From Methanosphaera sp. BMS (GTDB lineage: Archaea > Methanobacteriota > Methanobacteria > Methanobacteriales > Methanobacteriaceae): DNA of 64,000 nucleotides. The position numbers and the translations under genes were made by a program. Position 1 is the first letter of the stretch, and the number at the start of each line of letters is the position of its first letter. Under the pieces are notes generated by a model. The model ran no database searches. It worked only from the letters and a program-made list of their open reading frames with translations, and had not been told where the DNA came from. Positions 1 to 64,000 of the stretch are shown piece by piece. The stretch is from positions 930,001 through 994,000 of the forward strand of contig NZ_CP014213.1 in the NCBI RefSeq assembly GCF_003268005.1, in the 5' to 3' direction.

Positions 1-54
1 TTCATACTGCTGCCACTGGCAGAAAAACTTTATTCCATATTTGAAAAAAAATGA
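1..54 (+). CDS. possible 3' end of an upstream gene (partial)
   Basis: Two plus-strand frames are open from the window edge and close quickly: one ends at a TGA at 52-54 (about 17 codons), another at a TGA at 42-44 with a C-terminus reading HTAATGRKTLFHI. Either could be the tail of a gene cut by the window edge; I cannot tell which, and I assign no function. The following 150 bases are AT-rich, with a TATA-like stretch around 148-165 that probably serves the next gene. Confidence 0.2.
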   Translation, partial: FILLPLAEKLYSIFEKK

Positions 55-204
55 TAATATACTCACTTCCTTTTAAAGTTCTTTTTTATAATAATATTTT
101 GTTAGTGCAATGTTCAAAATAATGAAAAAATATTTAAAAAACTCAAAATATAAATATAGTATATATCCCAATACATTTTATTATATAAATGGGGAAATGA
201 TATC

Positions 205-3200
205 ATGACTAAGACTAAAAAAACTTTAAAAGAGAATAAAAAAAGTCCCGAAGGTGAATCTAATAAACCTTCAAGTAATAAAGCATTAACAGCCGAAGAG
301 GTATCTGAAAAATACACAGTCAAAGAATTAAAAGAGATTTTAAGAGAAAACAATTTAAAGGTTTCAGGTAAAAAACAAGAACTTGTTGAAAGAGTTTTAC
401 CTATCCTAAATGATGATTCAAACGATACAACCGATGAAGATGTCTCCAATAATCAAGAATTAACAGAAGAAGAAGATAACAAAAGCAAAGAAGTTAACGA
501 TGAGGCATTAAGTTCTTCACTTAATACATTTGGAATAAACTATGATAATTTAACCATTAAACATGACATCGTTAAGGTAGAAACCACCAACATAGATATT
601 CAAGGAACTACCCAAAATGGATTATGCATGTCCGATTCTGAAATGTCAATAATAACCGATTCAGAGTCTTCCAATGTAAACTTGAAAATGAATCTTCCAG
701 AAGTTTCTTACAGTAACTTCGAAAATACAACATTTACACTTAACAATCTGAATTTATCCATCTTACCTAGTTCAAATCCAAAAAGTCTTGAATTTTCAGC
801 ACTTGTAGATAATTTAGAGGTAATAACCGACAAACATTATGTGAATTTAGATAATCTTAATCTGTTTTCAAAAGCGTTCCCTGATAAAAATGCCATGCTT
901 TTAGATGTTGACATAAGTAAATTCATATATCCAAACTTTAATGGTACAAGCTTTAACTTTGAAAATCTTGATTTCAATTTGGCAATAGGATTGGACGGAG
1001 AAAACCTTAACATATCAGTTAAACTACCTAAATTAAATCTTATAAGCAAAAATTACAAGGTTGACCTATCCGATTTAAATCTGAATATTGTAGTGCCTGA
1101 TTTGGAATTATCAAATCTTGGTTTATCCATACTCATGTCAGATTTCCGTTACACAAACTATGATGATGTTAATATTGACATGGAGAATGTGGATGTATCA
1201 CTTGAACCTATTTTAAATTCAAATCAGTTTGACGTACTTATTGATATGGATAACATTAATGCAACCGGGGTAACCTTCGAGGAAATGTTCCCAATGTTAA
1301 ATATTGAGGATACAGACTTTGAAAATATTACTTCCGACTCAAAAACACCGGTTAACCTGATTGGTTGTATATCCCCTCTAGATATTTATAGAATGGACCT
1401 ATCACGCATTGCCTCACTCTTGAATTCCGGATTTGACATTGACAGTTACACCCGTAGCTTGCCTGATTATGAAAGTACCATAAACGTTAGTTCTGAGGAT
1501 GCAATAGATCTGGATGATTCAAGCTTTGATATAGCAGGTATATTTGAAAACTTCGATTATTCAAGTCTAAACTCAATTGTACTTAATCTATCCGGACTGA
1601 TTGATGCAATAGGTATTGATTTAGGCGAACTGGGTATTGACCTGTCAGATTATGACTTATCCGCTATCAGCATATCCGATATTATTGATATAATGAATAA
1701 CTCCGATTTCGACATGAGTCCTATCAATTCCATGTTAAAATTATTCTCCCTTGATGAGGATAATCTTGAAATGTCCGAAGTAATTTCCAGTTTCGACTCC
1801 GAAAAATTCGACATATCCACACTACTATCAAGCCTTAACATATCCGTCGATGATATCTCCAGTATCATAAACGCATTCAACAATTCAGACCTTGATTTAG
1901 CTAAAATATTTGAAAACTTCGACTACTCAAGTTTAGATGCAATTGTACTGGACTTAACAGGAGTAATTGATTCAGCAGGTATTGATTTAACACAGATAGG
2001 TACTGTTTTATACGAACTGGGTATTGACCTTTCAGACTATGACTTATCTGCTATCAGATTGTCAGAGATTATGGACATCATAAGTAACATTGACTTTGAC
2101 ATGAACTTGCTAACAAACCTGTTAAAATCATTCGGTATTGACCTGGATGAAATTGATTTATCAGGATTAATAGCAAGCTTCGATTCTGAAAACTTCGACA
2201 TGTCCTCATTGCTGGCAAGTCTTAACATATCTACCGAGGACATCTCAGGAATAATGGATATATTCAACGATTCAGACCTTGATTTAGGTAAAATATTTGA
2301 AGACTTCGACTGGTCATGTCTGGATGCAATTGAACTGGACTTAACAGGACTTATCGATTCAATAGGCATAGATTTAACAGAGCTAGGTATTGACCTGTCA
2401 GATTATGACTTATCATCAATTAAAATATCCGATTTAGTAGGCATCTTTAGCAACTTTGACTTTGACATGAATTCCCTCTCATCCATGCTAAAATTAGCCG
2501 GCCTTGACGTTGAAAAACTTGACCTATCAGGATTAATAGCAAGTTTCGATTCTGAAAACTTCGACTTGTCCACCTTACTTGCAAGCCTTAATTTACCTGA
2601 GGATGGTTTATCAGGTATAATAGAACTATTCAATAATCCGGACATGAATTTAGGTGGCATATTTGAAAATTGTGATTATTCATGTTTAAATGCTATTGAA
2701 CTGGACTTAACAGGACTGATTGATTCATCCGGTATGGATTTATCCACGTTAGATGTGGACCTGTCAGACTATGACTTATCATCAATCAGCTTATCCGACG
2801 TTATCGATATCATAAATAAATCCGATTATGATATGTCCGAGTGGGACTTATCCGATGTTGACTTTGAGGAACTTGACCTTTCCGGATTAATAGCCAATAT
2901 TGACTCTGAAAACTTCGACCCATCCACATTACTGGCAAGCCTTAATTTACCGGCTGAGGATATCCCAGGTATCCTAGAATTGTTTAATAACCCTGACCTT
3001 GATTTAGGTGGCATATTTGAAAACTGCGACTATTCATGCCTAAACGCGATAAAACTAGATTTAACCAGACTGATTGATTCATCCGGTATAGATTTATCCA
3101 CGTTAGATGTGGACCTGTCAGACTATGACTTATCATCAATCAGCCTAGCTGATGTTGTAGGCATCATGAGTAACTTAGACTTAGACATGAACTCCATTCC

Positions 3201-4185
3201 ATCCATGCTAAAATTAACCGGCCTTGACGTTGAAAAACTTGACCTGTCAGGTTTAATAGCAAGTTTTGACACGGAAAACTTCGACCCATCCACATTACTG
3301 GAAAACCTCAACATATCTACCGACGACATCTCAGGCATAATAAAATTATTAACCAACCCTGACTTCGATTTAGGCAAAATATTTGAAAACTGCGACTACT
3401 CATGCCTGGATGCAATAAAACTAAACTTAACAGGACTAATCGATTCAATAGGCATAGATTTAACAGAGTTAGGTATTGACCTGTCAGACTATGACTTATC
3501 ATCAATCAGTCTATCTGAGCTTGTAGACATCATAAATAGCTTAGACATAGACATGGACTTGTTAACAAGCCTACTAAAATCATTCGGTATAAACCTGGAT
3601 GAAATTGACTTATCAGGATTAATAGCCACTTTCGATTCTGAAAACTTCGACTTGTCCGCATTACTGTCAAGCCTTAATTTACCTGTCGAGGATATTTCAA
3701 GCATCATTGATATGTTTACTAACTCTGACCTTGACTTAGAAGGCATATTTGAAAACTGCGACTACTCATGCCTTGATGCAATAAAACTGGATTTAACAGG
3801 AATAGTAGATTCAAACGACCTGGACTTATCATCATTAGGCATTGACCTGTCAGAATATGACTTATCATCAATCAGCCTATCCGAAGTTATTGATATCATA
3901 AATAATTCTGAATTTATCAAGTCCGCATCTTCAACCATGATAAAATTATTCAGTCTTGACTTTGATGACTTTGATTGGTCTGGATTAGTTGTCAGTTATG
4001 ATTTAGACGAGCTTGACATATCCGCTTTATTGACTAGCCTGAACATACCTGGCGTTGATATTTCAGCTACTTTAGAAACGTTCAACAACAATGGTCTGGA
4101 TTTAGTCGAACTTATTAATCAAATGTTAAGCATGTTCCTGGAAAAACCTGCACTTGAAGCTCCAGGTGCTGATGAAGCTGAATAA
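205..4185 (+). CDS. SAP-domain protein with seven acidic ~122-residue repeats
   Basis: This 1326-residue protein has no signal peptide or membrane segment, so it should stay in the cytoplasm. A lysine-rich start (1-30) leads into a SAP-type helix-extension-helix at about 37-68 (YTVKELKEILRENNL...GKKQELVERV), a fold known for DNA or RNA binding. Residues 70-100 are a D/E-rich linker. Residues 100-445 hold loose repeats rich in L, N and D. From residue 446 to about 1303 seven tandem copies of a unit of about 122 residues follow, starting IFENxDYS and containing DLSDYDLSSISLS and DLSGLIASFDSENFD. Runs such as YDLSS-ISLSD have leucine every fifth residue, which recalls pentapeptide-repeat solenoids. 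Start ATG 205 follows GGGGAAATGATATC. The repeats are very acidic with almost no Arg or Lys. Function unknown; a DNA- or nucleoprotein-associated scaffold is only an inference. Confidence 0.85.
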   Translation: MTKTKKTLKENKKSPEGESNKPSSNKALTAEEVSEKYTVKELKEILRENNLKVSGKKQELVERVLPILNDDSNDTTDEDVSNNQELTEEEDNKSKEVNDEALSSSLNTFGINYDNLTIKHDIVKVETTNIDIQGTTQNGLCMSDSEMSIITDSESSNVNLKMNLPEVSYSNFENTTFTLNNLNLSILPSSNPKSLEFSALVDNLEVITDKHYVNLDNLNLFSKAFPDKNAMLLDVDISKFIYPNFNGTSFNFENLDFNLAIGLDGENLNISVKLPKLNLISKNYKVDLSDLNLNIVVPDLELSNLGLSILMSDFRYTNYDDVNIDMENVDVSLEPILNSNQFDVLIDMDNINATGVTFEEMFPMLNIEDTDFENITSDSKTPVNLIGCISPLDIYRMDLSRIASLLNSGFDIDSYTRSLPDYESTINVSSEDAIDLDDSSFDIAGIFENFDYSSLNSIVLNLSGLIDAIGIDLGELGIDLSDYDLSAISISDIIDIMNNSDFDMSPINSMLKLFSLDEDNLEMSEVISSFDSEKFDISTLLSSLNISVDDISSIINAFNNSDLDLAKIFENFDYSSLDAIVLDLTGVIDSAGIDLTQIGTVLYELGIDLSDYDLSAIRLSEIMDIISNIDFDMNLLTNLLKSFGIDLDEIDLSGLIASFDSENFDMSSLLASLNISTEDISGIMDIFNDSDLDLGKIFEDFDWSCLDAIELDLTGLIDSIGIDLTELGIDLSDYDLSSIKISDLVGIFSNFDFDMNSLSSMLKLAGLDVEKLDLSGLIASFDSENFDLSTLLASLNLPEDGLSGIIELFNNPDMNLGGIFENCDYSCLNAIELDLTGLIDSSGMDLSTLDVDLSDYDLSSISLSDVIDIINKSDYDMSEWDLSDVDFEELDLSGLIANIDSENFDPSTLLASLNLPAEDIPGILELFNNPDLDLGGIFENCDYSCLNAIKLDLTRLIDSSGIDLSTLDVDLSDYDLSSISLADVVGIMSNLDLDMNSIPSMLKLTGLDVEKLDLSGLIASFDTENFDPSTLLENLNISTDDISGIIKLLTNPDFDLGKIFENCDYSCLDAIKLNLTGLIDSIGIDLTELGIDLSDYDLSSISLSELVDIINSLDIDMDLLTSLLKSFGINLDEIDLSGLIATFDSENFDLSALLSSLNLPVEDISSIIDMFTNSDLDLEGIFENCDYSCLDAIKLDLTGIVDSNDLDLSSLGIDLSEYDLSSISLSEVIDIINNSEFIKSASSTMIKLFSLDFDDFDWSGLVVSYDLDELDISALLTSLNIPGVDISATLETFNNNGLDLVELINQMLSMFLEKPALEAPGADEAE
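1540..4110 (+). repeat. seven imperfect tandem repeats, ~366 bp each, inside the SAP-domain gene
   Basis: Unit starts, taken at the IFEN/IFED codons, are 1540, 1906, 2293, 2659, 3013, 3379 and 3745. Unit lengths are therefore 122, 129, 122, 118, 122 and 122 residues plus a degenerate last unit. The second unit carries a seven-residue insertion (around TQIGTVLYE) and the fourth is four residues short, with a DLSDVDFEELD run replacing the usual MLK segment. All length changes keep the reading frame. Confidence 0.9.
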
Positions 4186-4240
4186 GAAAATAAGCGTAAT
4201 ATTTATCAGAGAAATAAATCTGAAAAAAGTATAAAAGAAA

Positions 4241-4288
4241 AAAAAGTGATAGTGGAATGATTTTCACTATCAACACTTACTTTTTTTT
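4241..4288 (+). terminator. intrinsic-type terminator after the SAP-domain gene
   Basis: GATAGTG at 4248-4254 pairs with CACTATC at 4265-4271. The stem is extended outward by AAGT/ACTT with a small bulge and is followed by a run of eight T at 4281-4288. It lies 60 bases past the stop codon. Confidence 0.65.
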
Positions 4289-4632
4289 AAGGATTTGTTC
4301 ATAATTGCCCATTTTCACCGTCTAAATGTATTCATTATTATATATCACCCACCATTTTCCAAATCTTTGTTTTTATTATTGTCCATTGAGATATCATTTT
4401 ACAATCAACATATCCAATCAAAACCCCCTGATATCCATAATCACCATTCAATGCTATTACTATTTAGATGAATGAATAAACATATTTACATTAAAATATG
4501 TATATAATAAACAATTATCATTTATTGGATTAAATTTAACCCTTAGCTTAAACAATAACTATAATAAAACCAAAATTCAATATAATAACATAAAAACAAC
4601 AATTCAATAAAAAAGATAAGGAGTGCTAATCA
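4289..4632. other. intergenic region before thiM
   Basis: No gene is seen here. A TATA-like stretch lies near 4499-4512 (TATGTATATAATAAA) and a second, weaker one near 4577-4590. I looked for the conserved parts of a TPP riboswitch (CTGAGA and ACCTGA-type segments) before thiM and did not see them. Confidence 0.5.
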
Positions 4633-5484
4633 ATGAATGAAGTAATAAACAACATATGTGATTGTGTTACAAAACTTAGAAAAGAAAGTCCGCTAGTTCA
4701 CTGCATAACAAATACCGTAACGGTAAACGACTGTGCAAATGCAGTGCTGGCAGTAGGGGCATCCCCCATAATGGCAAATGAACCACTTGAAGCAGAAGAG
4801 ATGGTCACAATCGTAAACTCCTTATTGATAAATATAGGAACATTAAACCAGAAACAGATAGAAGCCATGAAAATAGCAGCAGAAACGGCAGACAAACTTG
4901 AAAAGGCATACGTATTGGATCCTGTGGGAATAGGTGTAAGCAATATAAGAAATCAGACATCACTTGATTTGATAAAGTCAAATCCTACAATCATAAGGGG
5001 AAACCTATCAGAGATAAAAACACTTGCAAACCTGATAGGAATTCTAGAGGAATGTACACAGGCAAAAGGTGTGGATGTAGCAGACAGTGATGTCATAAAC
5101 AATGATACCCTTGAATCCAATGCAATAATAGTCAAGAATATAGCAGAAAAGTTAAATACGACAATAGCAGTATCCGGTCCAATAGACATAATATCAGACG
5201 GCGTTGAGATATATGCAATAGAAAACGGCCATAGCATGATGAGCCGGATAACCGGCAGCGGATGTATGCTTGGCTGTATACTGGCAGCATACAATGCCAT
5301 AACAACACCATTATATGCGGCTATAACCGCAACGGCCGTACTCGGAATAGCAGGTGAAATAGCAGCACAAACAACAAAGGTAAACAATAAAGGTACAGGT
5401 ACATTCAGAAGCGAACTTTTAGATGAATTATCCAACATGGATGACCAGACCGTACAGGATTACATTAAAATCAGCAGATTATAA
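4633..5484 (+). CDS. thiM: hydroxyethylthiazole kinase
   Basis: ThiM phosphorylates 4-methyl-5-(2-hydroxyethyl)thiazole with ATP, the salvage entry of the thiazole half of thiamine. The 283-residue length is close to the family norm. Family signatures visible are the N-terminal VHCITNTVTVNDCANAVLA and GASPIMA block (substrate pocket), VLDPVGIG, a TIIRGNLSEIK segment, and near the C-terminus ITGSGCMLGC, whose GSGC cysteine is the conserved active-site position of the ribokinase-like fold. The start is set by AAGGAG at 4618-4623, nine bases before ATG 4633. thiE follows 54 bases after its stop on the same strand, so the two are probably co-transcribed. Their products supply the thiazole phosphate that ThiE then couples. 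Confidence 0.95.
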   Translation: MNEVINNICDCVTKLRKESPLVHCITNTVTVNDCANAVLAVGASPIMANEPLEAEEMVTIVNSLLINIGTLNQKQIEAMKIAAETADKLEKAYVLDPVGIGVSNIRNQTSLDLIKSNPTIIRGNLSEIKTLANLIGILEECTQAKGVDVADSDVINNDTLESNAIIVKNIAEKLNTTIAVSGPIDIISDGVEIYAIENGHSMMSRITGSGCMLGCILAAYNAITTPLYAAITATAVLGIAGEIAAQTTKVNNKGTGTFRSELLDELSNMDDQTVQDYIKISRL

Positions 5485-5538
5485 TCCGGCATTATATTAT
5501 AATAGAGTATTTTGAATAAATCTAAGGAGCAAATTTAT

Positions 5539-6165
5539 ATGATTGATTATAGTGTCTATCTGGTAACAGACCAGTTCAATTTAAATGAGGATGAGTTTTT
5601 AAATGTAATAGAAGAGGCCGTAAAGGGCAAAACCACGATGGTTCAACTAAGGGAAAAAGACTCCGATACACGTGAGTTTTATGAACTTGCATTAAAGGTC
5701 AAGGCCATAACCGACAAATACGACGTACCCCTTATAATAAATGACCGACTGGACATAGCACAGGCGGTAGGCTGTGCAGGTGTACATCTTGGCCAGAGTG
5801 ACATGCCATGTACGGTGGCAAGAGAGATACTTGGCGATGATAAGATTATAGGAATAAGTGCCACCACATATGATGAGGCAATACAGGCCCAATCTGATGG
5901 GGCTGACTATCTTGGAGTAGGTGGAATATATCCTACCAATACAAAGAAAGATGCGGGCATATCAACACATGATGATCTATTGAAAATAAAAGAGGACATT
6001 AACATACCCACAGTTGCTATCGGTGGAATAAAAGAGGACAATGCGGGTGAAATAGTAAAAAGATATGGCTTTGATGGTGTGGCCGTCGTATCTGCCATAA
6101 TGCTTAGTGAAAATCCTAAAAAGACATCAGAGAACTTCTCAAGAATAGTTAAAGAATTAGAATAA
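5539..6165 (+). CDS. thiE: thiamine-phosphate synthase
   Basis: ThiE joins hydroxymethylpyrimidine diphosphate to hydroxyethylthiazole phosphate to give thiamine phosphate. The frame is open from a TTG at 5512, but AAGGAG at 5524-5529 sits ten bases before ATG 5539. I therefore choose the 208-residue protein starting MIDYSVYLVTDQ, which is also where the TIM-barrel begins. Motifs: VQLREKDSDTREFYE (diphosphate-binding QLREK), LIINDRLDIAQAVGCAGVHLGQ, IIGISATTYDEA, GADYLGVGGIYPTNTK, VAIGGI and GVAVVSAIM. All are typical of ThiE and all are intact. It lies between thiM and an ADP-ribosylglycohydrolase-like gene in one directional cluster. Confidence 0.95.
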   Translation: MIDYSVYLVTDQFNLNEDEFLNVIEEAVKGKTTMVQLREKDSDTREFYELALKVKAITDKYDVPLIINDRLDIAQAVGCAGVHLGQSDMPCTVAREILGDDKIIGISATTYDEAIQAQSDGADYLGVGGIYPTNTKKDAGISTHDDLLKIKEDINIPTVAIGGIKEDNAGEIVKRYGFDGVAVVSAIMLSENPKKTSENFSRIVKELE

Positions 6166-6189
6166 ATCCAAAAAATTAAGGTAATATTT

Positions 6190-7131
6190 ATGAAAATAGA
6201 TGACATTAAAGCTGCAATAATGGGATCGGTTGTAGCCGACGCTCTCGGCGTTCCATATGAATTTCATCATAAGGAGGAGATGACTGCCAACCCTGCCGTC
6301 GGTATGACCGGTTATGGTACATACAATCAGGAGCCAGGCACATGGTCTGATGACTCATCACTTATGCTTGCATGTATGGACAGCCTACTTAACGGCCTGG
6401 ACTATGAGGATATGATGAGAAAATTTGCATTATACTACTTTGAGGCAGCATATACCCCAGATAACCACCTATTTGATATTGGCAATACTACACGGGATGC
6501 AATCAACAACTATGCAAACGGCAGAAGTGCATTGGAATCAGGCTGTGACGGTCTGCGCTCAAACGGCAACGGGTCACTCATGAGGATAATGCCAATCATA
6601 TTATACCTGTATGATAAGGACTTATCCGTTGATGAGAAAAAAGAGATAATATACAACGTATCCGCGTTAACCCATGCTCATATCATCAGTAAGGCATCAT
6701 GTTATATCTATAACATCATAATAGAGGAGATACTCAAGTATAGGGATGAATTGGATTTCAAATCAATATTGGAGAATGCTATTAGCAGGTGTCATGACTA
6801 TATTGAAAGCGTAAAGCTAACCAAAGAGCTTTACATGATATATGATGGAAGCATATTTTCATGGGATGATGAAGCCATCCGCGGCAAGGGCTATGTCGTA
6901 AATTCATTGAATATTGCAATACATACATGTTACACTACCGACAGCTATGAAGAATCCGTTCTCAAGGCAGTTAATATCGGCGGTGATACCGATACCAATG
7001 CAATCATAACAGCAGGACTCTCGGCATTATACTATGGCCATGAATCAATACCCACCGAATGGATTGACGTGATAAAAAGAAGGGAATACATCTATAAATT
7101 ATGTGACAAATTCTATGAATCACTAGAATAA
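6190..7131 (+). CDS. ADP-ribosylglycohydrolase family protein
   Basis: This 313-residue protein carries the metal-binding signatures of the DraG/ADP-ribosylglycohydrolase fold: MGSVVADALGVPYEF at the N-terminus, GTWSDDSSLML (the SDD metal site), GNGSLMRIMPI, and NIGGDTDTNAIITAGL near the C-terminus (the GGDTDT metal site). Members remove ADP-ribose from proteins or small molecules using two Mg or Mn ions. It begins 24 bases after thiE with AAGGT at 6178-6182 before ATG 6190, so it belongs to the thiamine cluster. That context suggests a substrate among ADP-ribose-like or adenylated thiazole compounds rather than nitrogenase reductase; this is inference only. No nif genes are present in the window. 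Confidence 0.88.
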   Translation: MKIDDIKAAIMGSVVADALGVPYEFHHKEEMTANPAVGMTGYGTYNQEPGTWSDDSSLMLACMDSLLNGLDYEDMMRKFALYYFEAAYTPDNHLFDIGNTTRDAINNYANGRSALESGCDGLRSNGNGSLMRIMPIILYLYDKDLSVDEKKEIIYNVSALTHAHIISKASCYIYNIIIEEILKYRDELDFKSILENAISRCHDYIESVKLTKELYMIYDGSIFSWDDEAIRGKGYVVNSLNIAIHTCYTTDSYEESVLKAVNIGGDTDTNAIITAGLSALYYGHESIPTEWIDVIKRREYIYKLCDKFYESLE

Positions 7132-7215
7132 TAGGTAATTAAGCCAATTAATCATAGTCGAGAAGATGATGCAATATCAGGGGATTTACTTTTTATTTTT
7201 ACAGTTTGATTTTAC

Positions 7216-7276
7216 GTGGAAAGTCTCTAACCAAATTATACAGTCATTTATGATTGGATTTCCACTTACTTTTTCT
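7216..7276 (+). terminator. probable terminator of the thiM-thiE cluster
   Basis: GTGGAAA at 7216-7222 pairs with TTTCCAC at 7259-7265. An inner CCAA/TTGG pairing lies within the long loop, and a T-rich tail follows at 7266-7276. It sits about 85 bases past the ADP-ribosylglycohydrolase stop. Confidence 0.45.
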
Positions 7277-7639
7277 TATTATGTTACGTGCTGCATTTAT
7301 ACATATTCCCTTTTTATGATTCATATAATCCCCTATTTATTCATATTCCTATGAATTAATTAGAACTTGAAGAAAGATTATGAAATTATTACATTGATGA
7401 TTATCATACTTTCAGTAAATACTATACTACTACAATAACACTACAAAATTAAGGGTAATAAGAAGCAATACCTGATGGGTCTTAAGAATTAATAATTAAA
7501 CATAAAAATAACATAACTTCAAAAAATTATTAAGTATTACCCATATATAACAATATACAAAAATTAATATTGCAAAACACTATAATTAGGTTTTTAACTA
7601 TATTGTGAAAAAATAGATAAATAATAGATTAATTAATTT
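7277..7639. other. intergenic region between convergent genes
   Basis: No gene supported. The short hydrophobic plus-strand frame at 7166-7354 overlaps the hairpin and has no ribosome site. A distant GGGTAATA/TATTACCC inverted pair (about 7453 and 7536) is visible but too far apart to interpret. Confidence 0.4.
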
Positions 7640-9091
7640 CTATATAAATGAAAATGTTTTTGGTGGAACATAGATTATATCATCATTTTTCTCAATTTTA
7701 TTTGTTTTATTAGAGATTATTATAGCATAAGGACTATCATATTTATTCATGAATTTCTTTACTTGCCTGTTATTTTTTTTACCAATTCCCACCTCTATTG
7801 GAATAGGTTGATGAAACTCTTTTTGTATGATAAAATCAGGTCCTCCACTAGTTTTATCATAGAATATGTTAAATATTTTATCCGGCTGGTAACTTAGCCT
7901 ATTTTTTAAATTAAATAATAATGAAGCTACTAAATTTTCAAGTAATATGCCTTCATAATCCTGTTTTTTTGTTATGCTATGACCAAACTTCTTATTAATC
8001 CCATTTTTCAGACTTGGAGTTGCAATATAATACTTCCATGATCTTCTAGATTGAGTTTCAGATCCACCATATGCTTGATAATGAAACATTATACGTGTCT
8101 GTTCTAAAATGTTGAATATCCTATTAATAGTGCTTGTACTATTGTTTAAATTAGCTGCCACTTTATTTTGACTGATTTGACCTGGTTTTTGTGAAGATAT
8201 CAAAACAAGTACCCTATATACATTATCCTGTGCATTTTTATTTAAATTATATTCAGGAGTAATATCTTGTGTAATTATCTTAGATACTATTGACCATAAT
8301 TCTTCTGTCATATCAGTAAGATACTTTTTATTTAATACAGAACAAAAGCCACCATACTTAAAATAAGTTTCCCAATCATTTAGAACATAACCATCAATAT
8401 TTATTAAATCTTGAAAAGTTTTAAACTCCTGTTTTTGTGCATTTTTCACATTACCCTCAAACAATAATTCAACCAAATCATTAGAAATAGGAGTACTATA
8501 ATCATATTTTAGTTTCAAATGTTGAGTATAATTTAATGGTAAAATCTCATGCATCTTTAATCGTCTAGCAACATCTGCATTAAAATTCAGATGTAATGAA
8601 GATGATCCAGATAACATCATAAATATATTGAAAGTTTTATCATATATTAATTTAACATGTAAATCCCAATTTTTATCATAATGTGCTTCATCAATGAATA
8701 TGAATAACTGTTTATCAAGCAATGCAGGCGTAGTATTATGGACCGTTTGCAAGTAATCTTCAATAACATCTTTTAAGTTAACTTCACCAAGAGCATTTAT
8801 TTCATCACAAGAGATATATAATATATCACTAGAAGAAATATCTTTTTGCTTTAACAGATATTCATATGCCTGATATAATAAAGTGGTTTTTCCAACACCT
8901 CTAAGACCAGGTAAAATAAATAATCTTTCATCACTTTCATGTTGTAAATAATCATCAATTCTTCTTTTGATAATGTCAAATTCATGACGTTTATTATATT
9001 TTATACCATTAAATGAAAATAATTTGTTATTTAAAGATGAAGGAACTTCTGTTAATTGTTTATTAATATAATTAGATAGTGCATTATCCAT
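7640..9091 (-). CDS. archaeal AAA-type ATPase with PD-(D/E)XK-like C-terminus
   Basis: This is a protein of the ATPase_2/DUF4143-like group. From the N-terminus it has Walker A GLRGVGKTT (62-70), Walker B LFIFIDEAH (129-137), a sensor-type MMLSGSSS (158-165) and DVARRLKMHEILPL. A winged-helix-like region follows (about 290-340, GQISQNKVAANLNNSTSTIN), then a C-terminal PDFII...IPIEVG segment that resembles the core of a PD-(D/E)XK nuclease. The frame is open from ATG 9103, but GGTGAT lies just before ATG 9091, so I take that start (483 residues). The gene stands alone, convergent with the thiamine cluster. Three phased direct repeats lie directly upstream, probably a control region. Its codons end mostly in A or T, unlike thiM-thiE, which suggests separate acquisition. 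Cellular role unknown. Confidence 0.8.
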   Translation of the reverse strand: MDNALSNYINKQLTEVPSSLNNKLFSFNGIKYNKRHEFDIIKRRIDDYLQHESDERLFILPGLRGVGKTTLLYQAYEYLLKQKDISSSDILYISCDEINALGEVNLKDVIEDYLQTVHNTTPALLDKQLFIFIDEAHYDKNWDLHVKLIYDKTFNIFMMLSGSSSLHLNFNADVARRLKMHEILPLNYTQHLKLKYDYSTPISNDLVELLFEGNVKNAQKQEFKTFQDLINIDGYVLNDWETYFKYGGFCSVLNKKYLTDMTEELWSIVSKIITQDITPEYNLNKNAQDNVYRVLVLISSQKPGQISQNKVAANLNNSTSTINRIFNILEQTRIMFHYQAYGGSETQSRRSWKYYIATPSLKNGINKKFGHSITKKQDYEGILLENLVASLLFNLKNRLSYQPDKIFNIFYDKTSGGPDFIIQKEFHQPIPIEVGIGKKNNRQVKKFMNKYDSPYAIIISNKTNKIEKNDDIIYVPPKTFSFI

Positions 9092-9137
9092 AAAAATCAC
9101 CATTAATATATAATATGTTTATAGTTATATAAAAATC

Positions 9138-9224
9138 ATTCGCAAATACCGAACAAAAAATACATAAAATTATTCGCAAATACCGAACAAAAAACATATA
9201 TTATTATTAGCAAATAGCAAACAA
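9138..9224. repeat. three direct repeats at exact 34-bp spacing upstream of the ATPase gene
   Basis: Copies begin at 9138, 9172 and 9206. The first two are identical over 23 bases (core ATTCGCAAATACCGAACAA); the third is a decayed copy, ATTAGCAAATAGCAAACAA. Each intact copy contains TTCG-N7-CGAA, an inverted pair. The array starts 47 bases before the chosen ATPase start, where its promoter and leader should be, so an operator bound by the ATPase or a partner is a reasonable guess. Three copies with AT-rich 11-base gaps do not look like CRISPR. Confidence 0.75.
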
Positions 9225-9265
9225 TATACTATTAATTGAATTAAGAGAGTGTGCAACAATTCATT

Positions 9266-9415
9266 TTAAGGACTTTTAAACAAAAATTTGTTTGTACTGT
9301 TTATAATATCTAATATATCCCTGTTGACGTTTTGTTTAATATATTTGTTTATAAGAATACGATTTCTATGGCAAAATAATTGTCGCAAACCCTCATAATA
9401 GTTAAAAAAAAAGTA
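9266..9415 (-). pseudogene. possible decayed reading frame (insertion-sequence remnant?)
   Basis: On the minus strand a frame of 49 codons without a start is open and reads GLRQLFCHRNRILINKYIK and onward to FLFKSP before a TAA at 9266-9268. It is Lys/Arg/Asn-rich like the tail of a transposase. It is followed within ten bases by TTGTTGCACACTCTC, which could be a decayed terminal repeat. No partner repeat or transposase motif is seen, so this is weak. Confidence 0.22.
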
Positions 9416-9630
9416 TCAGTGGGAAATCAAATCACCCCCATGACTATAAATATAATTATAATTAATTGACAGTTTAAGTTTTACTATCTTCTAGGCGTTC
9501 ATAGTCTGGTGATATTAAAGTAGCTGTGAAACATATTATATTAAATATAATGGGTGTTGGTTAAATGGGTCATGTTATCTTTTCGTGAATGTGATTGGAT
9601 ATTTTTATATTATTTGTCGTGAATTTTTTA

Positions 9631-9656
9631 CTTCGTTATAGGTTGGAATAACGAAG
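9631..9656 (+). promoter_or_regulatory. perfect 9-bp hairpin upstream of the 265-residue gene
   Basis: CTTCGTTAT (9631-9639) pairs perfectly with ATAACGAAG (9648-9656) around an eight-base loop. It ends 83 bases before ATG 9740. No T run follows on the plus strand, so a terminator is unlikely; an operator or leader hairpin is possible. Confidence 0.4.
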
Positions 9657-9739
9657 ATAAAAATAAAAATTTCTTTGTCATCAGCCTACAAGAAGTTAAT
9701 TAATAATGATATACTAAAATAGTATCATGGAGATTAAAT

Positions 9740-10537
9740 ATGCAGAATAAATATCAAAGCTTTGAAAATCCGGATGATAACAAGAAATTTTATCTGGCGA
9801 TAGATGAGGAGAATATTCCCAATACGATTCGGTTGAATGATTTTCTTAATGAAAAATATGATTCCCTTTATCAGACAATTGAATTGGATGACGAATTAGC
9901 AGACAGTGAAGATACGTTCTTTTTATTTAAGGAACTTGTATATGAAAAAGAGGTTATAGGATATATCGCTTACAATCTTTTAGATGAATTTGAAGACAAT
10001 AACCTGCTGGTACTGGATAATTATTATCTGCCAAAAGACTATGACTACTCATTAATAATCGATGACATGATAGAAACAGGTTTCTGGATGGGCTTTCAGA
10101 TAATTGTCAAGTATCCTGCGAGAAGATTCATCGAGGCACTCATAGACACGGAATTTGCATACCGTATAGATAATAAGCTCATATTCTCTGAAATAGCATT
10201 TATGACCGATACGGTATCGTTGGATACCAGTATCAATAAGCTAATCGATGAGGTGGACTTGTCAAAAGAATCAGGTTCATATACCATATCGTCACTCTAT
10301 GATCTTGACTTGTGTGCTGTTGTCACTTTAACCAAAAAGCCGCAGCTAATATATACCAATCAAAAGTTAAATGATGAGAATATGGATGACTACTGTAGTA
10401 TCAGCCTTGCCTTAAGGGAGGATGATGAAGAATACTCCTGTATTAACAAGAGAAGAAAAAACAAGCTGCTTAAAAATAGGAAGTACTTTGTTAATGTTGA
10501 TGACATACTTTCAAAGTATGAACAGCGACACAACTAA
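9740..10537 (+). CDS. uncharacterised protein, possible GNAT-like fold
   Basis: This 265-residue soluble acidic protein starts at ATG 9740 after GGAG at 9729-9732. I do not recognise a family with confidence. Residues 70-150 (EVIGYIAYNLLDEF, LLVLDNYYLPKDY, DDMIETGFWMGFQIIVK) have the strand-helix order of an acetyltransferase of the GNAT type, but the acetyl-CoA loop R/Q-x-x-G-x-G/A is not visible. The C-terminus is basic (NKRRKNKLLKNRKYF). It ends 53 bases before the barnase-like gene on the same strand, so it may be part of that unit. Confidence 0.65.
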   Translation: MQNKYQSFENPDDNKKFYLAIDEENIPNTIRLNDFLNEKYDSLYQTIELDDELADSEDTFFLFKELVYEKEVIGYIAYNLLDEFEDNNLLVLDNYYLPKDYDYSLIIDDMIETGFWMGFQIIVKYPARRFIEALIDTEFAYRIDNKLIFSEIAFMTDTVSLDTSINKLIDEVDLSKESGSYTISSLYDLDLCAVVTLTKKPQLIYTNQKLNDENMDDYCSISLALREDDEEYSCINKRRKNKLLKNRKYFVNVDDILSKYEQRHN

Positions 10538-10590
10538 GCACATATAGCATATTTACTCTATCAAATAAATTATTATAGGAAAGATGAGTT

Positions 10591-11052
10591 ATGAACAAAC
10601 AGTTATTATCCATCATAGCCGTATTGATAATGATAGCCATTGGAGTGTTATTTGGTTTTAATTCATTTGACACCTCGTCAAATGACACTAATGTTACTGC
10701 TAATAATACCCAGCTTAACATTACGGAAGATGGAGAGTATGTCAGTGTAGGGGAAGTAGCGGCATACATTAAAACATATCATAAGCTACCGAATAATTAC
10801 ATTACCAAAAAGGAAGCTCAGAAATTGGGCTGGACGGGCGGTCCTCTTAAAAGCTATGCTCCCGGAAAAAGTATTGGTGGAGACGTATTTACCAACAGGC
10901 AAGGTGTGCTGCCGCATAGCCAGAAAAAGTACATTGAATGTGATATTGACGCTAACGGTACCTCACGTGGAGCAAAAAGAATAGTGTATTCAACCAATGA
11001 CTACAAGGTATATTATACCGATGATCATTACAATACATTTAAAGAAGTATAG
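10591..11052 (+). CDS. barnase-family secreted or membrane-anchored ribonuclease
   Basis: Barnase-type enzymes cut single-stranded RNA, preferring to cleave after guanine. Residues 1-22 form a hydrophobic export or anchor segment. Residues 23-45 are an Asn/Thr linker with glycosylation-type sequons. Residues 50-153 align by eye with bacterial barnase: TYHKLPNNYITKKEAQKLGW, YAPGKSIGGDVF, KKYIECDID, GAKRIVYS and DDHYNTF. The counterparts of barnase Lys27, Glu73, Arg83, Arg87 and His102 are Lys65, Glu116, Arg126, Arg130 and His146, so the catalytic set appears complete. An inhibitor gene of the barstar family follows 16 bases later. The resemblance to Bacillus enzymes suggests transfer from bacteria. 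The likely role is antagonism or nutrient release outside the membrane; this is inference. Confidence 0.93.
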   Translation: MNKQLLSIIAVLIMIAIGVLFGFNSFDTSSNDTNVTANNTQLNITEDGEYVSVGEVAAYIKTYHKLPNNYITKKEAQKLGWTGGPLKSYAPGKSIGGDVFTNRQGVLPHSQKKYIECDIDANGTSRGAKRIVYSTNDYKVYYTDDHYNTFKEV

Positions 11053-11068
11053 AGATGAGGTTGTTAAA

Positions 11069-11314
11069 TTGAAGATTATAACACTTGACGGAAAGAAAAT
11101 TAATAAGAAATCCCATAGTTATCTCAAGAAGGTATTTGACTTTCCGGATTATTATGGTAAAAATCTTGATGCATTATATGATTGTTTGACAGATATTGGC
11201 GTTGAGACCGAGATTCACTTGATAAATAGTGAATATGTATCCCTGGATATGATTGACACCTTCTTTGATGCGTCAATTGAAAGTGATTATCTCACATTTG
11301 TATGTGATGATTAA
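11069..11314 (+). CDS. barstar-family ribonuclease inhibitor
   Basis: This small cytoplasmic immunity protein should bind and block the barnase-like enzyme encoded just upstream. The frame is open from 10997 inside the ribonuclease gene, but GAGGT at 11057-11061 points to TTG 11069 as the start. That gives 81 residues beginning (M)KIITLDGKKINKK, close to the 90 of Bacillus barstar. The segment FPDYYGKNLDALYDCLTDIG matches the barstar binding helix: the tyrosine and the two aspartates of LDALYD correspond to Tyr29, Asp35 and Asp39 of barstar, while Trp38 is replaced by Tyr. The ribonuclease and inhibitor are in one transcript, as expected for a self-protecting pair. Confidence 0.92.
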   Translation: MKIITLDGKKINKKSHSYLKKVFDFPDYYGKNLDALYDCLTDIGVETEIHLINSEYVSLDMIDTFFDASIESDYLTFVCDD

Positions 11315-11471
11315 TCATATGCTCCTTTTTTTAAAATTTACCCGCTAATTTTACATATACCGTTAATATTTTAAATGGAAATAGATTATATAAAAGGCAA
11401 TATCTATGTCTTTATCGATTTTTAAAAGAAAAACGTTTTGATGCTTAAAAAGAGCGTATTTTAATTTTTAT

Positions 11472-11496
11472 CCGAAAGGTATTCGGTATAACCTTT
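11472..11496. promoter_or_regulatory. two overlapping, mutually exclusive inverted repeats
   Basis: CCGAA (11472-11476) can pair with TTCGG (11482-11486), while AAAGGT (11475-11480) can pair with ACCTTT (11491-11496). The arms share bases, so only one can form at a time. It lies between the convergent barstar and universal-stress genes. The rest of 11315-11595 is AT-rich, with a T run near 11323-11331 that could end the barstar transcript. Confidence 0.3.
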
Positions 11497-11571
11497 ACAA
11501 TATATTTTGAATAAAATGAGTAGGAATTATTATAAGGATAAGAATTAATTATTATAATGATAAAAAAAATG

Positions 11572-11601
11572 GTTAAAAAAAAAGATTAATAATGTTTAAT
11601 C
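11572..11601 (-). terminator. terminator overlapping the universal stress gene stop
   Basis: On the minus strand GATTAA, a six-base loop and TTAATC (11601 down to 11584) are followed by a T run (11583-11575). The first arm overlaps the stop codon of the universal stress gene. Confidence 0.5.
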
Positions 11602-12051
11602 CTCAAGTGGTGGAACAACAAGTACAGGTATTTTGGATTGTCTGATAATCTTTTCAGTAACACTTCCCAATAGGAATCTGTTAATCATGTGTTTACCACT
11701 AGTAGCTATTGCAATCACATCTGCTTCCTTAATTGTAGCTACCTTAAGTATTGTTTCGGATGGATGACCATCAACGGTTATTGTTGAAATTCTAATGTCA
11801 TCAGTATATTCATCTTTTTCTTCAATTAATTTTCTGACTCTATTTACAATTCTATTACCTTCACTTTCAGCATCTACTTCCTCATCTTTTTCAAAGGACT
11901 GATCAGGAAGACTGGTTAATCTTTTAGAATCTGATACGTGCAATATGATTAATTCCGCTTTTTCTTTTGCTGCAATACTTAAAGCATAATCAATTGTTTG
12001 CTCAGAATTTACACTTCCATCTACCGGTAATAAAATTTTCCTAAACTTCAT
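11596..12051 (-). CDS. universal stress protein, UspA family
   Basis: The protein has the Usp alpha/beta nucleotide-binding fold: KILLPVDGSVNSEQTIDYAL at the N-terminus, ELIILHVSDS, GHPSETILKVA, and the C-terminal ATSGKHMINRFLLGSVTEKI with PVLVVPP. The usual ATP motif is G-x2-G-x9-G-S/T; here the middle glycine is replaced by Met (GKHM) while LLGS is kept, so ATP binding is uncertain. The frame is open up to 12141, but GGAG precedes ATG 12051 and the fold starts there, giving 151 residues. It is a single gene convergent with the barstar gene. Confidence 0.9.
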   Translation of the reverse strand: MKFRKILLPVDGSVNSEQTIDYALSIAAKEKAELIILHVSDSKRLTSLPDQSFEKDEEVDAESEGNRIVNRVRKLIEEKDEYTDDIRISTITVDGHPSETILKVATIKEADVIAIATSGKHMINRFLLGSVTEKIIRQSKIPVLVVPPLED

Positions 12052-12251
12052 ATATACTACTCCACACTTACTGGTTATATTATAGTTTGTAATAATTTTA
12101 TTAAATAGTTTTCTTTTTAATTCTTTTTTCATGGGGACCACCTGTTTTATTAAAACTTCATCAAGGGTGAAATTATGAATTTAGTATAACCAAAAAATTT
12201 ATAGTTGATGATGACAATATATACATCCATGAACAAAGGAAGTGAAAAAAC

Positions 12252-12647
12252 TTGGACATAATAAATAGCATAAGTACTTATGTAATAATGTTATCTGTAG
12301 CATATAGCCTATTTGGAATGCCAAGAGCAATATCCGAGTACAGGGGACTGCAAAAAACCGAGGGAAACCCCGGACTGGGAATACCCAAACCAAACGAAAG
12401 ATACAGACACGGCATAAACGAATGGATATTCATCATATCAACAGTCACCCTCCTACCACTGCTTGTATTTCTAGAACAGGCCATACAAAACAGTCTTGGA
12501 TTAGCACCTGCCGCAATATTCACGTTTATAATAGCGGCAATTTGCCTTATATATTCAAGAAAAAAAGGAAAGGAAAATCAAGAAATAATAGAATCCATGA
12601 CCAAAGAAGAAAGATACAGATACCCTGACGAAATAAAAGACAAATAA
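12252..12647 (+). CDS. small integral membrane protein, unknown function
   Basis: A protein of 131 residues with about three membrane segments (residues 5-24, 58-75 and 82-101) and a charged C-terminus (SRKKGKENQEIIESMTKEER). The start is TTG 12252, with AAAGGAAGTG at 12235-12244 as the ribosome site; the ATG nearby at 12230 is in another frame that stops at once. No family is recognised. T runs follow near 12680. Confidence 0.65.
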   Translation: MDIINSISTYVIMLSVAYSLFGMPRAISEYRGLQKTEGNPGLGIPKPNERYRHGINEWIFIISTVTLLPLLVFLEQAIQNSLGLAPAAIFTFIIAAICLIYSRKKGKENQEIIESMTKEERYRYPDEIKDK

Positions 12648-13042
12648 CCTAAACACCACCCCCTCTTTTAAACAACATTTTTTTTAAGTGAAAAATCCAA
12701 TGTGAATTATAGCAAAAAACACTTCAAATAATAAAAATCTTATAATACAAAAACCATACACCAAAATACCAATAATTCAATTATAAAATCACAAAACAAT
12801 ATAAAATTTTATAATTTTAAAAAATATATGAATATAAACTGCTTTTTTTTAAAAAAAAATACTAGTGGAAATAAAATCATTTATTTATAACTAATTTTCC
12901 AAAAATAATAAAAAATATATACTTATTACAAACATATTAAATATCATTCAATGATAATACCTATTCAACTATCATAACAATTTAAAAATAGTTAAGACAG
13001 GGTATTTTCATTGATGTAATTATAATTATAATGTGATTTAAA
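12648..13042. other. intergenic region with promoter of the 2873-residue adhesin
   Basis: Very AT-rich. T runs at 12679-12686 and 12844-12852 could end transcription. A TATA-like stretch (AAAAAATATATACTTAT) at about 12909-12925 lies 120 bases before the adhesin ATG, so its mRNA probably has a leader of about 90 bases. No gene is seen. Confidence 0.4.
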
Positions 13043-16000
13043 ATGAATAAAAAGAATGTAAAAATTTTTACATTTATTTCATTAATCTTTGTAGCATTAC
13101 TAATTATAGGAGGAGTCTCAGCGGCAGTTGATGACAGTCCAGCTGCAACAGTAGACGATGATACCATAACAGCCGATGCTGTAACAGCATCGAGTGATGT
13201 TCAAAGTAATAATGAGATAATAACGAACGAAGCAATTAAAGAAGAACGCTCTGTTAAAGGAGCACAACAACAATTGCCGGCAAATGACTACTCTGAGTTA
13301 AAGACGGCTGTAAATACAGCTAAAATGGATGATAATGACGCAAACTCATACGTCATCTCATTAAGTCAGAGCGGAACATACGAAGTGGATGCTCCAATCA
13401 AATGGACTTCAATGGGTAATCCGACGTTAACAATTGAAGGAAACGGTGCAACAATTACCGGAAACTCCAATCAGTTTTTCACGATTAACTCAGGAAGAAC
13501 CTTGATAATTAACAATATAATCATTGATGGAACATCTGCTGACGACGGTGGAGCAATAAACAATAATGGAACAATTACATTAACGAATTCCATTATTAAA
13601 AACAGTATAGCAACAAATGGTGGAGCAATCTACTCAATCGGAACAGTTAACCTTGAAAACGTTACATTACAGGCAAACGAAGCCACTAAAAAAGGTGGAG
13701 CAATCTACTCAACCGGAACAGTTAACGCCAAAAACGTAACATTCAAAGACAACCTTGTAACAGATGGTAGTCACGGTGACAATGACGGTGGAGCTGGTAT
13801 CTATACTACCGGTGCTATATACATAGAAGATTCCACATTTGACTCAAACATTGGTCAATATACAGATACATCTTCATCAAGTAACGGTGCTGACGGTGGA
13901 GCAATTCGTGTTAAGGATAGTATAAGTGATATGATAATAACTAATACAACTTTCACAAACAACAAAGGTAGACACGGTGGAGCATTATTAATCTGTGATG
14001 ATGAAGGAAGAAACCAAGGTATAAAGAAAATTACCGGTTCAACATTTACCGGAAACCAGGCTATCTATGGTGGAGCTATAGAAGTATACAATGATCTAAT
14101 CATTGAAGACTCTGTATTTGAAGAAAACTCCGTAAAAGGTATAGGTTCTGGTAATAGAAACCCATTAGGTGGAGCTATCTGTGTAAATGATTTAGTAGAT
14201 AATGGAGCACCAGGTAGTTTATCTGTTAAAAACACTACCTTTGAAAAAAATACCGCTTCAACAACTTTCGAAGAGGGTACAACCAATTATGGTTCCGGTG
14301 GAGCTATATATAATAGCGGACCAGGAGCAACCATAGAAAACTGTACATTTACAGAAAATGAAGCATATGATGGTGGAGCAATAGAAGATGAAGCTACCTC
14401 CTCAACAATCAAAGATTCCGTATTTGAACAAAATACGGCAGTTGAAACTGGTGGTGCAATATTCACAATAAACAATGGTACTGGAACCACTGCAAATATA
14501 AACAATTGTACGTTTACAGAAAACTCTGCAAATAATGGTGGAGCCATAGCCACTATTGGAAATACCACGATGAATATTGATGAATGTTCATTTGACCAGA
14601 ATACGGCTACCAGTAATGGTGGTGCATATTACTCAACTTGGGATACATATAATCTACCAAGATTATTCAAACATGCTTCAATAACAAACAGTAACTTTAC
14701 TGACAATACTGCAAATGACTATCCTGCTATCTATGATAGTAATAGTGGTCCTTTCAATGGAGGATCTAGTTCAACAGTAATCGATAATTGTAAATTTGAA
14801 GATAATGTCGCTACATCAGCTAGCGGTTCAACAATATATACCCGATATGCTTCAACATCAATTACCAATTCCAATATATCAGACACAAATAATCGTGCTA
14901 TTGCAAGTGTATGGAATAACGGTGTAGCAAATATGGAAAATGACATCGTTAATGGTTTAGACGTAGATTCAATGAATAATGGTAACCTTGAAGTATCCGT
15001 ATCCAATTATGCAGAGTTAGTAGCTATCACTGATGTACTTAATAATCAGTATAATAGTGCTGACCCAGTATACATAAACTTTACAGGTGATGCAGTATAT
15101 ACTGAAACTGAACCGATAGCATATGAGAACATCAATTGTCCAGTAACATTTATCGGTAACGGTAAGACAATAGACGCTAACGGCATGCAATTTGTTACAA
15201 TAGGTGAAGGAAAATCACTTACAATACGAAATTTAACAATCAAGAATGCACAGGCAGATAATGGAGCAGCAGTATTAAACTATGGTTCATTAACAGTTAA
15301 TAGCGATTCAGTATTTGAAGATAATAGTGCATTATACAATGGTGGAGCAATTTACAGTACTGGTAATTTAACAATTACTAAAACAAACTTCACTAATAAC
15401 GAAGTTACCACACACCAAGGTGCAGGTCAAAAGGATTATGGTGGAGGAGCAATCTGTTCATTAGGTAAATTATCCGTGCAAACCTCCAATTTCGTTGAAA
15501 ATACCGCTGCACACAATGATGTAGAACCTAACGGTGACGGTGGAGTAGCTGGAGCTATACTTGTACTAAACACTACACAGGAAGTTTCAATCACAACATC
15601 CAACTTCACCAAAAACGACGGACGTCACGGTGGAGCAATAACAATAAACAACAATGACAAAGAAAACACCAAAAAAGTTACAATCAACAAAAACAACTTC
15701 GTTGAAAACACGGCTTTATACGGAGCAGCAATAGATACTTATCAACAAGCAAACATAACCAACAACAACTTCACTAAAAATACTGTTACAGGTCAAGGTA
15801 GTGGAGATAGAGTACCTATGGGTGCAGCTATCTGTGCAAACCAAGGAGACTACGAATATACATTAACACTCATTAACAACACCTTCAAAGAAAATGAAGC
15901 ACAAGATAATGGTTGTGGCGGTGTAATGTTAACAATGCCAGATAGTACAATAGTATCATCCAACAACGTATACGAAAACAACAAAGCATACGATACCGGT

Positions 16001-19000
16001 GTAGCATGTATACAAGGCAGTGCAACATTCACCAACGATACATTCACAGGAAACGAAGGTACAGGATATACTGGAGTATTCACACAAGCAGGTGATGAAC
16101 TAACCATTACAGGATGTACATTTGAAAACAATGAAGGTAACGGATACGGTGACATAGCATATGCATATGAGGGTTATGAGGTAACAATAACCGATTCAAC
16201 TATCATTACCGAAAACGAATTCGGTGACCTGATGTCACCTGCCAATTCAGATGACTTTGAAGGTACAAACGTAAAAGTAAACGGTGTAACATTCGCATAC
16301 ACAGACTTTAAAGATCCTATTGTATTCGATGTAGCCGATTACCAGGAACTTGTAGATTTAGTAGCATTAATTAAATCCGAACAGATAGCATTCAATGTAG
16401 TTGCCAACCTAACCGGTACTACATATACTGAAACAGAACCTATCGTACTGGATGACACGTTCCCAGCAGAAAGTTTCACAATTGAAGGAAACGGTAAAAC
16501 CATTGACGCTAGTGGAATGCAATTCTTAACAGTAGGCGAAGGTCAAACAGTAACAATCAATAACCTAACAGTTGCTAATGCTCAGGCTGACAATGGTGCG
16601 GCAATCATAAACCATGGTGACTTAACAATTAATGATGCTGTATTCGAAGACAACCAGGCATTATACAGAGGTGGAGCAATCTTAACTGATGGTACACTAA
16701 CAGTCAACAGAACAAAATTCACCAACAACCAAGTAACCACACACCAAGGTGCCGGAAGCAAAGACTACGGTGGAGGAGCAATCTGTGCATTCGGAGAACT
16801 AACAGTAGATGAATCCGTATTCACCGCAAACGTCGCAGCACACAACGACGTAGAACCTAACGGTGACGGTGGAGTAGCAGGAGCAATACTAATACTAAAC
16901 AACTCCGAAGACATAACCATCACAAACTCAAACTTCACACAAAACACAGGACGTCACGGTGGAGCAATCACCATAAACGACAACCTACACAGAGATGAAG
17001 GAACCGTAACAATAGATTCCAACAACTTCGACAACAACGACGCACTATACGGTGCAGCTATAGACACCTTCCACTCAGCCATCATAACCAACAACAACTT
17101 CACAAACAACTGGATAGATGGTCAAGGAAGTGGAGACAGAGTACCTATGGGAGCTGCAATCTGTATAAACAATGGTGGAGACCCAGACTACACCATAACA
17201 CTAGAAAACAACATATTCCGTGGAAACGAAGCAAAAGACAATGGATGTGCCGGTGCAGTATTCACAATGCCAGACACTACATTAAACTCAGCAAACAACG
17301 TATACGAAAACAACAAAGCATACGATACAGGTGTAGCAACCATACAAGGTATTGCAACATTCACCAACGATACATTCACAGGAAACGAAGGTACAGGATA
17401 TACTGGAGTATTCACACAGGCCGGTGACGATTTAACCATTACAGAATGTACATTCGAAAACAATGAAGGTAACGGATACGGTGACATCGTATATGCATAT
17501 GCTGGTTATGATGTAACAATTACTGATTCAACCATAAACGGTGATGACACAGAATTTGTTGCCGGTTCAGGTAGTGTTACAGCTACCGGTAACACGGTTA
17601 ATGATGTTGTAGTTGCTGAAGGATTAGTATTAACTGCTATTGATGACTTGACCATTACAGAAGTAATTAACGGTGAAAACATTACTGTTGTTGTAAAGGC
17701 AACTAGTGATGACTCAATTGTCACTACTGGTACTGTTGATTTATATGTCGGTGACACACTAATCTCAAGTGACTGTGCTGCTGATGCTGCCGGATTTAAC
17801 GTAACAGTTAACACCAACCTATACGGTGATAATGAAGTTACAATCAAATACTATGATGACAGTGGTGTATATGTAAGCAGCGAAAAAACGATTGACTTAA
17901 CAATCGATATGATACCTGCAACAATAGACATTACCACTCCTGTAGATGTTATAGCAACTGATGCTACTGTAATTCCATTTACGGTAACAAGCGGTGATGA
18001 AGTACTCAATCATGGTACTGTAACTGTTAAAGTGGTTAATGAGAATGGTGAACCATTAGTAGGTACGCCTGATCAAACAATTGACCTTGCAATAGACAAC
18101 CCAGAATTTACTGTAACACTTTATGAAGGTACATACTACTACAACCTATCATATGCTGATGACGACTATGTAGCAGACAATGTTACAATTGAAGTTATTG
18201 CAAGTAAATTAGACGCATATGTTGCAGCTGATGATGAAGAAGGATACTTCGATGAAGACATTACAGTCACAGTATACATTACTGATGAAGATGATGAAGC
18301 TGTTACACAGGGTACATTATCCTTTGTTGATGAAGACGGCAATGATGTGATTGATCCTATAACTATTACTGGTGAGCAAACAACTGCTACGTTCAACTAT
18401 CCACTAGCAGGTCAGTATGACATTACCATAAAATATGAGGATGGTAAATATAAAGCAGCTGATTGGGACTTAACAATTACCGTATTCAGCAAAGAAGCAG
18501 AAATCAACACGACAAATGCAATAGATGTCTATGCTGGTGAAGATATAACTATCACGGCTAATGTATTATGTGATGATGAACCAATTACCGTCGGTAAACT
18601 GGTATTATACAAGGATGATGAAGTTGTGGATGAATGCGAACTAACAACAGGCACAGCTACATTCAACATACCTGCATATACCGAGGCTACTCAGGAGACA
18701 TATGTCCTTAAATATGAGGGTAACGGCAACTATGAGGTAGAAGATGATGCAACAGTAGTCATAACAGTCACACAGTTACCTGCTACAATTAACGTCAACC
18801 CTACTACCATCAATACGATTGCAACCGATGCAACCAGTATTCCATTTACAGTAACAAGTGGCGATGAAGTATTAACCGTAGGTACTGTAAGGCTTAAAGC
18901 CGTTAACATCCTTGGTCAAGCAATAGTCGGTACACCTGATCAGGTAATTGACCTGTCAACACAAGAGCCGGTATTTACCGTAACGGTCTTTGAAGGTACG

Positions 19001-21664
19001 TACTACTACAACCTATCATATGAAAATGTTAAATATGTAACTGATAACGTAACAGTAACCGTTGTTGCAAGTAAAGTACAAGCTACAATCGTGGCCGATG
19101 ATGTAATCAACGGTTATATCGATGAAGACACTCCTATAGTCATCAAAATAGAAGATGGTGAAGGAAACGCTGTAACCCAGGGTACGATTACACTTCTCAA
19201 GGAAGGCATGCCATTAAATTCATATGAGGTTACAGGTGAAAACACGACTATCAAGTTAGTCTATCGGGATGTAGCTACTGAAACAATAACTCTCAGATAT
19301 GAGGATGGAAAATACACTGCAAGCGACAAGGACGTAACCATTAACATACACAAGGTACCAACCACAACAAGCGTTGAAGACCAAAATGTAAAGGTTGACG
19401 ACACGGTAACACTTACTGCAACAGTACTTGACAAGGACAACAACCCAGTTACAACAGGTACCATATACTTCAAGGATGAAGATGGAAACATTGTACACAC
19501 AGTTATCCTAAACAATGGAGAAGAACCTGTATATTCATACACGGCAAGTGATGCCATAACTCAAACATACACCATTTTATACAGGGGAAGTTCCAAATAT
19601 GTCAACAGCACTGCTACAGCAACCGTAACGGTAACTAAATATGATACCACTCTAACGGTTAACAGTCCGACAGTAAACGTTGACGATACCGTAACAATCA
19701 CGGCTACACTAGTGGATGAAAACAACAACCCGGTAACAGCTGGAAAAGTACAGTTCAAAGACGGTGAAGGAAACATTGTATATACTGCAAACCTTGCAAA
19801 CGGTGACGAACTGGTATACTCATACACTTCAAGCCTAGAAGGAGTTGAAGATATTACAGTAAGCTACCTTGGTACATATAAATATGAAAACGATACGGCT
19901 GTTGCAACCGTAACAACCAACAAGATAGAGGTTACAATCAACACCGATAAGGATGAATATTCAGACCTCTTCGGCGTAGACATACCAATAACCATAACCA
20001 TAACAGATGGTCAGGGCAATGCCATTACACAGGGTACAATAACCATCTACGAGGATGATGCTGTGGTCAACACCACTACAATTACAGGTGAATCAACCAC
20101 GTTCACATTCAACTATCCACAGGCAGGTACACATAATTTGGTAATCAAGTATGATAACTACAAATACTCTGCAGAGGATAAGGAAGTTGTTGTAGATGCA
20201 GAAGCTAGAGAAGCAACAATCATAACCAGCGATGTTGACGCATTCGTAGGAGATGATGTTGTGATTACTGCAACTGTTGAATCCGATGGAGTGGAAGTAA
20301 CCGAAGGTAAAATAAGATTCATTAACTCTGACGGCGATGTACTGGCTGAATGTGACCTATCCAATGGTCCTGCTACATACGACTTCGGCGTAATTACAGA
20401 AGTATTTGATGATGAGATAAGCGTTGAATATGTAAGTGACAACTACTACGCTGATGATGAAACCATTATTGTGGAAGTAATCAAACAGATGGCAGACGTT
20501 GTATTAACCACTAGTGACGTGGCTATAGCTACCCCAATTACTGTAACGGCTAATGTAACCTATGAGGATGAACCTATCAACCAGGGTCAAATCATATTTA
20601 CCGATGCTAATGGAAACGTAATCGACACGGTTAACGTAGTGGACGGTATTGCAACAATCACTGTTCAATACGATGATGTAGGTACCTACACCATTAACGC
20701 CGAATTTGTCGACTCAGCATATGAGGGTGAAGAAAACATTGACATTACAATCAACAAGATACCAGTTACACTAGCCATCAGCGAGGATCAGACTATTGCA
20801 GTTGGAGATACGGCTACAATCACAGCTACGGTCACAAGTGAAGATGGCTTTGTAAATGCAGGTAAGGTAATATTTACTAAAGGTACGACCAAACTTGCAG
20901 AAGTTAACGTAGTGGATGGTGTTGCCAGCTTTGACTACACACCAACAACATCAGGTAGTGTGGACATTACAGCCAAATACGTACCGGATGACATCTACTC
21001 AATAGATGAGGACACGGCTACATGTACAGTAACGGCTGATAAAGTAAATACCACCACAACACTTGATGATGTGACCTTAACTGCCGGTAAAACTGTTACA
21101 TTAACAGCTCGCATAACCGCTAGTGATAACTCAATTGTATCAGCAGGTAAAGTTGCATTTAAAGTAAACGGTAAAACACTTAAGGATGCAAACGGCAAAG
21201 TCATCTATGCCAAAGTTGTTGACGGCGTTGCCACATATGAATATGAAGTCCCATCAGACTTAGTCGGTAAGAACGTGACAATAGAAGCTGTATACAGTGG
21301 TTCAAGTAAATATCTTAAATCCAACGATAAACCAGCTGAGCCAAAAACTGTTTTAAGTGGTGTTGCAGATATTGAAATTACCAGTGCCGCTACAGTTACA
21401 AAAGGTGAAAACGCTACGTTTACCGTTAAGGTTACCGACAATGGTGCAAACGTCAATGGAGGTAAAGTAGTTCTTAAAATCAATGGTAAAACATTGAAAG
21501 ACACTAACGGTAAGGTAATCTATGCAAATGTTGTTGACGGTATTGCAAGTGTTGAATACTTAATACCTGAAAGCATGAAATCCAAAGATTACACGTTAAG
21601 TGCTGTATTTACAAGCAGCAACTATGAGCGTTGTGAAACCAACCAAACCATTACGGTACAATAA
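13043..21664 (+). CDS. giant adhesin-like protein, beta-helix plus Ig-like repeats
   Basis: A surface protein of 2873 residues. Residues 1-28 are a Sec signal peptide (ISLIFVALLIIGGVSAA). Residues 90-1510 form right-handed beta-helix repeats of the chlamydial Pmp type, with many GGAI and FxxN motifs (for example GGAIYSIGTVNLENVTL). Residues 1520-2873 are about a dozen Ig-like domains of about 95 residues with lines such as ITVTANVTYEDEPINQGQI. The last two domains carry KVNGKTLKDANGKVIYAKV, shared with other adhesins in this window. There is no C-terminal membrane anchor or sorting signal. The start is ATG 13043 after GTGATTT. It stands alone, with a terminator just downstream. The likely role is attachment to host, food particles or other microbes; the ligand is unknown. 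Asn-x-Thr/Ser sequons are plentiful. Confidence 0.9.
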   Translation: MNKKNVKIFTFISLIFVALLIIGGVSAAVDDSPAATVDDDTITADAVTASSDVQSNNEIITNEAIKEERSVKGAQQQLPANDYSELKTAVNTAKMDDNDANSYVISLSQSGTYEVDAPIKWTSMGNPTLTIEGNGATITGNSNQFFTINSGRTLIINNIIIDGTSADDGGAINNNGTITLTNSIIKNSIATNGGAIYSIGTVNLENVTLQANEATKKGGAIYSTGTVNAKNVTFKDNLVTDGSHGDNDGGAGIYTTGAIYIEDSTFDSNIGQYTDTSSSSNGADGGAIRVKDSISDMIITNTTFTNNKGRHGGALLICDDEGRNQGIKKITGSTFTGNQAIYGGAIEVYNDLIIEDSVFEENSVKGIGSGNRNPLGGAICVNDLVDNGAPGSLSVKNTTFEKNTASTTFEEGTTNYGSGGAIYNSGPGATIENCTFTENEAYDGGAIEDEATSSTIKDSVFEQNTAVETGGAIFTINNGTGTTANINNCTFTENSANNGGAIATIGNTTMNIDECSFDQNTATSNGGAYYSTWDTYNLPRLFKHASITNSNFTDNTANDYPAIYDSNSGPFNGGSSSTVIDNCKFEDNVATSASGSTIYTRYASTSITNSNISDTNNRAIASVWNNGVANMENDIVNGLDVDSMNNGNLEVSVSNYAELVAITDVLNNQYNSADPVYINFTGDAVYTETEPIAYENINCPVTFIGNGKTIDANGMQFVTIGEGKSLTIRNLTIKNAQADNGAAVLNYGSLTVNSDSVFEDNSALYNGGAIYSTGNLTITKTNFTNNEVTTHQGAGQKDYGGGAICSLGKLSVQTSNFVENTAAHNDVEPNGDGGVAGAILVLNTTQEVSITTSNFTKNDGRHGGAITINNNDKENTKKVTINKNNFVENTALYGAAIDTYQQANITNNNFTKNTVTGQGSGDRVPMGAAICANQGDYEYTLTLINNTFKENEAQDNGCGGVMLTMPDSTIVSSNNVYENNKAYDTGVACIQGSATFTNDTFTGNEGTGYTGVFTQAGDELTITGCTFENNEGNGYGDIAYAYEGYEVTITDSTIITENEFGDLMSPANSDDFEGTNVKVNGVTFAYTDFKDPIVFDVADYQELVDLVALIKSEQIAFNVVANLTGTTYTETEPIVLDDTFPAESFTIEGNGKTIDASGMQFLTVGEGQTVTINNLTVANAQADNGAAIINHGDLTINDAVFEDNQALYRGGAILTDGTLTVNRTKFTNNQVTTHQGAGSKDYGGGAICAFGELTVDESVFTANVAAHNDVEPNGDGGVAGAILILNNSEDITITNSNFTQNTGRHGGAITINDNLHRDEGTVTIDSNNFDNNDALYGAAIDTFHSAIITNNNFTNNWIDGQGSGDRVPMGAAICINNGGDPDYTITLENNIFRGNEAKDNGCAGAVFTMPDTTLNSANNVYENNKAYDTGVATIQGIATFTNDTFTGNEGTGYTGVFTQAGDDLTITECTFENNEGNGYGDIVYAYAGYDVTITDSTINGDDTEFVAGSGSVTATGNTVNDVVVAEGLVLTAIDDLTITEVINGENITVVVKATSDDSIVTTGTVDLYVGDTLISSDCAADAAGFNVTVNTNLYGDNEVTIKYYDDSGVYVSSEKTIDLTIDMIPATIDITTPVDVIATDATVIPFTVTSGDEVLNHGTVTVKVVNENGEPLVGTPDQTIDLAIDNPEFTVTLYEGTYYYNLSYADDDYVADNVTIEVIASKLDAYVAADDEEGYFDEDITVTVYITDEDDEAVTQGTLSFVDEDGNDVIDPITITGEQTTATFNYPLAGQYDITIKYEDGKYKAADWDLTITVFSKEAEINTTNAIDVYAGEDITITANVLCDDEPITVGKLVLYKDDEVVDECELTTGTATFNIPAYTEATQETYVLKYEGNGNYEVEDDATVVITVTQLPATINVNPTTINTIATDATSIPFTVTSGDEVLTVGTVRLKAVNILGQAIVGTPDQVIDLSTQEPVFTVTVFEGTYYYNLSYENVKYVTDNVTVTVVASKVQATIVADDVINGYIDEDTPIVIKIEDGEGNAVTQGTITLLKEGMPLNSYEVTGENTTIKLVYRDVATETITLRYEDGKYTASDKDVTINIHKVPTTTSVEDQNVKVDDTVTLTATVLDKDNNPVTTGTIYFKDEDGNIVHTVILNNGEEPVYSYTASDAITQTYTILYRGSSKYVNSTATATVTVTKYDTTLTVNSPTVNVDDTVTITATLVDENNNPVTAGKVQFKDGEGNIVYTANLANGDELVYSYTSSLEGVEDITVSYLGTYKYENDTAVATVTTNKIEVTINTDKDEYSDLFGVDIPITITITDGQGNAITQGTITIYEDDAVVNTTTITGESTTFTFNYPQAGTHNLVIKYDNYKYSAEDKEVVVDAEAREATIITSDVDAFVGDDVVITATVESDGVEVTEGKIRFINSDGDVLAECDLSNGPATYDFGVITEVFDDEISVEYVSDNYYADDETIIVEVIKQMADVVLTTSDVAIATPITVTANVTYEDEPINQGQIIFTDANGNVIDTVNVVDGIATITVQYDDVGTYTINAEFVDSAYEGEENIDITINKIPVTLAISEDQTIAVGDTATITATVTSEDGFVNAGKVIFTKGTTKLAEVNVVDGVASFDYTPTTSGSVDITAKYVPDDIYSIDEDTATCTVTADKVNTTTTLDDVTLTAGKTVTLTARITASDNSIVSAGKVAFKVNGKTLKDANGKVIYAKVVDGVATYEYEVPSDLVGKNVTIEAVYSGSSKYLKSNDKPAEPKTVLSGVADIEITSAATVTKGENATFTVKVTDNGANVNGGKVVLKINGKTLKDTNGKVIYANVVDGIASVEYLIPESMKSKDYTLSAVFTSSNYERCETNQTITVQ
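14998..17560 (+). repeat. in-frame tandem duplication of a 1332-bp beta-helix block
   Basis: Copy 1 begins near 14998 (protein YAELVAITDVLNNQYN) and copy 2 near 16330 (YQELVDLVALIKSEQ). Matching points such as AACAACGTATACGAAAAC at 15962 and 17294 are exactly 1332 bases apart, that is 444 codons. The stretches around 15960-16090 and 17290-17420 are almost identical in DNA. A third, more diverged block starts near 13280. Confidence 0.85.
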
Positions 21665-21683
21665 AATTCGAACTTATGACCTT

Positions 21684-21727
21684 GGAGGATTTATATGATT
21701 AAATCTTCCACCACTATTTTTTTTTGC
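21684..21727 (+). terminator. terminator after the 2873-residue adhesin
   Basis: GGAGGATTTA at 21684-21693 pairs with TAAATCTTCC at 21700-21709 (ten pairs, one G-T), followed by ACCACTA and a run of T to about 21723. It begins 20 bases past the stop. Confidence 0.7.
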
Positions 21728-21947
21728 ATATTAACTTTTAATATCCATACATTTTACATTACTGTTTTAAAGTAAAAATCCTTTGAAATTTATTTATTAT
21801 TCATAATTTCTTGATAAACACCATTAGTGTTATGGGTGTAATATCCATTTTAAAAGTAGAGTTAAATAGTATAAATTAGATATATTTTATTATATGTAAA
21901 AATGATTTAATCATTTATCTAAAATGAGTATAAGGAGGGATTAATCC

Positions 21948-23063
21948 TTGCACAAATGCAACAATTGTGGTCATATGAACCCCGACTACATCAATGTATG
22001 TCTTGAATGCGGCTGTGACTTGGACACGCTTGTGCCACGCCAGTTTAATGATGATGTTGATGAATCAGAGGAGGAATATGAGCTTACACAAGAGGAATTA
22101 AACAAACTTAGAAGCAAAAACAAACTCCCATATGATAGCGTTGCGAGTGACGATAAGTTACCCGATAATGTCATCCTGGATGATGACGCCCATGATGACT
22201 GTGACTGTGGAGTAGATCATGAAGCAACATATCAAAAGGAAGAGTTGAAAGGTAGTGATGATGCACATTATACGGTTGATCACTATAATGACAATTATTA
22301 TGCAAGAAATGCCTATGAACAGGAGGTACTTCCCGTTAACCTGAACGGTCATAAGAGTTACTACTCTTATCTTCAGAGCCTGAAGGATGAAGTGCCTGAA
22401 ATTGGGAAAAACTTCATTACAAAAAGAATTGATAAAAAGTCAGCCATAGCAATATTTGTATTACTTCTTGCACTTGTAGCTATCATCACCCCTGTAATAG
22501 CCCAGAGTGAATATAATTCATATGAAAGAACCCAGTTTAACACTTTCAGTACTGTGGCATTGAATAATGAGTTAGCCTCCAATCAGTTATTGGCACAGAT
22601 TGCAACCAGTAATCAGACGCCTGAGGATAAGGTGACACAGTTAAACAATCTAAGTACAACGCTTGATTCATCCATTAAGAATACCGAGCAATTCAATAAC
22701 TTCACATTTAACTCTACACGACATGAATTCCTTGAGTTACAGATAGAGGCACTTAAGATTGACAAGAAAAATATTGACATGTATCAGGAGTTATATCAGA
22801 TACAGGCCGATTACATGAACAATAAGATTAGTGACGCGGAGGTTCAGGAAAGAATCAGCAAACTGCCTGATCCATCAGCGGATTTATCAAAAATGGAGGA
22901 TATCCATGTGAGACTCTATGATATTATCGATAAGGATCCTATCATAAAGTCCGACTTTAACAATAACAGGGTTACTCCTATCTATCAGACATTGGCTTCA
23001 AACGTAAATGCTACAAATAACACTACGGCAAATAACACTACAACAAACAATAGCACCAATTAA
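21948..23063 (+). CDS. zinc-ribbon membrane protein
   Basis: A protein of 371 residues. The N-terminus is a zinc ribbon, CNNCGHMNP...CLECGCDLD (two CxxC pairs at about 4-7 and 18-21). An acidic low-complexity region follows (30-130), then one membrane segment near 165-187 (AIAIFVLLLALVAIITPVIA). An outer helical domain (190-350, QQ/L/N-rich) ends in an Asn/Thr tail (NATNNTTANNTTTNN) that offers glycosylation sequons. The inferred topology is zinc ribbon inside, helical domain outside. The start is TTG 21948 behind the strong site AAGGAGGG at 21932-21939. It lies between two giant adhesins; a role in surface assembly is possible but not shown. Confidence 0.8.
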   Translation: MHKCNNCGHMNPDYINVCLECGCDLDTLVPRQFNDDVDESEEEYELTQEELNKLRSKNKLPYDSVASDDKLPDNVILDDDAHDDCDCGVDHEATYQKEELKGSDDAHYTVDHYNDNYYARNAYEQEVLPVNLNGHKSYYSYLQSLKDEVPEIGKNFITKRIDKKSAIAIFVLLLALVAIITPVIAQSEYNSYERTQFNTFSTVALNNELASNQLLAQIATSNQTPEDKVTQLNNLSTTLDSSIKNTEQFNNFTFNSTRHEFLELQIEALKIDKKNIDMYQELYQIQADYMNNKISDAEVQERISKLPDPSADLSKMEDIHVRLYDIIDKDPIIKSDFNNNRVTPIYQTLASNVNATNNTTANNTTTNNSTN

Positions 23064-23357
23064 AATTATTCATCCCCTCCTTAACAATTTTTTTTTAAGT
23101 TACAATTAAAATAATTATGAAATGCTATTTTTTAACTTATTACATGTAGATGTACATATCCAATAATTATAGAATCATATAATACAATTGATATTATTTA
23201 ATATAGATGCCGTTATATTAATTTAAATAGATTCAATATGAATATAATTGATTATTATTTGATGATTATGATAAGTAGAATCATTTGAATAAATGTATTG
23301 AAAAAATAGTTCAATATATCAATTATAAAGCATGAACTTTAAAAGGTTTTTAAGATA

Positions 23358-23546
23358 ATGATACATAATGTTACCTGCAAAGAGGACATGAAAAAAATAC
23401 GAAGACACGACAACAATAATACATTCAGCACAATACCCCATTATGCATGGGTATCTGATGATAAAAAGAGCGAAAACCCAAAACTAAAAACGACAACCGG
23501 CAATAAAAATAATAGACAAACCAAAATAAAAAGATACGGACAATAA
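23358..23546 (+). CDS. possible small basic protein (62 residues)
   Basis: This short frame is clearly richer in G+C than its flanks and uses codons normal for the region. It encodes a basic, Asn/Lys-rich peptide with HYAWVSDDKKSENPK. The ribosome site is weak (AAAAGG 16 bases before ATG) and no family is recognised. The remainder of 23064-23809 is AT-rich, with a T run at 23090-23097 that probably ends the zinc-ribbon gene. Confidence 0.35.
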   Translation: MIHNVTCKEDMKKIRRHDNNNTFSTIPHYAWVSDDKKSENPKLKTTTGNKNNRQTKIKRYGQ

Positions 23547-23809
23547 GAATAAGATTGTTTTAAAGGCAATTTGCTTAGAAAAATTTAAAGCTATTTTTAC
23601 AAATTCCTAAATTCAAAAATCCATAAAATAAACTATTTTTACAAATAAATTACAAATAAAAGTAGATAATAATAATTATTTCATATAAATAATTAACAAT
23701 TAAAATCAGATAATTTAAACTCAAAAACTAGATTTTTCAATCTATCTTTCACGACAATAATATCACATATTTTTTTAAAAAAATAAAAAAAGAGAAAAAA
23801 GGGGTAATT

Positions 23810-26800
23810 TTATTCAACAATTAAAGCGTTGGTCATACGTACTTCGTTGTAACGGTTGTTAAGACCTGCTACATAGTAGAGTTCATATACTCCAGGTTTG
23901 AGGAATGAAGTGTCAATTTCACAATCGACAATACCATTCTTAGCAACGGCTAATTGAGTTTTACCGCCAACTTTAAGTGCTATATCAGTGTTATATACAC
24001 AAAGTTCACCTTTAGCATCACGTAATGTTGCTTTGATGTGAGCTTTACCATCTTTAGCATATACAAGTGATGTGTTGAAGTATACATCTGAACGTACAAT
24101 GGTTAAGATAGTACTGTTTTCAGTTCTGTCATATAACTTGTTACTTAATACAACACTCATGTTAAGGTCTTTAGCACTCATACCAGGACGTATATCATAT
24201 ACTATACTTGCAGTACCGTTTACAACGTTAGCTACGATAGCTTTACCAGATGCATCCTTAATGGTTTCACCGTTAACTTTGAAGATTACTTGTCCACCGT
24301 TTACTGCTTCACCATTATCGGTTACAAATGCTGTTAATACGATTTGGTCTCCACCTCTAGCAATCTTATCAGTTATTAGTACAACTTGTGCTTTACGTGG
24401 AGCGATATTAGCTTTGGTAGTGTTTTCACTAGCGTTGTAAGTGTTGTCACCTAAGTATCTGATGGTTAGTGTACTGTTTCCTTTCCATGCTTGGGTAGCA
24501 TTTACTTCTGCAGTTACTGTACCGTCAACTACTCTGACTTTTAGCTGGGTACCGTTTGCATCTTTAACTGTTTGACCGTTAATCTTGAAGACTACGTTTC
24601 CGCTTTGTACAGGGTTACCGTTTTCATCAGTTACTTTTGCAGTGATTGTAACCATGTCATTCATTTGACCGGTTATTGGGTCGGCCTTAATGACTACGTT
24701 TTGTTTGGTAATGTTAGCTTTTACGCTTCCGGTTGATGCTGTGTAGTTATCTGATCCAAGGAATTGTGCTTTGATAGTTCCATTGAATTGTTCAGGATAA
24801 CTGGTTACAATACTAGCTTTACCGTTAGTTACGTTAGCAAGTCCTAAGACATTGTTGTTACTATCGGTGAAGTATACTGCACCGGATTTTATAGCATTAC
24901 CTTTAGCATCGTTAACTGTTGCGGTAATTGTTACATTGTTAAGTGCTTTACCTGTTACTTTAGCTACGGTAGTTTTTGTACCTAATTTGTTTACGGTTAC
25001 TGTAGCGTTTGCAACATTACTTGCATCATATTTAGCATCACCAGCAAATACGGCAGTTACTTCTTCTTTACCTACATCTGCAGCGGTACTGGTTACATTG
25101 AATATACCGGCACTGTTGGTTGTAGCTGTGAGTACTTTACCATCTACATTAATTGATACTTTAGCGTTAGCGATTGCTTTGTTGTCAGCACCTTTTAATG
25201 TTCCGTTAATGGTGTATTTATCTCCAACAGTTACTGTTTTAGGTGCGGATACGGTTAATGTAGTAGCCACTTTGGATACGGTAATTGAATCTTTAACTGT
25301 TTTTGCATTTGTAGTGTTAGTTGCAGGTACTGTTACTGTTACAGGGTTGTCACCAGCTGTTGTTGGTGTTACAGGTATACTGAATTTACCATCTTTATCT
25401 GTTGTACCGTTGTATGTTTTGTCACCGACTTTTACGGTTACAGGAGCGTTAGCTACTGGTTTACCTTCTTCATCGGTTACACTACCAGTTACAGGAACTG
25501 ATTTACCTACTTCTGCACCAGTTACAGGATCTACTGTTACGGTAGGATCTTGTTTGGTTACTTTAGCAGTTGTGTTTGCTTTAGCTGCATTAGTGTTATT
25601 GGTTGCACCGACATTTACATTTACAGGTAATGTTCCGGATTTAGTTGGTGTTACAGGTATACTGAATTTACCATCCTTATCGGTTGTACCAGTGTATGTT
25701 TTACCATCAACTGTTACGTTTACAGGAGCGTTAGCTACTGGTTTACCTTCTTCATCGGTTACGCTACCAGTTACAGGAACTGATTTACCAGCTTCTGCAC
25801 CGTTAATCGGATTAACTGTTACGGTAGGATCTTGTTTGGTTACTTTAGCAGTTGTGTTTGCTTTAGCAGCTTTGGTTTGGTTAGTTGCTCCGACATTTAC
25901 GTTTACAGGTAATGATCCAGATTTAGTAGGTGTTACAGGTATGTTGTAGTTACCATCCTCATCTGTTGTACCAGTGTATGTTTTACCATCAACTGTTACG
26001 TTTACAGGTGCACCGGCTACTGGGTTACCTTGTTCATCGGTTACTTTACCAGTTACAGGAACTTCTTTACCAACTTTTGCATCAGTTATAGGATCAACTG
26101 TTGCTTTAGCGTCTTGCTGTCCTACGTTAGCTGTGGAAGTTTTGTTTGCTGGTTTGGTTGTAGCAGTCTGACCGACACTTACTTGTACTGGCTGACTACC
26201 GGATGTTTCTGGTGTTACAGGAATAGTGAATTTACCGTCTTCACCAGTGTTTCCAGTGTATGTTTTGTCACCGACTTTTACGGTTACAGGAGCACCGGCT
26301 ACTGGGTTACCGTCTTCATCAGTTACTTTACCAGTTACATTTGTAGGTTTGCCTGCTTCAGCATTCTTAATAGGATCAACTGTTAAGTTTGCATCTTGTT
26401 TACCAACATTTGCAGTTGTAGTTTTGTTTGCTGGTTTGGTGTTATCAGTTTCGCCAACACTTACATCTACAGGTGTATTTCCAGATTTTTCCGGTGTTAC
26501 AGGTATACTAAATTTACCATTTTTATCTGTTGTGCCTGTGTAGGTTTGATCGCCAACTTTAACTGTTACAGGAGCGTTAGCTACTGGTTTACCAGTTTCA
26601 TCGGTTACTTTACCTGTTACAGGAGTTTCTTTACCTGCTTCTAATTTGTTGACTGGGTCAACTGTTATGTTAGCATCTTGTTTTTCTACATCTACTGGGA
26701 TGGTTTCTTCTGCTGGAGCGTATCCATCATTTGCAGGTACGCTTACAGTTACTTCATCAACGTTAGCATCTTCAGGTGTTACAGGTATACTGAATTTACC

Positions 26801-29800
26801 GTCATCACCAGTTGTACCGTTTACAACTTTATCTCCAACTTTTACGCTTACAGGAACACCAGCTAATGGGTTACCTTCTTCATCGGTTACTTTACCGGTT
26901 ACGTTGGTTGGTTTACCGACTTCGATTTCATCAATATGGTCTACTGTAAGGTTGGTTGTTGCTTCATCGATGATTGCAACTACTGTGTAGTCACTTGTGG
27001 AATCAGCATAAGTGTCTTCACTTGTGAATTTGACTGTTACGTCTTTTCTACCACTATCATTGAATACAGTTGTAATTGTAGCAGTTCCGTCTTCGACAGT
27101 AGCTGTTCCTATTACATTACCGTCATATGAGAATTCTACTGTACCTTTACCAACTTTGTTACCGTTTTCATCAACGACGTTAACACTTAATTCAACCTCA
27201 TCAAAGACTTTAGCTTCTTGAATACTGTTGTCGTTTGATTCGATTGCAGTGTTGAGGTTTCTGAATGTGATAGTAGTTGTGTTTTCAGCATAGTTGTACA
27301 AGTCATCCTGTGCACGTGATACATTTAATGTGAATGTACCGTTTATGTCGGATGTTACTGCGTATTCTCCATGGGTACCGGTAATAGGTAATTCTTCTGT
27401 TGGTTTGTCACCGAAGGTGTAGTTTAATGCATCTACTTTTACAATTGTACCATTGTCACTTGTAATTATAACAAATGTGACAGTGTCATTGATTTTTATA
27501 TCACCGGATGGTTTTATAATTTCAATGGTTAGGTTTTGTCTTAATATAGCATCAACTGTTAAATCAACTGAATCTTCATCATAATTGTCAGTAGCGACAG
27601 CTACAACAGTTATGTCATTTGTACCGTTTACAAGTTTATCAGCAACGTCATATGTGAATTTACCATCAGCGTCTGTTGTGGTTTGACCTACTTCTTCACC
27701 GTTTACGATTATTGAAATTGGAGCATCAGCTATAGGTGCTTGAGTATCCATATCAACTAATGTACCGGTAATTGGAGCATCATCTTCACCGATGAATACT
27801 GTTTCGGTTGGACCTTCAGCAGTAACCTCTACGAGGAATTTGTCGATTGTAAAGGTTTGAGGTTCTGATTTGGTATCATCATTTACAATAGCAACTACTT
27901 CATAGTCACCAGCGGTAGTGCCTGGGAATTCATATTTGAATTTACCTTCGTCATCTACCGGTACGGTTACTTCTTCACCATTGATTGTAAGAGTAATCTC
28001 ATCAATGTCTAATGGATCGTAGCTACTGGTTACTGTACCTGTTATGTTTACGGTTGTATTGTAGTCATATACAGGTTCTAGTTCATCAAGTGTTACATCA
28101 TATTCAACTGAAACAATTTCAGCATCTCCTGATTCACTTGCTGATTTATATACCACATCTTCAGTTTCATTACCAGGATATGATACTGTTACTGTAACAG
28201 GACCAATTGTATTTGGATTGATTGGTATTACGAAGTTACCTTCATCATCAGTTACGCCTTCAAAGACTTCTTCATAGCCGTCTTCATTTTCAACTGTTAC
28301 GGTAATTGTCTGATTAGCTAATCCGTTTCCATCCTCATCTAGTAATTTACCTGTTATGTCAGCTTCTTTACCTTCATATAATTCATCAGGTATTGAAACA
28401 TCTACAAGTTTAGTAGTGACTTCTGGTTTAATTACTTCTAATGTTGTTTTATTATAGATAATATTAATTTCACCAGCAACATCAACTTCAGCTTCGGTGT
28501 ATACATTGAACTCTCCTAGAGTTTCTGGCGTGAATGTTATTTCAAGAACACCATCAACAACAGTTTGAGCCTCAGAGTTATATACTTCTTCACCTTCTTC
28601 ATCATAGATAATTATTGTGATTACTGCATCTGGTATTACTACACCAGTTTCAGGATTTATGATTGTTGCTGTGACTGTTACTTCATAACCAAGTTCAGCT
28701 GGATTTGGATCTACTTCAAGTTGTACTATTGGTTCTACCAATGCACCAACACTGAAGTGTCTTTCTTCAACATCGGATGCAAGGTATGTACCATTTCCTT
28801 CGAAGAATACTGTTACATTTACTGTAGCAGCATCATTTACTTCAAGATCATCAAGCACCCAATCTCCAGTTTCTTCGTCAACGTTAATTTGACCTTCGAT
28901 TGTTTCATTTGAACCGTCAGCGTAGACAACTACTATTGTATAGTTTATCCATAATCCTTCAACAGGTATTACGTTACCTTCTGAATCAAGTAATTGACCT
29001 TCAATAACAATTGTTGCAGGTGCCTCTAGTACTGTATCGTTTTCGATTTCGGCAGGATCACCGGAAATCCATACATGCAATACGGTATCTGTAGGTACTT
29101 CTTCAGGTGCTAATAGTTCTACTGTTCCATCAGCTTCTGCTGCGGTATAGTCTTCATTACCTTCGAATGATAATTCAACTGTAGCTTCACCAACTAGACC
29201 GTCAGTTCCGACAGTTGTAGTTATGATTCCATCAATTGGAGTTATATATTCCTCGAATACTTCTCCATTAGGTAGGGTAACTTTTACGTATACCTGGACA
29301 TCACTTACAGGAACAAATTCGTCATCTTCATCATAATAACCGACTTCTGCATTAATTTCAATAGGTTCACCATTGTCTAATGGAGTGTCTGGTTCGTAAA
29401 TGATTTGTAATGATTTTTGTTCTTTTGCTATGATTTCAGTTGTTGTTTCATCTGAGGATTCTTTATATACATCATTTCCGGCAAATTCTGCGGTTATTGT
29501 TGCAATACCTTCAACATTTGCAGGGAATGTGACTGTGAATGAACCTTCATCGTCAGTTACATTTGTTCTTGAAACTGTTAATCCATCAGCAAATTTAATT
29601 GTTACTGTTACATCTTCACCAGCAATAGGTGCTTGTTCATCATCATCAACGTATAATACACCGTTTATTTCGATTTCTGAACCTACTACATATGTATCAT
29701 CAACATCTACTGCTATGGCTGATAGCTCTTTAGGTGCTGTAATTAGCACTTCATCGGTAGCTGTGTATCCATTATAGTGATTGTTACCTTCGTAGATTAA

Positions 29801-32800
29801 TTCAACTACTGCAGTACCCACTTTACCAGTGGTATCATATTCATAGTAAATACTACCATCGGTTAAATCACTGTTTACAGTTACTTCTGTTAATAGTTCA
29901 TTTCCTAGTGTGATTTTAACTATTACAGGTTCACCACATATGACTGCGTCATCATCATCTTCTTCATGTAATATTGCAGAGATGATTAATGTGTCACCAG
30001 ATTCAATAGGACCATCTAATACTAAGTCAATGTAAGTATCCACTGTTTCTTCAACGATTTCAGTTGCTGCGTCTGTTGTTGCTTCGTTGTATGTATCATT
30101 TTCTTCAATTGTTGCTACAATTGTTACAGGACCAACAACAAGATTATCTTTAGGTATGACGATTGTAAATGATCCATCTTCGGCAGTTACATTTGAAAGT
30201 TCAACTGTACTGTCGTCACTGAATGTTACTACAACATTTACAGTTGCACCAGCTGCAGGAGTACTGTCATCATCATCAACAAATACTTCACCGGTTAACT
30301 CGACATCATCCGTAATTGGATAGCTGTCATCAGGATCTAATGCGATAATTACATCTAGTCTAGGTGGTAAGATTTCCACTTCTTGAGTTGCACTAGCAGA
30401 ATCATAGGTTACACCATTAATATATTCAATTACTACTATAGCGTCACCTTCTAAACCAGTGGTATCAAAGCTTGTAGCGATATTACCATCATCAGCTGTT
30501 TCTACTGTTTTTTGTAATGTTACATCGCCAATTGTAAGATATACGTCTACTGTAGCACCAGCGATAGGTGTTTCATCATCATCAACAACATGTAAGTAAG
30601 CATCTATAACTAATTCGTCACCGCTTACTACTGTATCGTCAAGTTCAAAGTCGATAGCAGTTTCTGCAGGAACTATTTCAGTTGCTGCATCGGTAGTTGA
30701 TTCATTGTATGTATCATTTTCTTCGATTGTAGCTGTGATTGCTACAGGACCTACTACAAGATTTTCCTGTGGAATAGTTACTGTGAAGTATCCTTCATCA
30801 TCTGTTTCGCCTGAAAGTTCAACTGTACTGTCGTCACTGAATGTAACTACAACATTTACAGTAGCACCTTCAATAGGTGTTTCATCATCATCATCAGCAT
30901 ATACTAGACCGGATAATTCTACCGGAGCATTAGCTTGGTATTTTTCATCAGGTTCTAATAGGATGATTGGCTGAGTTCTTGCAGGTTTGATTACTACATC
31001 AGCAGTAGCTGTGGTTGCCTGGAAGTAATTGTTACCTTCATAGATTAATTCAACTACTGCAGTACCTTCATAACCTGTTGTATCGAATTCATAGTAAATT
31101 CTACCTTCATCTAAATCAGATGGTACGGTTTGAGTTACTAATACTTCATTTCCTAATGTGATTTTAACGATTACATCTTCACCACAAATAGGACTTTCAT
31201 CATCCTCTACTGTATGTAATATAGCATCAACGATTAATGTTTCACCAGAGTATATTGGAGTTTCTGGTATGTAGTCAATAGCTGTTTCTACAGGAACTAT
31301 TTCGATTGTAGCAGTTTCTTCTGCATCGTTGTATAATTCACTATCTTCGATAGTTGCTACTATGCTTACAGGACCTACTACTAACTGTTCTTGTGGTACT
31401 GTAACGGTTAAGTCACCGTTTTCATCAGTAACGTTTGAAAGCGTTACTTCACTATCATCACTGAATTTTATTACAACTGTTACTTCTTGATTTACTACTG
31501 CTTCATCATCTTCATCGAAGACGTTTACAGGTATTTCAAGAGCTTCGTTAACTGGGTATTTATCATCGACTGGGATGATAATTGTTACGTCTTTTCTTGC
31601 TGGTTTGATTAATACGTCACCGTCAGCTTCTGATTCAGTATAGTCGTCATTTCCTTCAAAAGTTAATTCAACCACTGCTGTACCTTCTGTTTCAGGTGTG
31701 AATACGTATGATAATCTACCATTAGCATCTGTTGTGTTTTGATCGTCAATGACTACTTGATCGTTTATGGTTACTTTGACTTTTACAACTGCATTTGCAA
31801 TTGGTGTTTCGTCATCATCATCAGCATGTAATAATGCATCGATTATTAAGTCATCACCGAGGAATATTTCATCCTGTTCTGGGTAGTAGTCGATTACTGA
31901 GTCAACTAATTGTTTTTCAACAGTACTTGGTTCTTCAGCTGAGGTTGCTTTGTAATCATCATTACCATCAAATACGGCAGATATTGTTATATCTCCTAGT
32001 TTTGTTGGTGTGAATGGAATAGTGAATGAACCATCGGATTCTGTTACAGCTGTGAATGTTTCTGTTGAATCATCATCATATGTTACAGTTACAGTTATGT
32101 CTGCACCTGCTATGGCGTCATCGGTTTCATCATCGAATAATGATCCGCCAATGGTTGATTCTACTCCAAGGTAATATGGAGTGTCAACTGCCAATATCAT
32201 ATTTGATAATGCTTTGTTTGTTATTGTAGTTTCATCATCAGCAGTTGCTTCTGTATAGTTATCTGCACCGGCGTAGGAGACTACTATTGTAGCTGTTCCA
32301 ACATAATCTGTGGTGTCAAATACTTCATCGAAGTAACCTTCATCGTCTGTTGTAGTTTGTATTGTATCAACTACTTCACCGTTAATGGTTACTGTGATGG
32401 TTAATGGAGCGTTTGCTAATGCTTGTTCTTCATCGTCATCATCAATGTATACAACATATCCCTGTAATGGTAATTCTTCAGGTGAGTCTATTGTATCTTC
32501 AGTATTAAAGTATATGCTTGTATCGTATACTTTTGCTACAACTACTGTATCATCAGATGTACTTGCTTCGTTGTAGTCGTCAGTCTGTTGTGATGAGACT
32601 GTTACTGTTAATGGACCTGCAACTGTTGCTGGGTATGTGAATTCAAATTCACCATCAGCGTTGGTGGTTGTAGTTCCAATTACTTCATCATTGATGGTTA
32701 ATGTTAACTCTAAATCTGCGACTGCTTCATCGTCATCAGCATTTGTTACGAAACCGTTGATGCTTATTTCATCACCGACTTCATATTCATCGTCTAATTC

Positions 32801-35800
32801 GAAGAATATATCAATGTCGCTTCTTTGTGTTACGGTTGCAACATCATCGTCTGTAGCTGTTTCATAGTCAACATCTTCAAATGTTACAGTTACTGTTCTG
32901 TCTCCGAGATCTTCTTCTGTTGTTGGAATTTCATAGGAGAATTCACCGTTTTCATCTGTTTCTGTTGTGTATATGTCATTTCTATTATCGATTGTAATAG
33001 TTACAGGTACATATGGGATTGCTACAGGATTAGCTGAATCGGTTACGTTTGTTAGTGTACCAGTTACTAGAATTGAATCAGGTAATATTGCATCTGCTGC
33101 TTCAACGGTTATTTCAGCAGTTGATTTTGCAATGATTTCTGTTTCAAAGTCTTCTGAAGCGGATAAGTAATCATCGGTTTCAGTAGTTGTTATTGTAACT
33201 GTTGCTGGACCTTTTGCATCTTTTGCAGGGATTACAGCATTTATTGCACCATCTATAGCTGTTGTATCTACAACAACTGGGTCTGCAACATCAGTATATG
33301 TTACTGTGATTGTTACAGGGATTTCTCCACTAGCTAATGTATCACTGTCTTCTTCATATAGATATGCTTCTACAGGAATTACTTCATCATAGTAATAGTA
33401 ATCATCTATAGGATATTCTATAGTGAGTTCGAGTTTTGGATTGGTGATTGTTGCTTCATCTGTAGCTTCACTTCCGGCATATTCACTGGTTTGTTCGAAT
33501 GTAGCAACGACTGTTACTGGTCCTTCTACAGAATTTTCGAATTTTACATTGAATGTACCGTCATCAGCGGTTGTAGCTGTAGCTTCAGCAGTGGTTCCAT
33601 CATTATATGTTACTTCTACGTTAATTGTTGCACCAGCAAAGTCTTCTTCATCTTCGCCTTTGGTTAAGTAACCTGAGACTTCAAATCCTTCACGGACTGT
33701 TCCGTCATCAGCGGTTATGAATAAGTCTGTTGGTATTAATATTGTAGTTTGAGCTATATCGGATGATGTTTTGTAGTCATCATCTCCAGCAAATGTTGCT
33801 GTGATGTCAACTAATCCATAGTTGTTGTTTGATGGAATTGTTGCTGTGAATGAACCGTCATCTTCAGTTGTTACAGTAGTTTGACCGATTATTTCATCAC
33901 CGATTTTTGCAACAACTGTTACAGGTTTACCTGCTAAGGCTGCTGTTGTACCTTCATCTTCATCAACAACAGATTCAAGTATACCAGGGACAATAATGTC
34001 ACCTTCGGTGTATTGATCTACACCACTTATGTCTATGAATGTATCTTTAGGTTCATCTTCGGTAATTACTGCAGGTTCATCAGCTGTAGCTGTAGCACCA
34101 GCGTATTCATCTGTTTCTTCGAATTCAGCTGTTAATGCTACTTGGCCTGTAAAGTCTTCAAAGTCAACTGGTCTGGTAAATGAGTATGTACCATCATCTT
34201 CAGTTGTAGCTGTGAATGTTACAGGTGCATCTTCATGACCGGCATATACTGCAGTAATTGTTATGGTAGCACCAGCGATTCCAGCATCATCTTCTGTTGG
34301 AGCTGTTAGGATATGTGGTTTATTGGTAGTTCCAGTAACACCAGTTGTACCTGTAGCACCATCAGTATTTACTTCTAGGAATCCACTACCCTGTAATCCT
34401 TCACTGTATTGTGTTGTGTCACCGGTAATGAATAAGGTTGTAGATTTTATTACAATTGTAGTTGTGGTTGCATCTTCAGCTGCGTTGTAAGCTCCTTCTT
34501 CTCCAGCATAACTAACTGTTATTGTTGCTGAACCATAGTTGGAGTTTGTAGGAACTTCTGCATGGAATATACCATTTTCGTCTGTTGTTGCTTCAACAGC
34601 CTCAAGGTTTGTACCATTGATTGCTACGTTTACTGTTACGATTTTATCAGCTAAAGCAAATTCTTCACCATCATCAACGTATACTAAGATACCGTCAACA
34701 ATTACCTTATCAACACATCTGGCATCTACAGCATCAAGGTTGATGGCAGTATCCTTAGGTTGATCTTCAGTTATTGTTGCCGTATCATAATTTTCGGCAC
34801 CGGCATATTGACCGTCTGCCTCGTATGTTGCGGTTACTGTTACTTCACCTACATATTTGGCTTCTTCGGAGAATGTTACGGTACCATCAGATTCGGTTGT
34901 TACAGTGAATGTCTGTGGATCATCTTCATGACCAGCATATACTGCGGTTATACTTATTGTAGCACCGGCAATTTCTGTGTCATCATCATCCATTGCGTTT
35001 AATGATACGAATCCGTTTAATCCGTCACTTATTTCACCATCGTCAACTTCGATGAATAAGTTGGTTTCTGTTCTGTCTAATACTTCTAAAGTGATTGAAG
35101 TATCATTCATACCAGTATAATTTCCACCGTTATCAACATCTGCGACAATTTCCACGTCTACTGTGTATGTACCAGCGGTATCCTGGGTGAAATCAAATGA
35201 GAATTTACCTTCATCATCGGTTGAAACAGCTAAATCGATAGGTGTACCATCAATTTCAACGTTTAAACTATGACTTTTTACAGGATTTCCAAGTTCATCC
35301 GTTACTGTACCGTTTAATGTTACGATATCGTTTACATAGATATCATCTGTTGGTACAGGAATGACGATATTTACATTTAATGTATCAATACTAAATGAAG
35401 TATCATCACTTTGTGTGCTGACATCATCTGTGTATGCATAGTATGGGTAAGTAGCGACAACTTCTGGAGTGAATGTGTAAGATACTTTACCTTCACTGTC
35501 AGTAGTTTCAGTAGCTACGTCAACACCGTTGACATTGATTTTTACTGTTACTCCTTCCTTAGCCACATCATCTTCCTTATAAGTAGCCGTAATGGTTACA
35601 GTTGTACCTACAGGATATTGTGCATATTCTTCATCAGGTACTGGAGTAAGTTCTGTTTCAATGGTTTTGACAGGTTCTGGTGCATTTACCTCAAATTCTT
35701 CAGGATCTGAGACTGCTTCGTTGAATTTGCTATCAGCAGCTAATGTTGCTGTGACTGTTGCAGTACCGAGAACATTCTGTGGTGTGAATGCAATTTCGAA

Positions 35801-36943
35801 GTCACCGTCTACATTTGTAGTAGCAGTACCTAAGTTGTCAATAGTTGTACCATCAGAATAGGTTACAACTACACTTACTACTCCACCACTTAAATCATCA
35901 GCTTCAGCATCTAATGTACCTGAAATAGTTGAAGCTTCTCCAGCTGTGTAATCATCATCAGGTGTTACAAATACTGTAGCATCGATTTTTTGTGATGCAT
36001 CTGATACTGTGATGGTTTTTGTTTCAGTTACTAAAGCTTCTGGAGCACCTAATGATTCGATTTCAGAATATATTTGATATTGACCTGATATAGCTGAGGT
36101 AATAGTTTGTGAAACTTCAGCACTTGTTGAGGTTAATACTACATACTCATCTGATAATTCATCACCATTTGGATCGGTTATCTTCCATGAATAATTTGGA
36201 GAATAACTAAGATAACTTTCAGGAACTGTGAAAACAAATGTTACATCTACATCATCACCAACACTTGCTGTTTCAGGTGCTGTGATTGTAATTGTAGGAA
36301 CATTTGAAGGTTCTGTAGCAGTTACTGTTATATAATAATAATCAGAATTGATTTCATCATAATTATCTTCATCTAATACCATTGCATATACAACATATTG
36401 ACCTGCTTCTGCATCAGAGTCTATTGATAATGTAGTTGTGAATGTATTAGCGGTTACTGTACCGTCTTTCCAATCCATATTGTCTCCACTATCTAAGTCA
36501 ACGTTAGGAGGATAAAGATAGACTGTGATTTCACATCCTTCATAAGCATCAATAGTAGTAACTGTTACTTCAAATGAATCTCCAGCTTCTGCTGTTTGAG
36601 GTACAACAAGATCCATTCCAGTATCTGAGTCAACGCCTTTTAGTGTTTTATCAGTTGTTTTTTCGACTGTCTTGTTTGATGTTACATCCGCCTTATCTGT
36701 AACATCGTTCTCTGTGGATGTAGTTTGTGTTACATCCTTCTGTATAATATTCTTATTATTGTCGTATTTAGTATCGACGTTTGCCTGGATTGCTGCTGTG
36801 CTTGAAGAGGCGTCTTCAATGGTAGTTGCTGATGAGTCATCAGCATCTACTGCTGCTACAGCAGAGATTCCAACCAATGTTATCAATACTATTGAGAATA
36901 ATAAAAATATCTTAGTTTTATCTTTCAACATACTTTTATTCAT
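23810..36943 (-). CDS. giant adhesin-like protein made of Ig-like repeats
   Basis: A 13.1-kb gene for 4377 residues, among the largest proteins expected in a methanogen. A signal peptide (FLLFSIVLITLVGISAVAA) comes first, then a Ser/Thr/Lys-poor acidic linker (30-120). Dozens of Ig-like domains of about 90-100 residues follow, each with a pattern like TTNADGEFEFTYPATVAGP and a high Asp/Glu content. Six near-identical domains lie at 25265-26955. The last 330 residues are a different, more basic module (VVFKINGQTVKDANGT, AKDLNMSVVLSNKLYDRTE) shared with other adhesins here. There is no membrane anchor at the C-terminus. Two ATGs compete for the start: 36943, which touches a perfect palindrome (CTCAAATTTGAG), and 36931, which has GAGATGA before it. 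The signal peptide fits either. The Asp-rich domains may bind calcium (inference). Confidence 0.88.
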   Translation of the reverse strand: MNKSMLKDKTKIFLLFSIVLITLVGISAVAAVDADDSSATTIEDASSSTAAIQANVDTKYDNNKNIIQKDVTQTTSTENDVTDKADVTSNKTVEKTTDKTLKGVDSDTGMDLVVPQTAEAGDSFEVTVTTIDAYEGCEITVYLYPPNVDLDSGDNMDWKDGTVTANTFTTTLSIDSDAEAGQYVVYAMVLDEDNYDEINSDYYYITVTATEPSNVPTITITAPETASVGDDVDVTFVFTVPESYLSYSPNYSWKITDPNGDELSDEYVVLTSTSAEVSQTITSAISGQYQIYSEIESLGAPEALVTETKTITVSDASQKIDATVFVTPDDDYTAGEASTISGTLDAEADDLSGGVVSVVVTYSDGTTIDNLGTATTNVDGDFEIAFTPQNVLGTATVTATLAADSKFNEAVSDPEEFEVNAPEPVKTIETELTPVPDEEYAQYPVGTTVTITATYKEDDVAKEGVTVKINVNGVDVATETTDSEGKVSYTFTPEVVATYPYYAYTDDVSTQSDDTSFSIDTLNVNIVIPVPTDDIYVNDIVTLNGTVTDELGNPVKSHSLNVEIDGTPIDLAVSTDDEGKFSFDFTQDTAGTYTVDVEIVADVDNGGNYTGMNDTSITLEVLDRTETNLFIEVDDGEISDGLNGFVSLNAMDDDDTEIAGATISITAVYAGHEDDPQTFTVTTESDGTVTFSEEAKYVGEVTVTATYEADGQYAGAENYDTATITEDQPKDTAINLDAVDARCVDKVIVDGILVYVDDGEEFALADKIVTVNVAINGTNLEAVEATTDENGIFHAEVPTNSNYGSATITVSYAGEEGAYNAAEDATTTTIVIKSTTLFITGDTTQYSEGLQGSGFLEVNTDGATGTTGVTGTTNKPHILTAPTEDDAGIAGATITITAVYAGHEDAPVTFTATTEDDGTYSFTRPVDFEDFTGQVALTAEFEETDEYAGATATADEPAVITEDEPKDTFIDISGVDQYTEGDIIVPGILESVVDEDEGTTAALAGKPVTVVAKIGDEIIGQTTVTTEDDGSFTATIPSNNNYGLVDITATFAGDDDYKTSSDIAQTTILIPTDLFITADDGTVREGFEVSGYLTKGEDEEDFAGATINVEVTYNDGTTAEATATTADDGTFNVKFENSVEGPVTVVATFEQTSEYAGSEATDEATITNPKLELTIEYPIDDYYYYDEVIPVEAYLYEEDSDTLASGEIPVTITVTYTDVADPVVVDTTAIDGAINAVIPAKDAKGPATVTITTTETDDYLSASEDFETEIIAKSTAEITVEAADAILPDSILVTGTLTNVTDSANPVAIPYVPVTITIDNRNDIYTTETDENGEFSYEIPTTEEDLGDRTVTVTFEDVDYETATDDDVATVTQRSDIDIFFELDDEYEVGDEISINGFVTNADDDEAVADLELTLTINDEVIGTTTTNADGEFEFTYPATVAGPLTVTVSSQQTDDYNEASTSDDTVVVAKVYDTSIYFNTEDTIDSPEELPLQGYVVYIDDDDEEQALANAPLTITVTINGEVVDTIQTTTDDEGYFDEVFDTTDYVGTATIVVSYAGADNYTEATADDETTITNKALSNMILAVDTPYYLGVESTIGGSLFDDETDDAIAGADITVTVTYDDDSTETFTAVTESDGSFTIPFTPTKLGDITISAVFDGNDDYKATSAEEPSTVEKQLVDSVIDYYPEQDEIFLGDDLIIDALLHADDDDETPIANAVVKVKVTINDQVVIDDQNTTDANGRLSYVFTPETEGTAVVELTFEGNDDYTESEADGDVLIKPARKDVTIIIPVDDKYPVNEALEIPVNVFDEDDEAVVNQEVTVVIKFSDDSEVTLSNVTDENGDLTVTVPQEQLVVGPVSIVATIEDSELYNDAEETATIEIVPVETAIDYIPETPIYSGETLIVDAILHTVEDDESPICGEDVIVKITLGNEVLVTQTVPSDLDEGRIYYEFDTTGYEGTAVVELIYEGNNYFQATTATADVVIKPARTQPIILLEPDEKYQANAPVELSGLVYADDDDETPIEGATVNVVVTFSDDSTVELSGETDDEGYFTVTIPQENLVVGPVAITATIEENDTYNESTTDAATEIVPAETAIDFELDDTVVSGDELVIDAYLHVVDDDETPIAGATVDVYLTIGDVTLQKTVETADDGNIATSFDTTGLEGDAIVVIEYINGVTYDSASATQEVEILPPRLDVIIALDPDDSYPITDDVELTGEVFVDDDDSTPAAGATVNVVVTFSDDSTVELSNVTAEDGSFTIVIPKDNLVVGPVTIVATIEENDTYNEATTDAATEIVEETVDTYIDLVLDGPIESGDTLIISAILHEEDDDDAVICGEPVIVKITLGNELLTEVTVNSDLTDGSIYYEYDTTGKVGTAVVELIYEGNNHYNGYTATDEVLITAPKELSAIAVDVDDTYVVGSEIEINGVLYVDDDEQAPIAGEDVTVTIKFADGLTVSRTNVTDDEGSFTVTFPANVEGIATITAEFAGNDVYKESSDETTTEIIAKEQKSLQIIYEPDTPLDNGEPIEINAEVGYYDEDDEFVPVSDVQVYVKVTLPNGEVFEEYITPIDGIITTTVGTDGLVGEATVELSFEGNEDYTAAEADGTVELLAPEEVPTDTVLHVWISGDPAEIENDTVLEAPATIVIEGQLLDSEGNVIPVEGLWINYTIVVVYADGSNETIEGQINVDEETGDWVLDDLEVNDAATVNVTVFFEGNGTYLASDVEERHFSVGALVEPIVQLEVDPNPAELGYEVTVTATIINPETGVVIPDAVITIIIYDEEGEEVYNSEAQTVVDGVLEITFTPETLGEFNVYTEAEVDVAGEINIIYNKTTLEVIKPEVTTKLVDVSIPDELYEGKEADITGKLLDEDGNGLANQTITVTVENEDGYEEVFEGVTDDEGNFVIPINPNTIGPVTVTVSYPGNETEDVVYKSASESGDAEIVSVEYDVTLDELEPVYDYNTTVNITGTVTSSYDPLDIDEITLTINGEEVTVPVDDEGKFKYEFPGTTAGDYEVVAIVNDDTKSEPQTFTIDKFLVEVTAEGPTETVFIGEDDAPITGTLVDMDTQAPIADAPISIIVNGEEVGQTTTDADGKFTYDVADKLVNGTNDITVVAVATDNYDEDSVDLTVDAILRQNLTIEIIKPSGDIKINDTVTFVIITSDNGTIVKVDALNYTFGDKPTEELPITGTHGEYAVTSDINGTFTLNVSRAQDDLYNYAENTTTITFRNLNTAIESNDNSIQEAKVFDEVELSVNVVDENGNKVGKGTVEFSYDGNVIGTATVEDGTATITTVFNDSGRKDVTVKFTSEDTYADSTSDYTVVAIIDEATTNLTVDHIDEIEVGKPTNVTGKVTDEEGNPLAGVPVSVKVGDKVVNGTTGDDGKFSIPVTPEDANVDEVTVSVPANDGYAPAEETIPVDVEKQDANITVDPVNKLEAGKETPVTGKVTDETGKPVANAPVTVKVGDQTYTGTTDKNGKFSIPVTPEKSGNTPVDVSVGETDNTKPANKTTTANVGKQDANLTVDPIKNAEAGKPTNVTGKVTDEDGNPVAGAPVTVKVGDKTYTGNTGEDGKFTIPVTPETSGSQPVQVSVGQTATTKPANKTSTANVGQQDAKATVDPITDAKVGKEVPVTGKVTDEQGNPVAGAPVNVTVDGKTYTGTTDEDGNYNIPVTPTKSGSLPVNVNVGATNQTKAAKANTTAKVTKQDPTVTVNPINGAEAGKSVPVTGSVTDEEGKPVANAPVNVTVDGKTYTGTTDKDGKFSIPVTPTKSGTLPVNVNVGATNNTNAAKANTTAKVTKQDPTVTVDPVTGAEVGKSVPVTGSVTDEEGKPVANAPVTVKVGDKTYNGTTDKDGKFSIPVTPTTAGDNPVTVTVPATNTTNAKTVKDSITVSKVATTLTVSAPKTVTVGDKYTINGTLKGADNKAIANAKVSINVDGKVLTATTNSAGIFNVTSTAADVGKEEVTAVFAGDAKYDASNVANATVTVNKLGTKTTVAKVTGKALNNVTITATVNDAKGNAIKSGAVYFTDSNNNVLGLANVTNGKASIVTSYPEQFNGTIKAQFLGSDNYTASTGSVKANITKQNVVIKADPITGQMNDMVTITAKVTDENGNPVQSGNVVFKINGQTVKDANGTQLKVRVVDGTVTAEVNATQAWKGNSTLTIRYLGDNTYNASENTTKANIAPRKAQVVLITDKIARGGDQIVLTAFVTDNGEAVNGGQVIFKVNGETIKDASGKAIVANVVNGTASIVYDIRPGMSAKDLNMSVVLSNKLYDRTENSTILTIVRSDVYFNTSLVYAKDGKAHIKATLRDAKGELCVYNTDIALKVGGKTQLAVAKNGIVDCEIDTSFLKPGVYELYYVAGLNNRYNEVRMTNALIVE
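25265..26955 (-). repeat. six near-identical ~94-residue Ig-like repeats in the 4377-residue adhesin
   Basis: Units begin with NLTVDHIDEIEVGK, NITVDPVNKLEAGK, NLTVDPIKNAEAGK, KATVDPITDAKVGK, TVTVNPINGAEAGK and TVTVDPVTGAEVGK. All share VTGKVTDExGxPVANAPV and GKFSIPVTP. ACGGTAGGATCTTG recurs at 25539 and 25821, a 282-base period (94 codons). The high DNA identity contrasts with the diverged domains elsewhere in the gene. Confidence 0.85.
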
Positions 36944-38035
36944 CTCAAATTTGAGTTTTCCATATTTATATTATTATGAAATTTTTTTGAATAAAATCAA
37001 ATACAATCAACTTTTTATTCGTGAAAATAAGCCGTTAGATTGAATTAAAATTACATATTGATATCAATATAAATATGTGATTATATTTATGTATACTAAA
37101 ATATTAATAAGTATTGGTAAATTATTTTTGATTGGATTGTTAATAGTAAGTATACTATGAAAAATATTATTCTAATCATGTGATAAAAGTAAGTTTTTTT
37201 ATCTGTGGGAACGGATTTGAGAGTTGTATTAGACTGTGGTTTTTGTTTTTGTCTTTTTTGTCGTCTCAAGTGTTTATATTATTTTTTTGATTTTTTGGTT
37301 TTTATATTTGTATTTTTTCATGATTTTTTGTCGACGATTTTTTTTTAGTTGTTGTTTTTTGTTTCATTTTGATGTTTTTTTATAAATTTAGGTTATGCTA
37401 AAATTTTTTTGTGTTTTTCTACATATATATTATATATAGAGTTATTGTGTGGTTTTGTAAATTATAGCAGTAATATATATAATGATTTAAGCCAATCGTT
37501 TACCCGGTATATATATTAGTGACTTTTTTTTCTTAATAATTGTTTAGTCATGTTTATTAATTTGCTAAGTTTTGTTGTGAGGTTGGGCTTTTTTAATAAT
37601 TTTTCATGGAGTTATCATAACAATTTCCATTTTTGTTTTTTTGGTTTATCCGAATGGGTTATTTTTTTTTCAAAGTAGAATAATTTGTGCAATATTTTCT
37701 AATAAATATTAATTATATTTTTCTTTAACGTTATTTAAAAACAGATTAATTTTTATTATTAATTATTAAGAAATAATAATTTTTTAATATTCCCCTTAAA
37801 ATAGGGTAATTTTAAAAAAATATTGGGTCATATATTCAAATATGGTAAAATATTGAGTAATACTATTTTATATTTTTATACCAATTATTATTAAAATAAT
37901 GAAAAATTAAATTTTCCGTAATAGAAATAAAGTAAATTTATAGTAGTTGGGGGTATATATATAAATAACCAAATGGGCTATATTATTATGTATGTGGGTA
38001 TAAAAATTAAATAAAATTTTTAGTGGTGAAATTAT
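36944..38035. other. 1.1-kb intergenic region between divergent adhesin and mtaB
   Basis: No convincing gene. A minus-strand TATA (TATAAATA, 36963-36970) lies only about 25 bases from the adhesin start, which would give a leaderless or very short-leader mRNA. Positions 37190-37380 are strikingly T-rich with T runs of six to nine and few A. A second TATA-like site lies near 37508-37519 (GGTATATATATT). The last 100 bases hold the mtaB promoter. Confidence 0.5.
37950..37968 (+). promoter_or_regulatory. mtaB promoter (TATA box)
   Basis: TATATATATAAATA at 37954-37967 is a near-ideal archaeal TATA box. Transcription would begin near 37990, giving a leader of about 45-50 bases that contains GGTGA at 38025-38029, seven bases before the mtaB ATG. 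Confidence 0.65.
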
Positions 38036-39421
38036 ATGTCAAGAAACGTATTTACAAAAATGGTAACAGAATCAGCAGACGACATGTTATTTGGAGAAAC
38101 CAAAAACCCTGTAAAACTCGGTTTAGACCAAGAAGCAGGTAACGGATTAGTTTATCCAAACATCAAAGTTGCTCCAGCTGAAGGATCAGAAACAAGTATT
38201 GATGGATTAGTAGCAACCTGTAAAAACATTGCATTTGCAGCTTGTCAACGTGCAGCAGATATCGGATTACCTGCAATTCAAATAGAACAAGAACACGTAC
38301 AACAACAATCCATTAGTAAAGAAGCATCTGCAAGAACAACAGCAACCCAATGGGAACAACTCGAACAGTTACACGACAAATTCGGTACAAGAGTATCCTT
38401 AATGAGTACTGTAGCAGATATGAGGGAAGAAGAAAACGGATTAAGAGGATCCGACTATGACGTAGCTATGGATGAATCATTCGAAGCATGTGCAGAAAAT
38501 GGTGCATCAATGTTATGTTGTGAAACCGTTGGTGGAAAAGTTGTATCAGACTACGGTATTTCAAGAGGAGACGCAAGAGCTATACTCTACGGTATAGGTG
38601 TACTCGGTTCCAACGATATGGAATACATGTGGACTAAAATTGTAGACATCGCAAAAAGAAACAACATTACTCCTGGTGGAGACACAAACTGTGCACAAGC
38701 TAACACAGCAATGTTCTTAGCTGGTGGATTATTAGGTAAAAACGTATCACACACAATCGCAGCTATCGCTAGATCAATTGCAGGAGCAAGAAGTTTAGTA
38801 GCTATCGAATGTGGTGCAACCGGACCTACAAAAGACTGTGGATACGAAAACCCTATTGTAAAATCAATTGCATCTGTACCAGTATGTGCAGAAGGTAAAA
38901 ACGCTACCTGTGCTCACGCAGACTTAATGGGTAACTTAACCGCAGCTGTTTGTGACGTATGGAGTAACGAATCTGTATATAACAGAGAAGAAATGGGTGG
39001 ACCAACCCCTGGTGTATGGTTACAATCCTTAGGTTACGAATGTGCTTTAATGAACACAGCAAAACAAATCGGAACCGCAAAACAATTAAGAGACTCATAC
39101 GTATTAGCTGATAAATACCGAGACCCTCAAGGTGTAATTCTCGCATACGACAACGCTTACAAAATCGGTCAAGCTATCGTAGCAGACGGTGAAGACAACT
39201 ACCTCAGAGCACGTGCAGCAGCACTCAAAGCTATGGAATGTATTAACGAAGCTGTAGATCAAAAACGTATCTTATTAACAAGATTCGAAAGAGACACTCT
39301 CGATTCTACACAAAAAACATACGAACAATTACCTGATGATTCAGATAAATTCTTAAAAGCTTCCATTAAACGTTACGGAAGAAAAGTAAAAGACCACGAC
39401 ATAACTCAATACGATTTATAG
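38036..39421 (+). CDS. mtaB: methanol:corrinoid methyltransferase MtaB
   Basis: MtaB breaks the C-O bond of methanol and moves the methyl group to the Co(I) corrinoid of MtaC, the first step of methanol-based methanogenesis. The 461-residue length is normal for the family. Glu163 (CCETVGGK), Cys219 (GGDTNCAQAN) and Cys268 (TGPTKDCGYENP) fall one residue from the zinc ligands Glu164, Cys220 and Cys269 described for Methanosarcina barkeri MtaB. A TIM-barrel pattern runs throughout. It has a strong promoter and the ribosome site GGTGA, and its codon use is strongly biased (GGA, GTA, AAC, TTA), as expected for a very highly expressed gene. mtaC follows 49 bases later. The activating MtaA partner is not in this window. 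Confidence 0.97.
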   Translation: MSRNVFTKMVTESADDMLFGETKNPVKLGLDQEAGNGLVYPNIKVAPAEGSETSIDGLVATCKNIAFAACQRAADIGLPAIQIEQEHVQQQSISKEASARTTATQWEQLEQLHDKFGTRVSLMSTVADMREEENGLRGSDYDVAMDESFEACAENGASMLCCETVGGKVVSDYGISRGDARAILYGIGVLGSNDMEYMWTKIVDIAKRNNITPGGDTNCAQANTAMFLAGGLLGKNVSHTIAAIARSIAGARSLVAIECGATGPTKDCGYENPIVKSIASVPVCAEGKNATCAHADLMGNLTAAVCDVWSNESVYNREEMGGPTPGVWLQSLGYECALMNTAKQIGTAKQLRDSYVLADKYRDPQGVILAYDNAYKIGQAIVADGEDNYLRARAAALKAMECINEAVDQKRILLTRFERDTLDSTQKTYEQLPDDSDKFLKASIKRYGRKVKDHDITQYDL

Positions 39422-39470
39422 GTCTAAAAATAAGGAAAAATTTAAATCAATATAAAGGATGTGTGTATAA

Positions 39471-40304
39471 ATGGCAAGCCCATTAGAAAAATATTATGAA
39501 AAATTTGAAGATTATGAAAAAATAGCAATCAGATACAATGTAAAAATCGAAGGTCCAGCTCTCAAACCTGAAGACGACCCAGAAGTAGTTGAAATCTTAC
39601 CTAAAGATGAAGGAGATTACAGAACCATTGCACTCGACGTATTATACGGAGACAAAGACAAAGCAGACGCAGACGTAACTGCAGCTTTAGACAACGGTGC
39701 TGACCCAATCGACTTAATCAACAACGCTTTAATGAAAGGTATGGACGGAGTAAGTGCTTTATACACCAAAGGTGAATTCTTCTTACCTGACTTAATGTTA
39801 GCAGGAGACGCAATGATGTCTGGAGTAGCTATCGCAGAAGCAAAACTCGGACACAAAGCAGACACCAAAGCAAACGTAGTATGTTGTGCTGTAGAAGGTG
39901 ACCCTCACGACATCGGTAAAAACTTAATTTGTATGTTCTTAAACGCAAACGGATACAACGCAGTAGACCTTGGTCGTGACGTACCTCACGCAGACGTAGT
40001 AAAAGCAGCAGTTGAAAACGACGCAGCATTCGTAACCGCTACAGCTTTAATGACAACAACCATGACAGCATTCGGTAAAATCATGGCTATCATGCAAGAA
40101 CAAGGTGTAGAAACTCCTATTGGATGTGGTGGAGGAGCTGTACGTCGTGACTTCGTAGAAGAAACACCTCAAACATTCTACGGTGTAGAAGCTTACCACA
40201 CTCCTAAATTAGCAGATGCTATTGTAGAAGACGGTAAAACTTGGGAAGACATCAGAAACGAATACTCTGACATTGTCGGTGAATACGTAGCTGCATACTC
40301 CTAA
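39471..40304 (+). CDS. mtaC: methanol corrinoid protein MtaC
   Basis: MtaC carries the methyl group on its cobamide between MtaB and MtaA, which then methylates coenzyme M. Residues 45-130 form the four-helix cap (IDLINNALMKGMDGVSALY, FFLPDLMLAGDAMM). The Rossmann-like B12 domain follows with DPHDIGKNLI (144-153), whose His146 is the lower cobalt ligand, and then AVDLGRDVP and CGGGAVRRDF. At 277 residues it is slightly longer than the Methanosarcina form because of an N-terminal extension of about 20 residues. AAGGAT at 39455-39460 lies ten bases before the ATG. It is co-transcribed with mtaB and shares its biased codon use. The transcript ends in a group of hairpins. Confidence 0.97.
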   Translation: MASPLEKYYEKFEDYEKIAIRYNVKIEGPALKPEDDPEVVEILPKDEGDYRTIALDVLYGDKDKADADVTAALDNGADPIDLINNALMKGMDGVSALYTKGEFFLPDLMLAGDAMMSGVAIAEAKLGHKADTKANVVCCAVEGDPHDIGKNLICMFLNANGYNAVDLGRDVPHADVVKAAVENDAAFVTATALMTTTMTAFGKIMAIMQEQGVETPIGCGGGAVRRDFVEETPQTFYGVEAYHTPKLADAIVEDGKTWEDIRNEYSDIVGEYVAAYS

Positions 40305-40335
40305 GTATAATATTTACTTAAAAAAAAGATATAAC

Positions 40336-40486
40336 CGTGAGATATTTCATATATCTCACGACCCTATACTTGATCTTTCAAGATATTATCTTATACCAAA
40401 AGAACATGAGAATATTGGATTATTCTCATCACTAATATACTAATTTAAACTAAGACACTCACCAGTCTTAGTTTATTTTTTTTTTA
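40336..40486 (+). terminator. cluster of hairpins ending the mtaBC transcript
   Basis: Three clear stems follow mtaC. CGTGAGATAT/ATATCTCACG (40336-40360) has ten perfect pairs and a five-base loop. ATGAGAAT/ATTCTCAT (40406-40429) has eight pairs. AACTAAGAC/GTCTTAGTT (40448-40473) has nine pairs and is followed at once by TATTTTTTTTTT. The last is a classic intrinsic terminator; the first two may protect the 3' end of an abundant mRNA. The stretch 40487-40646 shows no gene. Confidence 0.8.
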
Positions 40487-40646
40487 AAAAATCTTTAATT
40501 CATTATCATTATGAAAACTCATTTTAACCATAATTTTCCTTTAAACAGAATTTTCCATATCCCATAGACTATCATTATATTTTACAAAATTAACTCGTTT
40601 TTAAAAAAAAGTTCTTCAAAGGGGGGCTTAAAAAAAGGGTGAGTCT

Positions 40647-40946
40647 TTAATCATTAATCAATACATAATGACTCATGCACCGGAATACATTGCCGTGACC
40701 GTCACAGTACTCATCACCTGCGTACATGTGAAAATACCTGAGAGTCGAACCGGACAGTTTCATTCGTGACTCGAAGTTAATCAGTTCATCGCCATTCCTG
40801 TCAACTAGCAGTACGTCATAGACATCAAGTGCATTTATCCGGCAGATGCTGTAGTATATGTCATCAGACTCCAGTATGCATTCCTCAAGTACAACATCAT
40901 GTGAGGAGTAGATATCGTTTATCTCATCAATACTTTTTACTTCCAT
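40647..40946 (-). CDS. uncharacterised 99-residue protein
   Basis: A small soluble acidic protein with no recognised domain. The C-terminal half has MKLSGSTLRYFHMYAGDEYC and a Cys/His-rich end (CDGHGNVFRCMSHYV), which could bind a metal. It starts 13 bases after the stop of the DUF2085 gene on the same strand. GGTGAT covers that stop codon, although its spacing to ATG 40946 is rather long (14 bases). The pair is probably co-transcribed. Confidence 0.65.
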   Translation of the reverse strand: MEVKSIDEINDIYSSHDVVLEECILESDDIYYSICRINALDVYDVLLVDRNGDELINFESRMKLSGSTLRYFHMYAGDEYCDGHGNVFRCMSHYVLIND

Positions 40947-40959
40947 TTTTCTAATATTA

Positions 40960-41304
40960 TCACCACATATTCATCAGTAAATGTTCAACGAGTATCCTCA
41001 TAAATCTGGCAAGCAGTACAACGCCCACTCCACCAAGCAGTCCCGTTATAAAACGCAACGTATTGTTGCTTTCTCTAATAGCCAAATATTGTGTAAATCC
41101 ATCTATGATATACGGCAGCTGCAATAAGAAAGACATATATAACAGATTCCAGTCATATCTAACAGGCACTATAAATGAATAAACGGCAAATAATGCCGCA
41201 CCGACAATAAGACCTGTACATCTGCTGCATACCGGAAACTGATGGCCCCTATAAAAAAAGGATCTCTCCGGTCGCCGGTGACATAAATATTTAAATACAT
41301 CCAT
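40960..41304 (-). CDS. DUF2085-family membrane protein
   Basis: A protein of 114 residues with the hallmark of DUF2085: CHRRPERSFFYRGHQ at 8-22 and CSRCTGLIVG at 26-35, then about three membrane segments (about 32-50, 55-75 and 83-105). The conserved Cys and His residues before the first membrane helix suggest a metal site facing the cytoplasm; the biochemical role of the family is not known to me. It is the first gene of a two-gene minus-strand unit, divergent from the glycosyltransferase. Confidence 0.85.
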   Translation of the reverse strand: MDVFKYLCHRRPERSFFYRGHQFPVCSRCTGLIVGAALFAVYSFIVPVRYDWNLLYMSFLLQLPYIIDGFTQYLAIRESNNTLRFITGLLGGVGVVLLARFMRILVEHLLMNMW

Positions 41305-41427
41305 AAGTATAGTTATATGATTCTAGACTTATATAAATTTTTAAACAAAATAGATATGATTAAACGGACAAAATATATAATTAGATAATAGAATAATATC
41401 CAAAATGATAAAATGAGGGAAAAGGAA

Positions 41428-42747
41428 ATGAAGATTTATTCAATCAGCCGTATAAAAAATGAGATGGACATCATAGAGACTTTCATAAGATATAATTCAA
41501 ATATCACAGACGGAATGATTATACTTGACAACAACAGCAGTGATGATACCAGGAATATATTGGACGCACTTAAAGGGGAATATCCCAACCTGCATGTATA
41601 TGACAATCACTTTGAAAGTCATCATGACATAACACTTGAAATCAATTACCTGCTTGACTTGGCGGTAAATGAGTATGAGGCGGATATGATAATGCCTTTG
41701 GATGCAGATGAATTCATCACCACGGATGGTGCAGTTAATCCCAGAGATGAAATTCAAAGTCTTGACAACCTTGACGATTCATATTACAGCTACTACTGGA
41801 AGACATACCTGCCGATATATGATGAATTCTCACTTGAAAATCTACGCTATATACGTGACGGGTCACTTGAAGAGCATGAAAAAGTTATCATTCCCTCAAA
41901 TCTATATAAAAGCTGCGACATCAGGATTAATCCCGGATCCCATAGTCTAAGCGATAAGGACAATAAGCCTGTGGATAAGATTAAACTGGAATCATTACGT
42001 CTGGGTCATGTTCCCATAAGAAGCAAATCACAATGCATATCCAAGATTGCAAATGGGTGGCTTAACAATCGTAGCCGTAACCTCTTCAATACAAAAAACA
42101 GTTGGCATCAAAAACGCATATTTGACAGGATTATCGAGTGCAATGCAAATCTATCCGATGATGATTTGGTGGAGATTGCCGTGTCATTTTCTTCAAAGGC
42201 AGAATATGATGATGTGGATGATGTGATAGTCGAGGACAAATTTAACTATTCATTCTGTGAAAACATGAAAAATAAGTATACGCCTGATAATATTAATGAG
42301 TTTTCAAATATCTTAAAGAATATGGAAGAGTTATCCTATAATTACAGTAGGCTATCCAAAATACATGAAAGTATAATGTCTGATATAGATGAAGCATGTG
42401 ATAAATACACTACTCGTAAATATGTCGACCTCTTGGAAAACACTATACTTGAGTACAAAAGACAAAACTATGATAACCTCTACAGGGAAAATAAAAAAGT
42501 CAACGAACTTAACAACAGGATACGGCAGATGCAGGAAAAACTAACACAATACCAGGATACCATCGATACAAAAAACAGGCAGATAGATGAATATGATGAG
42601 ATAATAAAAAACAAGAACGACAAGCTAAAGCTTTACCAGAAAACCATAGACAACAAGAACAACAAGATAAACGCTTACATAAAAACCGTCGAGAAACGTG
42701 AAAAGGTAATAGAAAACCTTGAAGAAAAGCTAAAACAATATAATTAG
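41428..42747 (+). CDS. glycosyltransferase family 2-like protein with coiled-coil tail
   Basis: Residues 1-230 resemble GT2-type enzymes of the Glyco_tranf_2_4 group: IYSISRIKNEMDIIETFIRY, GMIILDNNSSDDTRNIL (nucleotide-sugar binding) and MIMPLDADEFI with the DxD metal motif. The middle has LRLGHVPIRSKSQ. Residues 330-439 form a long, highly charged coiled coil (KLTQYQDTIDTKNRQIDEYD, KLKLYQKTIDNKNNKINAY) that could serve for oligomerisation or docking. The frame is open from 41413, but AAAAGGAA lies in front of ATG 41428 only, so I use that start. No membrane segment is seen. It probably acts at the inner face of the membrane in surface glycan or protein glycosylation; acceptor unknown. Confidence 0.82.
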   Translation: MKIYSISRIKNEMDIIETFIRYNSNITDGMIILDNNSSDDTRNILDALKGEYPNLHVYDNHFESHHDITLEINYLLDLAVNEYEADMIMPLDADEFITTDGAVNPRDEIQSLDNLDDSYYSYYWKTYLPIYDEFSLENLRYIRDGSLEEHEKVIIPSNLYKSCDIRINPGSHSLSDKDNKPVDKIKLESLRLGHVPIRSKSQCISKIANGWLNNRSRNLFNTKNSWHQKRIFDRIIECNANLSDDDLVEIAVSFSSKAEYDDVDDVIVEDKFNYSFCENMKNKYTPDNINEFSNILKNMEELSYNYSRLSKIHESIMSDIDEACDKYTTRKYVDLLENTILEYKRQNYDNLYRENKKVNELNNRIRQMQEKLTQYQDTIDTKNRQIDEYDEIIKNKNDKLKLYQKTIDNKNNKINAYIKTVEKREKVIENLEEKLKQYN

Positions 42748-42802
42748 CATTAAAGACATATATTATAGTAACACATTAACGTTTTATAATAGGAGTTTGA
42801 AA

Positions 42803-43945
42803 ATGGAGTTTAGAAGCATAGCCGACACCGGCATAGAGGTAGGAGTAATAGGATTTGGAGCCGAGTGGATGGTGGACAAATCACAGGATGAAGTAAACAA
42901 ACTGGTCACTTACTGTATGGACAATGACGTGAACCTTCTTGACTGCTGGATGTCCGATCCAAGCGTACGTTCAAAGCTGGGCAAAGCGATAAAGGACAAC
43001 CGGGACAAATGGTACATACAGGGACATATCGGCTCAACATGGCAGAACAAGCAATACGTAAGAACGCGTGAGATGGACAAGGTCATACCGGCATTCGAGG
43101 ATTTGCTTGAAAGACTCGGCACCGACTACATAGACTTGGGAATGATTCACTACGTGGATGAAGTGGCCGAGTATGAAAGGATAACAAACAATGAATTCAT
43201 GGACTACGTATACAAACTAAAGGAGGACAACATCATCCACCATATAGGCCTCAGTACCCATAATCCGGAGGTTGCAATGAAGGCATGTGACAACCCGGAC
43301 ATAGTGCTCGTCATGTTCAGCATAAACCCCGCCTTTGACATGATGCCTGCTACCGAATCAATCGATGACTACTTTGAGCTTGATAATTACGGCAATCTTT
43401 ATGGAATACAGGCAGAAAGACAGGAACTTTATGAAAAGGCCATGAAGACAAATACCGCACTGACGGTTATGAAGCCATATGCAGGTGGAAGACTACTTAA
43501 ACAGGAGGAAAGTCCCTTCGGCGTGGCATTAACGCCAGTACAGTGTCTTGAATACATACTCACCCGTCCGTCAGCAAAGAGCGTACTGGTAGGAGTCAAT
43601 GACATTACCGAATTAGATGGTGCATTGGAGTACCTGTCGGCAAGCGATGAGGACAGAAATTACTCAAGGATACTGACCACTGCCCCTAAAAGTTCATACC
43701 TGGGTCAGTGTACATACTGCGGTCACTGTGCACCGTGCAGTGCAAATATTGACATTAAAACAGTCAATAAGTTCTATGACCTGGCAGTAACACACGACTC
43801 CATACCTGACAGCATCCGTGACCACTACAACCAGCTGGAATATAAGGCAGACAGCTGTACGAAGTGTGGAATGTGTATGGATAGATGTCCATTCAAGGTG
43901 GATATAATTGACATGATGGACAAGACTCGTAAACTATTTGAATGA
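42803..43945 (+). CDS. aldo/keto reductase with two ferredoxin-type [4Fe-4S] motifs
   Basis: A fusion of an AKR TIM barrel (about 1-280) and a ferredoxin-like tail. The tail has CTYCGHCAPC and, about 50 residues later, CTKCGMCMDRCPF, both suited to [4Fe-4S] clusters. The barrel shows IGFGAEWMV, LGTDYIDLGMIHYVDE (the conserved His), HHIGLSTHNPEV and SVLVGVND. At the usual DTAxxYG position the sequence is LLDCWMSDPS: the catalytic Tyr is absent and replaced by a Trp/Met environment, so classical carbonyl reduction is doubtful. The frame is open from TTG 42797, but AGGAG at 42791-42795 fits ATG 42803. It is probably an electron-transfer oxidoreductase; substrate unknown. It is separated from the glycosyltransferase by 55 bases. 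Confidence 0.88.
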   Translation: MEFRSIADTGIEVGVIGFGAEWMVDKSQDEVNKLVTYCMDNDVNLLDCWMSDPSVRSKLGKAIKDNRDKWYIQGHIGSTWQNKQYVRTREMDKVIPAFEDLLERLGTDYIDLGMIHYVDEVAEYERITNNEFMDYVYKLKEDNIIHHIGLSTHNPEVAMKACDNPDIVLVMFSINPAFDMMPATESIDDYFELDNYGNLYGIQAERQELYEKAMKTNTALTVMKPYAGGRLLKQEESPFGVALTPVQCLEYILTRPSAKSVLVGVNDITELDGALEYLSASDEDRNYSRILTTAPKSSYLGQCTYCGHCAPCSANIDIKTVNKFYDLAVTHDSIPDSIRDHYNQLEYKADSCTKCGMCMDRCPFKVDIIDMMDKTRKLFE

Positions 43946-44159
43946 TGTTGAAAAAATAATCCCCCACCTAAATATTTACATAAGTTTTCACGGCGTGTAT
44001 TATTTTCATTAATCCATCTATCCCCCAAATTTTTTTTGATTAGCCTAATTTCATAAGTTAATAATTGATTAACCCACTATAAAAGCCGAGAATTATTAAA
44101 TTATATATAACCGGATTAACATATTATAGATTAACCTATATAAAATTGATGTGTCTTTA

Positions 44160-45014
44160 ATGAATGAAGAAAAAATAGAAAAAGAGTTTAGAAAATTAGT
44201 TAACAAGGAAAATATGAATATCCTCTATAAAAACAAGTTTTCGGTAAAGGATTATGAAAAAATCCTGGACAACATCTACACCTCCGGAGTTATCCACCTG
44301 AAACTAAAGGAATCTGACACGGCACTGGATAAAATCAAAAAGATTGCAAGCCAGTATGCCCAGATTGTAATAGATGACAATACAGACCTTCAGGGCTACT
44401 ACATACACAATAAACTATTTATCAAGGACACATTACCGGACAGCCTTCAGATAACAACGATAATACATGAACTGGCTCATCAATTATATGCGGAGATATT
44501 TGAACAGATAATAAAACAGACCCTCAATGTGCATGATGAATACATAATCCAATCATTCATCATGTTTATGCTAAACAATTCAATAGAAAACCGTGCCGCA
44601 ACGGAGTACATATCCTATATCATAGAGGGAAGATTCACGCCGTTGGAGTGTCAGAATTTCATACCCTTCCTGCAGCTTTTGATGCAACTGGAAATTGACG
44701 TGGACCATTCAAAGCAGTACTTCATATATGGTCATGAGGTATCCCATCACATACAGGACATCCTGGATAAAATCATTACCCCCGACATCAAGGACGAGAT
44801 TAAAAAACAATTTGAAATAGATGACATTGAAAAGTACAATCAGCAGCTGAAATTCGAGTACTGCGATGAAAGATTCAGTACAGAGGAGACAATAGAGATA
44901 ATGAACGAGATGATACTCTTTATCTATGACTACTTTTTAAACGGTGACGGTAAGATAACAGAACTATTGGAAAACTACGAATTGATTACCGGCAAAAAAA
45001 GGATTACCCTGTAA
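44160..45014 (+). CDS. HExxH-containing protein, possible ImmA/IrrE-like metallopeptidase
   Basis: About 284 soluble residues. IIHELAHQLY (101-110) supplies the HExxH zinc motif. NSIENRAATEYISY about 35 residues on could give the third ligand (Glu), in the way ImmA/IrrE-type peptidases do. The order of a mixed alpha/beta N-terminus, HExxH and then helices agrees with that group, but overall similarity is not obvious to me. The start is either GTG 44151 or ATG 44160; GATGTG precedes the latter. It is a single gene, with a T run after the stop (45035-45043). Confidence 0.6.
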   Translation: MNEEKIEKEFRKLVNKENMNILYKNKFSVKDYEKILDNIYTSGVIHLKLKESDTALDKIKKIASQYAQIVIDDNTDLQGYYIHNKLFIKDTLPDSLQITTIIHELAHQLYAEIFEQIIKQTLNVHDEYIIQSFIMFMLNNSIENRAATEYISYIIEGRFTPLECQNFIPFLQLLMQLEIDVDHSKQYFIYGHEVSHHIQDILDKIITPDIKDEIKKQFEIDDIEKYNQQLKFEYCDERFSTEETIEIMNEMILFIYDYFLNGDGKITELLENYELITGKKRITL

Positions 45015-45125
45015 AAATCCCACTTAAACTACTTTTTTTTTGTAAAAATTCTATATGGCATGAAATTAAATAAAATCAATATTAATCAGAATGTTACGTG
45101 ACGATTAATTAAATAAAATGAATAC

Positions 45126-45141
45126 GTGAATGCCCATTCAC
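45126..45141 (-). terminator. short hairpin downstream of the 969-residue adhesin
   Basis: GTGAAT/ATTCAC with a four-base loop (45126-45141). On the minus strand it lies about 30 bases past the stop, after an intervening T run (45147-45155), and is followed by AT-rich sequence. Confidence 0.4.
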
Positions 45142-45172
45142 AAATAAAAAAAATAGTGGAAAATGGGTTAAA

Positions 45173-48082
45173 TCATGCATTAACCCTTATTGTGGTATTA
45201 TATCTGCTTCCAAGATATGCCACCCTGTCACCAGTTACCAGCATGACGTTAATGGTTGTCATGTTAACGTACTTATCAGGCAACTTAAATGACAGATTGA
45301 CTGTACCGTTTACAATGTCAAAGAATACTGACTTAGCGTTTTGCTGCAGTGTCTGACCGTTGATTTTTACGGCTATTGTATTAACACCCAATACGTTATG
45401 GTTATGGCTGTCAAGAAGTCTGGCATTAATGGTTAAATTACCGTTTTTCTTAGCCGTCATACTTGTTATGTTAAAGTGTGTCTGTGTCTTTGTAAGGTTG
45501 AAGTATGTCTTGTTTTCGGCACGCTTATAGTTTCTATGGGAATATACCGCCGTAAGCTTAAATGACCTTGCACTCCAACCGTCAGGTATTGTAAATTCGA
45601 GTGTTGCCCTGTTGTTTTTAACGTTTACCATTATGGTATTGTTCTTGTCATCCTTTATCGTCAAACCGTTTACCTTAAATATCACCACTCCATCGTTGAT
45701 GGTTACACTATCCTTAAGTGTTGCAGTGAATGTTATCTTCTCATCCATCCTCGTTACTAGTGGAGTTGTGGTGACAGTTAACTGGGCAGTTCTAAGGGCA
45801 ACTGCGAGGTTTGCCTTTGTTGTTGAAGGATTGTAGTTGGCGTTTTCAAGGTAGTCCGCCTGCAATTTTATGTTTGAGTTTCTCCAGTGATTCAATGATT
45901 TGAAGCTTATCGTCGCCAGTCCATCTTTAACCTGAATGTTGCCGCTTTTGGTATTCATGTCAGTGATAATGGTATCGTTGTACTTGAAGTTTACAACACC
46001 ACTTTTTACCGCTTTATTGTCCAGGTCAAGTACTGATGCTTTTATGGTTACAATATCCCCTACCGCTACCTTTGTATCGTTTACGGTTATTATGGTATTT
46101 GTCTTGTTGTTGGTTTTGCCGGGTATGGTGAATGTTGCTGTTGTGGAGTTAACCGCCTGTTGGGTTGTGTTACCCGCGTACTTTATTATGAGTCTAGTCT
46201 TACCAGCAGGTAAGTCAAGTGGCTGGTTGATTCGTCCGTTATTGTCCGTTTTTAATTGCAGTGTCTTCTGTGGATGTATGACTGATACTTCCACGTTTCT
46301 TAGTGGCTGTTTGGTTATAAGATCCGTTAATGTCAGATTCAATACCGCCCTGCTTGATACGGTTATGTGGCTTGACATGTTTGTAGGTCTTTTTGTTATG
46401 TTTATCGGCACTACTGTCGTGAAGTTCTGGTATTTGTCACTTCCATTATAGCTTACCTGTATATTGTTTGTTCCTACATTCAATCCGGGACTCATCTGTA
46501 TTTGTCCATTTTTATCTGTTTTGTATTTTGTCTGTCTGTTGTTTATTTTCACTTCCACAATGGCATTTGCTATTGGATTTTTCGTCTTCTGATTGGTTAG
46601 TGTTAACAGGATTGAGTCATTGAGGTATATGTTACTTTTTACTGTAACGTTCAGGTTTACCGGTTGTTTAGGCTGTGGTACGTTTACTGTTATGTTTTTT
46701 GTCACGTTTGTCAGGTTTTCGTTTCCATTGTATTGTAATATGTATTTCTGATTTGCCACGTCAAGCGGTATTGCCAGTTGTATCTGTCCATTTGCATCTG
46801 TCCTTTTGGTTGTTTTCGTATTGTTTGGAAGGGTTACTATGATATCCTGGTTTGGAATTGTCCTGTTGAATATCAGGTCCCTGAGAATGGCCCTTAATTG
46901 GAAGTTGTTGGAGTTGTTCACAAGCGTGTAGTTAAGGTCACTTACACGTTTAATAACTGTGAAGTTGATTGTTTCTGTCCTGTTGTTGTATGTATCGTTT
47001 CCCTTGAAGGTTATGTTTGCATAGTGTTTTGCTACCTTTTCATCCACCTTGAATGCTGCTATTCCATTCTTGTCGGTTTTTATGTTGTATGTTTTTCCGT
47101 CTGCCACCTTGAATGTCAAAGGTGTGTTTGCTAGAATCCTGCTGTTATTATAATCGGTAAGCTTGATTGATATTGAAGTATTTCCAACATATAAACTGTT
47201 TAATGTAACGTTGTATTGAACTATTCTTTTTGGTGTTGGTATATATAGGTTGGTTGATGCATTTGCCGGGTTGTACTTGTAGTTACCGTCGAATGTTATG
47301 TTAACATAGTTATCTCCCGCATTCAAGTCCAAATGTAAGAATGCATTGGCGTTCTTGTCAGTCTTAACCGTAAATGACCTGCCATCGGACAGCTTTATGT
47401 TGATGTTGGCATTTGCTATGGCATTTAATGTATTTGCATCCCTTAGTTTAACCGATATGTTTGCCGATCCGGATTCTTGTTTGACTATATTTACGCTCAT
47501 GTTAACATTGCTCTTGAATACCTCCAATACCAGATCATAGCTGTATGAATTGTATGTGGCATTTCCGGCATAGTCTATTTTAACCGTGTTGTTACCGCTT
47601 GGAAGATTTACTGATAGTCTTGAATAACCGGATGAATTGGTCCTTGTTGATATGACGCTACTGTCGGGAAGTTTTATCTTAAGGTTGGATGACGGTACTG
47701 GCGTGTTGTTTTTAGCGTTGATAACTGCCACGTCAAATGTGGTGTTGCCGACCAGGTTATTTCTTACTATAATGTTATAGGTTACCGATGTCTTTGATGC
47801 CTGTTTAATGTTTTTAGCACTTTGACTTGTCTTATTGGGTGTTTGCTTTAGATTATCTGCCGCCTTATTTTCGTCGTTTTCCAAGTTTTTCCCAATATCT
47901 GATTCTTGAGTTTTAACTATTTCTTTCTGACTTGCATTTACGTTTAGATTACTGTCTGTATCTGCTAATTTATCAGCGGCAATTGAGGATTCATCCATAT
48001 CATGAGCCGATACAAGATTCAATCCAAGAAATACCGCTAGGACAAACAGCAATATGCAAATATTTCTATATTTAATATTCAT
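45173..48082 (-). CDS. adhesin-like protein of Ig-like repeats (969 residues)
   Basis: The signal peptide (ICILLFVLAVFLGLNLVSA) is followed by a Lys/Asn/Ser linker (30-95). About six Ig-like domains follow, with patterns such as LKLRDANTLNAIANANI-type edges, KTDKNGxIAF and NYVNITFDGNYKYN. The C-terminal set of three domains contains VVIFKVNGLTIKDDKNNTIM and MTAKKNGNLTINARLLDSH, closest to the end of the 4377-residue adhesin. Unlike the other adhesins here it is basic rather than Asp-rich. The start ATG 48082 has AGAGGT at the right distance. It has no beta-helix part and no membrane anchor. Presumably exported and held in the pseudomurein wall. Confidence 0.88.
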   Translation of the reverse strand: MNIKYRNICILLFVLAVFLGLNLVSAHDMDESSIAADKLADTDSNLNVNASQKEIVKTQESDIGKNLENDENKAADNLKQTPNKTSQSAKNIKQASKTSVTYNIIVRNNLVGNTTFDVAVINAKNNTPVPSSNLKIKLPDSSVISTRTNSSGYSRLSVNLPSGNNTVKIDYAGNATYNSYSYDLVLEVFKSNVNMSVNIVKQESGSANISVKLRDANTLNAIANANINIKLSDGRSFTVKTDKNANAFLHLDLNAGDNYVNITFDGNYKYNPANASTNLYIPTPKRIVQYNVTLNSLYVGNTSISIKLTDYNNSRILANTPLTFKVADGKTYNIKTDKNGIAAFKVDEKVAKHYANITFKGNDTYNNRTETINFTVIKRVSDLNYTLVNNSNNFQLRAILRDLIFNRTIPNQDIIVTLPNNTKTTKRTDANGQIQLAIPLDVANQKYILQYNGNENLTNVTKNITVNVPQPKQPVNLNVTVKSNIYLNDSILLTLTNQKTKNPIANAIVEVKINNRQTKYKTDKNGQIQMSPGLNVGTNNIQVSYNGSDKYQNFTTVVPINITKRPTNMSSHITVSSRAVLNLTLTDLITKQPLRNVEVSVIHPQKTLQLKTDNNGRINQPLDLPAGKTRLIIKYAGNTTQQAVNSTTATFTIPGKTNNKTNTIITVNDTKVAVGDIVTIKASVLDLDNKAVKSGVVNFKYNDTIITDMNTKSGNIQVKDGLATISFKSLNHWRNSNIKLQADYLENANYNPSTTKANLAVALRTAQLTVTTTPLVTRMDEKITFTATLKDSVTINDGVVIFKVNGLTIKDDKNNTIMVNVKNNRATLEFTIPDGWSARSFKLTAVYSHRNYKRAENKTYFNLTKTQTHFNITSMTAKKNGNLTINARLLDSHNHNVLGVNTIAVKINGQTLQQNAKSVFFDIVNGTVNLSFKLPDKYVNMTTINVMLVTGDRVAYLGSRYNTTIRVNA

Positions 48083-48260
48083 AAAAAACCTCTGATAATT
48101 TATTTGATTAAATAAATCTTAATATAGATACATTTATTTTTTAAGCTATAAAATACTTTTTAAAATAAGTTAATGATAATAATCACATGCCCTTAGGCAA
48201 ATAAGATTAATAAAAACAATATGGACAATTAATAAAACATTGAAAAAAATGGTAATCATA

Positions 48261-48284
48261 GGATAAAAATGAGCATTTTTATCC
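48261..48284 (-). terminator. terminator after the 874-residue adhesin
   Basis: GGATAAAAAT and ATTTTTATCC form ten perfect pairs with a four-base loop, 23 bases past the stop on the minus strand. A T run follows further on (48242-48248). Confidence 0.7.
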
Positions 48285-48306
48285 AATGACTTAAAAATAG
48301 GATATT

Positions 48307-50931
48307 TTATATGATTGTAAGTTTTTGTTCAGCCGTTAATCGTTCAGAACCTGTAGTTACAGCAGTTAATGTGTATTCATTTGCCTTCATGCCTTCAGGA
48401 ATGACATACTCGATAGTTGCAATTCCATCGGTCACTTTAGCATAGATTACCTTACCGTCAGCATCCTTGAGTGTTTTACCGTTGAGCTTACATACAACTC
48501 TTGAAACATCTCCGGTAACTTTTATTGTAAAGGTTACAGTCTGTCCTACACTTGCACTTACAGGTTCGTTTTCAAATTCAATAGAGGATTCTTCCGCATC
48601 AACGTATAATGTTGAAGTGCCTTCTGTTTTGGCAATTCCTGATGAACCACTGTAGATGGCAGTTACTGTTAAGTTTTTGCCTGCAAAGTCATCAGAAACG
48701 AGATAATCGGCTTGAGCCACTCCGTCGGTTACCTTAGCATAGATGACTTTACCCTGAGTATCTTTGACGGTTTTACCGTTTATTTTAAATGTTACTTTAC
48801 CTTTTGTGATGGCATTTCCCAGTACGTCTTCAACGTTAGCGGTTAATGTTACTGTTTCACCTGCATTGGCGGTTATGTCATCCATTGTTATAACGGCCCC
48901 ATATGCCACTACGTCAATGATACTTTGAGTACTGCCCGGTGCGTAGTCGGATGAGGTTGGGATGAATTCAACACTTACATCCAATGAACCTAATTCTGTT
49001 GGTGTTAAATCATAGCTGGCACTGGATCCGGTGGCTATGAGTACTTCCTGGCCATTGATAGTGAATAGGAATGTTCCTGTTACTTCTTGTTTATCAGCAC
49101 CCACTGCATTGGCGGTAATTGTACCTTCCATGTCCTTAACCAGTAGATTTGGTGTTAATTCGACATTAGTGGCAATATAGTTTGATTCTATGACGTTATC
49201 TGTACTGTCCTCGTCACATACTACGGCATCATTTCCAAATAATTCCTCAGATACGAAGACATTGTATTTGATTACATTGTTTTTTGAGTTAATCAAGTCT
49301 ACACAAGCACCGGATATTGTATCAGCATCTGTATTTGTAATGTTTGAGTTTTCAACATCCTCCAGTATGAAGTTGTCATTGTTTGACGTGAATACGCCAT
49401 TATCTATCAGTGAGTTGGTCATACCCTTGAAGATCACATTAGGACCGTTTGCCACATCATAATTCAATTCATTTGATATACGTGTGTTGTTTCCGTTTGA
49501 TGAGTATACACCTGTTGTTGTAGGCTGTACTGTATCCCATGAATCGAGATTTGTTTCGTTCGTCTGTCCAATGATATTTAATGTGTTGTTGTATAGATAT
49601 ACGTTATCGGTTAGGGATAATCCGACACCTATAGCATATGTACCCGTGACGTTTATGGTGTTTGATGTTATGTTAATGTTTTTGAAGGTTATGGCAAAAT
49701 AATCTGAACCGGCAATCTGCATACCATAGGCATTTACTGCTTCAACTGCCATATCGTTGTTTGATATTCTGAAGTTTGATGCTTCGGGAGCTCCCCAAAT
49801 ATTTGCCAGCACCCCGTATGCTGTGTTGTCGGCCTTAAGATAGATTTTGTTGTATTGTATTGTATTATCTGTCATTGGCACCTGTAGTATGTTTAAGCCA
49901 TAGCTGTAGTATGAACTTGTTATGTTTAGTGTATTGTTGGTTAAATTGTTTTTGTTGGCGTTTACTCCAAGGTTTAATCCATATAGGTATCCGCTTCCTA
50001 CTGCCTTAAGGTTGTTATTTGTTACAAGATTGTCTTCTGCCTTGCCCAGCACACCACTTACCGTTATCAGGTCACTTGATCCGTCAAAGCCAACTCTGGT
50101 ATCGGTGTATGTAATGTTATTGTATTGTACAATATTGTTGTTTGACAGGACTGCTATACCTATTACCGGTGATAGATTTGGATTTACATTATAGTCTACA
50201 GGAGCTGATGGGCCTGTAATGTCTATCAGGTTATTTTCCACCAGGTTGTTGTTACCGGTTATGTATACTTCACGTGCAAGTGCATTCGTGAATGTTTTGG
50301 TAATTTTAGAGTTTTTTAGTGTGTTGCCGTCGGTATTGAAGATTACTGTATTGTTAAGCTTTCTATTGACGAAGCTAATGTTATCAATTATAACTTTTGC
50401 CTGATCAAATACACTAATTTGACCTTCATTTAATACTGCATTGTTTCCTTCAACCGTTAGGGTTATACCTCTAAATATGAATGATTTATTGTTGAATGTT
50501 CCATCAAGTATCAATGTACTATCTGAAACCACTTCGGTATTTATCAATTCCCCATATTCATCAAAGAACTGACTGTATGTGTCGTCAGTTATGGTGAATG
50601 ACTGTGCCGTTTTAATGCTTTTTGCATTTTTAACATCCCCCAGGGTATTTTCACCTGAAGGTAATTCATCCATATTTTCATCGTTGACTATGCTTGTAGC
50701 TGTATCTTTCTTAACTTCTTTTGTTTGAATGTTCTTGTTGATATAATCATTATTATTATCGACAACCGTATTATCCACATCACCACTTATCGTGTCATCG
50801 GCGATACCTGTGGTATCTGTGGCCATACTATCTTGAGCATCATCTGCTGCTACTGCAGAGACTGTTACAAGTAATATGAGTACTGTTGTCAATAAGAATA
50901 ATCCTTTCATATTCTTATACATAATATTCAT
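48307..50931 (-). CDS. adhesin-like protein, beta-helix plus Ig-like C-terminus (874 residues)
   Basis: A signal peptide (GLFLLTTVLILLVTVSAVAA) and Asp/Asn linker, then a parallel beta-helix from about 110 to 610 with NosD-like turns (SNNNIVQYNNITY, NNLTNNTLNITSSYYSYG). Three Ig-like domains follow; the last two hold KVTFKINGKTVKDTQGKVIY and RVVCKLNGKTLKDADGKVIY. From residue 110 to the end it is a close paralogue of the next gene upstream (51319-55092). The start is ATG 50931 or 50922: the first follows the palindrome CTCATGAG directly, the second has GAGATGA in front. It is probably transcribed alone, since a terminator precedes it and its own promoter box is present. Confidence 0.88.
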   Translation of the reverse strand: MNIMYKNMKGLFLLTTVLILLVTVSAVAADDAQDSMATDTTGIADDTISGDVDNTVVDNNNDYINKNIQTKEVKKDTATSIVNDENMDELPSGENTLGDVKNAKSIKTAQSFTITDDTYSQFFDEYGELINTEVVSDSTLILDGTFNNKSFIFRGITLTVEGNNAVLNEGQISVFDQAKVIIDNISFVNRKLNNTVIFNTDGNTLKNSKITKTFTNALAREVYITGNNNLVENNLIDITGPSAPVDYNVNPNLSPVIGIAVLSNNNIVQYNNITYTDTRVGFDGSSDLITVSGVLGKAEDNLVTNNNLKAVGSGYLYGLNLGVNANKNNLTNNTLNITSSYYSYGLNILQVPMTDNTIQYNKIYLKADNTAYGVLANIWGAPEASNFRISNNDMAVEAVNAYGMQIAGSDYFAITFKNINITSNTINVTGTYAIGVGLSLTDNVYLYNNTLNIIGQTNETNLDSWDTVQPTTTGVYSSNGNNTRISNELNYDVANGPNVIFKGMTNSLIDNGVFTSNNDNFILEDVENSNITNTDADTISGACVDLINSKNNVIKYNVFVSEELFGNDAVVCDEDSTDNVIESNYIATNVELTPNLLVKDMEGTITANAVGADKQEVTGTFLFTINGQEVLIATGSSASYDLTPTELGSLDVSVEFIPTSSDYAPGSTQSIIDVVAYGAVITMDDITANAGETVTLTANVEDVLGNAITKGKVTFKINGKTVKDTQGKVIYAKVTDGVAQADYLVSDDFAGKNLTVTAIYSGSSGIAKTEGTSTLYVDAEESSIEFENEPVSASVGQTVTFTIKVTGDVSRVVCKLNGKTLKDADGKVIYAKVTDGIATIEYVIPEGMKANEYTLTAVTTGSERLTAEQKLTII

Positions 50932-50992
50932 CTCATGAGTTAAAATTATTAATCAAAAATGTTTTATTTCTGATTAATGATTATATATATGT
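50929..50992 (-). promoter_or_regulatory. adhesin promoter box with inverted repeat (copy 1)
   Basis: Going upstream from ATG 50931: CTCATGAG palindrome (50932-50939), then ATTAATCA (50948-50955), 15 bases, TGATTAAT (50971-50978), then a TATA-like ATATATATAA (about 50980-50990). The same order, arms and 15-base spacing occur at the 1257-residue paralogue. The predicted transcription start falls inside the inverted repeat, so a repressor site or 5' hairpin is plausible. Confidence 0.55.
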
Positions 50993-51260
50993 CTATATTA
51001 CTATTAAATACTTACTAAAGCTTGGATTAAATAATAATATCCTAATAGTTTATAATACAGTGAATAATTCATTTATATCGTTTAATTTTATAAAATCATA
51101 AATAATTTCTATTAATAATTAAATATTTGGTGTATTGTTTATTCTTAATAAAGCCTTAAAGAACTATTAAAAAAGTAGATATAATACATGTAATAATAAT
51201 AAAGTTTGAAAAATCCAATAAATATCTAAAATAAAAATGAATAATCGAATAAAAAAATAG

Positions 51261-51305
51261 TAAAAAAGATAGGATAAGAAAATCATTATTTTTTTTTATC
51301 CCATC
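51261..51305 (-). terminator. terminator after the 1257-residue adhesin
   Basis: On the minus strand GATGGGATAA (51305-51296) pairs with TTATCCTATC (51277-51268), ten pairs with one G-T, followed by TTTTTTA. It lies 14 bases past the stop. Confidence 0.65.
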
Positions 51306-51318
51306 GAAAATAATCAAT

Positions 51319-54300
51319 CTATTCTGTAATTGTAAATTTTTGCTCAGCAGTTAAACGTTCTCCGCCCATGGTTACGGCACTTAACGTGTAATCTTTTGCC
51401 TTCATACCTTCAGGAATTACATAATCAACAGTTGCAATTCCATCAACGACTTTAGCATAGATTACCTTACCGTTAGCATCCTTAAGACTTTTACCGTTTA
51501 TCTTAAATACAACTTTTGTAGCATCTCCGGTAACTTTTACTGTAAATGTTACAGTCTGGCCAACTTTAGCCGTTACAGGCTCATTTTCAAATTCAATACT
51601 AGCCTCATCATCCTTGATTAATAATGTTGAGGTGTTTTGAACTTTTGCAAATCCTGCTGAACCAGCATATACAGCGGTAATGGTATAGTTTTGACCTGCA
51701 AGATCTTCAGGTACAGTGTATTCGACTGAAGCTACACCGTCAACTACCTTAGCATAAATTACTTTACCGTTAGCGTCTTTGACTGTTTTACCGTTTACCT
51801 TAAATGTTACTTTACCAATGTTGATGTTGTTTCCGAGCATGTCTTTAACAGTTGTTGTGAGTGTGACTGTTTCACCAGCGTTAGCTGTCACTTCAGACAC
51901 ATTCAGTACTGCCTGGTTACTGACTACAGGAATAGTTACTGTAGCTGTGGAAGGCTGGTATGAAGTGCTTGAAGGGATAAATTCAACCGTTAGCTCCAAG
52001 TCTCCGATAGTTGTTGGTGTGTATACAACTGTGGTTGTATTGCATGTTTGAGATACTGCAAATTGCTCACCATTTATATATATTGCAAATGTACCGTTAA
52101 CTTTCTTATTGTCAGATCCAAGGGTACTGACGGTAATGTCATTTTCTACATTTACATATAACTCTTCCGGAGCAACAATGATGTCTGTGGTATATGGTAT
52201 GTTACTTGTTATTACATTTGTCGTACTTGACTCATCACAAGATACTGCATTATCTCCCATTGCTTCCTGAGCATAGAATGTGTTTGTTTTGATGGTGTTG
52301 CCGTTTGAGTTAATCAAGTCAACCGTATTGGCTGAGGTTGTGTTTGCCTTTGTATTTGTAATGTTTGAGTTTTCCACGTTTTCAAGTATGAAATTGTCAT
52401 TGTTTGATATGAATGCTCCATTATATATCTGTGATGTGGTCATGTCTTTAAAGATTACATTAGGACCGTTTGTCACAGTATAATTTAATTCGTTATATAC
52501 ACGGGTGTAGTTTCCATTTGCTGAGTATACACCAGCTGTTGTAGGCTGTACACTATCCCATGAATAGAAATCTGTTTCGTTTGTCTCTCCGTAGATTTTT
52601 AATGTGTTACGGTATAGGTATACGTTATTGGTCATTGATAATCCAACACCCATAGCATATGTACCTGTAACTGTAATATTGTTATATGTTATGTTAAGGT
52701 TTTTGAATATTATTGGAGTACCATAATCGGAACCTGCAATCTGTGCTCCATAAGCATTTACTGATTCTACGGTAATGTTGTTGTAGTTTACTTTGAAGTT
52801 TGATACTTCAGGTTCTCCCCAGACATTTGCAAATACACCATAAGCGGTTACAAGAGATTTTAATGTAATGTTATTGTATAATATTGCATTGTTTGTCATT
52901 GGAACTTCCAGTATGTTTACACCATATGAATAGTACACACTGTCAATGTTCACCTTGTTGTATGAAAACTCATTGTCGTTAGCGTTTACACCTAGGCTTA
53001 ATCCATATAGATATCCACTACCTACTGCAGTCAGGTTGTTTCTTGTTACGTTGTTGTTTTTGGCTACCCCTAATTTTCCATTGATGGTAATAAGGTCAGT
53101 TGATCCGAAACCCTCCTCATTTGTATCGATATATGTTACATTGTTGTATCGAACTATGTTATTGCTTGAAAGTATTGCAATACCGATTACAGGTGATATT
53201 GGAAGATCAGAACTATAATCTATAGAAGATGATGGTCCTGTAATGTCAATGCTGTTGTATTCCACAGTGTTTTTATTACCTGTTATGTATACTTCACGTG
53301 CAAGTGCATTTGTGAAATTCTTGATAATTTTTGAGTTTCTTAAGATGTTTCCATCTGTTCCAAATATTACACTGTTGTTTAGTTGGCTATTGTTGAATGT
53401 AACATTTTCAACTACTGCCCTACCATTAGCGACAGTTACTATCTGACCGTTGTTTAGTACTGCATCGTTACCTTTTATTGAAAATACCGTATCATTAAAT
53501 ACGAATGACTTATTGTTGAAGGTTCCTTCAAGTATCAATGTACTGAAACTGGATAGTTCTGTACTGTTAACTTTACCGTTTTCATCAAAGTACTTACTGT
53601 ATGTTTCATCGGTTATGGTAAATGTACCTGTTGTTGGCTGGTTATCTTCAATTACGGTTGTTGTTTTTGTAGTTTTTACAGCATCATTACCTGCCTTACC
53701 TGCTGCATATATGGTGTTGTTTGCTACTACAACCCCATCTGTTGTGACAACTACCGCCGTTTCATTGGTGGTGTTTATCAGGTTATCTTTTATTGTAACG
53801 TTAGCTGCGCTAACTGCTATAGCACCGGTAATGTTGTTGTTTGTTATGTTTGAGTTTTTACCGTTTGAAGATATGGTTATTTCACTTAGGTTAAGATTTG
53901 ATAGGTTTATAGGCTGGGATACTGTTGTTAAACCTGTAGCTATGCTGTTGGTAAATGAAATATTTGCACCGCTAAGTGTTACATTGAATAATGTATTGTT
54001 ATTTGCGGTTACATTTGCCTGAAGTGTTACTTTACCTGTTCCGTAATGTACGTTACCATTAAACACACCATTTGCACTTACGGCAACATTTACGGTTCTG
54101 TAGAATTCATTATCTATGAATGTACCGTTTGTACCGGAACTGGCTGATCCTCCACTGTAGAATTTGTTACCTTTAATTAATGTACGGGTAGCCATGTTCT
54201 GTAACGGATTGCTTATTCCACCGCTTCCACCGATAACTGTACAGTTAATTACATTATTGTCAAAGTTGGTCATGGTGTAACCAGCAGGCATATCCTGAGT

Positions 54301-55092
54301 ATTGTATGGGTTACCTACATATAATAGGTTTCCAACGTTACCTTCACCCTGAACTGTACAGTTTATGATTGTACAGTTGTTACATCCTGTCCATACGAAT
54401 GATGAACTTCCACCATTGTTTTCTGTGTAGATGGTACAGCTGTCCATCGTAACATTATTACAGTATCTAAGAGAGGTCTGACCTACTCCTCCACCAACAC
54501 TTGCATCTTTTACATACATTGTCATGTTATACAATACTGAATCATAGAGATTATGTACCCAACATTCGGTATTGTAGAGGTATAATCCACTAATGTTGGA
54601 ACCGGATGCTCCATTTCTGATTGCAAATAAATTACCAGGATTTTCACCTAATAGACTTCCAGATTTTGTATGTAAACTAATAACTGCATCCTGTGTAGAT
54701 GATATTACATTAACGGGTTTGTTTATTTCCAATGAATGATTTTTATCAATAGTTCCCTGGAAATCCAATATGTCTCCTTCTGCAATGGAATCGGATAGAC
54801 TATATTTTTCTCCGCCAAATATTTCATCCACATTATCGTTGTTTACTATGTGTGTTGTTGCATCTTTTTTAACTTGCTTTTCTACATTTTTATTTATATT
54901 ATTACTTATACTTTTATCAACGACAGCACTGTCGGCCGTATTACTAGCCGCATCATCAACCGATACGGAAGTATCTGCAGCCACATCACTATCAGCATCA
55001 TCGACCGCTGATACGGCCGCGATACCGACAAGTAGCATGAGTACTGTTGTCAATAAGAATAATCTTTTAATATTCTTATGCATAATTTTCAT
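51319..55092 (-). CDS. adhesin-like protein, double beta-helix plus Ig-like C-terminus (1257 residues)
   Basis: The signal peptide (RLFLLTTVLMLLVGIAAVSA) is followed by a 380-residue N-terminal beta-helix region not found in the neighbour (about 100-480; NNVTMDSCTIYTENNGG, GCNNCTIINCTVQGEGN). A second helix and Ig-like part from about 490 to 1257 is closely similar to the 874-residue protein next door. The last two Ig-like domains carry KVTFKVNGKTVKDANGKVIY and KVVFKINGKSLKDANGKVIY. Start ATG 55092 or 55083, with the same ambiguity and leader sequence as the neighbour. Lack of an anchor and wealth of Asn-x-Thr sequons match the other adhesins. The pair points to recent tandem duplication followed by gain or loss of the first domain. 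Confidence 0.88.
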   Translation of the reverse strand: MKIMHKNIKRLFLLTTVLMLLVGIAAVSAVDDADSDVAADTSVSVDDAASNTADSAVVDKSISNNINKNVEKQVKKDATTHIVNNDNVDEIFGGEKYSLSDSIAEGDILDFQGTIDKNHSLEINKPVNVISSTQDAVISLHTKSGSLLGENPGNLFAIRNGASGSNISGLYLYNTECWVHNLYDSVLYNMTMYVKDASVGGGVGQTSLRYCNNVTMDSCTIYTENNGGSSSFVWTGCNNCTIINCTVQGEGNVGNLLYVGNPYNTQDMPAGYTMTNFDNNVINCTVIGGSGGISNPLQNMATRTLIKGNKFYSGGSASSGTNGTFIDNEFYRTVNVAVSANGVFNGNVHYGTGKVTLQANVTANNNTLFNVTLSGANISFTNSIATGLTTVSQPINLSNLNLSEITISSNGKNSNITNNNITGAIAVSAANVTIKDNLINTTNETAVVVTTDGVVVANNTIYAAGKAGNDAVKTTKTTTVIEDNQPTTGTFTITDETYSKYFDENGKVNSTELSSFSTLILEGTFNNKSFVFNDTVFSIKGNDAVLNNGQIVTVANGRAVVENVTFNNSQLNNSVIFGTDGNILRNSKIIKNFTNALAREVYITGNKNTVEYNSIDITGPSSSIDYSSDLPISPVIGIAILSSNNIVRYNNVTYIDTNEEGFGSTDLITINGKLGVAKNNNVTRNNLTAVGSGYLYGLSLGVNANDNEFSYNKVNIDSVYYSYGVNILEVPMTNNAILYNNITLKSLVTAYGVFANVWGEPEVSNFKVNYNNITVESVNAYGAQIAGSDYGTPIIFKNLNITYNNITVTGTYAMGVGLSMTNNVYLYRNTLKIYGETNETDFYSWDSVQPTTAGVYSANGNYTRVYNELNYTVTNGPNVIFKDMTTSQIYNGAFISNNDNFILENVENSNITNTKANTTSANTVDLINSNGNTIKTNTFYAQEAMGDNAVSCDESSTTNVITSNIPYTTDIIVAPEELYVNVENDITVSTLGSDNKKVNGTFAIYINGEQFAVSQTCNTTTVVYTPTTIGDLELTVEFIPSSTSYQPSTATVTIPVVSNQAVLNVSEVTANAGETVTLTTTVKDMLGNNINIGKVTFKVNGKTVKDANGKVIYAKVVDGVASVEYTVPEDLAGQNYTITAVYAGSAGFAKVQNTSTLLIKDDEASIEFENEPVTAKVGQTVTFTVKVTGDATKVVFKINGKSLKDANGKVIYAKVVDGIATVDYVIPEGMKAKDYTLSAVTMGGERLTAEQKFTITE

Positions 55093-55166
55093 CTCATGAG
55101 TTTAAAGATTATTAATCAAATTTAATTAAATATTGATTAATGATATACTATTTGTATAAATAAATA
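55090..55166 (-). promoter_or_regulatory. adhesin promoter box with inverted repeat (copy 2)
   Basis: Upstream of ATG 55092: CTCATGAG (55093-55100), ATTAATCA (55111-55118), 15 bases, TGATTAAT (55134-55141), and a TATA-like TTTATTTATAC (about 55155-55165). The layout matches copy 1 at 50929-50992, including the 15-base spacing, although the spacer sequences differ. The rest of 55167-55394 is AT-rich with nothing recognised. Confidence 0.55.
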
Positions 55167-55394
55167 TTAATGATTTACTGTTAGTTTCTATAATACAATA
55201 AAATAATAATAATGCATATAAATTAAAAATAATTAAATATATACCAATAAATTAAAAAATAAATAATAAATTGCTTGTTTGATAAAATCAACATATATAA
55301 CAACACACATGAAAAAAATAACCTTTATCACGCGAGTTTAAAAAGAAAAATAGTATTTTAGTAATGCAAAAAAAATAAGATAAAAAAGAGGATT

Positions 55395-57311
55395 TTAATG
55401 TGAATTATCAAGCACTACATCCTCATCCTTATGGCTAATATTTATAATCGTTGAATCATCATCCACACTAAACAATCCATAGTTGATTACAAGATAATTA
55501 TTAACACCCATATTGGAAAGGGTAGTGTTGAAAAGATACAATGACGCACTGTTATATAAAGTGGCATTAACCTTGGCCTTGTTTAACGTGAACCTTGAAC
55601 CGGTAACGGTAACACTGGCCTTAGAATTGTCGTCAACGTTATACAATCCACTACCCACATGACACGTATTATTCTTAACGGCACATACATTCATCCTTAA
55701 AGAGCCAATATTATATATTAATCCATACACCGCCCTATTATGATTAACAGTCGTGTAGTTCATGATCAAATTACCGCTATTATATATCGTACCATTACGT
55801 GTGGCCTTGTTCTTATATATGTTACCCTTATATATGCTGGCGGTAGCACCACGTCTATTGAAAATAACAGAGCCATATACGGCAGTGTTAAACTTCATCG
55901 TAGGAGTATACAAGTCAAGATAACCGCAGTTGTAAATACAGCCGCCCATCTTCAGTGCCACATTATGGTTATAATAATCCTTAGCAGCCTTAAAGACCCT
56001 GCAGTTATATAAAACCGCACCCTTAGCTGCAGTATTATAACAGAAACTATTATTATACGAGACAATCTTAGCATTATTAAGAATAATGCCCAAGCCATCG
56101 GACGTATTGTTTGTGAATACATTACCGGTTAAGTTAACATCAAACCTATTGTATAATACGGCACCGCTACGGCCAGTATTGTTCTCAAAGAGATTGCCCA
56201 CTATTTCAAGACGATTCTTGGAACCATAATAATGACTGGTATTTGTCAGATTAATAATGTTGGTCACACTATTAGATAAAAAGCGGTTATGAGATATCCA
56301 TGAATCGCCAAAATTACTGCATCCGTAAAATAGGATGTAGTTAACGTCATTGTCCTCAAAAAGGTTATCCGAGATATTAAGTAACTCATAATCATGCATA
56401 CTATATATGACACTGCCCCTATGATTAACGTTGGACGTGAAGTTACAACGGACAATACTTACATTAGCCTGCTGATAAATACGGATAAACGAATCATTAT
56501 ACTGATAAGGATTATCAACACCATCAGAACCATCAAAGCTGTTACCCTTGAAGAGTGAATCGCCTATAAAAAGATTATACTCACTGGAAATGTAGGAACA
56601 TGAATTATTAGTAAAGCTACAGTTAACAACCGTCAAGTTATCATAAGCATAAATAACATAACTGTCACCGACAAAACTGCAATTGTTCAACAATAAATTA
56701 ATATTACCAAAGATAGATACACTTGAATTGGTAAAGGTACAGTTGTTAAATGACAAACTTGAAAAAGCGATAGACCTCTCACTATCCATCTCATAAACCG
56801 TTTCAAACACGCCCTCAAATGAGACATTTGAATCAAGCACATTCAGGTTATTAACCACAATTATAGATTCACGAAGACCAATATCAAATGAATAATTATT
56901 CGTCACCAACGTATTATCGTTAGCCTCAATAGTCAATGACCGCTTAAGTCCACTGCAACCATAAACATCAACAGTAGCGTTAAACGAATCACCGGCAACA
57001 TAACTAGAATTATTCATATTGATAGTCCTATTCCTACGGACATTCGAATAATTCCTAATAGAGTTACATAATGAGTCATAATCATCAACGGTCACGCTTG
57101 GATGAAGATAGTCATTGAGCCTGCGTTGAATTTCATCATCACTCAATGAAGAAGAACTACCCGGCAAATCAGACAGATAACTCGAATCAAGTACATTGCT
57201 ACGATAAGAAGTACCGGCAGAGCTATCATTCAAATCGGCGGCACAAACACAGCCCACCATGAAAGTCAATAAAAACAATATAAAAACTATGAAAAAGCCA
57301 TGCGACTTCAA
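55395..57311 (-). CDS. adhesin-like protein, beta-helix only (638 residues)
   Basis: A signal peptide (GFFIVFILFLLTFMVGCVCA) with a lipobox-like MVGC as well as a normal cleavage site. A linker follows, then a Pmp/beta-helix body from about 90 to 620 (SLSFNNCTFTNSSVSIF, LFEDNDVNYILFYG, GGCIYNCGYLDLYT). It differs from its neighbours in having no Ig-like domains and none of their shared C-terminal module; it ends within beta-helix-type sequence (DDDSTIINISHKDEDVV). The start is TTG 57311 with GGGAGGT 12 bases in front; the ATG-like codon nearby is out of frame. It is Tyr- and Cys-richer than the other adhesins. If exported, it must be retained differently or released. Confidence 0.85.
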   Translation of the reverse strand: MKSHGFFIVFILFLLTFMVGCVCAADLNDSSAGTSYRSNVLDSSYLSDLPGSSSSLSDDEIQRRLNDYLHPSVTVDDYDSLCNSIRNYSNVRRNRTINMNNSSYVAGDSFNATVDVYGCSGLKRSLTIEANDNTLVTNNYSFDIGLRESIIVVNNLNVLDSNVSFEGVFETVYEMDSERSIAFSSLSFNNCTFTNSSVSIFGNINLLLNNCSFVGDSYVIYAYDNLTVVNCSFTNNSCSYISSEYNLFIGDSLFKGNSFDGSDGVDNPYQYNDSFIRIYQQANVSIVRCNFTSNVNHRGSVIYSMHDYELLNISDNLFEDNDVNYILFYGCSNFGDSWISHNRFLSNSVTNIINLTNTSHYYGSKNRLEIVGNLFENNTGRSGAVLYNRFDVNLTGNVFTNNTSDGLGIILNNAKIVSYNNSFCYNTAAKGAVLYNCRVFKAAKDYYNHNVALKMGGCIYNCGYLDLYTPTMKFNTAVYGSVIFNRRGATASIYKGNIYKNKATRNGTIYNSGNLIMNYTTVNHNRAVYGLIYNIGSLRMNVCAVKNNTCHVGSGLYNVDDNSKASVTVTGSRFTLNKAKVNATLYNSASLYLFNTTLSNMGVNNYLVINYGLFSVDDDSTIINISHKDEDVVLDNSH

Positions 57312-57614
57312 AAATAAAACCTCCCATTAAATTAATAACAATTACTCATCAATAAAAGTAATATCTACATATAGATATATGATTAAAATGCTATATAAAA
57401 ATAATCAATAATAATAACTTAGCAAAAAAGGATACAAAAAAATATGGAAAGAAGATGAAATCACAACATCCCACTGATTCTTGAATATGAATGATAATTT
57501 AAGAAATGTACCATTAATTACATGATACTAACTAAGATATGATAAATGAAAAACGAGATAATAAAAGAGTCATTTAACTTAAAAAATGGTTTTTAAGTTT
57601 AAAATATAAAAATA

Positions 57615-57655
57615 AATATTTATTTGATTTACTAATCATTAAACAAATAAATATT
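57615..57655 (-). terminator. terminator of the 174-residue gene
   Basis: AATATTTATTTG (57615-57626) pairs perfectly with CAAATAAATATT (57644-57655), 12 pairs, and T-rich sequence follows on the minus strand. It begins five bases past the stop. The stretch 57312-57614 contains the promoter region of the 638-residue adhesin (TATA-like ATATAGATATAT near 57368-57380) and no gene. Confidence 0.65.
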
Positions 57656-57659
57656 CCCT

Positions 57660-58184
57660 TTAAAATTCACAAAGTGAAACAATCCAAACAATCCACTGTC
57701 TTGCTGATTGAGCACGTCTACGTAAAGTAACTTCCGAATTGATATGATATAATTTCATATCTTTTATAATTTCATATATCTCATCACTTGAGGGAACATG
57801 ACTTGATACAATAAAACGATAAAATATATCATGAAATGGTTTGTGACTTAATATTAATTCAACAATTATCAAATTTCTAGTTCTTTTATCTAAATTAAAT
57901 AAAACTTCACCTAGCACTGTTAATTCAGTTCCACTATCTAATATATACAAATAGCGTCCAGCACTAATATAGAAATTAAAGTGTCGTGGTTTAAGATTAT
58001 GTTTAATTTTCAATTCTTCAATTGACATATTATTTTTTATCGAAAGACAAAAATTTACAAAATTGTTAAAGTTATCCACCTGTGGAAATGGACATTGAGG
58101 TTCATCGATAATTTTAACTCGTTTATAAATCTTTAATATCTCTCCTATTGTTATTTTTTTTCTACTTTCATTATTATCCTTCAT
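57660..58184 (-). CDS. uncharacterised protein beside the helicase-ATPase operon
   Basis: A soluble protein of 174 residues. It starts at ATG 58184, behind AAGGGGG; the frame is open eight codons further upstream. Residues 45-75 look like a helix-turn-helix (NNMSIEELKIKHNLKPRHF). Residues 80-115 hold YLYILDSGTELTVLGEVLFN, as in winged-helix proteins. The C-terminus (TLRRRAQSARQWIVWIV) resembles a block I remember from small proteins next to restriction or defence genes, but I cannot name the family with confidence. It is divergent from the defence-like operon and separated by about 860 bases, and it shares the operon's A/T-ending codons. It may be a regulator or accessory factor (inference). 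Confidence 0.6.
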   Translation of the reverse strand: MKDNNESRKKITIGEILKIYKRVKIIDEPQCPFPQVDNFNNFVNFCLSIKNNMSIEELKIKHNLKPRHFNFYISAGRYLYILDSGTELTVLGEVLFNLDKRTRNLIIVELILSHKPFHDIFYRFIVSSHVPSSDEIYEIIKDMKLYHINSEVTLRRRAQSARQWIVWIVSLCEF

Positions 58185-59047
58185 TTGTACGCCCCCTTCA
58201 AAATTCAACCCATTTATCTTCTATGTCATTATACATTATTCAAAATTGTAAATCATAACTACATAGGATCACTTGGTTTAAATCTGCATCAATAAGGATT
58301 TATTGTTATTTAATAAACATGCATCAGTACTTTCATAATCTCAAGCAATTTTAGTCTTTGAGAAGAACCTGTTTTTAATTTTTTGTTAAATGAGGTTAAT
58401 TAATCAGAATATGTCCATCAAAACCAATTTATGATTCAAGATATAAAATTTTTCATTTCTTTCATTTAATCCGGCTTCTAATATACATTCATTATGAATT
58501 TACAATATATTACATAAATAAGAATCAATTTTTAAAAGACATATTGTAAAAATTAGAGCAATTTCTACTTTTAAAAGAATCATAAAAAATAGGTTCAACT
58601 AAAAAAAAACTTTTTTTACCTCATTATTTATTTTCTATTAATTAAAATACATTATAAAAACATTATTTTTGCATATATAACTTTATGATTTCAAATATAA
58701 AAGGTTAAGGTTTAATTAATTAATAATCATTATTAAAACTTATTTTTAGAAAAAATTAATGATCATTTTTTTAAATCACATTGAAAACATTTTTATAATC
58801 GTATTGATCATGATCCTTTTAGATCTATTTTTGACACGAATATAAACTATATTTTTACAGTATTTTTTTAAATTATAACGGATTGAAATATTTCTAAATG
58901 AATAAAGAATAATAATTGTTTTTTAATTTTTCTTAATTGTGCAAATAATTAAATGGTTATTCAAATAGGCCTTTTTTAGTAACTTATATATTATAATTTA
59001 AAGAGATATTAATATAAACTATTAATAATGAATATGTAGGTTATAAT
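58185..59047. other. long intergenic region upstream of the helicase operon
   Basis: Extremely AT-rich with no open frame of note and no tRNA- or CRISPR-like structure. A TATA-like CTTATATATTATAA at about 58982-58995 would start transcription near 59015. AGGT at 59037-59040 is the ribosome site for ATG 59048. T runs near 58610-58617 could end leftward or rightward transcripts. Confidence 0.45.
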
Positions 59048-61066
59048 ATGTCCTTTAATGATATAAAAAATCAAATAAAAAAAACTTATAATTCTGCTGT
59101 GGATAATATTGTAGACGATTTTTATAATATTGTTTTATCTGAAGCCGTACGGTATGATAGAATTTCAGGTTTTTTTAGTTCTACTAGTTTAGCAATTGCC
59201 GCGAGAGGTATGGATCATTTTATCCAAAATGGTGGACATATGAGATTATTGTGTAGTTGTAAACTAAGTGAAACTGATTTAACTGCTATCAATAATTCGC
59301 AAGATTATAAAGAATACATTTCAAAAGAATTTTTAGAAGATATTGATAATTTAGAAGATGAATTAATCAAAAATCATGTGAAAATGTTGGGATGGATGAT
59401 TTCTAATGATTTATTAGAAATTAAGATTGGTTTAAACATTAAGGATAACCAGAGTGATTCAATGTTACATATTAAAAAAGGTATCTTATATGATTCTGAT
59501 GAACAAGCAATCTTATTTGAAGGTTCTGTTAATGAAACCGCATATGGTTGGTATAATAACATTGAATCCTTTAAAGTTTTTAATAGTTGGAATACGAATG
59601 AATATATTATGGATGATATAAATATATTTGAAGACTTTTGGAATAATAAAAATGAATCATTAGAAGTAATAGATGTTCCAGATGCTTGTAAAAATAAACT
59701 TGTAGAGATAGCCCCAAAAACTGAACAAGAATTCAAAAAACTAAATACATTTTTTAAATCTAAAAAACCAATATTAAGAGATTATCAAAAAAAAGCTATT
59801 GATATTTGGATAAAAAATAACTGCTGTGGCATATTTTCCATGGCTACAGGTACAGGAAAGACTTTCACAGCATTATCAGCTTTAGATCAATTAAATAAAA
59901 AAAATTCCATATTAAATGTTATAGTTTGTCCTCAAAATCATTTAATCAATCAATGGGAAGATAATATTAAACAATTTGGGATAGATTATAAAGTTATTAT
60001 AGCAAGTGGAGATAATGGAAATTGGGAAGAAGAAGTATTTGATTCCATAATTGATATAAACTGTAGAATTACTAAAAATATAATTATTCTGACAAATTTT
60101 GATATATTTTGTAAAGAAAAATTTATTAAATGTATTGAGGAATATGAAGGCATTTCATTAATTATTGTTGATGAAGTACATGGAGTTGGTTCTGGAGAAT
60201 ATAGTAAAGGTTTACTAAATTCTTATAATTATCGGTTAGGTTTAAGTGCAACACCAGATATAGAAGATGATTTAGAAAGAACTGATTTAGTAAATGATTA
60301 TTTCATAAATGGTACTATTTATGAATATAGTTTAGAAAAAGCAATAAAAAATGGATTTTTAACACCTTATAATTATTATCCCATATTTATAGATTTAGAT
60401 GATGATGATTTGGATTTATATATTGAATATACACATAATCTAGCCAGATCTTTTTTTAGTAAAACTAACAAAAATAAAGATTCATTTAGTTATTGGGTTA
60501 AGAAAAGAAGAGATTTAATAAATAAGGCTCCTCATAAATATGATTTCTTAATAGAATTTTTAAAAGAAAATGAAGATATTAAAGACACAATCATATATTG
60601 TAGTGAAAATAAACAGGTTCAAAAAGTTCAAAAAATTCTTAATGAATTTGGTATCAGAAATCATGAATTTACTGGAAAAACATCCCATTCAAAAGATAAA
60701 GACAATACTTCTCAAAGAGATAAGATATTAAAAGAATTTGAAAGCGGTTTTTACAATGTTTTGGTAGCTATTAAATGTTTAGATGAAGGTGTGGATATTC
60801 CTTCAGCTAAAAATGTAATTTTAATGGCAAGTACAACAAATACACGACAACACATACAACGTAGAGGCCGTATTTTAAGAAAAAGTCCGGGTAAATCTAT
60901 TGCAAACATATATGATTTAATTGTATTCCCAGAAGTAAATTTCAATGATAGTATGTTTAATAGTATATTATTTAATGAAATGCGTCGATATGATGAATAT
61001 GCTTATTTAGCAGAAAATTCAACTGAATGTAGTAAAATAATAATTCAAAAAATGAGGCGATTGTAA
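59048..61066 (+). CDS. PLD-like nuclease fused to a superfamily 2 helicase
   Basis: A protein of 672 residues and first gene of a four-gene operon. The N-terminal 200 residues are phospholipase-D-like: RISGFFSSTSLAIAARGM, then HIKKGILYD (His141, Lys143) and EGSVNETAYGW (Gly159-Ser160-Asn162), a single HKD-type site that would work as a dimer. Residues 240-670 are a DEAD/DEAH helicase: LRDYQKKA (Q-like), Walker A ATGTGKT (266-272), DEVH (375-378), LGLSATP, IIYCSENKQVQKV, and motif VI TTNTRQHIQRRGRILR. PLD-helicase proteins are common in antiviral systems, where they cut or unwind foreign DNA. The next gene starts within its stop (TAATG). Codons end largely in A/T. Target and trigger unknown. 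Confidence 0.88.
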   Translation: MSFNDIKNQIKKTYNSAVDNIVDDFYNIVLSEAVRYDRISGFFSSTSLAIAARGMDHFIQNGGHMRLLCSCKLSETDLTAINNSQDYKEYISKEFLEDIDNLEDELIKNHVKMLGWMISNDLLEIKIGLNIKDNQSDSMLHIKKGILYDSDEQAILFEGSVNETAYGWYNNIESFKVFNSWNTNEYIMDDINIFEDFWNNKNESLEVIDVPDACKNKLVEIAPKTEQEFKKLNTFFKSKKPILRDYQKKAIDIWIKNNCCGIFSMATGTGKTFTALSALDQLNKKNSILNVIVCPQNHLINQWEDNIKQFGIDYKVIIASGDNGNWEEEVFDSIIDINCRITKNIIILTNFDIFCKEKFIKCIEEYEGISLIIVDEVHGVGSGEYSKGLLNSYNYRLGLSATPDIEDDLERTDLVNDYFINGTIYEYSLEKAIKNGFLTPYNYYPIFIDLDDDDLDLYIEYTHNLARSFFSKTNKNKDSFSYWVKKRRDLINKAPHKYDFLIEFLKENEDIKDTIIYCSENKQVQKVQKILNEFGIRNHEFTGKTSHSKDKDNTSQRDKILKEFESGFYNVLVAIKCLDEGVDIPSAKNVILMASTTNTRQHIQRRGRILRKSPGKSIANIYDLIVFPEVNFNDSMFNSILFNEMRRYDEYAYLAENSTECSKIIIQKMRRL

Positions 61067-61230
61067 TGATAGATTATGATTTAGAAATTTTAAATTATAT
61101 TGATAATTCTGATTTTGAAGAGAATATGAAAATTTTTCTGAAATCGGCAATAACTTATGAATTGTTTGAAGAACCTCGACATTATAAAAACAAGTATGAT
61201 AAATTAATAGAAAATGCTATAGAGGAATAA
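61066..61230 (+). CDS. 54-residue protein inside the helicase-ATPase operon
   Basis: ATG 61066 shares a base with the TAA of the helicase gene, and the TAA at 61228-61230 is one base before the ATPase ATG. The peptide begins MIDYDLEILNYIDNSDF and ends LIENAIEE. It is acidic, probably all helical, with no membrane segment or known motif. The perfect fit between its neighbours is strong evidence that it is translated. It could be a structural partner or regulator of the two enzymes. Confidence 0.75.
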   Translation: MIDYDLEILNYIDNSDFEENMKIFLKSAITYELFEEPRHYKNKYDKLIENAIEE

Positions 61231-61231
61231 T

Positions 61232-63193
61232 ATGTATTTAGATTATGTTGAATTGGAGAATTATAGACCGTACTACGGTAAACAGAGAATAAATTTTGGT
61301 TTTGATGATAATAAAAATTTAACTGTTATTCTAGCTGAAAATGGTAGTGGAAAATCAACATTTGTAAATGGTATTACATGGTGTTTATTTGGTGATGAAA
61401 AACATGATGATAGAGAAAAAACAGAACCATTATATAATAAAATCATGGCTGAAGAATTAGAATCTGAGGATTTTACATCTTTAAATGTTAATATAACAAT
61501 TCGTTTTTTTGATATCATCAATAATGAAAAAAAATATTTCACAGTTTTCCGGAATGAAGAATATAATAATTGGGGAAATTCTTGGGAAAAAAGTACTCAG
61601 CATTTAACCATTGAAACATTTGATGGAAGTGTTTATAAAGATGATATGGCTCAATATAAAATTATTGGAACAATACCTGAGGATATGTTTCAGTATTTCT
61701 TTTTTAATGGAGCTTCTTTAAATAACTATTTTAATGAAAATTCAAAGTTAAATCTAAAAGAATCAATTTATAATATATCTCAATTAGATATTATTTCTAA
61801 TGTTCAAAAACATATCAAAGGATGTTTAGATAAATATAATGCTGATTATAAAAAACTTAGCAATAATCATGAAAAAAATTATAATGGATTAATAAATAAG
61901 CTCAATAAACAAAAAAGTGCTAAAGAAAATGAACAAAAGGATAATTATAAAAAAATTGATGAAGCTATTAATAATATTAAAATGTGTGATTTAGAATTAG
62001 ATAATGTTGATATTAGCGAAGTTGATACATTAACTTCAGATAGAGAAAGTATACAAAAGGAACTTAAAAAATCACAAAATGATTATAATGAAATATATGA
62101 AAAATATGAGAAAAAAATTATTCAATTATATCCATTAGTCGTTTTATTTGATGAATTAAGTAAGGCTTATGAAATTACTCATAATGCTAAAAAAAAGAAA
62201 ACAGCTCCTCCTAAAGTTGAAATTGAACTGTTGAGAGATATTTTGAGTGATGGTATATGTATTTGTGGAACAGATATTAATGAACATGATGAATGTATAA
62301 AAATTTTAACTGATAGATTAAATAACACCAGTAATGTAACTAAGGATGATTTTTATGAATATTATTATTTATTCCAAGAAAAATTAAAAGAGTTATATTC
62401 AATTCATGATATAGATGATATGAAAAATTCATTAAACTCTTTAAAAGAGTCTATCAGTCTTAAAAAAGATCAATTAAATGATATTTCACAAAAATTATCA
62501 AATATGAATGAAGCAAAAATTAAAAGATTAGAAAACGAACGAGTGAAAAATATAAATATTAGAGATAGATTACGAAAAGATAATGAAAGGTTATCGAAAG
62601 ATATTGAAAAATTAGATTCTGATATTGATGATTTGAAAGATGAAAGAGAAAAACAAACTGTAACTAACAGTAAAGCAAGATCTTTGAATAAAAAAATATT
62701 TTTTACAGAAGATGCATTAGAAAAAACAAAATCATTATCTTCTGATGTTGAAATGTTTATAAGAAATAAAGTGAATGAAAACACCAAACAACAATTTACA
62801 AAGATTAACTGGAAAAATGATAAATATACTGATGTGATTTTAAATGAGGATTATTCAATAAATATTGCTAAGTACGATGAATATGTCACTCCTAATGATC
62901 TTTCTGATGGTGAAGTAAATTTATTAGCTTTATCTTTTATGATGGCATTACATAGTTTAATTGGTTTTGAAATTCCAATTTTTATTGATGCACCATTTGA
63001 AAATCTAGATACAAATAAACGTTTAGATTTTGTTCAAGGATTACATGCATTCACATCTAACAAACAAATTGTTTTTTTACTAACCGATAGTCAATATACA
63101 TCAGATGTTAAATCAGCAATGAAACCAAATGTTTTTAATGAATATCAATTAATTCCTCTAGAAAAAAATAAAACGGTGATAAAAAATGAATAA
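61232..63193 (+). CDS. Rad50/DndD-like AAA ATPase with coiled coil
   Basis: A protein of 653 residues with the SMC/Rad50 head-coil-head plan. The N-terminal head has LENYRPYYGKQRINF and Walker A AENGSGKS (35-42), as in DndD-type proteins. Long charged coiled coils run from about 185 to 310 and 380 to 510. Between them lies a CIC motif (Cys343, Cys345 in GICICGTDI), a possible short zinc hook. The C-terminal head has the ABC signature LSDGEVNLLALSF (557-569) and Walker B IFIDAPFENLD (about 583-593). Such ATPases sense or tether DNA ends. It is tightly coupled to both neighbours: one base from the 54-residue gene and an eight-base overlap with the next. Confidence 0.88.
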   Translation: MYLDYVELENYRPYYGKQRINFGFDDNKNLTVILAENGSGKSTFVNGITWCLFGDEKHDDREKTEPLYNKIMAEELESEDFTSLNVNITIRFFDIINNEKKYFTVFRNEEYNNWGNSWEKSTQHLTIETFDGSVYKDDMAQYKIIGTIPEDMFQYFFFNGASLNNYFNENSKLNLKESIYNISQLDIISNVQKHIKGCLDKYNADYKKLSNNHEKNYNGLINKLNKQKSAKENEQKDNYKKIDEAINNIKMCDLELDNVDISEVDTLTSDRESIQKELKKSQNDYNEIYEKYEKKIIQLYPLVVLFDELSKAYEITHNAKKKKTAPPKVEIELLRDILSDGICICGTDINEHDECIKILTDRLNNTSNVTKDDFYEYYYLFQEKLKELYSIHDIDDMKNSLNSLKESISLKKDQLNDISQKLSNMNEAKIKRLENERVKNINIRDRLRKDNERLSKDIEKLDSDIDDLKDEREKQTVTNSKARSLNKKIFFTEDALEKTKSLSSDVEMFIRNKVNENTKQQFTKINWKNDKYTDVILNEDYSINIAKYDEYVTPNDLSDGEVNLLALSFMMALHSLIGFEIPIFIDAPFENLDTNKRLDFVQGLHAFTSNKQIVFLLTDSQYTSDVKSAMKPNVFNEYQLIPLEKNKTVIKNE

Positions 63194-63650
63194 TTCAAAT
63201 TCTGACAGGATTCCAATCGAAAAAAATAAAAGAAACTTATTCACAGAATTAAAAAAAGATATTGAAGGTCCATTAAAAAATTCTGACATTCGTAGTAATG
63301 ATATTTATAACTTAGCCATAGCATTTGGTTATAAAAATAAAATTAGAATGCCTATTTCTAAAAAAGATCAATTTATACGACAAGAAAATTTTGGAAAATC
63401 TTTAAAGGCTATAATTTACTCTTTAGCTATAAGTAATTCAAAAGAAAACATAGATATATTATCTGAAGATTATGATAAGAAATATCTTGTTGCCCAAGAA
63501 TTTGCAAATGGTGGCATAGACTTTTTATCAAATAGTTATAAAAGAGATGTCGATAAATTCATTAATAAATTAAGATTAGAAATTTCTAAATTAAATAAAG
63601 ACGATAAAATTTTAAATAAATTAAAAGAAATGGGAATAGAAGATAATTAA
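63186..63650 (+). CDS. 154-residue final protein of the helicase-ATPase operon
   Basis: ATG 63186 overlaps the last eight bases of the ATPase gene, so translation is coupled. The protein is basic and mostly helical: RNLFTELKKDIEG, NLAIAFGYKNKIRMP, FGKSLKAIIYSLAIS, and a Lys-rich tail. In size and position it recalls small DndE- or DndD-associated proteins, but I see no clear DndE signature. DNA binding is possible. It ends the operon; a short hairpin follows 36 bases later. Confidence 0.75.
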   Translation: MNNSNSDRIPIEKNKRNLFTELKKDIEGPLKNSDIRSNDIYNLAIAFGYKNKIRMPISKKDQFIRQENFGKSLKAIIYSLAISNSKENIDILSEDYDKKYLVAQEFANGGIDFLSNSYKRDVDKFINKLRLEISKLNKDDKILNKLKEMGIEDN

Positions 63651-63685
63651 ATTAATATTTTTTTATATAATTCCTATTTTTCTGG

Positions 63686-63716
63686 GACAAGAAATTGTCT
63701 TCATTTTTTTCTTTTT
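63686..63716 (+). terminator. terminator of the helicase-ATPase operon
   Basis: GACAA-GAAA-TTGTC (63686-63699) is a short stem with a stable GAAA loop, followed by TTCATTTTTTTCTTTTT. It marks the operon as complete within the window. Confidence 0.55.
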
Positions 63717-64000
63717 AAATACCTATTTAAACTGTGATAAATATTTTATTTAAGAATATTTAATCATGCTGTAAATAGTTATCTTGAAACAATGATACTT
63801 CAAACAGTGGGATGATTTATAATATATATATATAAAATCAATTAAATTCATAACATTCGAGGGAATTTACTTTAAATAGTGAATATAATTGAAGAATATA
63901 TTCAGAAAGGGACACAAACTGTTAGGAAAGAGAAAAAAAGAGAAACTTCTCAAACTTATCACATCATAATTAAGTATTTATAGTAGTGATCATATAATTA
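63717..64000. other. AT-rich end of the window
   Basis: No gene supported. A 34-codon frame opens at GTG 63879 (GAGGG 15 bases upstream) and closes at a TAG near 63981. It is short, basic and without motifs, so I leave it unannotated. A TATA-like run lies at about 63822-63834. Confidence 0.3.

Follow-up and report, generated by a model that had tools for sequence, protein, structure and literature searches.

The Four-Gene Locus and Its Neighbours

Four tightly packed genes on the + strand occupy positions 59048-63650 of the window, i.e., of the whole 64,000-nucleotide stretch of Methanosphaera sp. BMS DNA that was analysed (G000:C1:989048-993650). The host genome is one contig of 2.87 Mb, 99.96% complete, and the closest named relatives at the locus are Methanosphaera. 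The features are:

57660..58208, - strand: DUF7226 protein, 182 aa, upstream of and divergent from pbeA (PF23871, E=2.7e-27)
59048..61066, + strand: pbeA, fusion of an HKD/PLD nuclease and an SF2 (type I/III-like) helicase, 672 aa (PADLOC, TIGR04095, ResIII, Helicase_C)
61066..61230, + strand: pbeB, 54-aa small protein, fast-evolving (assigned by its place between pbeA and pbeC and by the published description)
61232..63193, + strand: pbeC, ABC ATPase of the CxC clade, sister to DndD, 653 aa (PADLOC PbeC, CIC motif)
63186..63650, + strand: pbeD, DndE cognate, 154 aa (TIGR04062, predicted fold)
G000:C1:994168-995430 (L001:9168-10430), + strand, wholly outside the window: B12-binding radical-SAM protein (rSAM), 420 aa (PF02310, CxxxCxxC)

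The TAATG join, one-base gap and eight-base overlap between the genes, reported in the preliminary description of this DNA, are borne out by the ORF coordinates, and its motif readings hold. The first protein has the PLD motif HIKKGILYDSDEQAILFEGSVN at residues 141-162 and the SF2 helicase motifs TGTGKT (267), DEVHG (375), and QRRGR (604). The third has an SMC/Rad50-type head with NGSGKS (37), LSDGE (557), and FIDAPFENLD (584). These motifs and the gene order were found again in about 30 related genomes, and the four-gene arrangement is therefore not due to chance. A/T-rich candidate sequences are seen for a TATA box and a terminator of the locus; the A/T-ending codons of the four genes are no more than an effect of the A/T-rich genome. 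Very large secreted adhesin-like proteins are encoded in a row (window 45173-57311, - strand) that directly adjoins the defence locus.

Identity of the Four Genes

By profile matches and gene order, the four genes are PbeABCD, each gene having its counterpart there at the same place. PbeABCD was described by Xiong (2019; PMC6459918) and was named the CxC-DndE system by Rakesh (2024; PMC10853773). In the latter redefinition, PbeA combines an HKD nuclease with an SF2 helicase, PbeB is small and disordered, PbeC is an ABC ATPase of the CxC type, and PbeD is a DndE cognate (PMC10853773). In the cassette of Haloterrigena jeotgali A29 the genes are ordered in the same way, and the second and fourth encode proteins of 66 and 152 residues (PMC6459918). 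This cassette is matched here by the PLD, ResIII, and helicase domains of the first protein, the AAA ATPase, and the small proteins of 54 and 154 residues. Unlike the present locus, which is without DndC and has rSAM as its neighbour, the Pbe genes of H. jeotgali A29 adjoin dndCDEA and need phosphorothioate.

The strongest match is that of gene 1 to the PADLOC PbeA profile PDLC02707, which covers residues 9-663, its full length (E=1.8e-218, 725 bits). Gene 1 also matches ResIII, Helicase_C and, below the curated cut-off, TIGR04095 (phosphorothioation restriction enzyme), and its HKD motif is kept in 29 relatives. Gene 3 matches the PADLOC PbeC profile PDLC02723 (E=5e-88, 294 bits) and, below cut-off, the NCBIfam DndD profile TIGR03185 (E=7.6e-40). 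The CxC apex motif of PbeC is CIC at residues 343-345; in an alignment of 33 PbeC sequences, CxC occurs in 23, CxxC in 9, and neither in one. For PbeB no convincing library profile match was obtained, and the protein is assigned by size, place, and weak same-place homologues, the pbeB place in relatives holding small ORFs that are 36-49% identical.

PbeD is, by profile and predicted fold, a DndE relative with two ribbon-helix-helix units. It matches the NCBIfam family TIGR04062 (dnd_assoc_4) with E=3.4e-13, below the cut-off of that family, and has no PDB sequence match by profile. A strand-helix-helix repeat is seen twice in its predicted model (pLDDT 87), and the best 13 PDB fold matches are all DndE (including 7x4e, 4lrv, and 5wtu), with probabilities of 0.51-0.98 and weak E-values (0.13-1.1).

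The match to PbeABCD supports the original reading in so far as it saw a defence operon whose effector is a PLD-helicase and whose ATPase is DndD-like. The same reading had called the operon undescribed and a distinct system loading on DNA ends, and had set beforehand, as the finding that would speak against this, a named system sharing the gene order. Such a system was found, and it is PbeABCD (PMC6459918, PMC10853773). The operon had also been described as lacking DndE, which is wrong, since the 154-residue protein is a DndE relative by TIGR04062 and predicted fold. The absence of DndC was confirmed, and the lack of a DndC partner for the four genes in the genome is what favours a distinct system. 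Given the family-level PADLOC and NCBIfam profile matches and the published PbeABCD order, this interpretation is rejected as highly improbable.

Known and Candidate Modification Genes in the Genome

No match to DndC was found in the complete genome, and a search for canonical DndD returned only PbeC and one marginal stretch. With no DndC and no second DndD in a near-complete, single-contig genome, phosphorothioate is rejected as the self-mark here. No Dam-type methylase was found in the genome. Its N6, N4, and C5 methylase matches, which include type I HsdM-like and C5 methylases, are at least hundreds of kilobases distant from Pbe, and no methylase-motif ORF is present within about 10 kb on either side of the locus. 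No Drm family is listed among the PADLOC matches of the four proteins and, unlike in DISARM, there are no Drm genes in the window.

The rSAM gene starts 517 bases downstream of pbeD, 168 bases past the end of the window. The protein, encoded by a single copy in the genome, combines a B12-binding domain (PF02310, 53.5 bits) with the radical-SAM CxxxCxxC motif.

Pbe and rSAM in Methanobacteriaceae

Counting only strong matches (>350 bits), 33 of 120 Methanobacteriaceae genomes carry PbeA, and the A-B-C-D order was found in about 25 loci. A phylum-wide PbeA search added little, the phylum genomes searched being nearly all Methanobacteriaceae. DndC above cut-off accompanies Pbe in one of the 33 genomes (G050), which was not counted as an archaeal case, the other genes of the contig, among them a glycosidase gene, looking bacterial.

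rSAM was found in 22 of the 120 genomes, a frequency at which a housekeeping role in the family is rejected, and 20 of the 22 also have Pbe (Fisher p=3e-12; 13 genomes with Pbe only, two with rSAM only, 85 with neither). Good coverage was available for 27 Pbe neighbourhoods: rSAM alone was found in 13, a Dam-type or C5 methylase alone in nine, both in four, and DndC in one. None (0/27) is devoid of all three, which indicates that rSAM fills the modification slot. Several observations count against rSAM as the self-marker of Pbe. Two genomes of the family have rSAM and no Pbe, 12-13 Pbe genomes have no rSAM, and four neighbourhoods hold both rSAM and a methylase. In the present locus rSAM lies 517 bases off, with no translational coupling to Pbe, and in the two congeners it is oriented away from pbeA.

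Other features recur near these loci. The DUF7226 family (cluster c3) occurs in 20 Pbe neighbourhoods, in one case (L036) fused to a DpnI-type reader domain, and is a possible accessory of Pbe. A 980-aa helicase by many Methanobrevibacter Pbe loci was considered as a type I HsdR and rejected; it consists of PLD, ResIII, and DUF3427 and has a NUDIX neighbour. In another genome of the same genus (L058, 6728-10550), PbeA is split by a 486-aa ORF on the opposite strand, probably a transposon, and rSAM is intact. The Methanobrevibacter locus L049 has two ATPase-DndE pairs together with a Dam-type methylase and rSAM, as if there were one mark per pair.

rSAM Beyond the Family

When GTDB was scanned with an rSAM alignment, 80 loci spread over many phyla were obtained; Pbe partners in them were called with PbeA, PbeC, and PbeD profiles built from Methanobacteriaceae. 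Because the rSAM query was taken from Pbe neighbours, only loci outside Methanobacteriaceae are an independent test. rSAM adjoins PbeABCD in 28 of the 80 loci, and 14 of these 28 are outside the family. They come from Chloroflexota, Clostridia, Phycisphaerae, Actinobacteria, Coriobacteriia, Elusimicrobia, Stahlbacteria, Dojkabacteria, Desantisbacteria, WS1, Nanoarchaeota, and other lineages, mostly as metagenome bins, so that single lineage assignments may be wrong. Across GTDB, rSAM is repeatedly the last gene of the module, with gaps mostly of -38 to +62 bases, and PbeD is usually directly before it (gap about -32 to +62 bases).

DISARM-like genes lie beside rSAM in 15 of the 80 loci. Representatives match DrmA (E=1e-110), DrmB (2.5e-23), DrmC (4.5e-14), and DrmE_C (5.6e-13), and thus homologues of DrmA/B/C(/E) adjoin the same rSAM family as Pbe does. 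The DNA methylase of classical DISARM is of an ordinary type. In 13 of the 15 DISARM-rSAM loci, the fetched flank contains no methylase-motif ORF. For example, the operons L140, L141, L145-L147, L108, and L164 have DrmA/B/C and a DrmE-like or ~1,090-aa protein, with rSAM last.

Two further modules, one with a GHKL ATPase and one with a ParB-like protein, each precede rSAM in about 11 of the 80 loci. Both are also found joined with Pbe in operons that have only one rSAM (L138, L154, L161). The former comprises the ATPase and a ~330-aa protein (L114-L117, L123, L128, L139, L142, L151, L153), the latter the ParB-like protein and a ~505-aa protein with conserved His motifs (L113, L129, L159, L165, L168). 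Both look like uncharacterised restriction modules. The remaining dozen loci mostly end short upstream.

A quick tree of 88 rSAMs has at least 35 partner changes vs. a minimum of five, and along its starred branches the Pbe label must change at least 12 times; so many partner changes are the pattern of an interchangeable module. Viral contigs L169-L178 carry rSAM without Pbe or restriction genes, and in L175 and L176 the ORF that follows it directly has C5-methylase motif I. Marinitoga camini virus 1 (L179) has a distant copy. No plasmid match was found for rSAM.

Fold and Class of rSAM

The predicted rSAM model (pLDDT 93) has as its best fold matches TsrM, CysS, and TokK (E 4e-12 to 8e-8), which are cobalamin-dependent radical-SAM methylases. 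In common with these, rSAM has a B12-binding and radical-SAM fold and CxxxCxxC, the cysteines C165, C169, and C172 being invariant in 71 sequences. Some members have a weak B12 domain, a point against rSAM as a cobalamin-type self-marker. Unlike TsrM, CysS, and TokK, with which it shares 12-13% identity, rSAM is shorter, reaches no NCBIfam family (best 22.7 bits vs. a cut-off of 481), and is linked to restriction modules, not to biosynthesis. No PADLOC model and, by profile, no PDB sequence matched it. The resemblance to TsrM suggests by analogy that rSAM may methylate a carbon beyond the reach of ordinary methylases.

Proposed Mechanism and Alternatives

The roles proposed here for the four Pbe proteins are taken by analogy from published work on relatives. 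In those relatives all four pbe genes add to the virus block, protection needs a DNA mark, and Pbe without the mark is neither toxic nor active (PMC6459918). PbeC and PbeD together would scan DNA, as an ATPase joined to a ribbon-helix-helix DNA binder; PbeA would be the helicase-nuclease arm, and PbeB may be a small regulator. The most likely role of rSAM would be to write a non-phosphorothioate mark on the host's own DNA, probably by methylating a base or backbone atom left untouched by ordinary methylases; incoming DNA without this mark would be blocked by Pbe. Whereas the four genes are a PbeABCD restriction module, rSAM is, judged from gene context and predicted fold, probably the self-mark enzyme that goes with it. 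The wider proposal is put forward with slightly better than even confidence: rSAM, as a widespread cobalamin-dependent enzyme, would form a new class among DNA-modifying enzymes, with a chemistry unlike that of Dam, C5, and N4 methylases and DndC; it would be the interchangeable self-marker of PbeABCD and DISARM as well as of two or more uncharacterised restriction modules of anaerobes, and in phages a means of anti-restriction protection.

Alternatively, the locus could be an ordinary solitary PbeABCD that is idle or relies on a mark from an unlinked methylase elsewhere, with rSAM an unrelated neighbour. Both options were offered for the 165 of 553 PbeAC loci without a linked modification gene (Xiong, 2019; PMC6459918), and the distant HsdM-like and C5 methylases of the present genome could supply such a mark. 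This is rather unlikely, given that the sole rSAM copy of the genome adjoins Pbe and that the tightly spaced rSAM-Pbe link recurs in many phyla.

rSAM might also be a defence partner that does not mark DNA, for instance as the maker of an antiviral nucleotide in the manner of viperins, or as a modifier of tRNA or of a protein of Pbe or DISARM. Viperin is itself an antiviral radical-SAM enzyme and a weak fold match of rSAM, and the many different effectors that rSAM accompanies would fit such a role. Against it, the B12-dependent methylases are far ahead of viperin in fold (E 4e-12 vs. 5e-3), rSAM takes the slot of the DNA methylase in DISARM and of Dam/C5 enzymes in Pbe loci, and phages carry it without restriction genes, as they do DNA methylases. 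A non-marking role is thus considered distinctly unlikely.

Significance

The four genes are known; what is new is the recurrent link of rSAM with Pbe and DISARM. No literature linking radical SAM with Pbe, Dnd, DISARM, or restriction was found, subscription papers and supplements lying outside the search, and the novelty of the link is therefore not proven; the available parts of the main text of PMC6459918 and PMC10853773 contain no link of radical SAM with Pbe.

More than half of the known PbeAC loci are without linked DndCD (PMC6459918). The present locus resembles the solitary PbeAC loci with methylases (PMC6459918, PMC10853773) in having Pbe without DndC and with another modification gene, and differs from those described there in that the partner is not a known DNA methylase. 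A radical-SAM partner is a concrete, testable answer to the question, left by the available text of both papers, of which mark the DndCD-less Pbe loci use. If the proposal is true, DNA could be marked at positions that ordinary methylases leave unmodified, the methylase-free DISARM loci would be explained, and a hidden DNA modification would be predicted in gut methanogens, ANME archaea, and many candidate phyla.
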